From an uncultured Eubacteriales bacterium (GTDB lineage Bacteria; Bacillota; Clostridia; Saccharofermentanales; UBA5734): a stretch of 38,021 nt of DNA. Both the position numbers and the translations under genes were made by a program. Positions within the stretch are counted from its first letter, which is position 1. The number at the start of each line of letters is the position of its first letter. Where the stretch lies: positions 1 through 38,021 of the forward strand of contig CAIXGU010000219.1 of assembly GCA_903919045.1 (NCBI GenBank), in the 5' to 3' direction. The notes below the pieces were generated by a model. It searched no databases, was not told where the DNA came from, and was given only the letters and a program-made list of their open reading frames with translations. Positions 1 through 38,021 of this stretch are shown here, one piece after another.

Positions 1-1
1 G

Positions 2-388
2 GACTCGCCGTTCCGCGAGACGGCGAACGTGAAGGACGGCTCGAACGTGATGGCCGACATGGCCGTGCAGAGCTTCGCAGGCAACGCGGCGCGCGGGATG
101 ACCCTCGTCGCGCTGCACAACGGCGGCGGCGTCGGGATCGGAAAGGCGATCAACGGCGGCTTCGGCCTCCTGCTCGACGGGAGCGCGCGCGTCGACGCCG
201 TCATCCGATCGGCGATCCCGTGGGACGTCCTGTCGGGCGTCGCGCGGCGCAGCTGGGCCGGGAATCCCGCGAGCATCGAGACGGCGGAGGCGTACAATCG
301 AAGCCAGGAGGGCGCGGCGCGGATCCCGCTGCCGCACCGGGCGGACGACGGGCTCGTCGCCCGGACCCTCGCGGAGCGGTTGGGGTAG
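2..388 (+). CDS. hutU: Urocanate hydratase (urocanase), C-terminal part, truncated by window edge
   Basis: Frame continuous with ORF 29..388; 'ALHNGGGVGIGKAINGGFGLLLDGS' resembles the urocanase C-terminal NAD-binding segment; followed by other histidine-degradation genes. Confidence 0.9.
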   Translation, partial: DSPFRETANVKDGSNVMADMAVQSFAGNAARGMTLVALHNGGGVGIGKAINGGFGLLLDGSARVDAVIRSAIPWDVLSGVARRSWAGNPASIETAEAYNRSQEGAARIPLPHRADDGLVARTLAERLG

Positions 389-404
389 GGAGGACGCGGA
401 ACGG

Positions 405-1316
405 ATGGGGAGCGCGGCGGACGGACGGATCGTGGAGTGCGTGCCGAACGTGAGCGAGGGGCGGGACCCGCAGGTCGTCGAGGCGCTGCTCGGGGCCGTC
501 CGCGGGACGCGGGGCGCCACGCTGCTCGACGCGTCGAGCGACCCGAGCCACCACCGCACCGTGATCACGTTCGCCGGCCCGCCGGAGGCCGTCGAGGAGG
601 CCGCCGTGCACCTCGCGCGCGAGGCCGCCGTGCGGATCGACCTGACGCGCCACCGCGGGGAGCACCCGAGGATGGGCGCCGTGGACGTGATCCCGCTGAT
701 CCCCCTGCGGGGCGTGACGGTCGAGGAGGCCGTCGCCCTGTCGCGCCGCGTCGGAGAGCGCGTGTGGGCGGAGGCGGGCATCCCGGTGTTCCTCTACGAG
801 AAGTCGGCGACCGCGCCCCACCGCGCGAACCTCGCGGATATCCGACGCGGGCAGTTCGAGGGGATGGCCGCGAAGGTCCTGGAGCCGGAGTGGGAGCCGG
901 ATTTCGGCGGACGCCGGATCCACCCGACGGCCGGCGTCGTCGCCGTGGGCTGCCGCGCGCCGCTCGTCGCGTTCAACGCCAACCTGTCCACGCCCGACGT
1001 CGCCGTCGCCTCGCGCATCGCGAAGGCGGTCCGCGCGTCGTCCGGCGGGCTGCCCTGCGTGAAGGCGCTCGGCGTGCGGCTCGAGGAGCGCGACCTCGCG
1101 CAGGTCTCGATGAACCTGACGGATTTCGCCGTGACCTCCCTCCGCACAGTCCTCGACGCCGTGCGCGCCGAGGCGGAGAAGGAGGGCGTCCGCGTCGTCG
1201 GCACGGAGATCGTCGGCCTCGTGCCGGCCGCCGCGCTGGGTCCCGAGGAGGGCCGCGACCTGAGGCTCGAGGCGTTCGACGCGGACCGCCAGGTCCTGGA
1301 GCGGCGCCTTGGCTAG
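405..1316 (+). CDS. ftcD: Glutamate formimidoyltransferase
   Basis: 'VECVPNVSEGRDPQVVEAL', 'DPSHHRTVITFAGPPEAVEEAA', 'RHRGEHPRMGAVDVIPLIPL' typical of the family; next to hutI and fchA. Confidence 0.93.
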   Translation: MGSAADGRIVECVPNVSEGRDPQVVEALLGAVRGTRGATLLDASSDPSHHRTVITFAGPPEAVEEAAVHLAREAAVRIDLTRHRGEHPRMGAVDVIPLIPLRGVTVEEAVALSRRVGERVWAEAGIPVFLYEKSATAPHRANLADIRRGQFEGMAAKVLEPEWEPDFGGRRIHPTAGVVAVGCRAPLVAFNANLSTPDVAVASRIAKAVRASSGGLPCVKALGVRLEERDLAQVSMNLTDFAVTSLRTVLDAVRAEAEKEGVRVVGTEIVGLVPAAALGPEEGRDLRLEAFDADRQVLERRLG

Positions 1317-2556
1317 CGCGCGGACGGTCCTCGTCCGGAACATCGGCCTCCTCGCGACGCCCGAAGGCGGCGCGCCGCTGCGCGGCGCCGCGCAGGGCGC
1401 GGTCCGCCGGCGGCGGGACGCCTCCGTGCTGCTCGTCGGCGGCGTCGTGGCCGGCGTCGCGGAGGGCGGGGAGATTCCGCGGCACCCGCCGGACGTCGCC
1501 GCTTCCGGCGTCGAGGAGATCGACGCGGGCGGGCGCCTCGCGACCCCCGGGCTCGTCGACGCGCACACGCACCTCGTCTTCGCGGGCTTCCGCCAGCACG
1601 AGGTCCCGCTGCGCCTGCGCGGCGCCTCCTACGGCGAGATCCTCGCGGCGGGCGGCGGCATCCTGTCGACGGTGGCCGCGACGCGCGCCGCCTCCGAGGA
1701 CGCCCTCTTCGAGCGGGCCGTCGGGTTCGTGCGGGAGATGGCCGGGCACGGCGTCGTCCTCGTCGAGGCCAAGAGCGGCTACGGGCTCGACGCCGCCACG
1801 GAGGAGAAGCAGCTGCGCGTGGTGCGCCGGCTCGCGTCGGAGCCGGGGCTCGGCGTCGGTCTCGTCCCGACATTCCTCGGGGCGCACGCGGTCCCGCCGG
1901 AGTACGCGGGGCGCGCGGACGCCTACGTCGACCTCGTCTGCCGGGAGATGCTCCCGCGGATCGCCGCGGCCGGCCTCGCGGAGGCCTGCGACGTCTTCTG
2001 CGAGCGGGGCGCCTTCACGCCGGCGCAGTCCCGCCGCGTGCTCGCCGCCGCCGCCGCGCTCGGCCTGCGGACGAAGGTCCACGCGGACGAGCTCGAGGAA
2101 TCGGGCGGGAGCGCCCTCGCGGCGGAGATCGGCGCCGCGAGCGCCGAGCACCTGGTCGCGACCGGCGACGCGGCGCTCGACGGGATGGCCCGCGCCGGGA
2201 CCGTCGCGGTCCTGCTGCCGGGCACTTCGCTGTATCTCGACCGACCGTTCGCCCGCGCGCGGGAGATGGTCGCCCGAGGCGTCCCCGTGGCGATCGCGAC
2301 CGACTTCAACCCGGGGTCCTGCCCGTCGCCCGACCTGGAGCTATGCATGACGCTCGGCTACGTGAAGTACCGGCTCTCGCCCGAGGAGATCCTCGTGGCG
2401 GTCACCCTGAACGCGGCCTGCGCGCTCGGGCGCGGCGCGACGCACGGGTCCGTCGAGCCGGGGAAGAGCGGCGGAGTCGTCCTGTGGGACGCCGAGGATC
2501 TGGAGACGCTCGCATACCGGATGGGCAGTCGCCTCGCGCTGCGGACGATCCGGTGA
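1309..2556 (+). CDS. hutI: Imidazolonepropionase
   Basis: Amidohydrolase metal motif 'TPGLVDAHTHLVFAG', 'KSGYGLD', 'KVHADELEESGG', 'ATDFNPGSCPSP'; overlaps the ftcD 3' end by 8 bp. Confidence 0.93.
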   Translation: MASARTVLVRNIGLLATPEGGAPLRGAAQGAVRRRRDASVLLVGGVVAGVAEGGEIPRHPPDVAASGVEEIDAGGRLATPGLVDAHTHLVFAGFRQHEVPLRLRGASYGEILAAGGGILSTVAATRAASEDALFERAVGFVREMAGHGVVLVEAKSGYGLDAATEEKQLRVVRRLASEPGLGVGLVPTFLGAHAVPPEYAGRADAYVDLVCREMLPRIAAAGLAEACDVFCERGAFTPAQSRRVLAAAAALGLRTKVHADELEESGGSALAAEIGAASAEHLVATGDAALDGMARAGTVAVLLPGTSLYLDRPFARAREMVARGVPVAIATDFNPGSCPSPDLELCMTLGYVKYRLSPEEILVAVTLNAACALGRGATHGSVEPGKSGGVVLWDAEDLETLAYRMGSRLALRTIR

Positions 2557-2575
2557 GGAAGAGGAAGGGGACGCC

Positions 2576-3205
2576 ATGAAGCTCGCCATCGCCACCCTGA
2601 CGCAATACCTCGAGGCCCTCTCCTCGGCGGAGCCCGTCCCCGGCGGCGGCAGCGCGGCGGCCCTCTGCGGCGCGCAGGGCGCGGCGCTCGTCGCCATGGT
2701 CGGCGCACTCACCCTCGGGAAGCCCCGCTACGTGGCCAACGAGGTGGAATGCCTCTCCGCGATGGAGAGGGGGCGCGAGCTCGCGCGCCGGCTCGAGGCG
2801 CAGGTCGACGCGGACGCGGACGCCTATCGCGCCGTCCTCGCGGCCGTCCGTCTGCCGAAGGCGACGGACGAGGAGCGGACGCGGCGGGCGCAGGCCATCG
2901 CGGAGGCGACGAAGGGCGCGGCGGAGGCGCCGATGCTCACGCTCGCGCTGGCGCTGGAGGCGCTGCAGGCCGCGCGCACGCTCGTCGGGCGGTCGAACGC
3001 CGCGTGCGCGAGCGACCTCGGCGTGGCGGCGGCGAGCCTGGCCGCATGCGCCAAGGGCGCCTGGCTGAACGTTCGGACGAACCTGCCGGGGATCCCGGAC
3101 GAAGGGGAGCGGGCGCGGCTGTCGGCTGAGGGGACCTTCCTCGCGGTCGAGTGCGAGACCCTGGCGTCGGAGATCGGCCACGCCGTGACGCGGACGCTGG
3201 AGTAG
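2576..3205 (+). CDS. fchA: Formimidoyltetrahydrofolate cyclodeaminase / cyclodeaminase family protein
   Basis: 'SAEPVPGGGSAAALCGAQGAALVAMVGALTLGK' typical N-terminus; hut operon context. Confidence 0.9.
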   Translation: MKLAIATLTQYLEALSSAEPVPGGGSAAALCGAQGAALVAMVGALTLGKPRYVANEVECLSAMERGRELARRLEAQVDADADAYRAVLAAVRLPKATDEERTRRAQAIAEATKGAAEAPMLTLALALEALQAARTLVGRSNAACASDLGVAAASLAACAKGAWLNVRTNLPGIPDEGERARLSAEGTFLAVECETLASEIGHAVTRTLE

Positions 3206-3258
3206 AGGGCGCGCAGAGCGGGTGCCGAAGGGCGTCCGCTCCTCGGGACGTCAGGACG

Positions 3259-4449
3259 TCAGGAACCGGCCTCCGGGGTTCCGGTCGGCGTCGCCGTGGC
3301 CGCCTGCGGGGTGACGTCGGCCGTGCCTTCGTCGATGCCCCGCTCGACCATCTTCTGCAGGAGGAAGGCCACCCGGTCGACGCGGTCCTTGAGACGGTCC
3401 GCGTCGAGGATCTCCTGGAGCGCGGCGAGGCCGTCGGACGGCGTTCCGCGGATCCGGCCCATCGTCGTCGAGAAGGCCGGGTTGCGGCTCTCGGCGGTGG
3501 CGTCGAGGGAGCGCGCGAAGAAGTCGTAGGATTCGAAGAAGACGACGGGGATGCCCTTCGCGTCGAACGGAACCCAATCCGACTTGTTGGAGGACACCTC
3601 GCGGAACAGCACCGGCGCGCCGTCGCCGAGCAGGTCGACGGAGAAGCCGGCCTGGTTCGTGCGGAGGTCGATGCTGTACTTGATCGCGAGGTCGGTCATC
3701 TCGTAGAGCTTCTTGCGCATCGCGTACTTGCGGCCGGCCGCGAGCGAGGACCAGCCCGCGTTCGCGTAGAGCTTGTCCCCGGCGTAGATCGACTCCACGC
3801 AGTACACGGCCTCCAGGCCGGCGAGGTCGACATCGCTCAGCCCGCTAAGGTATACGCGGGCTCCGAGCTGATCCGCGCCGCCGGCGCCGAAGAACGCGAA
3901 CCGGACGTCGAAGCCGTTGGCTTCGGACTTCAGGGCGCGGGCGGCCTGCAGCAGCGCGGCGATGCCCGACGCGTTGTCCTGGATTCCATCGTAGCCGGGC
4001 GCCGCCTCGGCTTCGGCGGACCCCAGGAGCGTGTCGTAGTGGGCGCACAGGAGAACGGTGCGGCGGACCGAGCGCGTCTCGCCGGATGCCGGGTCGGTGA
4101 CGCGGAATCCGGTTCCGCGGCGGGTCGCGACGAGATTGCGGGACGTCGCCTCGCCCCGGTCCTCGGGGACGGGCGTCCCGTTCGCGTCGAAGAACGACTC
4201 GGCGACGTCGTAGCCGAGCTCGCGGAGTTCCGTCTTGAGGTATTCGGCCGCCGCGGCCTCCCCGGCGGAGAAGGCCTTCCGGAAGGGGACGGCCGTGGCG
4301 AAGGCGGTCGCGAACATCGCGCCGTAGGTCTCGGTGTCCTTGTAGGTCTCCGTCGCGGCGTTCTCCGAGCAGCCCGCCGTCAGGACGGCGGCCGAGAGGA
4401 GGAGGGCCGCCGCGAGGGCGCGGCGACGGGGCGGGAGGAGGACAGGCAT
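3259..4449 (-). CDS. M28-family peptidase-like lipoprotein, predicted catalytically impaired
   Basis: Signal peptide with lipobox 'LLLSAAVLTAGCSE'; M28 core 'LLCAHYDTLLG...YDGIQDNASGIAALLQAARAL...FDVRFAFFGAGGADQLGARVYLSG'. Start taken at ATG 4449; the longer ORF to 5772 is read-through on the opposite strand of hemW. Confidence 0.82.
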   Translation of the reverse strand: MPVLLPPRRRALAAALLLSAAVLTAGCSENAATETYKDTETYGAMFATAFATAVPFRKAFSAGEAAAAEYLKTELRELGYDVAESFFDANGTPVPEDRGEATSRNLVATRRGTGFRVTDPASGETRSVRRTVLLCAHYDTLLGSAEAEAAPGYDGIQDNASGIAALLQAARALKSEANGFDVRFAFFGAGGADQLGARVYLSGLSDVDLAGLEAVYCVESIYAGDKLYANAGWSSLAAGRKYAMRKKLYEMTDLAIKYSIDLRTNQAGFSVDLLGDGAPVLFREVSSNKSDWVPFDAKGIPVVFFESYDFFARSLDATAESRNPAFSTTMGRIRGTPSDGLAALQEILDADRLKDRVDRVAFLLQKMVERGIDEGTADVTPQAATATPTGTPEAGS

Positions 4450-4500
4450 GGAACGCTCCTTCTTCCGCGCGCACGCGGAGGCTCGGGAAAGGTCAGATGC

Positions 4501-4506
4501 TATAAT
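4501..4506 (+). promoter_or_regulatory. Extended -10 element (TGC-TATAAT) upstream of the hemW-like gene
   Basis: 'atgcTATAATatc' 24 bp upstream of the ATG at 4531; no good -35. Confidence 0.5.
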
Positions 4507-4530
4507 ATCACGGACTGGAGGCGTCCATCC

Positions 4531-5679
4531 ATGCACCTGTCCCCGCCGTCCGCGGCCTACGTCCACGTCCCGTTCTGCGCGCACCGCTGCGGGTACTGCG
4601 ATTTCACGACGTACGCCGGCCTCCTCCCGCTCGTCCCCGCGTATTTCGACGCCGTGCGGCGGGAGATCGCCCGCGCCGCGCCCGGTTTGGACGCCGTCCG
4701 GACGGCGCCGCTCGCGACGGTCTACTTCGGCGGCGGCACGCCCTCCCTCGTCGACGAGGCGGAGCTCGCCGCGACGATGCGGGCCCTCGACCGCGCCTTC
4801 GGCTTCGCGACGGACCTCGAGGCGACCCTGGAGGTCAACCCCGGCACGCTCCGCCGCGGCGCCCCCGAGGCCTGGCGCGCGGCCGGCTTCAACCGCGCCA
4901 GCGTGGGCGTCCAATCCTTCTCGGACCCGCTCCTCCGCGCGCTCGACCGCATCCACACGGCCGACGAGGCGGAGGCCGCGCTGCGCGTCCTCGCCCGGGC
5001 CGGCTTCCGGAACCTCTCGGTCGACCTCATGCTCGGGCTCCCGGGCCAGGCCGAGTCGGACGTCGTCGAAGCGGTGGATCGCGCCGCCGCGCTCGGCGCC
5101 GTGCACGTCTCGTTCTATTCGCTGACCGTCGAGGAGGGCACGCCCTTCGCCGCCCGCTACCCGGACGGGCGCGGCCTCCCGGACGACGACGAGGAGCGCC
5201 GGCTCTACGACGCGGCGCTCTCGGCCCTCGCGCGGCACGGCTTCGCCCAGTACGAGATCAGCAGCGCCGCGCGGCCGGGCTTCCGGTGCCGGCACAACCT
5301 CGTCTACTGGTCCGCCGAAGGGTACCTCGGCTTCGGGGCCGGCGCCCACGCCTATGTCGACGGCGTGCGCCGCGGGAACCTGCCGGGGATCGAGGCCTAT
5401 ATCCGGGCCCTCTCGGCGGACGGCTCCGCGGTGGCGTCCCGCGAGACCGTCGACGCCGACGGGGCCGCGGCCGAGACGATGCTGCTCGGCCTGCGCATGA
5501 ACGACGGCGTCTCCCGCACGGCCTACGCGGCGCGCTTCGGGGAATCGCCCGAGGCGCGCTTCGGGCACGCCCTCGCCGCGCTCGTCCGCGACGGGCTGGT
5601 CTCGGACGACGGCGACCGCATCCGGCCGACCCGGAAGGGGATCGACTTCTCGAACGTCGTCTCGCGCGCCTTCCTGTAG
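4531..5679 (+). CDS. hemW: Radical SAM heme chaperone HemW / coproporphyrinogen III oxidase-like
   Basis: 'AYVHVPFCAHRCGYCDFTTYAG' CxxxCxxC motif; 'VYFGGGTPSLVD'; 'FNRASVGVQSFSD'; SD 'ctggagg' before the ATG. Confidence 0.92.
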   Translation: MHLSPPSAAYVHVPFCAHRCGYCDFTTYAGLLPLVPAYFDAVRREIARAAPGLDAVRTAPLATVYFGGGTPSLVDEAELAATMRALDRAFGFATDLEATLEVNPGTLRRGAPEAWRAAGFNRASVGVQSFSDPLLRALDRIHTADEAEAALRVLARAGFRNLSVDLMLGLPGQAESDVVEAVDRAAALGAVHVSFYSLTVEEGTPFAARYPDGRGLPDDDEERRLYDAALSALARHGFAQYEISSAARPGFRCRHNLVYWSAEGYLGFGAGAHAYVDGVRRGNLPGIEAYIRALSADGSAVASRETVDADGAAAETMLLGLRMNDGVSRTAYAARFGESPEARFGHALAALVRDGLVSDDGDRIRPTRKGIDFSNVVSRAFL

Positions 5680-5699
5680 ACGTCTCGCGCGCCTTCCTG
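5658..5699. repeat. 19-bp direct repeat spanning the hemW stop codon (5658-5676 and 5681-5699)
   Basis: 'cgtctcgcgcgccttcctg' occurs twice, offset 23 bp, with a degenerate third unit ('ccgccccgcgccttcgtg') immediately after. Confidence 0.85.
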
Positions 5700-5795
5700 C
5701 AGCCGCCCCGCGCCTTCGTGCCGTCGCCCCGCGCCGCATCCCCGCCTCCGCGCGCGGCCCGGCGGCTCGCATTCCCGATATGCTACACTCGTTCC

Positions 5796-8700
5796 ATGGG
5801 ACTTCGCATCCTCCATGGCGGCATCGGAAGCGGCCGGACCCGACGCGTGCTCGCCGAGATCCGGGCGGCGGCCGAAGCGCGCCCGGAGAGCCGCGCGCTG
5901 CTCGTCGTCCCGGACCCCCTGAAGCTCGATACCGAAGCCTTCCTGATGCAGGCGACGGATCGCCGGTCGCTCCTTCTGGCCGAGGTCCTCGGCTTCCGGC
6001 GCCTCGCGGAGCGCGTCCTCGGCGAGGTCGGCGGGCTCGCCGCCCGCTACGTCGACGCGTCGGGCCGCACGATGGCGGTCCACCGCGTCCTCAAGGCGCA
6101 CGCCGCGGAGCTCGCCGCGTTCGGCCCGATGGCCGACCGGCCCGGCTTCGTCCCGCAGGTCGAGACCGTCCTTTCCGAGCTCCGCCGCTACGGCGTCCGC
6201 CCGGATGACCTCGTCCGGTCGCCCGCCGAGAGCGGGGACGACAGGGCCGCCGCCTCCTTCCGCGGCAAGGCGCACGACCTCGCGGTCGTCCTGCGCGGGT
6301 ACGAGGAGACGCTCGACCGACTGGGCCTGCTGGACCCCGGGGGCGACCTCGACCGCCTCTCCGGGATCCTGCGCAGTGCGGCCGCGGACCGGGAATGGCC
6401 CTATGATCGGATCGCCTGGCTCCGCGACGCGTCGGTCTGGATCGACGGCTTCGGCGAGCGGCGCGACTTCACGCCCCAGGAGACGCGCGTCGTCGAGGCC
6501 CTCGCCGGACTGTGCCGCGAGGTGACCGTGACGCTGTGCGCCGACATCGTCCCGGGGGACGAGGCCGCCGCGCTCGACGGACCCGACGCGCTCGCGATCG
6601 GGCGACGCACCGCGTATCGCCTGAACCGCCGCCTCGCCCCTCTCCTGGTCCCCGGCGGCGTCGTGGCGCTGGATTCCCCCGGCCGCGGCCTCCACCCGGA
6701 GCTTTTGCACCTCCGCCGCTCCCTCGAGCGAGGATTCTCCGAGCCGTACGACGGTCCGGCGGACGCGGTCGTCGCGTTCGAGGCGTCGGACGCGTATGAG
6801 GAGACGGCCTGGGCGGCCGCGGAGATCCGACGCCTCGTCGAGGCCGGGAATCTCCGTTTCAGGGACGTCGCGGTCGCGGCCTGTTCCTTCGAGGCGTACG
6901 CGCCCCTGCTCGAGTCCGCCTTCGAGGCCTCCGGGGTCGCGGCGTTCCTCGACCGGGAGGTCCGCCTGACCGGATCCGCGCTGCCCCGCTTCGTGCTGTC
7001 GTTCCTCAACATCGCGTCCGCCTCGTGGTCGCTCGAGTCCGTGATGGCCTGCCTGCGGACGGGCCTCGCCGGCGTGGAGCCCGAGGAGGCCGACCGGCTC
7101 GAGAACTTCTTCCTCGCGCGGGGGATCCGCGGGAAGAACCGGATCTTCGACGACCGTCGCTACGCGCCGGACTTCGAGGCGGAATCCGCCGTCCTGACCG
7201 GAGATGCGGACGAGGAGGGCGAAGGCCCCGGGACCGGTTCCGGAAGCGGAACCGGCACCGGGACCGTACGCGCCGCGACCGAAGCGGACGCCGTCCGCGC
7301 GATCCGCGACCGGGCGCTCCGGCCGCTCGCCGACGCGCTCGAGTCCGTCGGAGGCCGGAAGACCTGCTCCGAGCGCTGCGCCGCTCTCGAGACCTACCTG
7401 CGGGATCGCGGGATGCCCGACCGCGTCTACAGGCTCGCGGACGCGCTGCGCGCGAAGGGACTGGCCGACGGGTCGATGCGCCTCGTCAAGTCGTGGAACG
7501 CCCTGTGCTCGGTGCTCCGGCAGATGGAGGACGTCGCCGGCGACGAGCCGATTCCGCTGGACGACTTCGCGGCGCTGCTCTCATCCGGCATCGACGCCGC
7601 CCGCGCCGGCACGATCCCGGCCTCCCCCGACGCCGTGATCGCCGGTCCGCCGGACCGGGTGATCGCGCGCCGGCCCGCCGTGCTGTTCGTCCTCGGGGCG
7701 TCCGCCGACGCGCTGCCGCAGAAGGGCGTCTCCGAAGGCCTCCTCACCGCGGCGGACCGCGAGAGCCTCGCCGCCGAGTCGGGGATCGACCTCCCGAGCG
7801 GCGTGGCGGACAAGCCCTTCGAGGACGCGTTCCGGGAGTATTCGCTGCTGTCGCTGCCGACGGAGCGCCTGTATCTCGGCTACGCCGCGACCGACCGCAA
7901 GGGCGCGAACCTGGACCCTTCGCCGACGGTCGTGCGCGTCGCCGAGCTGCTGCCCGGACGCCGCCGCGTGCGCGTCGGCCCGCTCGCCGAGGCCGGCCCC
8001 GAAGACCCCCGGCGGCGCGTCGCGCCGGCCGGCCCCGCGCACGGGAACGTCTCCGCCGGCGAAGATGCCGACCCGGACCTGCGGACGGTCCGGCTGCCGG
8101 CCGGCCTGGTCGCCGCCGCATACGGCGGCGCGCCGTCGATGAGCGTCTCCCAGCTGGAGACCTACGCGGCCTGCCCCTTCTCGCATTTCTGCAAGCATCT
8201 GCTCGCGCTCCGTCCGAGGGACGAGTGGAAGCCCGAGCTCTCCAGCGCGGGCACGCTCGCGCACGGCGTCGTGGAGCTGGCGATGGACGCGCTCCGCGGC
8301 CGGATCGAGGCGTCGCTGCGGGAAGGCGGGGACCCGGACGACGTGCTGCGGGACTACCTGGCTTCCGACGTCGGCGCGGAGGTGGACCGGCTGCTCCGCA
8401 CGGCCGCCCGACGCGAGCGGCTCGGCATGTTCTTCGACGAAGGCTTCCGCATGTCGGCCGGCCGCAAGGTCCGCGACACGGCCGAGGCCTCTCTCCGCGC
8501 GGCCGCGCGCCAGCTGCTCGGGAGCCCGTTCCGGCCCGTCCTCGCCGAATGGGGCTTCGGGACGGAGACGGGGAACGCGCTCGTCGTGCGGCTCGCCGAC
8601 GGCACGCCCGTGCGGTTCCAGGGCCGCGTCGACCGCGTGGACGCCGATCGCTCCGGCGACGACGAGCGCTTCGCGATCGTCGACTACAAGACGGGCGACA

Positions 8701-9209
8701 AGAGGATCGATTACGAGGCCCTCTGGTCGGGCCTCGCGTTCCAGCTGCCCGCGTACCTGGCCGCCTACCGGGCGGAGGACCCGGCCCGCATCCCCGTCGA
8801 GGCCGGCTACTTCTACCTGCATGTCCCGCGCCTGTCCGGCTCCTGCGCGGCCGACGCGCCCGCGCCCGAAACGGTCGAGGAGAAGCTCCAGAAGGAGTAC
8901 CGCCTGCGCGGACTCGGCCTCGACGGACCGCACCTCGAAGCCGCCGTGCGGCACGTGCGCGGGCGGATGGCGGAGGCGTGCGGCGGGCTCTTCGGCGGGA
9001 CCTTCGACGTCCGACCCGTCTCGACCGACCGGAACGCGACGCCGTGCTCCTACTGCGACTTCCGCGGGATCTGCCGCAAGGGAGGGCTCGCGGGGACCGC
9101 GCTCGCCGCTTCGCTGCCCGCGGCGGCGCCGGGCGGCGCCCGTACCCGCAAGGAACGCTTCGCCGCGGCGCTCGACGCGGAATCCGGTCGCCCGGAGGCG
9201 ACGGCATGA
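5796..9209 (+). CDS. addB: Helicase-exonuclease AddAB, AddB subunit
   Basis: N-terminal 'LRILHGGIGSGRTRRVL' P-loop-like; C-terminal PD-(D/E)XK nuclease 'RFAIVDYKTGDKRIDYEAL' with Cys motif 'YAACPFSHFC...CSYCDFRGIC'; overlaps addA by ATGA. Confidence 0.92.
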   Translation: MGLRILHGGIGSGRTRRVLAEIRAAAEARPESRALLVVPDPLKLDTEAFLMQATDRRSLLLAEVLGFRRLAERVLGEVGGLAARYVDASGRTMAVHRVLKAHAAELAAFGPMADRPGFVPQVETVLSELRRYGVRPDDLVRSPAESGDDRAAASFRGKAHDLAVVLRGYEETLDRLGLLDPGGDLDRLSGILRSAAADREWPYDRIAWLRDASVWIDGFGERRDFTPQETRVVEALAGLCREVTVTLCADIVPGDEAAALDGPDALAIGRRTAYRLNRRLAPLLVPGGVVALDSPGRGLHPELLHLRRSLERGFSEPYDGPADAVVAFEASDAYEETAWAAAEIRRLVEAGNLRFRDVAVAACSFEAYAPLLESAFEASGVAAFLDREVRLTGSALPRFVLSFLNIASASWSLESVMACLRTGLAGVEPEEADRLENFFLARGIRGKNRIFDDRRYAPDFEAESAVLTGDADEEGEGPGTGSGSGTGTGTVRAATEADAVRAIRDRALRPLADALESVGGRKTCSERCAALETYLRDRGMPDRVYRLADALRAKGLADGSMRLVKSWNALCSVLRQMEDVAGDEPIPLDDFAALLSSGIDAARAGTIPASPDAVIAGPPDRVIARRPAVLFVLGASADALPQKGVSEGLLTAADRESLAAESGIDLPSGVADKPFEDAFREYSLLSLPTERLYLGYAATDRKGANLDPSPTVVRVAELLPGRRRVRVGPLAEAGPEDPRRRVAPAGPAHGNVSAGEDADPDLRTVRLPAGLVAAAYGGAPSMSVSQLETYAACPFSHFCKHLLALRPRDEWKPELSSAGTLAHGVVELAMDALRGRIEASLREGGDPDDVLRDYLASDVGAEVDRLLRTAARRERLGMFFDEGFRMSAGRKVRDTAEASLRAAARQLLGSPFRPVLAEWGFGTETGNALVVRLADGTPVRFQGRVDRVDADRSGDDERFAIVDYKTGDKRIDYEALWSGLAFQLPAYLAAYRAEDPARIPVEAGYFYLHVPRLSGSCAADAPAPETVEEKLQKEYRLRGLGLDGPHLEAAVRHVRGRMAEACGGLFGGTFDVRPVSTDRNATPCSYCDFRGICRKGGLAGTALAASLPAAAPGGARTRKERFAAALDAESGRPEATA

Positions 9210-12200
9210 GCGCGCCGATCGCGAAGAAGCCCACGCCCCAGCAGGAGGCGGTCCTCGCCGCGGGCCCCGGCCTGCTGCTGGTCACCGCCGCCGCGGGTTC
9301 CGGCAAGACGACCGTGATGACCGACCGCATCGTGAAGCGCATCGTCGACGGGGAGCTGGACCTGCGCCGGGTCCTCGTGATGACCTTCACGGACGCGGCC
9401 GCGGCGAACCTGCGGAAGAAGGTCGCGGAGAAGCTGCGGGAGGCCGCCGCCCGGGCCCCCGACCGCGGGGAGCGGCGCCGGCTCGCCCGGCAGGCCGCGT
9501 TCCTGCCCCATGCGGCGATCTCCACGATCCACGGCTTCTGCCTCGACGTCCTGCGCACGTCGGCGCACCGGGCGGTCGATGCGGACGGGAAGCCCCTCGT
9601 CGAGCCCGGCTTCCGGGTCGCGGACGCGGCGGAGGCCGAGCTGCTGCGCCTCGAGGCGCTCGACGCGGTGCTGGAGGCGCGCTATGCGGCCGCGGAGTCG
9701 GAGGCGCAGGAGGATGACCGGGCGCGCCGGTCCGCCGCCTTCCTCGACCTCGTCGATGCCTACGGGAACCACCGCGGCGACGGTCCGGTCCGCGAGATCG
9801 CGCTCTCGATCCACGCGTTCCTGCGCAGCATGCCCGCCTACCGCACATGGGCGGTGGACGCGATGGAGACGCTGCGCGCCTCCGTGGGCGCGTTCGGCGG
9901 TTCCGAGGCCGCCCGCCTGCTCCTCGTCTCGCTGCTGGATCTGCTCGACCGCGCCGGAGAGGCCGTTCCCGCGATGATGGACGCGCTCGGGGAGCCGTCG
10001 TGCCTCTTCCTCGCGGACGCGGCGAAGGACGCGGCTGCGAAGCGGGAGCTCCGCTCCGCGCTCGAGACGCTCCTGCGCATCCGGTCGCTGCTCTCTGATT
10101 GCGGCCTCCGCGCGGGGGCGGTCCCGGCGGACCTGTGGGACCGCGTCCACCGCGAAGCGCAGGCCCTCTCCCTCCGCTCGCTCCCGAGGAAGTCCTCGAA
10201 GACCGGCGAGGCGGCCCTCTCGTTCCTCGAGGCCTTCGGCGAGCGCATCGCCGAGCCGCTGCATGCCCTGAACGGCGCCTTCGGAGGGTCGGACCGCAGG
10301 AAGCGCTTCACCGCCGCGACCCGATTCCTCTTCCATGCGGACGCGGACGGGATCGGGCGGGGGATGGCCCCGGTCCTCGCGCCCTGCGAGGCGCTGCTGG
10401 ACCTCGTGCTCGACCTCGACGAAGCGTATGCGGCCCTGAAGCGCCGGGCCGGCGCCGTCGACTTCGACGACTTCGAGCACCTCGCGCTCGCCGTGCTGGA
10501 GCGGGAAGGGGAAGACGATTCCATCCGGGGACGGTTCCAGGAGATCTACGTCGACGAGTACCAGGACACGAGCGGCATCCAGGAGGCGATCCTCCTGAGG
10601 ATGCTGCGGAGCGGCGCACTCCTCGTCGGCGACGTGAAGCAGAGCATCTACCGCTTCCGGCACGCGAAGCCCGAGATCTTCCTCGGCAAGGCCCGGGAAT
10701 TCGCCCGCGACGTTCCGCCCGGCGAGGAGGCGTCGGTCCTTCCGAACGGCGTGCTCCGCGAACTGACGCGCAATTTCCGCAGCCTGCCGCCGATCCTCGA
10801 CGCGGCCAATCTCGTGTTCTCGAAGGTGATGCGGCGCGAGGCGGGCGAGATCGACTACGATGCCTCCCAGGCGCTGGTCCCCGTCCGTCCGGCGCCCGAG
10901 GGCGGCGCGCCTCCCGTCGAGCTGGTCCTCGTCGACCGCGCGCGCGTCGCAGGGGACGGGGCCGCGGAGCCGGCCGGCGGGGAGGACGACGGGTCGGAGG
11001 ACGAAAACACGGAGGACGTCGGCGCGGGCTCCTCGGTCGCCGAAGCCGGCGACCGCCGGCGGGAGGAGGCCGAGGGGCGCTGGATCGCGAGCCACATCCT
11101 CGCGCTCGCCGAGGAGGCGAAGGCGCGCGGGGAGGAGCCGCGCTTCGACCGCATCGCCGTGCTGGCCCGCACGCGGGACCTCGCGGCGGTCTTCGGGAAG
11201 GCGCTCGCGGCGCGCGGCATCCCCGTCGAGGAGGAGGCGTCCGGCGAATTCCTCGAGAGCCCCGAGCTCCGGCGGATGGAGGCCTTCGTCCACGTGCTCG
11301 ACAACCCCCGGCAGGACGTGCCGCTCGCCGCGACGATGCAGTCCCCGCTCGCGCCCGAGCCGTTCGACGAGGAGGAACTCCTGCGGATCCGGGTCCATGC
11401 CGCCGGGAAGGGCCAGCGGCGGGCCTTCTACCACCGCGCCGCGGCGGCGTACGCCGAGGACGGCCCCGACCCGGCGCTCCGCGGGAAGGTCGCGCGGTTC
11501 CTCGCCTGGGTGGCGGACCTGCGGGAGCGGGCGGCGCACGCGAGCCTGGATGCGCTGATCGGGCACGCGTACCGGACGTCGGGGATCCTCGAGCGCGTGG
11601 GGCGCCTGCCCGACGGCGCGGCGCGCGTCGCGGACCTGCGGATGTTCCATGAATGGGCGGGCGCCTTCGAGGCGACGAGGCTGCGCGGGCTCTACGGCTT
11701 CGCGCGGTACATCGAGCGGATGCGGAAGACGGGGAGCGGGGACGCAGTCCGCGGCGCCCGGCCGGGCGGGCGGAACGCGGTGCGCGTGATGACCCTGCAC
11801 CGGAGCAAGGGTCTCGAGTTCCCGGTCGTGTTCCTCGGAGGGCTGTCGCACGGCTTCAACCTGCGCGACGGCGCCGAATCCGTTCTCGTGTCGGAGCCGC
11901 TGGGGCTCGGCCCGGACGTGGTCGACGCGAGGCGCCGCACGGCGTACCCGTCGCACCTCAAGCTCGCGCTGCGGGAGCACGCGCGGCGCGCAGCGCTCGC
12001 CGAGGAGATGCGGCTGCTGTACGTGGCGATGACCCGCGCCGAGGACCGCCTGATCCTCGTCGCCTCCACGGCGTCGGGCCGCGAGGGACCCGACGCGCGC
12101 CTCGCGCGGATCGTCGCGGAGGCACAGGCGTGGGCGGGAGGACGCGTGCCGACGTACCGTGTCCTGTCGGCCGCGAATCCCTTCGAGTGGCTGCTCATGG

Positions 12201-13276
12201 CCTACGCGGCGGAGCGCCCCGGCGCCGCGGCGGACCTGATCGGCGCGGACGCGCCCGCGGGATCGCGCGACGCGGCCGCCGCCGAGCCTCTCGCATTCTG
12301 GACCTGCCGGCGGATCGCGGCGTCGGAGACCTTCGGAGGCGGCGTCCTCGAACGGCCGTCCGACGAGCCGGACGGCGCAGCGAGCCCCGCCGCGGAGGCG
12401 GCGTCGGCCGGTTCGCCCTTCGCCGCGTCCTACCGCTTCGACGGCGCGACGCGCGCCCCGTCGAAGGTCTCCGTCAGCGAACTGAAGCGCCGCGCGGCTC
12501 CGGAGCCCGCCGAGGGCGAGGAATCGGACGGGACGGGCGACGCGGCCGCCCCGGAGGCCTTCCTGCCGGTCGAGGGCGCGGCGGAAGGAGCCGGCGGGGA
12601 CGTCCGCCGGCTGCGCCTGCGGTTCGGCGCGCTGAAGAGCGTCGACCTGGAGATGCGCGACCTCCCGGAGCCGGCGGACGGCATGCGCGGCGCGGCGCGC
12701 GCGCTGCCTCCGAACGAGGTCGGCACGGCCGTCCACTCCGCCCTTCGGTACCTCGATCTCCGGGCGGCCGCCGCGGCGCCCGCGGACGGACGCGAGGCGG
12801 AGGTCCTGCGGCAGGTCGCGCGGATGGCCGAACTGCGGATGCTCTCGCCCGAGGAGGCCGAAGCGGCGCGCGGGTTCGCGCCGGCGATCGCGGCGTTCGC
12901 GGGCAGCGGTCTCGCGCGGCGCATCCTCGCGTCGGAGAAGGCGGGCCGCGTGTTCCGCGAGAACCCCTTCACGCTGTCGGTGCCCTGTGCGGATCTCTAC
13001 CGGTCCGTGCCGGACGCCGGCGCCTTCGCTCCCGAGGACCGCACGATGGTCCAGGGCATCGTGGACCTCTGGTTCGTCGAGGAGGGGTGCGCCGTGCTCG
13101 TGGACTACAAGACCGACCGGATCGAGGGGAGCGACGACGCGGCCGGCGAGACGCTGCGGCGGCGGTACGGCACCCAGATGCGCTACTACGCCGAGGCGAT
13201 CGAGGCCGCGACCGGCCGGCCAGTCGCCGAGCGGATCCTCTGGCTCGTGCGGCGCGGGAAGGGGTATCCGGCATGA
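9206..13276 (+). CDS. addA: Helicase-exonuclease AddAB, AddA subunit (UvrD-like helicase plus nuclease)
   Basis: 'TPQQEAVLAAGPGLLLVTAAAGSGKTTVMTDRI' Walker A; 'EIYVDEYQDTSGIQEAIL' Walker B; 'NAVRVMTLHRSKGLEFPVVFLGG'; 'AVLVDYKTDR' nuclease motif. Confidence 0.95.
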   Translation: MSAPIAKKPTPQQEAVLAAGPGLLLVTAAAGSGKTTVMTDRIVKRIVDGELDLRRVLVMTFTDAAAANLRKKVAEKLREAAARAPDRGERRRLARQAAFLPHAAISTIHGFCLDVLRTSAHRAVDADGKPLVEPGFRVADAAEAELLRLEALDAVLEARYAAAESEAQEDDRARRSAAFLDLVDAYGNHRGDGPVREIALSIHAFLRSMPAYRTWAVDAMETLRASVGAFGGSEAARLLLVSLLDLLDRAGEAVPAMMDALGEPSCLFLADAAKDAAAKRELRSALETLLRIRSLLSDCGLRAGAVPADLWDRVHREAQALSLRSLPRKSSKTGEAALSFLEAFGERIAEPLHALNGAFGGSDRRKRFTAATRFLFHADADGIGRGMAPVLAPCEALLDLVLDLDEAYAALKRRAGAVDFDDFEHLALAVLEREGEDDSIRGRFQEIYVDEYQDTSGIQEAILLRMLRSGALLVGDVKQSIYRFRHAKPEIFLGKAREFARDVPPGEEASVLPNGVLRELTRNFRSLPPILDAANLVFSKVMRREAGEIDYDASQALVPVRPAPEGGAPPVELVLVDRARVAGDGAAEPAGGEDDGSEDENTEDVGAGSSVAEAGDRRREEAEGRWIASHILALAEEAKARGEEPRFDRIAVLARTRDLAAVFGKALAARGIPVEEEASGEFLESPELRRMEAFVHVLDNPRQDVPLAATMQSPLAPEPFDEEELLRIRVHAAGKGQRRAFYHRAAAAYAEDGPDPALRGKVARFLAWVADLRERAAHASLDALIGHAYRTSGILERVGRLPDGAARVADLRMFHEWAGAFEATRLRGLYGFARYIERMRKTGSGDAVRGARPGGRNAVRVMTLHRSKGLEFPVVFLGGLSHGFNLRDGAESVLVSEPLGLGPDVVDARRRTAYPSHLKLALREHARRAALAEEMRLLYVAMTRAEDRLILVASTASGREGPDARLARIVAEAQAWAGGRVPTYRVLSAANPFEWLLMAYAAERPGAAADLIGADAPAGSRDAAAAEPLAFWTCRRIAASETFGGGVLERPSDEPDGAASPAAEAASAGSPFAASYRFDGATRAPSKVSVSELKRRAAPEPAEGEESDGTGDAAAPEAFLPVEGAAEGAGGDVRRLRLRFGALKSVDLEMRDLPEPADGMRGAARALPPNEVGTAVHSALRYLDLRAAAAAPADGREAEVLRQVARMAELRMLSPEEAEAARGFAPAIAAFAGSGLARRILASEKAGRVFRENPFTLSVPCADLYRSVPDAGAFAPEDRTMVQGIVDLWFVEEGCAVLVDYKTDRIEGSDDAAGETLRRRYGTQMRYYAEAIEAATGRPVAERILWLVRRGKGYPA

Positions 13277-13908
13277 GCGGGGAGACGGAGAGTGGACCGG
13301 CGGTCCTGAACGCGCTGGCGCTGTCCCACCGGATCGTGCGCGGCGTCCTGCGTCCGGGCGACCTCGCGGTGGACGCGACGGCGGGGAACGGGCACGACAC
13401 GGCCTTCCTCGCGGGACTCGTCGGACCGGAGGGCCGCGTGCTCGCGTTCGACGTCCAGGAGGAGGCCGTGCGGCGCACGCGCGAGCGGCTCGCGGAGGGG
13501 GGGCTGCTCGACCGGTGCCTCCTGTTCGCCGAGGGGCACGAGAACCTGGAGACGCGGATCGCCGCCCTCGATGCGACATGGCGCGACCGCGGGGTCGCGG
13601 CCGCGATGTTCAACCTCGGCTGGCTGCCCGGCGCGGACCACCGCATCGGCACGCAGGCGCGGACGACGATTCCGGCGCTGCGCCAGGCGATGGCCCGGAT
13701 CCGGCCCGGCGGCGTCGTGACGGTCGCCCTCTACTACGGCCGGGAGAGCGGGTACGAGGAGCGCGACGCCTTGCTGGCGTTCGCCGCGGAGGCCGACGTG
13801 CGAACGTGGGCCGTCCAGAAGGCCGAGATCTGGAACGCGCGGAACGACGCGCCGATCTTCCTGTGCTTCGAGCGTCTCGCCCCGGGGACGCGCCGAGCGG
13901 AAGGCTAG
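13273..13908 (+). CDS. Class I SAM-dependent methyltransferase, YtqB/MnmM-like
   Basis: 'AVDATAGNGHDTAFLAGLVGPEGRVLAFDVQEEAV', 'AAMFNLGWLPGADHRIGT' typical of the YtqB/MnmM family; ATGA overlap with addA. Confidence 0.8.
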   Translation: MSGETESGPAVLNALALSHRIVRGVLRPGDLAVDATAGNGHDTAFLAGLVGPEGRVLAFDVQEEAVRRTRERLAEGGLLDRCLLFAEGHENLETRIAALDATWRDRGVAAAMFNLGWLPGADHRIGTQARTTIPALRQAMARIRPGGVVTVALYYGRESGYEERDALLAFAAEADVRTWAVQKAEIWNARNDAPIFLCFERLAPGTRRAEG

Positions 13909-14780
13909 GGAGCGAGCGAGCGGCGCAGCAGCCGCGGGCGCAGCACGCACCAGACGGTCACGGTGGCGACGATCACGGCGCCGCCGGCGATCGCGGTGGC
14001 GGTCGGGCGCTCCCCGCGGACCAGGAAGACCAGCACCGGATTGAGCAGCGGCTCGAGGATCGGCACGAGGATGAGCTCGAGCGGCGTGAGCCGGGTGGCG
14101 GCATAGGAGAAGAGGAGGTACGCCGTCCCGATCTGGACGGTGCCGAGGAGGAGCAGCGGCAGCGCGTCCCCCCACGTCGGCGCGCGCTCGAACAGGAACG
14201 GTAGCGAGACGAGGAAGACGAGGACGTTGCCGAGCTGGACCGCGGCGATCGGCGAGCCCTTCCCGAGGCGGCTCATGAACAGGGCCTGGAGCCCGAACGT
14301 CACGCCCGACGCGATCGCGAGGAGGTCGCCGAGCGCGGCCTGCGGCGCGGCGGAGAACGAGAACCCCTCGGCGAAGAAGAGGCCCATCCCGCCCATCACG
14401 ACGGCGACGACGGCGAGGTCGGTGCGGAGGACGCGCTCGCGGTAGAGGAGATAGCCCAGCACCACGACCCAGACCGGCGCCGTGTACTGCAGCAGGACCG
14501 CGTTCGCGGCAGTCGTGAGGCGCGTCGAGACGACGAAGAGGAGCATGGTGAGAGCGTTCGCGGAGGCCGCGAGCCAGAGGCCCGGACCGCCGCGCAGGTC
14601 CGGCTTCCCGCGCACCGCGAGCAGGAACACGGCGGCGACGACGCTGCGGCTGCCGGCGGTCGCGACGGGCGAGAGCGAGACCGACTTGATCAGCAGGCCG
14701 CCCGTGCTCCAGAGCACGGCGCACCCGACGAGGGCGAGCAGCGGGAGCCAGTGGGCGCGGGACGCGGGGGGGCGGGCCAT
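13905..14780 (-). CDS. EamA/DMT-family transporter
   Basis: About 10 hydrophobic segments; 'WSTGGLLIKSVSLSPVATAGSRSVVAAVFLLA', 'LLQYTAPVWVVVLGYLLYRERV'; stop overlaps the convergent methyltransferase stop at CTAG. Confidence 0.87.
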   Translation of the reverse strand: MARPPASRAHWLPLLALVGCAVLWSTGGLLIKSVSLSPVATAGSRSVVAAVFLLAVRGKPDLRGGPGLWLAASANALTMLLFVVSTRLTTAANAVLLQYTAPVWVVVLGYLLYRERVLRTDLAVVAVVMGGMGLFFAEGFSFSAAPQAALGDLLAIASGVTFGLQALFMSRLGKGSPIAAVQLGNVLVFLVSLPFLFERAPTWGDALPLLLLGTVQIGTAYLLFSYAATRLTPLELILVPILEPLLNPVLVFLVRGERPTATAIAGGAVIVATVTVWCVLRPRLLRRSLAP

Positions 14781-14864
14781 CCGGACGAACCTCCTAACGT
14801 GGGTTACGCCCGGAGCGGGCGCCGTCTGCTATCATACGCCCATCCACCTGCAAGGAGGAAGCCC

Positions 14865-15341
14865 ATGGCAGTTTTCCATGATTTCATCCCGAACGACCTC
14901 CACGGACGCCCTGCTCCGCTCTCCGCATACGCCGGGAAGGTGCTTCTCGTCGTGAATACGGCGAGCCGCTGCGGCTTCACGCCGCAGCTCGAGGGCCTCC
15001 AGAAGCTGCACGCCGATTTCCGGGACCGCGGGTTCGCGGTGCTCGGCTTCCCGTCGAACGACTTCCTCGGCCAGGAGCCTCTCGAGGGCGTCGGCATCGA
15101 GGAGTTCTGCCGGGTCCGGTACGCGGCGGACTTCCCGCTGTTCGAGAAGGTCCACGTCCGCGGGAAGGGGAGGGACCCCCTCTACAAGCACCTCACCGAG
15201 GAGGGCCCCGAGGAGACACGCGGCGCGATCAAGTGGAACTTCACGAAGTTCCTGATCGGCCGAGACGGCCGCATCCTGGCCCGCTTCGCGCCGAACGCCG
15301 ATCCCGCGTCGCTGCGGAAGGCGATCGAGCCCTTCCTGTAG
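14865..15341 (+). CDS. Glutathione peroxidase-family protein (Cys form)
   Basis: 'LLVVNTASRCGFTPQLEGLQKLH', 'VLGFPSNDFLGQEP', 'KWNFTKFLIGRDG'; SD 'aaggagg'. Confidence 0.93.
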   Translation: MAVFHDFIPNDLHGRPAPLSAYAGKVLLVVNTASRCGFTPQLEGLQKLHADFRDRGFAVLGFPSNDFLGQEPLEGVGIEEFCRVRYAADFPLFEKVHVRGKGRDPLYKHLTEEGPEETRGAIKWNFTKFLIGRDGRILARFAPNADPASLRKAIEPFL

Positions 15342-15348
15342 TCCGGCC

Positions 15349-16332
15349 ATGGGACGCCTCCCGGCGGTCTGGCATCCCGAGCGCTTCCAGGGCGCCGGCA
15401 GGCGACGCAGGTACTTCGAGGGCTGGTACTTCAAGCTCGTCGATCGGGAGCGCGGCGCCGCCCTGGCCCTCATCCCCGGCATCGCGATGGGCGACGGGAA
15501 GGAGGACCGCCACGCCTTCGTCCAGCTGATCGACGATCGGACCGGCCGCGTGGCCTACTTCCGCTATCCGTTCGAGGCGTTCCGCTCCGCGCCGGAGCGG
15601 TTCGCGATCGAGATCGGCCCCAACCGGTTCGACGCGCACGGGCTCTCGATCGACCTGGAGGAGGGCGGATTCCGGGCGACGGGCACGCTCTGCTTCGACG
15701 GGGTCGTGCCGTTCCCGAAGACGTTCCTGAACCCGGGCGTCATGGGCCCGTTCTCGTTCGTGCCGGGGATGGAGTGCTACCACGGCATCGTGAACGTCCG
15801 GCACCGCGTCCACGGCACGCTCGACCTCGACGGGACCCCGACCGTCTTCGAGGGCGGGGAGGGCTACATCGAGAAGGATTGGGGCCGCTCGTTCCCCTCG
15901 GCCTGGATCTGGGTGCAGGCGAACCATTTCCCCGATTCCGACGCGAGCTTCCTGTTCTCCGTCGCCCGGATCCCCTGGGGGCGCGGCTCCTTCAACGGGT
16001 TCCTGTGCTTCCTGCTCCATCAGGGCCGTCTGTACCGCTTCGCGACGTACGACCGCTCCCGCCTCGTCCGTCTCGGACGCGAAGGCGACGTCGTGCGCGG
16101 CGAGCTGCGCGGGCCGAAGGGCCTGCGCCTCTCGTTCACCGCGGACCGCGGAGCGGCCGGGATCCTGCGCGCCCCGAAGGACGGCCGCATGGAGCGCGAG
16201 ATCGAGGAGAGCCTCGCCGCGACGGTCGCGGCGAGGCTCTCGGATCGGAAGGGCCGGGTGCTGTTCGAGTCCACGAGCCGGCCCGCGGCGATGGAGATCG
16301 CCGGCGAGGTCGACGGGCTCCTGCGGCGCTAG
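15349..16332 (+). CDS. Tocopherol cyclase-like family protein
   Basis: 'WHPERFQGAGRRRRYFEGWYFKLVDRERGAALALIPGIAMG', 'YIEKDWGRSFPSAWIWVQANHF' resemble the bacterial tocopherol cyclase-like family. Confidence 0.8.
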   Translation: MGRLPAVWHPERFQGAGRRRRYFEGWYFKLVDRERGAALALIPGIAMGDGKEDRHAFVQLIDDRTGRVAYFRYPFEAFRSAPERFAIEIGPNRFDAHGLSIDLEEGGFRATGTLCFDGVVPFPKTFLNPGVMGPFSFVPGMECYHGIVNVRHRVHGTLDLDGTPTVFEGGEGYIEKDWGRSFPSAWIWVQANHFPDSDASFLFSVARIPWGRGSFNGFLCFLLHQGRLYRFATYDRSRLVRLGREGDVVRGELRGPKGLRLSFTADRGAAGILRAPKDGRMEREIEESLAATVAARLSDRKGRVLFESTSRPAAMEIAGEVDGLLRR

Positions 16333-16366
16333 GCCGGGATCCGCGCGGATCGTCCGCGTTCGTGGG

Positions 16367-17765
<1,399 letters not shown>

Positions 17766-17833
17766 GTCTACCACAACCCCTGCGCAGGAAAAAGATGCAG
17801 GATATTATTCCATAGCATGCAAAAATCCGTTAT

Positions 17834-17862
17834 TTTCCAGACGCGACCGGATGGGGTAATAT
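17834..17862 (+). promoter_or_regulatory. Candidate promoter for the acyl-CoA synthetase gene
   Basis: TTTCCA (17834-17839), 17-bp spacer, TAATAT (17857-17862) in a locally AT-rich intergenic island. Confidence 0.45.
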
Positions 17863-17907
17863 GGGGGAACGAAGCGCGCCCGAACGGAGACCGACCGGAG
17901 GTGGCGG

Positions 17908-19572
17908 ATGGACGACTGCACGATGTTCGAGCTGGTGCGGAATCGGGCGGAGGCCTACGGCGATCGGATCGCGATGGACTTCCTCGGTCGTCGGATCGGC
18001 TTCCCCGCCTTCCTCGCCGACGTCGAGCGAACGGCGGCCGGACTCGTCCGGGCCGGGGTCGGCCCCGACGACGTCGTGACGCTGTGCCTCCCGAACACGC
18101 CGCACGCCGTGGTCGCGTTCTACGCCGCGAACCGGATCGGCTGCATCCTCAACATGGTGCACCCCCTGTCGCCGCCCGAGGAGCTGATGCGTTCGATGCA
18201 CGGGGCGCGCAGCCGCGTGCTCGTGATCCTCGATGCGTTCCTGCCGAAGCACCGTGCGCGCCTCGCGCAGGACGGCGTCCGCCTGGTCGTCGCCTGCTCG
18301 CTGCAGGACTACCTCCCGAAGGTCAAGGGCGTCCTGTTCGGGCTCACGACCGGAAGGAAGATCCCGAAGGTCGCGGAGACGCCCTCGCTGCTCCGATGGC
18401 GGTCCCTCGCGGGTCCGGAAGGGGAGGGCGCGCACGCCGGCGCCAGTTTGCGCCGCATCGAACCGCGCGGTCCGGCCGTCTATCTCCACAGCGGCGGCAC
18501 CACCGGCTCCCCGAAGACCGTCATGCTCTCCTCGATGAACTTCAATCTGCTCGCCGCCGCAGGACCCGCCCTGATCGGCATCGACGAGAGCGCGACCGCC
18601 GGGCATTCGATGGTCAGCATCCTGCCGTTCTTCCACGGCTTCGGCCTGTGCATGGGCATGCACGCGATGATGGTCAACGGCATCACGGCGATCCTCGTGC
18701 CGAAGTTCAACGCCGAGGAACTGGCGCGCGTCGTGCGACGGAGCCGCCCCACCCTGATGGCCGGTGTCCCGACGCTGTTCGACGGGATGATCGCGAATCC
18801 GCTGCTCCGCAAGGCCGACCTCTCGTCGCTGTTCGCCGTCTTCTGCGGCGGCGACACCCTGACGGTCGACCTGAAGGAGCGCTTCGACGCGTTCCTCGCC
18901 GAGCACGGAGCGGCCTGCCGCCTGCGCGAGGGCTACGGGCTCACCGAGACGGTGACGGTCTGCTGCCTCAATCCGGTCGGCGCGGACCGAGCCGGCACGG
19001 TCGGCACGCCGCTGGCCGGCATGCGGATGAGCGTCGTCGAGCCGGGCACGACGCGCCTGCTTCCGCCCGGGGAGCCGGGCGAGCTGTGCGTGAACGCGCC
19101 GACGACCATGATCGGCTACCTCGACGACCCGGAGGCCACGGCCGCCGCGCTCTGGACGCATCCCGACGGGCTCGTCTGGGTGCATACGGGCGACTTCGGA
19201 TCGATGGACGCCGACGGCTACGTGCGGTTCCTGCAGCGCCTGAAGCGGATCATCAAGGTCTCCGGCGTCCCCGTCTTCCCGTCGCAGGTGGAGGACACGG
19301 TCATGGGGCTCGCGGAGGTCGCCGCCTGCTGCGCCGTGCCCGTCCCCGACCCGCACCGCGTCCACACCGTGCGGCTCTACGCCGTGCCCGCGCCGGGCGA
19401 GGCCGCCGACGACGCGCTGCGCGAGCGGATCGTCGCGCGCTGCAAGGAGAACCTGATCATATACGCCGTCCCGACGTCGATCGTCTTCCGGGACGCACTG
19501 CCCCGCACGCTCATCGGCAAGACCGACGCAGCTGCGCTCGAGCGCGAGGCCGCTCAGGAGGCGACGCCGTGA
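17908..19572 (+). CDS. AMP-dependent acyl-CoA synthetase/ligase
   Basis: 'YLHSGGTTGSPKTVMLSSMNF', 'REGYGLTETVTVCCLNP', 'TGDFGSMDADGYVRFLQRLKRIIKVSGVPVFPSQVE'. Confidence 0.92.
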   Translation: MDDCTMFELVRNRAEAYGDRIAMDFLGRRIGFPAFLADVERTAAGLVRAGVGPDDVVTLCLPNTPHAVVAFYAANRIGCILNMVHPLSPPEELMRSMHGARSRVLVILDAFLPKHRARLAQDGVRLVVACSLQDYLPKVKGVLFGLTTGRKIPKVAETPSLLRWRSLAGPEGEGAHAGASLRRIEPRGPAVYLHSGGTTGSPKTVMLSSMNFNLLAAAGPALIGIDESATAGHSMVSILPFFHGFGLCMGMHAMMVNGITAILVPKFNAEELARVVRRSRPTLMAGVPTLFDGMIANPLLRKADLSSLFAVFCGGDTLTVDLKERFDAFLAEHGAACRLREGYGLTETVTVCCLNPVGADRAGTVGTPLAGMRMSVVEPGTTRLLPPGEPGELCVNAPTTMIGYLDDPEATAAALWTHPDGLVWVHTGDFGSMDADGYVRFLQRLKRIIKVSGVPVFPSQVEDTVMGLAEVAACCAVPVPDPHRVHTVRLYAVPAPGEAADDALRERIVARCKENLIIYAVPTSIVFRDALPRTLIGKTDAAALEREAAQEATP

Positions 19573-20861
19573 CCCTGGATCGCACCCGCCCCGGAACCGA
19601 CCGTTCCGGAACCGACAGGACCGCCCGCCGCGCCTGGGCCGTGTTCCTCGCCGGAATCGCCGCCCTGTCCGTCCTGCTGGCCGGCTGCGGGCTGGATTCG
19701 CTGCTCGCGACGCCGACGCCGGCCGGCCCCACGGCCACGCCGACGCCCTTCTCGCTGTCCGAGGACGCGCTCTCCGCTGCGCTCGCCGCCGGCCTCGAGG
19801 CCGGCGAGACGAAGATCGACCTCTCGGCCCTGGCGATTCCGGGAACCTATCAGGAGCAGGTCTACGCCGTCTTCGCCCAGGTGCTCGCCACGCATCCCGC
19901 CGCCTATCGATGCCGGGGGACGCTCGAGTACGACCTGACCAGCATCGACGACGGGAAGACCTGGACGATCCGCGATGTGAAGCCCGGCTACCAGCCGCAG
20001 TCCGTCCTCGACGCCGCCGACCGCTGGATCGCCGAAACGGGCGCGGCGAGCGCCTCCCCGCGCGAACGCGTCCGACTCCTCCACGACAAGGTGGTCCTGT
20101 CGACGTCCTACGACACCGCCGCCGCGGAGGCCGGCGACGCGGCCCTCCCGGCATTCTCTGCCGCGGGCGTCTTCGAGAAGGGCAAGGCCGTGTGCCAGGG
20201 CTACGCGGAGGCGCTGAACGTCCTGCTCAACCGGGCCGGCGTCCCGACGGTCTACGCGAGCGGTTCGGCGAAGGGCATCGCCCATGCCTGGGTCCTCGTG
20301 CAGCTCGATGGGAAGTGGTACCACGTCGATGCGACCTTCGACGATCCGGTCCCCGACACGCCGGGGCAGACGAACTACCTCTACTTCCTGATGGACGACG
20401 CCGCGATCGGGAAGGACCACGTCCGGGACCTGGCCGTCCCGGCCTGCACGGACGCGACCCATGCCTGGATGTGGGCGATGCAGGACGCCGTGCGTCTTCC
20501 CGACGGGCGCTTCGCGTATTCCGACGCGACGGCGGACGGCACCGTCTCGACGATCGGCGCGGACGGCGGCGGTCGGGAACGGATCCCCTTCCAGCGCTAC
20601 GGGAAGACGTACAAGACCACGCGCGGGTATTTCCTGTGCGTGGCGAAGGACGGCGCGATCTACCTGTCGAATTACAGCGACGGCGCGACGATCTATCGCA
20701 GGAAGGCCGGGGAGACCGTGCTGACGGTCTTCGCCCCGGCGGGCTATCCCGACGGGATCTCCTCCGCGAAGGACCTCCGCATCGTCGGGACGAACCTGAC
20801 CTTCGACCTCATGGACGACAAGGGGAACGTGACGGGCTCCGGGTCCGTGCCGCTCGGCTAG
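19569..20861 (+). CDS. Transglutaminase-like domain lipoprotein with C-terminal repeat-type region
   Basis: GTG start overlapping the upstream stop (GTGA); lipobox 'LSVLLAGCGLD'; T/P-rich linker 'ATPTPAGPTATPTP'; Cys-His-Asp triad in 'GKAVCQGYAEALNVLLNRAGVPTVYASGSAKGIAHAWVLVQLDGKWYHVDATFDDP'. Confidence 0.83.
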   Translation: MTLDRTRPGTDRSGTDRTARRAWAVFLAGIAALSVLLAGCGLDSLLATPTPAGPTATPTPFSLSEDALSAALAAGLEAGETKIDLSALAIPGTYQEQVYAVFAQVLATHPAAYRCRGTLEYDLTSIDDGKTWTIRDVKPGYQPQSVLDAADRWIAETGAASASPRERVRLLHDKVVLSTSYDTAAAEAGDAALPAFSAAGVFEKGKAVCQGYAEALNVLLNRAGVPTVYASGSAKGIAHAWVLVQLDGKWYHVDATFDDPVPDTPGQTNYLYFLMDDAAIGKDHVRDLAVPACTDATHAWMWAMQDAVRLPDGRFAYSDATADGTVSTIGADGGGRERIPFQRYGKTYKTTRGYFLCVAKDGAIYLSNYSDGATIYRRKAGETVLTVFAPAGYPDGISSAKDLRIVGTNLTFDLMDDKGNVTGSGSVPLG

Positions 20862-21422
20862 CTAGCGGCGCCTCTCCAGCACGAGCAGCGCGAGGAGCGC
20901 GACGGCGCCGCCGGCGGCCGCCGCGACGGCCTGCGGCCATGCGTAGGCGTAGAGCATCGCGGCCTTCACGTCGGCTTCGACGGCGAACCAGCGGACGTAG
21001 AGCGTGACGCCGCCCCACAGCCAGGCGCACGACAGGACGGAGCCCGCGAGGATGCCGAGCGCGCGGGATCCGAGACGGACCCGGGGCGGGTGCGCCTCCG
21101 AGGAAGAGTCCATCACGGCGAACGGGAGCACGAGGATCAGGTTCCCGACGGCGACGGCGAGCAGGAAGACCGGCTCGGTGACGCTGCCGGTCGCGTAGGC
21201 GCCGAGCGGCGCGAGCAGCGCGAGGGCGATGCCGGCCCACGGACCGGCGAACGCGGTGGCGACGAGCAGGCAGGCCGCGACGGCGGGACCGACGACGAAG
21301 ACGGACCAGGGCGAGAGACCGAGGCCGCGCGACAGCTCGCTCCCGAAGACCTGGAGGACCAGGACCAGCGAGAGCAGGATCGCGGAGCGGGTCAGGAAGC
21401 GCGTGGCACGGGTCATGGGCAT
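20862..21422 (-). CDS. Small integral membrane protein, unknown function
   Basis: About 5 hydrophobic helices; 'MPMTRATRFLTRSAILLSLVLVLQVFGSELSRGLGLSPW'; SD 'aaggagga' before the ATG at 21422; stop directly abuts the convergent stop (TAG|CTA). Confidence 0.75.
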   Translation of the reverse strand: MPMTRATRFLTRSAILLSLVLVLQVFGSELSRGLGLSPWSVFVVGPAVAACLLVATAFAGPWAGIALALLAPLGAYATGSVTEPVFLLAVAVGNLILVLPFAVMDSSSEAHPPRVRLGSRALGILAGSVLSCAWLWGGVTLYVRWFAVEADVKAAMLYAYAWPQAVAAAAGGAVALLALLVLERRR

Positions 21423-21448
21423 GGATCTCCTCCTTGCAGGGAACGGCG

Positions 21449-22861
21449 CTACATGCAGCGCTCGGCCAGACGAGCCAGCTTGCTGCGCTCCACCTGGCGC
21501 AGCGTGACGTGGCCGGTGATGTCGACTTCCTTCATCTTGTCGATGACGTACACGAGGCCGTTCGAGCGCGAGTCGACCATCAGGTTGTCGATCTGGTTGT
21601 CGGACGGGTCGCCGATGAAGACGAACTTCGAATTCACGCCGGCGCGGGTGAGCATGAGCTTCGCGAGGTGCGGCGTGATCTCCTGCGCCTCGTCGACGAT
21701 CACGAAGGCGTCGGACAGCGTGCGGCCGCGCATATAGGTGAAGGTCTTGGTCTCGATCACGCCGGTATCGCGCAGGTCCTCGATGAACGAGTCGACCTGG
21801 AAGGCCTCGGGGTCCTTGCGTCCGCGGCCGCGGGACTTGGCGGACGGCTCGGTGCGCATGAGCATGTCGATCGCATCGTAGAAGCTGCCCATCCACGGAC
21901 GGAGCTTCTCCTCCTCGGATCCGGGGAGGTAGCCGATGTCGTTGCCCGCGGCGACCGTCGGCCGGATGAAGACGATGCGGCGGAACTCCTTCTGCTCGAG
22001 GACCTTCTCGAGGGCCACCGCGGTGGCGAGGATCGTCTTGCCGGAGCCGGCGCCGCCCGTGAGCGTCACGAACTGGACCGACGCGTCCATGAGGAGCTCG
22101 AAGGCCATCTTCTGCTCCATGTTGATCGGCCGCAGGCCCCACGCCTCGTGGTTCGCGTAGCGCAGCGGCACGAGCGCGCGCCCGTTGAAGCGGGCCAGCA
22201 CGGAGTGCGAGGGATTGTCCTTCGAGACGGCGTGCACGAACTCGTTCGGATAGAAGGCGCGCTTCTTCGGCGGCGCGAGGCCGTCCTCCTCGAAGACGCG
22301 ATCGATCTCGGCGTCGGTGAGCGCCAGCTCCTGGTAGCCCCTGTAGAGGTTCTCGGCCGGCGTGCGGTCGGTCTCGTAGTCCTCGGCCTTGACGCCGAGC
22401 GCTTCCGCCTTGATGCGCATCCCGATGTCCTTCGACACGAGGATCGTGGCGTGCTCGGAATGCTCCCGCATCACGCGGAGGGCGGTCGCGAGGATCCGGT
22501 TGTCGTTCTTGTTCAGGTCGGCGAACAGGTCGGTCCGCATGAGGTCATCGCCTGGCGGGAGGATGCGGAGGACGATCCCGTCGCCGAGGAAGACGCCCTT
22601 GGTGAAGCCGGTGCTCACGTCGGCCTTCCCGAGCAGCGTCGAGAGCGAGCGGGCCGCGCCGCGCGCCTGGTAGCCGGTCAGCCCTTCGCGCGTCTTGAGC
22701 TGGTCCAGCTCCTCGAGGACGATCATGGGGAGGTAGAGGTCGTTGTCCTTGAAGTTCGAAAGGCAATCCGGATCGTGGAGCAGGACATTGGTGTCGATGA
22801 TGTAGTTCTTGCGCCGCCCGCCCTTGCCGCGGACGACCCCGTTCGAATCCACTGCGACCAT
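21449..22861 (-). CDS. PhoH family protein with N-terminal PIN domain (PhoH2/YlaK-like)
   Basis: PIN start 'KNYIIDTNVLLHDPDCLSNF'; PhoH ATPase 'FVTLTGGAGSGKTILATAVALEKVLEQKEFRRIVFIRPTV', 'SDAFVIVDEAQEITP'. SD 'aaggagga' supports start 22861; in-frame alternative ATG at 22900. Confidence 0.9.
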   Translation of the reverse strand: MVAVDSNGVVRGKGGRRKNYIIDTNVLLHDPDCLSNFKDNDLYLPMIVLEELDQLKTREGLTGYQARGAARSLSTLLGKADVSTGFTKGVFLGDGIVLRILPPGDDLMRTDLFADLNKNDNRILATALRVMREHSEHATILVSKDIGMRIKAEALGVKAEDYETDRTPAENLYRGYQELALTDAEIDRVFEEDGLAPPKKRAFYPNEFVHAVSKDNPSHSVLARFNGRALVPLRYANHEAWGLRPINMEQKMAFELLMDASVQFVTLTGGAGSGKTILATAVALEKVLEQKEFRRIVFIRPTVAAGNDIGYLPGSEEEKLRPWMGSFYDAIDMLMRTEPSAKSRGRGRKDPEAFQVDSFIEDLRDTGVIETKTFTYMRGRTLSDAFVIVDEAQEITPHLAKLMLTRAGVNSKFVFIGDPSDNQIDNLMVDSRSNGLVYVIDKMKEVDITGHVTLRQVERSKLARLAERCM

Positions 22862-22906
22862 CCTGCATCCTCCTTGGAGGCCGGGCGTGAAGCCGCCCAT
22901 GGGACC

Positions 22907-22912
22907 AGTGTA
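22907..22912 (-). promoter_or_regulatory. Candidate extended -10 (TGC-TACACT) for phoH
   Basis: Minus strand 'gagTGCTACACTggtcccATG'; hexamer exactly 6 nt before the ATG at 22900. Confidence 0.45.
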
Positions 22913-22986
22913 GCACTCTTTCCGGTGCGGAGGACAAGTCCCTCCGCACGCTCGGGAAGCGCGCCGCGGAAGCCTGCGGGAGGTGC

Positions 22987-23015
22987 TTTACAGACCGGGG
23001 GATTTCGCTTAGAAT
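22987..23015 (+). promoter_or_regulatory. sigma70-type promoter for tRNA-Ala
   Basis: TTTACA (22987-22992), 17-bp spacer, TAGAAT (23010-23015), 35 bp upstream of the tRNA. Confidence 0.7.
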
Positions 23016-23049
23016 AGGCAAGCGGCCTCGGAAACCGGGCCGCAGACAA

Positions 23050-23125
23050 GGGGCAGTGGCTCAGCTGGGAGAGCACCGCGTTCGCAACGCGGGGGTCGAG
23101 GGTTCGAATCCCTTCTGCTCCACCA
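23050..23125 (+). tRNA. tRNA-Ala (anticodon CGC), CCA encoded
   Basis: Full cloverleaf by eye: acceptor ggggcag/ctgctcc with G3:U70, anticodon arm ccgcg-ttCGCaa-cgcgg, T-arm gaggg-ttcgaat-ccctt, 3' ACCA. Confidence 0.97.
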
Positions 23126-23160
23126 AACCGGTCGACGCCGCGGCACGGCGTCGGCGAAAG

Positions 23161-23196
23161 GAAGGGCTCCTCCGTCCACGGACGGGGGAGCCCTTC
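23161..23196. terminator. Strong hairpin between tRNA-Ala and the convergent RCC1 gene (candidate bidirectional terminator)
   Basis: gaagggctcctccgtc-cacg-gacgggggagcccttc: 16-bp stem with one U:G wobble, 4-nt loop; no clear U-tract. Confidence 0.65.
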
Positions 23197-23230
23197 TCCA
23201 TGCCTCGGCGGCTCGGAGCGCGACGGGACG

Positions 23231-24958
23231 TCAGCCGTCCCGGTCCTTCCGGACGACGTCGCGGTGCGCGGCCCGCCAGGCGATCACCTTCAGCGCGACG
23301 GCGACCACGGCGAGGACCACGCCGGCGAGGAGCACGGTGTTCAGGATGCCGCGGTACGTCGCCGCGAGGTCCTCGGAGATCGCCGAGGCGTCGGGTCCTC
23401 CGGTCGGCGTGGGCGTGGCGGGCGCGGGCGTTCCCTCTCCGGGCGTCGCTTCGCCGGTGGCGCCGGGTGTCGCATCGGGCGAGATCGAGGGCGTCACGCC
23501 GGGCAGCGTCTGGACGACGATCGCGGGCGCTTCCTCGGCTGCGGCGCCGGCGCCGAGGGCGACGACGCGGATCGTGTGGTTGGTGCCGGGCTGCAGGTTG
23601 CCGAGCGTCACCCCGCGCGTCTTCTCCGGCATCTCGAACGTCTCGCCGACCGTGCCGTCGGGCCGCGACCAGCGGATCAGGAAGCCGCGGATGTTGTCGA
23701 CGTACAGGTCGCTCGAACGCCAGGAAAGGGAGATCGAGGTCTCGGTGACCTTCACGACCTTGATCGTCGGGCTGAGATTCAACCAGAGGTTCGTGGTCAT
23801 CGTGACGACATGCGGGTCGAGCACGCCCTGCGACTCGCCGTCGGCCTGGCCGACCGCATTCGAGCCGAAGGCCCACACGGTGCCGGTCGAGCTGCGGGCG
23901 AGGACGTGGCGGTTGCCGACGGCGACTTCGCTCGCACCGGACAGAGCGACCGGGACGGGGTAGGGGATCGTGCCGGAGAGCGTGCGGCCGAGTCGTCCGC
24001 CATCGGCGTAGCCCCAGCCCATCAGGGAGCCTGCGGCGAGGACTGCGACGACGTGGTCCGGGCCGCAATCGGCCGACGCCACGCCCGAAAGGGGCTCCCC
24101 GCCGGCGGCCGCGAGGACGGGTCCTGCGACCGGGTCCGAGGTGCCGCCCGTGTCGCGGCCGAGCACGCCGGAAGCGGCGCTTCCGAACGAGTAGAGGAGG
24201 CCCGAGCGCGACACGGCGACGGCGAAGCCCTTGCCGGCGGATACGGAGGCGATCCCGGCGAGCGGCGCTTCGCCCGCGCCGGAGTGCACGAGGACCTGGC
24301 GCGCCTTGGCCGGCGAAGCCGCATCGGTCTGGTAGACCGTGCCGTCGCTCTTCAGGACGACGACCTGGGCGGTCCCGACGGAGACTCCGACGAGGCCCTT
24401 GAGCGCCTGTCCCGCGCCGTCGAGCTGCACGGCCGTCGGCCGCAGCGCTTTGCCCCAGACGACCACGGAGCCGTCCGCGAGGAGGGCGGCGCTGCTCGTC
24501 CCGCCTGCGCCGATCGCGACGGCGCCGCTCAGCGTGCCGCCGTTCTGGAGGCGGACGGGGGCGGCCGACAGGATCTTCGCCGCGGAGGAGCTCGTGGAGA
24601 GCGAGCTCGAGGGGTTCGCGCCGAAGGCCCATACGGTCCGGTCGCTCAGGAGGATCAGGGAATGGGAGTCTCCCGCGGCGACGGAGACCGCCTTGCGGGC
24701 CGACGTCGCCGTATAGACCATGACGGGAGCGAAGCGGCGCGTCGTCGTGCCGTCGCCGATCTGGCCGTAGGCATTGTCGCCGAAGGCCCAGACGTTCCCG
24801 GAGTCGTCGATCGCGAGCGAATGCTGGAAGCCCGCGGCGATCCGGGGAACGGGCGCGGCCGCGGCCACGGGCGCAGGTCCGGCGGCGATCCACGCGGCGG
24901 AGGACGCGAGCAGGGCCGCGAGCGCGAGCGCGGGGATCCGGAGCGCCGGTCGCCTCAC
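23231..24958 (-). CDS. Secreted RCC1-repeat protein with FN3 domain and C-terminal TM anchor
   Basis: GTG start overlapping upstream stop (GTGA); signal peptide 'IPALALAALLASSAAWIAAGPAPVAAAA'; RCC1 repeats 'IAAGFQHSLAIDDSGNVWAFGDNAYGQIGDGTT'; FN3-like 'ISLSWRSSDLYVDNIRGFLIRWSRPDG'; TM 'ILNTVLLAGVVLAVVAVALKVIAW'. Confidence 0.87.
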   Translation of the reverse strand: MRRPALRIPALALAALLASSAAWIAAGPAPVAAAAPVPRIAAGFQHSLAIDDSGNVWAFGDNAYGQIGDGTTTRRFAPVMVYTATSARKAVSVAAGDSHSLILLSDRTVWAFGANPSSSLSTSSSAAKILSAAPVRLQNGGTLSGAVAIGAGGTSSAALLADGSVVVWGKALRPTAVQLDGAGQALKGLVGVSVGTAQVVVLKSDGTVYQTDAASPAKARQVLVHSGAGEAPLAGIASVSAGKGFAVAVSRSGLLYSFGSAASGVLGRDTGGTSDPVAGPVLAAAGGEPLSGVASADCGPDHVVAVLAAGSLMGWGYADGGRLGRTLSGTIPYPVPVALSGASEVAVGNRHVLARSSTGTVWAFGSNAVGQADGESQGVLDPHVVTMTTNLWLNLSPTIKVVKVTETSISLSWRSSDLYVDNIRGFLIRWSRPDGTVGETFEMPEKTRGVTLGNLQPGTNHTIRVVALGAGAAAEEAPAIVVQTLPGVTPSISPDATPGATGEATPGEGTPAPATPTPTGGPDASAISEDLAATYRGILNTVLLAGVVLAVVAVALKVIAWRAAHRDVVRKDRDG

Positions 24959-27042
24959 GCGCCGCCACCCTTCATGCCGTCGACCCGTCGGATCGCGAGA
25001 TAGGAGGACGGAAGCGCCAGCCCCAGGAGGAGGGAGGCCGCGACGGCGGCCGCCGCGGGCGTGAGCGAGAAGGGAGGCAGGACGACGCCCTTCCCGTAGA
25101 AGGCGTCGACATCCCACGGGACCTCGAGCGGCATCGGAGTTCCGAAATCATCCGGGTTCCAGGAGGGCACGACCGGAACGGCCGGCTCGACGGGGCCGTC
25201 TCCCGGCGTGACGTCGGGCGGTTCGGTGGGTTCGGGCGTGACGTCGGGCGATTCGGTGGGTTCGGGCGTGACGTCGCCGGTGGGCGCAGGGGAGGCCGCC
25301 CCTCCGGTCGGCGCGTCCGTAGATTCGGGCGTCGCCATGGGCGTAAGGTCGTAGGGATACTCCTCTTCACCGGTCGGGAAGGCCTGCTCGTAGGTCATGC
25401 CGTCCGGCACGAATTCGTAGGAGAGGCCCGGATAGGAGACGTTGCCATCCGCGTCGTACGCATACAGCCGGAAGATCTGGGGCGCCGTCGGGTCGTAGCC
25501 GTCGACCGTCCCCGACCGCCCGTCGGAGAAGTCGACGACCTTCACCTCGCCGGCCGGATCCAGATACCGCGCCTCATACCCTGCGACCGCGAGGTTGTCG
25601 GCGGCGGCCGGCCAGGAGAAGACCAGGGAGTCGGCCTTCCGCTCCAAGACCGACAGCGAGGAGCCGGTGCGGAAGCCCGGCGCGATCCGGTCGGGCAGGA
25701 CGGAGCCCACCGGGTGCCTCCGGTCGATCGAGGTGCCGTCCCCGAGCTGCCCCGCATCGTTGCGCCCCATTCCGCCGAGCTGGCCCTTCACGCCCAGCAG
25801 CAGCGTGTGCGAGCCGCTGGTGGCGATCGCGGCGAACGGCAGGAAGACGGAGCCCGTCCAGCCGTTGGACGTCGCCTCGAGCGCCGTCGGCCGCGTGACG
25901 GCCTTCAGGGAACCGAGCCCGAGCGCGCCCTCCAGGTTGCTGCCGATCACGAGGAGTCGGGCGCGGGGATCGCCCGTGCGGTCCTCGAAAGGCGAAACGA
26001 CGAGCGAGGTCCCGGCTCCGGCCGCGATGAGGGACACCGTGTCGTCCGCCGGATCCGCGTTCCCGGTCAGGTCGATGCGGACCGGATACAGGGAGTACCC
26101 GCTCGCGTCCGGCGAAAGGCCGAGACCCAGCTGTCCGGCGGCGTCGGAGCCCCAGCCCCAGACGGTGCGGGAGACGGTGCCGTCGTCGGCGACGGTCCGC
26201 CGGACGGCGAGGGCGTGGTCGGAGCCCGCGGAGATCGCCACGACGTCCTCGAGGCCGACGACGGGCTCCGGCTTCGCGCGGGAGACCCGCGTCCCGTCGC
26301 CGAGCTGGCCGGCGTCGTTGGCGCCGAAGGCGAGCACGGTGCCGTCTTCCATGAGGACCAGCGTGAAGTACTGGCCCGCGGCGATCGCGACGGCCCCCTT
26401 CTCCACGACGAGGGTCGGCGTGGCGACCCTCGTTCCGAGCACGGTGCCGTCGGTGTCCAGGATCGTCTCGGATTCGGCCGGTCCGACCTCGAGCTCGGTG
26501 TTGCGGCCCCAGGCGTAGACGGCGCCGTCGGCCGCGAGGGCGACGGAGTGGTGGGCTCCGGCCGCGACGGCGATCACGGGCGGGAGGGCCTCGAGGAGGA
26601 CGGGTTCCGATTGGTTCCGCGTTTCACCCGTGCCGAGCTGGCCGTAGAGGTTGCGGCCCCAGACGTACACGCTGCCGTCGGACGTGGCGGCGAGGCTGTG
26701 CCAGTAGCCGGCCGCGATCGAGACGGCGTCGGAAGGGTATTCGAGTTCGGCGGGCCGGCTGCGGTTGACGTTGGTGCCGTCGCCGAGCTGGCCGAAGGTG
26801 TTGTCGCCGAACGAGAGGATCCGTCCGTCGAGGTTGAGGACGAGGCTGTGGCGGAGCCCGCAGGCGAGGGCGGTCCCGGAGCCCGTGTCGATGGGCACGG
26901 GCGAGCCTTCGTCCGTGCCGCCGGACGTGCCGGTCCCCAGGCCGAGCGCGGGGGCGCCGGCCAGGAGCAGGACGGCCGTTGCGGCCGCGAGGGCGAGAAG
27001 GGAGCGCAGGCGTCGCGCGGGAGCGGAGCTGCGAAGGGTCAT
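24955..27042 (-). CDS. Secreted RCC1-repeat protein with FN3 domain, Thr/Pro-rich stalk and C-terminal TM anchor
   Basis: Signal peptide 'LLALAAATAVLLLAGAPALG'; many 'ALACGLRHSLVLNLDGRILSFGDNTFGQLGDGTN' type repeats; stalk 'TPEPTESPDVTPEPTEPPDVTPG'; TM 'PAAAAVAASLLLGLALPSSYLAI'; SD 'ggagg'. Confidence 0.88.
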   Translation of the reverse strand: MTLRSSAPARRLRSLLALAAATAVLLLAGAPALGLGTGTSGGTDEGSPVPIDTGSGTALACGLRHSLVLNLDGRILSFGDNTFGQLGDGTNVNRSRPAELEYPSDAVSIAAGYWHSLAATSDGSVYVWGRNLYGQLGTGETRNQSEPVLLEALPPVIAVAAGAHHSVALAADGAVYAWGRNTELEVGPAESETILDTDGTVLGTRVATPTLVVEKGAVAIAAGQYFTLVLMEDGTVLAFGANDAGQLGDGTRVSRAKPEPVVGLEDVVAISAGSDHALAVRRTVADDGTVSRTVWGWGSDAAGQLGLGLSPDASGYSLYPVRIDLTGNADPADDTVSLIAAGAGTSLVVSPFEDRTGDPRARLLVIGSNLEGALGLGSLKAVTRPTALEATSNGWTGSVFLPFAAIATSGSHTLLLGVKGQLGGMGRNDAGQLGDGTSIDRRHPVGSVLPDRIAPGFRTGSSLSVLERKADSLVFSWPAAADNLAVAGYEARYLDPAGEVKVVDFSDGRSGTVDGYDPTAPQIFRLYAYDADGNVSYPGLSYEFVPDGMTYEQAFPTGEEEYPYDLTPMATPESTDAPTGGAASPAPTGDVTPEPTESPDVTPEPTEPPDVTPGDGPVEPAVPVVPSWNPDDFGTPMPLEVPWDVDAFYGKGVVLPPFSLTPAAAAVAASLLLGLALPSSYLAIRRVDGMKGGGA
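25207..25277. repeat. 30-bp in-frame tandem repeat, about 2.4 copies, encoding the Thr/Pro-rich stalk
   Basis: 'gcgtgacgtcgggcg(g/a)ttcggtgggttcgg' at 25207-25236 and 25237-25266, partial third copy. Confidence 0.85.
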
Positions 27043-27100
27043 CGCGGGAGAACCTCCGGGAAGGTCGCTGGCAGGAGGGGCGGATGCTGCATACCCGGAC

Positions 27101-27130
27101 AATATACCATTCGCGGGCGCGATTCGACAA
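27101..27130 (-). promoter_or_regulatory. Candidate promoter for the RCC1 gene pair
   Basis: Minus strand TTGTCG (27130-27125), 18-bp spacer, TATATT (27106-27101). Confidence 0.5.
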
Positions 27131-27145
27131 TCGAAGGAACCGGGC

Positions 27146-27174
27146 TTGACAGTCCGTCCCGGGCGCTCTACAAT
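27146..27174 (+). promoter_or_regulatory. Consensus sigma70-type promoter for the T-box/trpB2 transcript
   Basis: TTGACA (27146-27151), 17-bp spacer, TACAAT (27169-27174). Confidence 0.85.
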
Positions 27175-27179
27175 CCATC

Positions 27180-27463
27180 CAATCGAATAGCGATCCGTAG
27201 ACCGGAACGAGTACCCTGCAGTCCGATGACCCAGCGAGCCGGCGGTTGGTGGAAGGCCCGGCGCATCAGGGGCAGGCGAATGGATCCGCGAGGAGCGAGG
27301 GGGAACCCCGGAAGGGCTGTATCCCGAGCCGCAGACCCGGCGTTGGAGGGGGAGGGCATGAAGGCCGCACCGGCCGTGTGCCCGCAAAAGAAGAGCCTAC
27401 GGGCTCAAGATGGGTGGCACCGCGACGCCATATCGCCCCATTGGGTGGACGATATGGCTTTTT
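27180..27463 (+). promoter_or_regulatory. T-box leader, tryptophan specifier
   Basis: AGTA motif ('aacgAGTAccc'), distal-loop/AG-bulge-like 'gatgacccagcgagccgg...', 'ggcgaaTGGatccgc' specifier (TGG 27281-27283), T-box consensus 'AAGATGGGTGGCACCGCG' (27407-27424), followed by an intrinsic terminator. Confidence 0.9.
27427..27463 (+). terminator. T-box regulatory intrinsic terminator
   Basis: GCCATATCG (27427-27435) pairs with CGATATGGC (27450-27458), followed by TTTTT. Confidence 0.88.
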
Positions 27464-27540
27464 CATTTCCGCGGCGGGTCCACGGCCGCATCGGACGAGC
27501 GCCGCCCGGATGCCCCGGCGGCGGGAAAGGAACGACCATG

Positions 27541-28905
27541 GCCAGCAAGAAGGACGTCCTCCGCGTGGACCTGCCCGACTCCGAGATCCCGAAGCAGTGG
27601 TACAACATCGTCGCCGACATGCCGAACAAGCCCGACCCGTATTTCCATCCCGGCACGAAGCAGCCGATCGGCCCCGCCGACATGCTCGCGATCTTCCCGA
27701 TGGAGCTGATCCTGCAGGAGGTCTCCGCCGAGCGCTACATCGACATCCCCGACGAGGTCCGCGAACTCTACCGCTCCTACCGGCCGACCCCGCTCTTCCG
27801 CGCCCGCAGCCTCGAGAAGGAGCTCGGCACGCCCGCGCGCATCTACTACAAGTATGAGGGCGGCAACGCGACCGGCAGCCACAAGCTCAACACGGCGCTC
27901 GCGCAGGCCTATTTCAACAAGCAGGCCGGCATGAAGCGCATCGCGACCGAGACCGGCGCCGGCCAGTGGGGCAGCGCCATGAGCCTCGCCACCAGCCACT
28001 TCGGCATGGACTGCACGGTGTACATGGTCAAGGTCAGCTACGAGCAGAAGCCCTACCGCCGCTCCCTCATGGAGACCTTCGGCGCCACGGTGCACGCGAG
28101 CCCGTCCCCGCTGACGAACGCCGGCCGGGCCGTCCTCGCCGCGCACCCGCATTCCACGGGCAGCCTGGGCATCGCGATCAGCGAGGCCGTCGAGGACGCC
28201 GCGACCCACGGCGACACCAACTACTGCCTCGGCAGCGTGCTCAACCACGTCTGCCTCCACCAGACCGTGATCGGCCAGGAGGCGAAGAAGCAGCTCGCGA
28301 GCATCGACGAGTATCCGGACGTCGTCTTCGCCTGCGTCGGCGGCGGCAGCAACTTCGCCGGCATGAGCTTCCCGTTCCTCCAGGACCGCCTGAAGGGCGG
28401 CAAGGTCCGCTGCGTGGCCGTCGAGCCCGAGGCGTGCCCGACCCTCACGCGCGGAACCTACGCGTTCGACTACAGCGACGTCGCGCACATGGCCCCGATC
28501 TCGAGGATGTACACGCTCGGCGCGGACTTCGTCCCGGCCGGCATCCACGCGGGCGGCCTGCGCTACCACGGCGACTCCCCGCTGGTGAGCCAGCTCTACC
28601 ACGAGGGCCACATCGAGGCGAAGGCGTACGAGCAGGTCCCCGTCTTCCAGGCGGCCGTTCAGTTCGCGCGCTCCGAGGGCATCGTCCCGGCGCCGGAGTC
28701 CTCGCACGCGATCCGCGCGGCGATCGACGAGGCCCTCGCCTGCAAGGAGAGCGGGGAGTCGAAGGTCATCCTCTTCAACCTCTCCGGCAACGGCTACTTC
28801 GACATGACGGCCTACGACATGTACTTCCACGGCACCATGAAGGACAGCAAGGTCTCCGACGCCGCGATCCGCGAGAGCCTGAAGACGCTGCCGCAGATGG
28901 ACTGA
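27541..28905 (+). CDS. trpB: TrpB2-type tryptophan synthase beta subunit / TrpB-like PLP enzyme
   Basis: 'RPTPLFRARSLEKELGTPARIYYKYEGGNATGSHKLNTALAQAYFNKQAG', 'ATETGAGQWGSAMSLATSHFGMDCTVYMVKVSYEQKPYRRSLMETFGATVHASPS' characteristic of TrpB2. Confidence 0.93.
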   Translation, partial: ASKKDVLRVDLPDSEIPKQWYNIVADMPNKPDPYFHPGTKQPIGPADMLAIFPMELILQEVSAERYIDIPDEVRELYRSYRPTPLFRARSLEKELGTPARIYYKYEGGNATGSHKLNTALAQAYFNKQAGMKRIATETGAGQWGSAMSLATSHFGMDCTVYMVKVSYEQKPYRRSLMETFGATVHASPSPLTNAGRAVLAAHPHSTGSLGIAISEAVEDAATHGDTNYCLGSVLNHVCLHQTVIGQEAKKQLASIDEYPDVVFACVGGGSNFAGMSFPFLQDRLKGGKVRCVAVEPEACPTLTRGTYAFDYSDVAHMAPISRMYTLGADFVPAGIHAGGLRYHGDSPLVSQLYHEGHIEAKAYEQVPVFQAAVQFARSEGIVPAPESSHAIRAAIDEALACKESGESKVILFNLSGNGYFDMTAYDMYFHGTMKDSKVSDAAIRESLKTLPQMD

Positions 28906-28917
28906 CCCGCGTCCGGC

Positions 28918-28946
28918 CGCGGGGGGGCGGCCGCCGCCCCCCCGCG
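28918..28946. terminator. All-GC perfect 13-bp hairpin downstream of trpB2
   Basis: cgcgggggggcgg-ccg-ccgcccccccgcg, perfect inverted repeat with 3-nt loop, 13 bp after the stop; no U-tract. Confidence 0.55.
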
Positions 28947-28981
28947 TGGACGCCGCCGGAACGGAGCGGTATAACGTTCGT

Positions 28982-30280
28982 ATGGGCATCATCGACCCCG
29001 GCCGGATCCCGAAGGAGGCGCTCGACGTGCTCGACCGCCTGACCGCGGCCGGCTACGCCGCCTGCCTCGTGGGCGGATGCGTGCGGGACCTCGCGTCGGG
29101 CCGCGACCCGAAGGACTACGACGTCGCCACCTCGGCCCCCGTGGCGGAGGTGGCGGCGCTGTTCCCGCGGACGGTCCCGACCGGGCTGCGGCACGGCACC
29201 GTGACCGTCCTCGCTGGCGCCCTCGCGGTCGAGGTGACCACCTTCCGGAGCGAAGGAGCCTACCGCGACCACCGCCGCCCGTCCGAAGTGGTCTTCCACG
29301 ACGACCGCGCCCTCGATCTCGCCCGGCGCGACTTCACCTGCAACGCGATGGCCTGGACGCCCGAGGAGGGCCTCGTGGACCTCTTCGGCGGGCGCGACGA
29401 CCTGCGGGCCGGCGTGCTGCGCACCGTCGGCGACCCAGAGGACCGCTTCCGCGAGGACGCGCTGCGGATGCTCCGCGCGGTTCGCTTCTGCTGCGCGCTG
29501 GACCTGGCGCCGGTGGGGGAGCTCGTCCGCGCCTGCGCGCGGAACGCGGGACTCCTCTCGCACGTGAGCGCCGAGCGGATCGCCGGCGAGTGCACCCGCA
29601 TCTTCCTCTCGACGCATCCCGCGCGGCTGGCGGGATTCGACGGCTCCGGCGTCCTCGAGGCCGCCTTCGGGCGCGTCCTGCCGCTCCGCGGGGAGACGGC
29701 CGGCCTTGCGTACGGCGCCTACCTCGCGTCCGCGCTCGAGCGCTTCGGTCCGTCCGCGGAGGCCGGCTACGCCCTGCTGCTCCTCCACGCCGCCGCGTCG
29801 GGCGGGCTGGACGCGCGCGACGCGATGGCCTCGAAGCAGCGCCTGATGGCCGGCCACCGGCTCTCCGCGCGCATCTCCGGGGGAGCGGCCGCCCTCGCCT
29901 TCGTCGCCGCGTCGCCGACCGGCGCTCCGGGGGAGGAGGAGACGGCCCTGCGCCGGACGGCCGCCCGCCTCGCGCGGGTCGCCGGACTCGACGGCGCGAC
30001 GGCGCGCCTCCGCCTGAGGGACGGCGTACGGCTCCTGCATGCGCTCCCGACCGGAAACGCCGCGCCCGGGCTCGCCGATGCCGCCGCGTCGATCGCGCGC
30101 CGCGCGGACCCCGTGACGTCCGACGAGCTCGCCCTGTCGGGCTCCGACCTCGTCGCGCTGGGACACTCCGCCGGACCGTCGCTCGGCCGCCTGCGCCAAC
30201 GCCTCCTCGAGGCCGTGATCGAGGACCCGCGGCGCAACCGCCGCGAGGCGTTGCAGGCGCTTCTGGAAGGTATGGTATAA
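28982..30280 (+). CDS. cca: CCA tRNA nucleotidyltransferase / poly(A) polymerase family
   Basis: 'GYAACLVGGCVRDLASGRDPKDYDVATSA', 'DFTCNAMAWTPEEGLVDLFGGRDDLRAGVLRTVGDPEDRFREDALRMLRAVRF'. Confidence 0.92.
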   Translation: MGIIDPGRIPKEALDVLDRLTAAGYAACLVGGCVRDLASGRDPKDYDVATSAPVAEVAALFPRTVPTGLRHGTVTVLAGALAVEVTTFRSEGAYRDHRRPSEVVFHDDRALDLARRDFTCNAMAWTPEEGLVDLFGGRDDLRAGVLRTVGDPEDRFREDALRMLRAVRFCCALDLAPVGELVRACARNAGLLSHVSAERIAGECTRIFLSTHPARLAGFDGSGVLEAAFGRVLPLRGETAGLAYGAYLASALERFGPSAEAGYALLLLHAAASGGLDARDAMASKQRLMAGHRLSARISGGAAALAFVAASPTGAPGEEETALRRTAARLARVAGLDGATARLRLRDGVRLLHALPTGNAAPGLADAAASIARRADPVTSDELALSGSDLVALGHSAGPSLGRLRQRLLEAVIEDPRRNRREALQALLEGMV

Positions 30281-30281
30281 T
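30276..30281 (+). promoter_or_regulatory. Candidate extended -10 for the LysM-protein gene, overlapping the cca stop codon
   Basis: 'taTGGTATAATtcc', perfect TATAAT; weak -35 (TTGCAG 30251-30256, 19-bp spacer). Confidence 0.5.
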
Positions 30282-30342
30282 TCCATCAGTTTTTTCCGCA
30301 CGCCGTCGAGCAAGGCGGTGAGCGGACCCGAGGAGGATGCAT

Positions 30343-31773
30343 ATGGCCAGGACCGCCCGGATCTCGACTACCGTGACCGCCCGCTATTCCCCGGCACCCG
30401 GGGTACGGGACGCCTTCTGGCTCGACGGTCGCCTGTCGGGCCGTCGCGAGGCGCGTGCCGCCGACATCACGCTCGACCGGGAGGACCGAGGCGCCTTCTT
30501 CGCCGTGTTCGCCCGTCCGGCGCCCGCGGGCGATGCGGAGGCGGACGCCGCGGCGCTGCGCCGCACGCTCGAGCGGATGGACAACGAGGTCAAGAGGACG
30601 GGCCGCAACATCGACACCGAGATCAACGAGCTGGCCGACTGCGCCGTCGAGGTCTGCGGCCGGATCTCCCTCTCCCAGGAAGGCGTGCGGTCGCCCTATT
30701 TCGCCGGCATCATCGTGAAGGACAACGAGGTCGCCGCCGTGACCCTCGGGGGCGGCTGCGCCTACCTCTACCGCGGCGACGCCCTGTATCCGCTCACCGG
30801 GGACGACTTCGAGCTCGAACCCGTCGACGCCCTCGGCAACGTCGTGCACAACCTCGAAGCCTACTGCGCCGGCACCGCCGGCACCGTCCGCTACTCCAAC
30901 ATCGCGCCGCTCCTTCCGGACGACTGCCTGGTCGTCTGCAACCGCGAGGTCATGGAGACGCTCGGCCAGAAGGAGGTCCTGCGCCTCCTGTACGAAGCCG
31001 AGGACCAGTGCGACGCCGCCGGGCTGATCGCGACGTCGGCCGCGGCGAAGGCGCCGGGGCTGCCGATCCAGTTCATGATCGGTTTCACCGAGGCCGTGAA
31101 CAGCGGCGAGCGCGGCCTGCGCCCCGCTGCGGGACGGCCCGAGCGCATCGGCGCCTCCGCTTCCTATGCGGCCGCCGGCGCGGCCGCCGCTGCCGGCGCC
31201 GAGGGCGCGGAAGGCGCCGACGACGCGCCGACCGACGGCGTCTACCGCGGCCCCTCCGAGGTCCCGGCCGTCGCGACGAAGCGCACCGCTCCGCCTCCGC
31301 CGCGCCCCGACCGCTTCCGCAGCGGCGCCCGTCGCCGTCCCGCGATCGATCCTCGCACGATCGCCCTCGTGATCGTCGTGATCGGCATTTCCGTCGGCGC
31401 CGTGTTCGCGCTGCTCCGCATCCTGGATTTCGGCGGGAACCCGAGCCCGACGGCGACGCCGTCCGCGGGCCCGACCGCCGAGGCGACCCTCGAGCCGACC
31501 GGCGAAGGCACGCCCTCCGCGGAGGCGACGCCTACGAAGTCCGACGAGCTCGCCACCCCGACCCCCGACCCGGCGACGCCGACCGGCTCCGCCGAAACCT
31601 ACACCGTCAAGGCCGGCGATACGCTGTGGGCGATCTGCATCAAGTTCTACGGCAAATACTCCGAGACCCTGGCGCAGGGCATCCTCGACGCCAACGCCGA
31701 GCAGTACCCGACGTTCACGTCGGCGGACAAGATCCAGAAGGGCTGGGTCCTCACGATCCCGCCGCAGCAGTAG
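30343..31773 (+). CDS. PP2C-like (predicted inactive) cytoplasmic domain, single TM segment, Thr/Pro linker, extracellular LysM domain
   Basis: PP2C-fold-like motifs 'RGAFFAVFARPAPAGDAEADAAA', 'VAAVTLGGGCAYLYRGDALYPLTGDDFE', 'LLPDDCLVVCNREVMETL'; TM 'TIALVIVVIGISVGAVFALLRIL'; LysM 'TYTVKAGDTLWAICIKFYGKYSETLAQGILDANAEQYPTFTSADKIQKGWVLTIP'. SD favours start 30343 over 30337. Confidence 0.8.
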   Translation: MARTARISTTVTARYSPAPGVRDAFWLDGRLSGRREARAADITLDREDRGAFFAVFARPAPAGDAEADAAALRRTLERMDNEVKRTGRNIDTEINELADCAVEVCGRISLSQEGVRSPYFAGIIVKDNEVAAVTLGGGCAYLYRGDALYPLTGDDFELEPVDALGNVVHNLEAYCAGTAGTVRYSNIAPLLPDDCLVVCNREVMETLGQKEVLRLLYEAEDQCDAAGLIATSAAAKAPGLPIQFMIGFTEAVNSGERGLRPAAGRPERIGASASYAAAGAAAAAGAEGAEGADDAPTDGVYRGPSEVPAVATKRTAPPPPRPDRFRSGARRRPAIDPRTIALVIVVIGISVGAVFALLRILDFGGNPSPTATPSAGPTAEATLEPTGEGTPSAEATPTKSDELATPTPDPATPTGSAETYTVKAGDTLWAICIKFYGKYSETLAQGILDANAEQYPTFTSADKIQKGWVLTIPPQQ

Positions 31774-31785
31774 GAGACGCAGCGG

Positions 31786-32868
31786 ATGCACAAGCGCCTC
31801 TTCATCCCCGGCCCCGTCGAGGTCCGTCCCGACATCCTCGAGAAGATGGGCACGCCCATGATCGGGCACCGCTCGAAGGCCGCCTCGGCCCTGCAGGCCG
31901 GCATCGCCGACAAGCTGCGCGTCCTGATGGCCACGGAGAACGTGATCCTCCTGTCGACCTCGTCGGGTAGCGGCCTGATGGAAGGAGCGATCCGCTCCTG
32001 CACGCGCCGCCGCGCCGCGGTCTTCTCGATCGGTGCCTTCGGCGAGCGCTGGTACAAGATGGCCACCGCGAACGCCGTCCCCGCCGACCTCTTCTCGGTC
32101 GAACCGGGGCGCGCGACGCTGCCGGAGCACGTGGAGGCCGCCCTGGCGACGGGGAAGTACGACCTCGTGACCGTCACGCACAACGAGACGGCGACGGGCG
32201 TCATGAACCCGGTCGAGGGCATCGCCGAGGTCCTGCGGCGCCATCCGGACGTCGTCTGGTGCGTTGATGCCGTCAGCTCCCTCGGCGGCGCCCGGATCGA
32301 CGTGGACCGTCTCGGCATCGACGTATGCATCACGTCGACGCAGAAGTGCCTGGGCCTGCCGCCCGGGATGGCCCTCTGCTCGGTCTCCCAGAAGGCGTAC
32401 CATGCGGCGGAGCAGGTCCCGCACCGCGGGCTCTACTTCGACTTCGTGGAGCTCTACAAGTACGTGACGGAGAAGGAGAGCCAGTACCCGTCCACGCCTT
32501 CGCTCGCGCACATGTACGCGCTCGACCACCAGCTCGACCGCATCCTCGCCGAAGGACCCGAAGCCCGCTTCGCGCGCCACCATGCCATGGCGGAACGCGT
32601 CCGCGGCTGGGCCCGGGAGCGGTTCGCGCTGTTCGCCGACCCGGAGCACCTGTCCGAGACGGTGACCTGCATCGCGAACACCCGCGGCATCGACGTGTCC
32701 GCGCTGAACAGGGCGCTCGGGGAAGCCGGCTACGAGATCTCGAACGGATACGGCGCGCTCAAGGACAGGACGTTCCGCATCGCCCACATGGGCGACGCCA
32801 CGCCGGCCGACATCGACGGGCTGCTGGCCGCCATCGACGCCGTGCTGGCGCAAGGAGGAACCCGATGA
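31786..32868 (+). CDS. Class V aminotransferase (alanine-glyoxylate / serine-pyruvate aminotransferase-like)
   Basis: 'LFIPGPVEVRPDILEKMGTPMIGHRSK', 'VDAVSSLGGARIDVDRLGIDVCITSTQKCLGLPPGMALCSVS' PLP-lysine motif. Confidence 0.9.
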   Translation: MHKRLFIPGPVEVRPDILEKMGTPMIGHRSKAASALQAGIADKLRVLMATENVILLSTSSGSGLMEGAIRSCTRRRAAVFSIGAFGERWYKMATANAVPADLFSVEPGRATLPEHVEAALATGKYDLVTVTHNETATGVMNPVEGIAEVLRRHPDVVWCVDAVSSLGGARIDVDRLGIDVCITSTQKCLGLPPGMALCSVSQKAYHAAEQVPHRGLYFDFVELYKYVTEKESQYPSTPSLAHMYALDHQLDRILAEGPEARFARHHAMAERVRGWARERFALFADPEHLSETVTCIANTRGIDVSALNRALGEAGYEISNGYGALKDRTFRIAHMGDATPADIDGLLAAIDAVLAQGGTR

Positions 32869-34460
32869 GGATCCTGGTCACCGAGAAGATCGCCGAGGAC
32901 GCCCTGCAGTACCTGCGCGACCAGGGTTTCGACGTCGACGAGCGCCTCGGCCTGTCCCAGGCGCAGATCGAGGGGATCGTCGCGCCCTACGATGGGTTGA
33001 TCGTCCGCAGCGTCACGCAGGTCAACCGCAGCCTGCTTTCGCACGCTGATGCGATGAAGGTCGTCGGGCGCGCGGGGAACGGCATCGACAACATCGACGT
33101 CGATGCGTGCACGGACAAGGGCATCGTCGCCGTCAACACGCCCGAGGCCAACATCATGGCCGCCGCCGAGCTCGCCGTCGGCCTCGCCTTCTGCGCCTTC
33201 CGCAACATCTGCCTGGCCGACCAGGGCGCCCGCCGCGACGAGTTCCGGCGCGGGAAGATGATCGGCAACGAGCTCGAGGGGAAGACCGCCGGCATCATCG
33301 GCCTCGGCCGGATCGGCTCGATCGTCGCCCGCAAGCTCAAGGGCATCGGGATGTCCGTGATCGCCTACGACCCGTACATCACCGAGGAGCGCTTCGAGCG
33401 CGTGGGCGCCGAGAAGGTCGACCGCCTCGAGGACCTGCTCGTACGGTCCGACCTGATCACCTTCCACACGCCGAAGACCAAGGAGACCTACAACATGGTC
33501 GACGCCCCGCAGCTCGCGATGTGCCGCCGGGGCGTGCGCATCGTGAACGCCGCGCGCGGCGGCCTCGTGAACGAGACGGCGCTCTACGACGCGCTCGTGT
33601 CGGGCCAGGTCGCGGCCGCCGGCATCGACGTCTTCGACAAGGAGCCGAGCTACGACCGCAAGCCCGGCGAGCTGAACTTCCAGCACCCGCTCCTCACGCT
33701 GCCGAACGTCGTCGTCACGCCGCACCTCGGCGCCTCGACGCACGAGGCGAACCACAACGTCGGCACGGCCGTCACCGAGCTCGTCGCGCGCGCCCTGAAG
33801 GGCGACCTGGTCGCTGCGATCAACATGCCGGCCATGAGCGGACCGTGGAGCGAGATGCGCCCGTACCTGTCCCTCGCGGAGAAGCTCGGCTCGATCTACT
33901 ACCAGGCCGAGAAGGCGCGCGTGAACCGGCTCGAGATCGTCTACGGCGGCGAGCTCGCCTCCTCCGAGACCGGCCTGCTCACGCTGTCGGTCCTGAAGGG
34001 CTTCCTCGGACCGATCTCCCAGGAGCGCGTCAACTTCGTGAACGTCTCCCGCAACGTCGAGCAGATGGGCGTGGAGGTCGTCGAGAGCCGCACGACGCAC
34101 CTCGACAAGTACACGAGCCTGATCACGGTCCGCTTCGTCACCGAGACCCGCACGCTGTCGGTCTCCGGCACCGTCTTCGGGAAGGACGCGCAGCGCATCA
34201 CGGACTTCTTCGGCTATCCGATGGACTTCGAGCCGATGAACCAGGTGCTCGCCGTCCAGAACGAGGATCGACCGGGCGTGATCGGCCGCATCGGCACGCT
34301 GCTCGGCGAGCGCGAGATCAACATCGCGTCGATGAACTGGGGCCGCAAGGGGACCCGCGCCAACGCGGTGCTCGGCCTCGAGGGAGAGGTCACCGACGAC
34401 GTGGTCGCCGCGGTGTCGCGACTCGACGGCGTCCTGCGCGTCTCGCTGCTGCACTTCTAG
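32865..34460 (+). CDS. serA: D-3-phosphoglycerate dehydrogenase (long form with C-terminal ACT domain)
   Basis: 'VVGRAGNGIDNIDVDACTDKGIVAVNTPEANIMAAAELAVGL', 'GIIGLGRIGSIVARKLKGIGM', 'TPHLGASTHEA', ACT 'NEDRPGVIGRIGTLLGEREINIASMNWGR'; ATGA overlap with the aminotransferase gene. Confidence 0.95.
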   Translation: MRILVTEKIAEDALQYLRDQGFDVDERLGLSQAQIEGIVAPYDGLIVRSVTQVNRSLLSHADAMKVVGRAGNGIDNIDVDACTDKGIVAVNTPEANIMAAAELAVGLAFCAFRNICLADQGARRDEFRRGKMIGNELEGKTAGIIGLGRIGSIVARKLKGIGMSVIAYDPYITEERFERVGAEKVDRLEDLLVRSDLITFHTPKTKETYNMVDAPQLAMCRRGVRIVNAARGGLVNETALYDALVSGQVAAAGIDVFDKEPSYDRKPGELNFQHPLLTLPNVVVTPHLGASTHEANHNVGTAVTELVARALKGDLVAAINMPAMSGPWSEMRPYLSLAEKLGSIYYQAEKARVNRLEIVYGGELASSETGLLTLSVLKGFLGPISQERVNFVNVSRNVEQMGVEVVESRTTHLDKYTSLITVRFVTETRTLSVSGTVFGKDAQRITDFFGYPMDFEPMNQVLAVQNEDRPGVIGRIGTLLGEREINIASMNWGRKGTRANAVLGLEGEVTDDVVAAVSRLDGVLRVSLLHF

Positions 34461-34502
34461 CCGATCCGGACCCGCCGGCGCCGCGGGCGCCGCGGACGAA
34501 GC

Positions 34503-34538
34503 GAAGGCGGCGGTCCTCGGACGAGGGCCGCCGCCTTC
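34503..34538. terminator. Strong hairpin between serA and the convergent DUF2298 gene (candidate bidirectional terminator)
   Basis: gaaggcggcggtcctc-ggac-gagggccgccgccttc: 16-bp stem with one U:G wobble, 4-nt loop. Confidence 0.65.
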
Positions 34539-34570
34539 CCCGTTGCTCCGGAGCGCGTTCCGGCGGCGCG

Positions 34571-37261
34571 TCAGGAGTAGTAGGACGGGTCGATCGCGAC
34601 GATGTAGAGAGAACCGGACTCGAAGACCTTCGTCCCGAGGGCCTGGATCGCGGGTTCGTCGATCTTGTCGAAGCGGTCGCGCTCGAGTTCGCCGACGACC
34701 ACGTAGGCGACGGCGTACTTGCGCAGGAACTCCTTCGCCGCCGCCGCGTCCGTGGACTCGAAGAAGTTGCGGACCTCGGCCTGGTGAGGCGCGACGACGT
34801 CGGAATAGCCGCTCGGCGTGGCCTTGCTGGTCCGCCACAGCCATTCGTGCGTCTGCCAGCCGATGACCGTCGGGAGGCCCGTGTACGCCGAGATCCGGCA
34901 GGCGTCGGTGTAGCTGTCGCCGTACGCCTCGAGGACCGTCGGCTGCCCCTTCACGTTCTCGTTCAGCCAGTAGACCGCGGCGAGGTCGGGCGCGCGCAGG
35001 CCGCCGCTCTTGGTCCCGAACGGCTTCACGCCGTCGAGCCCCTCGTAGTTCTTGAGCGCGAACGAGCCGATCCACTGCTGGGTGGAGACCACCGGGTAGA
35101 CGAGCGGGATGAACAGCAGCGCGAGCATGACGATCGGCACGACCCGCCAGCGCCGGTCGAACGAGCGGCGGCGGTTCTCGGCGACGGCGGATGCATAGGC
35201 CTGCTCCGCCTTCGCGAGACGCGCGGCGGCCGCGGGATCCTCCGGCGCTTCCTCCTGCGCTTCCTCCTGCGCGTCGTCCTTCTTCGCGGTCTTGCCGGCC
35301 TTCGCGGACGGGCGGGCGGGCAGCGGGAGGTTCGCCTGCGACCAGGTCGGGATCCGCGCGAAGGCGTACCCGATCACGAGCGAGAACAGGACGAAGGCCT
35401 GGTAGGTGAACTTGAACATCGTGTTCGCGCGCTTGTAGTCGCCGCTGTAGATGTCGACGACGTAGAAGATCTCCGGCGCGAGCACCAGTCCGGCGGCGCA
35501 GACGAAGAGCCCCGCGACGAGCAGGTCCGTCGGCTCGAAGCCGTTGAGCCAGCGGGCCATCCCGGTGCGCGACGCTGCGGCGTCCGGGTCGGCGGGCGCC
35601 ATCCGGCGGCGGCGCAGCACGTACCAGACGAAGATCGCCCCGAGCGCGAAGTGGGCGCCCCACAGCACGATCAGCTGGAAGATCGGCGTGTGGTTGACCG
35701 ACAGGGCGATCGACTTCGAGATCGGCTCGAAGTCGAGGTTGAAGGGCAGCGCGACGAGGTGCGCGAGGAAGAAGAGGAGGGAGGCCTGCGTCCCGGTGAC
35801 GGTGAGCGCGTCGCCGACGAGGGCCGTGAGCAGCGTGTTCGCGGCGAGCGCCACGGCGAAGAGGAGAAGGGCGAGGAGCGGATTCGAGATGAAGAGGAAC
35901 GGGACCAGCAGGAGAAGGATCTGCAGGGCGAAGACGGGCAGGGACTCGAGCGTGAAGGTCGCGCCGTATCCGCGCGCGTTCACGAAGAAGAGCGCGAGGG
36001 AGGCGACGACGAAGTAGATCGCGAAGTCCCAGAAGTTGGTCATCATGAAGATGCCCAGCAGGAAGCCGGGGATCAGGATCCGCGGGTTCGAGACCGTGCT
36101 GCGCAGCAGCGCCGCCGAGGCGGCCGCCTCGCGGCGGAACCAGCCGCGGTCGGGGACGTCGCCCTGCGGGGCCTGCGCCTGGGCGTCGGCGAACCGCTTC
36201 GCCGCCTCGCGCGCCGCGGTGTTCGATACGAGCATGACGAGCAGGCCGAGGAACAGCAGCACGAACATCAGGTCGATCACGTGCGCGTGCAGGTCGGCGA
36301 CGAGGAAGGAATAGTAGGGGAATTCGTGGATCGTCTTGTCGTGGTTGTCCGGCGCGTACCCGATGTACCGCGTCGAGTTCGCGAACCAGAAGCTCGAGGT
36401 GCTCCCCACCTGGACGCCGATCTTCCCGAGCCAGACGAGCAGGGGGTGGCCGGGCGAGTCGGTCGCGTAGAGGAACGCGTGCGAGTTCCCGCCCACGGTG
36501 ACGAGGAGCGCGCCCACGAAGCCGCCGAGCGGGGCCGAGGAGGCGGGGATCGCGGGGAGGCGGCGCCGGGCGACCGTCAGCGCGGCGTAGACGACGGCGA
36601 ACGAGAGCGCGAACGTGAAGGCGAAGGTGGAGGCCATCGCCAGGTTGTAGGCGACCGCGGGCGCGACGCCCGAGACCTTCGTGATCAGCGTGTAGACGTA
36701 CTGCCCGTAGTAGTAGTAGTTGATCGTGCTCCCGGCGAGCCACATGTCCTTGGCGGGCAGCCAGTCGGTCCGCATCATGCTCATCATGAACCCGAAGTCC
36801 ATGAATTTCTCGAGGCCGTCGATCGCGGGCTTCAGGCCGCGGACGTACGTCCAGAGGAGGAGGGCGGTGCCGAAGATCGTCTCCTGCACGGCGACGGCCC
36901 GGATCCGCTCGGGCGCCGAGAAGGCCTCGAGGAAGCGCTTGTACCCGCCGAACGGGACGTACAGCGCCGCCGCGCAGGCGACGGCGATCGCGAGGAGGCT
37001 CCACTGTCGGAAGGGAAGGATATGGAGCATACTCGCGGTCCACATCAGGAGCGACACGACGGCGAGCGCGATCGGCTTCGCGAACGTCCAGCCCGAGTCG
37101 GGGATCCCCTTGAAGATCCGCGCGGACAGCGGCAGGAACGCGAGGCCCAGCCCCGACAGGGCGGCCCACCAGACCAGGTAGCTGCCGGTATCGGCGCCGA
37201 GGAAGGTGAACGAGGAGACGATCGGGAGGAGGGGGAGCAGCAGCCAAAGGAAAGCGGTCAC
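34571..37261 (-). CDS. DUF2298/'YYY' family multi-spanning membrane protein
   Basis: Many TM segments; signature 'STINYYYYGQYVYTLITKVSGVAPAVAYNLA' and 'DLHAHVIDLMFVLLFLGLLV'; GTG start overlapping the upstream stop (GTGA). Confidence 0.85.
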   Translation of the reverse strand: MTAFLWLLLPLLPIVSSFTFLGADTGSYLVWWAALSGLGLAFLPLSARIFKGIPDSGWTFAKPIALAVVSLLMWTASMLHILPFRQWSLLAIAVACAAALYVPFGGYKRFLEAFSAPERIRAVAVQETIFGTALLLWTYVRGLKPAIDGLEKFMDFGFMMSMMRTDWLPAKDMWLAGSTINYYYYGQYVYTLITKVSGVAPAVAYNLAMASTFAFTFALSFAVVYAALTVARRRLPAIPASSAPLGGFVGALLVTVGGNSHAFLYATDSPGHPLLVWLGKIGVQVGSTSSFWFANSTRYIGYAPDNHDKTIHEFPYYSFLVADLHAHVIDLMFVLLFLGLLVMLVSNTAAREAAKRFADAQAQAPQGDVPDRGWFRREAAASAALLRSTVSNPRILIPGFLLGIFMMTNFWDFAIYFVVASLALFFVNARGYGATFTLESLPVFALQILLLLVPFLFISNPLLALLLFAVALAANTLLTALVGDALTVTGTQASLLFFLAHLVALPFNLDFEPISKSIALSVNHTPIFQLIVLWGAHFALGAIFVWYVLRRRRMAPADPDAAASRTGMARWLNGFEPTDLLVAGLFVCAAGLVLAPEIFYVVDIYSGDYKRANTMFKFTYQAFVLFSLVIGYAFARIPTWSQANLPLPARPSAKAGKTAKKDDAQEEAQEEAPEDPAAAARLAKAEQAYASAVAENRRRSFDRRWRVVPIVMLALLFIPLVYPVVSTQQWIGSFALKNYEGLDGVKPFGTKSGGLRAPDLAAVYWLNENVKGQPTVLEAYGDSYTDACRISAYTGLPTVIGWQTHEWLWRTSKATPSGYSDVVAPHQAEVRNFFESTDAAAAKEFLRKYAVAYVVVGELERDRFDKIDEPAIQALGTKVFESGSLYIVAIDPSYYS

Positions 37262-38021
37262 GCGGGCGCACCTCTCTTCTGAGGAACGGCCGGGACGGCC
37301 GTTCCGTCGGCGGTGGGGGAAGGTTCGCGGCGGACGCGATCCGCCGCCTCGAAGCCGGATCGGATCGAACGGTCGAGCGAATGCTCCTCCGGCAGGGTCC
37401 GCGGGAGCTCCGCCAGGAAGAGGCCGGGGCATCCCGTCTCGAAGGGCGGGCCGGCGCCGCGGAACGCGCCGTCCGTCGGACAGGCGTACCGGATCCGCGT
37501 GAGGCGCCAGTCCTTGACGTCGGACCGCAGCAGCGCGGGATGCATCTCGGTCAGGCTGCGGAAGAAAAGCCGGAAGACCTCGCCGTCCGATTGCGTCCAG
37601 ATCGGTTCGGCGGTGTCCACGTCGCGCGAGAGGTAGACGATATGGCCGCCGTAGCGGCGGAGGCCGACGAGGCCGGAGTGCTCGGTCACCAGGCGGAAGG
37701 CGGAGCCCGCGGGGACGAGCGTCCGGTGGAAGGGCGACAGCGGCGCCTTGAGGCGCAGCGCGAGGCTCATGTGCCCGAGGTCGCGCGTCGCGCGCAGGCG
37801 CTCGAGGACGGGTTCCGGGAGCCCCGCTCCCGCGCCCATCTCCGCGAAGCGGCGTCCCGAGACGGTCGCGACGACCTGGTCGGCGTCGAACGAATACGCC
37901 GTGCAGTCCTCGAGGATGCAATCCAGTCGGAAGCCGCCGCCGGACGGGCGGATGTCGGTCACGGTGCAGCCGCAGCGCACCTCGCCCCCCCGGGCCTCGA
38001 TCTCCTTCACGAGCATCCGGA
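37258..38021 (-). CDS. NAD(P)/FAD-dependent oxidoreductase (amine-oxidase/protoporphyrinogen-oxidase-like), N-terminus outside window
   Basis: 'LVKEIEARGGEVRCGCTVTDI', 'DQVVATVSGRRFAEM', 'CPGLFLAELPRTLPEEHSLDRSIRSGFEAADRV' FAD C-terminal region. Confidence 0.72.
   Translation of the reverse strand, partial: RMLVKEIEARGGEVRCGCTVTDIRPSGGGFRLDCILEDCTAYSFDADQVVATVSGRRFAEMGAGAGLPEPVLERLRATRDLGHMSLALRLKAPLSPFHRTLVPAGSAFRLVTEHSGLVGLRRYGGHIVYLSRDVDTAEPIWTQSDGEVFRLFFRSLTEMHPALLRSDVKDWRLTRIRYACPTDGAFRGAGPPFETGCPGLFLAELPRTLPEEHSLDRSIRSGFEAADRVRREPSPTADGTAVPAVPQKRGAPA

Follow-up and report, generated by a model that had tools for sequence, protein, structure and literature searches.

The window (the whole 38,021-nt stretch of DNA analyzed, which is contig C219 of a draft assembly of 2.64 Mb and 308 contigs) encodes a single-pass membrane protein whose N-terminal domain is PP2C by descent and fold. 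The metal centre of this domain has been replaced, and the gene is under maintenance across the order to which the genome belongs; it is not a decaying gene. We regard the structural and evolutionary part of this account (a PP2C fold, loss of the metal ligands, and descent from active enzymes) as nearly certain. That the product works as a wall-anchored pseudophosphatase, binding a kinase, a phosphatase, or a phospho-target without hydrolysis, we put at about an even chance. The open reading frame lies exactly where a preliminary description of the sequence had placed it, and the features of the locus are as follows.

30343–31773 (+): open reading frame of 476 aa; degenerate PP2C, linker, transmembrane (TM) helix, Thr/Pro linker, and LysM
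30330–30336 (+): Shine-Dalgarno-like GAGGAGG, 6 nt 5′ of the ATG at 30343 (direct sequence reading)
30352–31101 (+): degenerate PP2C-fold domain, aa 4–253 (AlphaFold2, Foldseek, hhalign, alignments)
31102–31350 (+): inner linker, aa 254–336, predicted cytoplasmic, Ala/Pro/Arg-rich, variable (pLDDT, identity, charge)
31351–31428 (+): lone TM helix, aa 337–362 (hydropathy, AlphaFold2 helix)
31429–31593 (+): outer linker, aa 363–417, Thr/Pro-rich, predicted extracellular, disordered (full-length AlphaFold2, sequence)
31594–31767 (+): LysM domain, aa 418–475, beta-alpha-alpha-beta (PF01476, AlphaFold2, likeness to Kbp)
28946–30280 (+): CCA-adding tRNA nucleotidyltransferase, upstream neighbor (Pfam PolyA_pol)
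31786–32868 (+): class V aminotransferase, starting 12 nt past the pseudophosphatase stop (Pfam Aminotran_5)

The N-Terminal Domain Has a PP2C Fold

Neither Pfam nor NCBIfam models gave a PP2C match in the protein; the LysM region alone was recognized. PP2C was likewise absent from the families matched in a Pfam scan of 33 order members, and a plain sequence search of the PDB (phmmer, A1 profile) returned LysM or chance matches only. The family thus goes unnoticed by Pfam, since LysM is the one part of it that scores, and structure and profile-profile comparison were needed to reveal the PP2C kinship. The AlphaFold2 model of the N-terminal domain, made with a 21-sequence alignment, had a mean pLDDT of 90.5 and a pTM of 0.89. 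A Foldseek search of the PDB with this model yielded 138 matches at E ≤ 0.001; the best 50 of the 138 were all PP2C-family (probability 1.00, E 1e-9); among the matches listed are HAB1, M. tuberculosis PstP (TM 0.55–0.62), tPphA, streptococcal Stp, PppA, and SpoIIE. When the family profile A1 was compared by hhalign with profile A5 (ten PP2C proteins from the active branch, nine of them intact), a probability of 97.9 and an E value of 3.2e-13 were obtained over 234 columns. A profile search of a phylum sample also returned frames of 239–288 aa at E ~1e-4, apparently of ordinary soluble phosphatase size.

The domain thus shares its fold, its order of motifs, and 234 alignable columns with the bacterial PPM/PP2C phosphatases (Stp/PrpC, PstP, tPphA; PF00481, PF13672). 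Unlike them, it has no metal ligands, its flap between GDSR and SDG is shorter by ~14 residues, an extra hairpin stands between motifs 1 and 2, a TM helix and a LysM domain are added, and the PP2C part escapes Pfam.

The Metal Ligands Are Lost throughout the Order

To read the metal-site columns, we aligned the protein with L041, an active relative, and with Stp from the same genome. The segments FAVFARPA (residues 53–60), LGGGCAYLYR (135–144), and CNREV (199–203) correspond to FAV(C/A)DGMGG, LGDSR-Y-YR, and CSDGL, respectively. The bridging Asp of DGMGG is replaced by A57, the GDSR Asp by G137, the SDG Asp by R201, the DN Asp by L240, and the NED Glu by R22; of the NED motif, the non-ligand Asp alone is retained, as D23. 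In the active relatives the metal columns are conserved (12/12). With all four core metal-ligand Asp residues gone from the window protein, loss of catalysis is well supported at the level of sequence. The preliminary description had recognized the PP2C order of motifs and had proposed that 'VFARPAPAGD', 'GGGCAYLYR', and 'CNREV' are motifs with their metal-binding positions replaced. Foldseek and the match to active PP2C profiles agree with the former; by alignment the three strings are true motif equivalents, and no Asp stands at any of the equivalent metal positions, none of the four residues there being acidic.

The same losses extend over the order. The DGMGG and SDG ligands are missing from all 35 order members: the bridging column holds Ala in 30 of 35 sequences and Asp in none, and the SDG column holds K/R (Lys or Arg in 27/35). 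At the GDSR Asp column R/G/H/N/S are found, with Asp solely in the deviant L028 and L047, both of which lack the other ligands; the DN Asp column holds V/A/T/L. Apart from the bridging one, the ligand positions fall between the 8th and 23rd percentiles of conservation within the domain, near the bottom of its range (35 sequences), so that binding of a phospho-substrate at the old site is unsupported. The changes are not random, SDG having turned into CN(K/R)E and GDSR into GxGC, which suggests that the site was remodelled more than abandoned. Order-specific invariants are located away from the old active site (T134, P150, D162, R183–N186, and Q243); D28, R30, R35, and D91 are likewise invariants specific to the order. 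Two marks of a pseudophosphatase as a functional class, a fold under selection and lost catalytic motifs, are found in this protein.

The Protein Is Predicted to Span the Envelope

The N terminus of the protein shows no evident hydrophobic signal sequence. The helix at 337–362 is preceded by a net charge of +4 over 21 residues and followed by −1 over 20 residues, the inner linker terminating in a positively charged stretch. By the positive-inside rule the PP2C domain is thus predicted to lie inside and the LysM domain outside, the N-in/C-out arrangement that the preliminary description had proposed. In the full-length AlphaFold2 model the inner linker is disordered at ~264–331 (pLDDT <50 for 264–316 and 322–331).

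The LysM match spans residues 420–473 (PF01476, E 4.5e-5, 23.7 bits; Pfam cut-off 20.9). AlphaFold2 gives the expected beta-alpha-alpha-beta order (E418–421, H428–436, H441–450, E469–472), and the LysM of E. coli Kbp is the closest solved relative of the region. The single TM segment, Thr/Pro-rich linker, and C-terminal LysM domain of the preliminary description are all borne out by the helix modelled and the Pfam score. In a PF01476 search over the whole genome, the window protein was the only LysM match.

LysM was found in 25 of the 33 order members scanned. One of them, L056, carries an SH3_3 (bacterial SH3) domain in its place; SH3_3 domains are often wall-binding as well. The outer part thus appears to vary around wall binding. 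In L044, L045, and other members of family f2, the inner linker is expanded to ~650 residues and the pseudophosphatase domain is retained; the outer domain of L044 no longer scores as LysM.

The Gene Is Retained across the Order

In a first sampling the gene was found in 55 of 58 relatives. Full sampling placed it in 176 of 188 genomes, in 101 of the 106 of good quality, and in all 30 genera of the order (30/30), almost always as a single copy per genome. A retention of 176/188 excludes chance as an explanation of the observation, and near-universal presence in single copy across the order suggests that the dead enzyme probably serves some function. Identity to other order members is 51–87% for the PP2C domain, 15–60% for LysM, 3–39% for the inner linker, and 9–46% for the outer linker, which indicates that selection is strongest on the dead domain. 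A scan of genome contigs returned three near relatives only. A single in-frame stop was seen in L046 (G047:C145), of which the near relative L047 is intact; this is either a broken gene or an assembly error.

The Degenerate Proteins Descend from Active Enzymes

The PP2C-TM-LysM architecture recurs across the order, and a search with profile A2 detected it in a number of further families in the class. LysM was found in 29 of 29 such proteins scanned from other Clostridia families (L041 plus the partly degenerate L037–L040 and L061–L086), and only three of these score against PP2C models. L041 (G251:C23) resembles the window protein in its PP2C-TM-LysM order and in the same hairpin insert, and it aligns along the whole inner domain; it differs in that every catalytic residue is intact and in having two LysM repeats. 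The partly degenerate proteins share both architecture and clade with the window protein, and many of them retain the DGMGG and SDG Asp. The loss is graded: L074 and L078 retain several catalytic residues, and in the large family f10 the DGMGG Asp persists, in many cases together with that of SDG, whereas the window's order lacks the full set.

A maximum-likelihood tree built from 44 domains places all degenerate proteins in one clade (bootstrap 100, SH-aLRT 98), with the order as a long branch inside it; the active enzymes fall outside this clade, and L041, the active form with LysM, is one of those closest to it. A quick tree was also built from 66 rows. A single LysM fusion that includes L041 was not rejected by the AU test (p 0.24). 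The degenerate clade thus descends from active enzymes. The preliminary description recognized no described family with this combination of domains; the open-licence literature searched likewise gave no match. The architecture proves to belong to a larger family that includes the active L041 and graded losses.

Gene Neighborhood

In the window the class V aminotransferase gene is followed by a serA-type D-3-phosphoglycerate dehydrogenase gene. This AGXT-SerA order downstream of the pseudophosphatase gene is conserved across ten genera of three families. The pair (31786–34460, +) is syntenic at L032, L033, L044, L050, L107, L111, and L112, and at the further loci L118, L120, L121, L124, and L125. 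At L047, L048, L050, and L113, a serine dehydratase gene stands upstream, in place of or besides aminotransferase-serA; genes of serine metabolism are recurring surroundings of the pseudophosphatase gene. In a fourth family, and in parts of the others, alaS lies downstream or radA-ispD upstream. A DUF2298 gene is close by, on the strand opposite to the pseudophosphatase gene.

Kinase, FtsW, and PBP genes had been suggested as neighbors to look for; serine-biosynthesis, alaS, and DUF2298 genes were found there instead, and no kinase, Stp, or cell-division gene was recognized adjoining the pseudophosphatase gene in the order members inspected. Secretion genes were also absent from the recurrent neighbors at 35 loci of the order.

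A gene for a DUF2207-type membrane protein lies immediately upstream, on the same strand, in four genera (g5, g14, g16, and g23) and a few kb away in g2, g6, and g9. It was seen immediately upstream at L033, L043, L050, L114, L124, and L125, and within ≤4 kb at L052, L053, L108, and L126. A search of the window's genome gave no DUF2207 match, and DUF2207 was rejected on this ground as a universal obligatory partner.

Elsewhere in the window, two adjoining genes (23231–25117 and 24955–27387, both −) encode proteins with RCC1 repeats, and the first of them also has an fn3 domain; each has a C-terminal Thr/Pro-rich linker and a hydrophobic segment and is likely a surface protein.

Active Relatives Are Linked to Kinases

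Searches of the window's genome gave a single Pkinase match, which has three PASTA stretches, and a single PP2C_2 match, Stp; the two genes adjoin on contig C118. The link of the family to kinases was drawn from active relatives at other loci only. At L095 and L096, genes for active PP2C-TM-Big_2 proteins lie beside a kinase-Big_2 gene. An FHA protein gene is also present at L095, and L096 has a homolog of that gene, c86, as a neighbor. L079, one of the active rows closest to the degenerate clade, adjoins a kinase gene and an FtsK/FHA ATPase gene. Outside the clade, then, the active relatives suggest a connection with Ser/Thr phosphorylation.

At L095 and L096, kinase and phosphatase share the type of their outer domain, extracellular Big_2. 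At L098 (G166:C12), a soluble active PP2C is encoded beside a Ser/Thr kinase with DUF5050 and a large FtsK/SpoIIIE-FHA ATPase, a locus possibly concerned with kinase/phosphatase control of a secretion-like system.

Possible Function of the Pseudophosphatase

Given its kinase-linked active relatives and the one PASTA kinase and one Stp of the genome, the protein is best read as a non-catalytic binder in this pathway. Its ancestor would have been an active membrane PP2C with an outward LysM, which lost its metal centre and retained its fold; in the window's order the inner domain would now be a non-catalytic binding module. LysM may hold or sense peptidoglycan, and candidate partners of the inner domain are the one PASTA kinase of the genome, Stp, and phospho-targets. 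The partner could then be placed, activated, or shielded according to wall state, by analogy with TAB1 on TAK1, and LysM binding outside would be read out by the dead phosphatase domain inside to control the PASTA kinase and Stp. Extended to a clade of envelope-spanning PP2C pseudophosphatases in Clostridia that arose by stepwise loss and act as wall-state receptors controlling the PASTA kinase/Stp pathway, the proposal is tentative, and we think it rather doubtful in that full form.

Against the binder reading stand the lack of a recognized adjacent kinase gene and the unconserved old active site, and these make a non-signalling wall tether a serious rival. Here the PP2C fold would be a generic protein-protein module with no link to Ser/Thr phosphorylation, anchoring to the wall an envelope or housekeeping machine, such as the products of the DUF2207 or DUF2298 neighbors or a metabolic enzyme. 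The placement of the new order-specific invariants outside the old site fits such a role, as do conserved neighbors that are metabolic or membrane genes, with DUF2207 directly upstream in four genera and no kinase among them. However, the close active relatives are kinase-linked, other families of the clade retain part of the active site, which suggests a phosphorylation-related ancestral role, and the window's genome yielded no DUF2207; we give the tether a substantial chance, though less than an even one.

An enzyme in disguise, hydrolyzing phospho-Ser/Thr or another substrate through relocated ligands, might be suspected from the intact fold and from the invariant acidic residues of the domain (D28, D91, D162, D194, and D221). 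Yet none of the five aligns with any metal-ligand column, D194 corresponds to a non-ligand Asp found in active enzymes too, the flap is shortened, and the bridging Asp is mostly Ala; as PPM catalysis requires two or three metals (PMC5468089, PMC12002173), we consider this improbable. A secretion-system component modelled on the pseudokinase EssB/YukC of type VII secretion, with a dead phospho-domain inside and a wall part outside, is very improbable. The active relatives L079 (in L098), L096, and L105 do have an FtsK/SpoIIIE-type ATPase (family c31) encoded in their loci, the c31 member at L098 being FtsK_SpoIIIE plus FHA by Pfam, but a search of the genome gave no YukC/EssB, and the recurrent neighbors lack secretion genes, as noted above. 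Least credible of all is the idea that a phosphatase-LysM fusion survives here as a neutral relic and is being lost: the lost catalytic residues and the in-frame stop of L046 would fit, but order-wide retention, a syntenic locus, and the high identity of the domain essentially refute it.

As for known systems, the non-catalytic binder proposed here has its nearest counterparts in eukaryotes. According to PMC12002173 and PMC8622459, TAB1 and PHLPP1/2 have, like the window protein, a PP2C fold without a competent metal site; TAB1 and PHLPP2 are PP2C pseudophosphatases, TAB1 binding partners and PHLPP having a proposed scaffold role. A role of TAB1 as scaffold/activator of TAK1 in animals has been shown (PMC8622459). 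These proteins differ from the window protein in being eukaryotic, in having arisen by independent losses, and in having no link to a wall, and TAB1 and PHLPP2 bind one metal. PASTA kinases (PrkC/PknB) and the pseudokinase EssB/YukC are likewise single-pass, with an inner kinase-type or dead-kinase domain and an outer part, and PASTA kinases bind the cell wall; unlike the window protein, they have a kinase fold and no LysM (PMC9600267).

Bacterial pseudokinases have by now been catalogued. A 2025 review of them has neither LysM nor PP2C in its text. In the open-licence literature searched, where absence is no proof, we found neither a PP2C pseudophosphatase from bacteria nor a family of PP2C-LysM receptors; articles on PP2C or pseudophosphatases together with LysM, bacteria, or Firmicutes concerned plant immunity, eukaryotic pseudophosphatases, and unrelated pseudoenzymes. 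Here a PP2C pseudophosphatase belongs to the core genes of an entire order, and both living intermediates and an active protein of like architecture exist. Two questions thereby become testable: whether a dead phosphatase can relay the state of the wall through the membrane to Ser/Thr phosphorylation, and by what route an enzyme turns into a receptor. Two order members are represented by single-contig genomes, so isolates suitable for genetics may exist.
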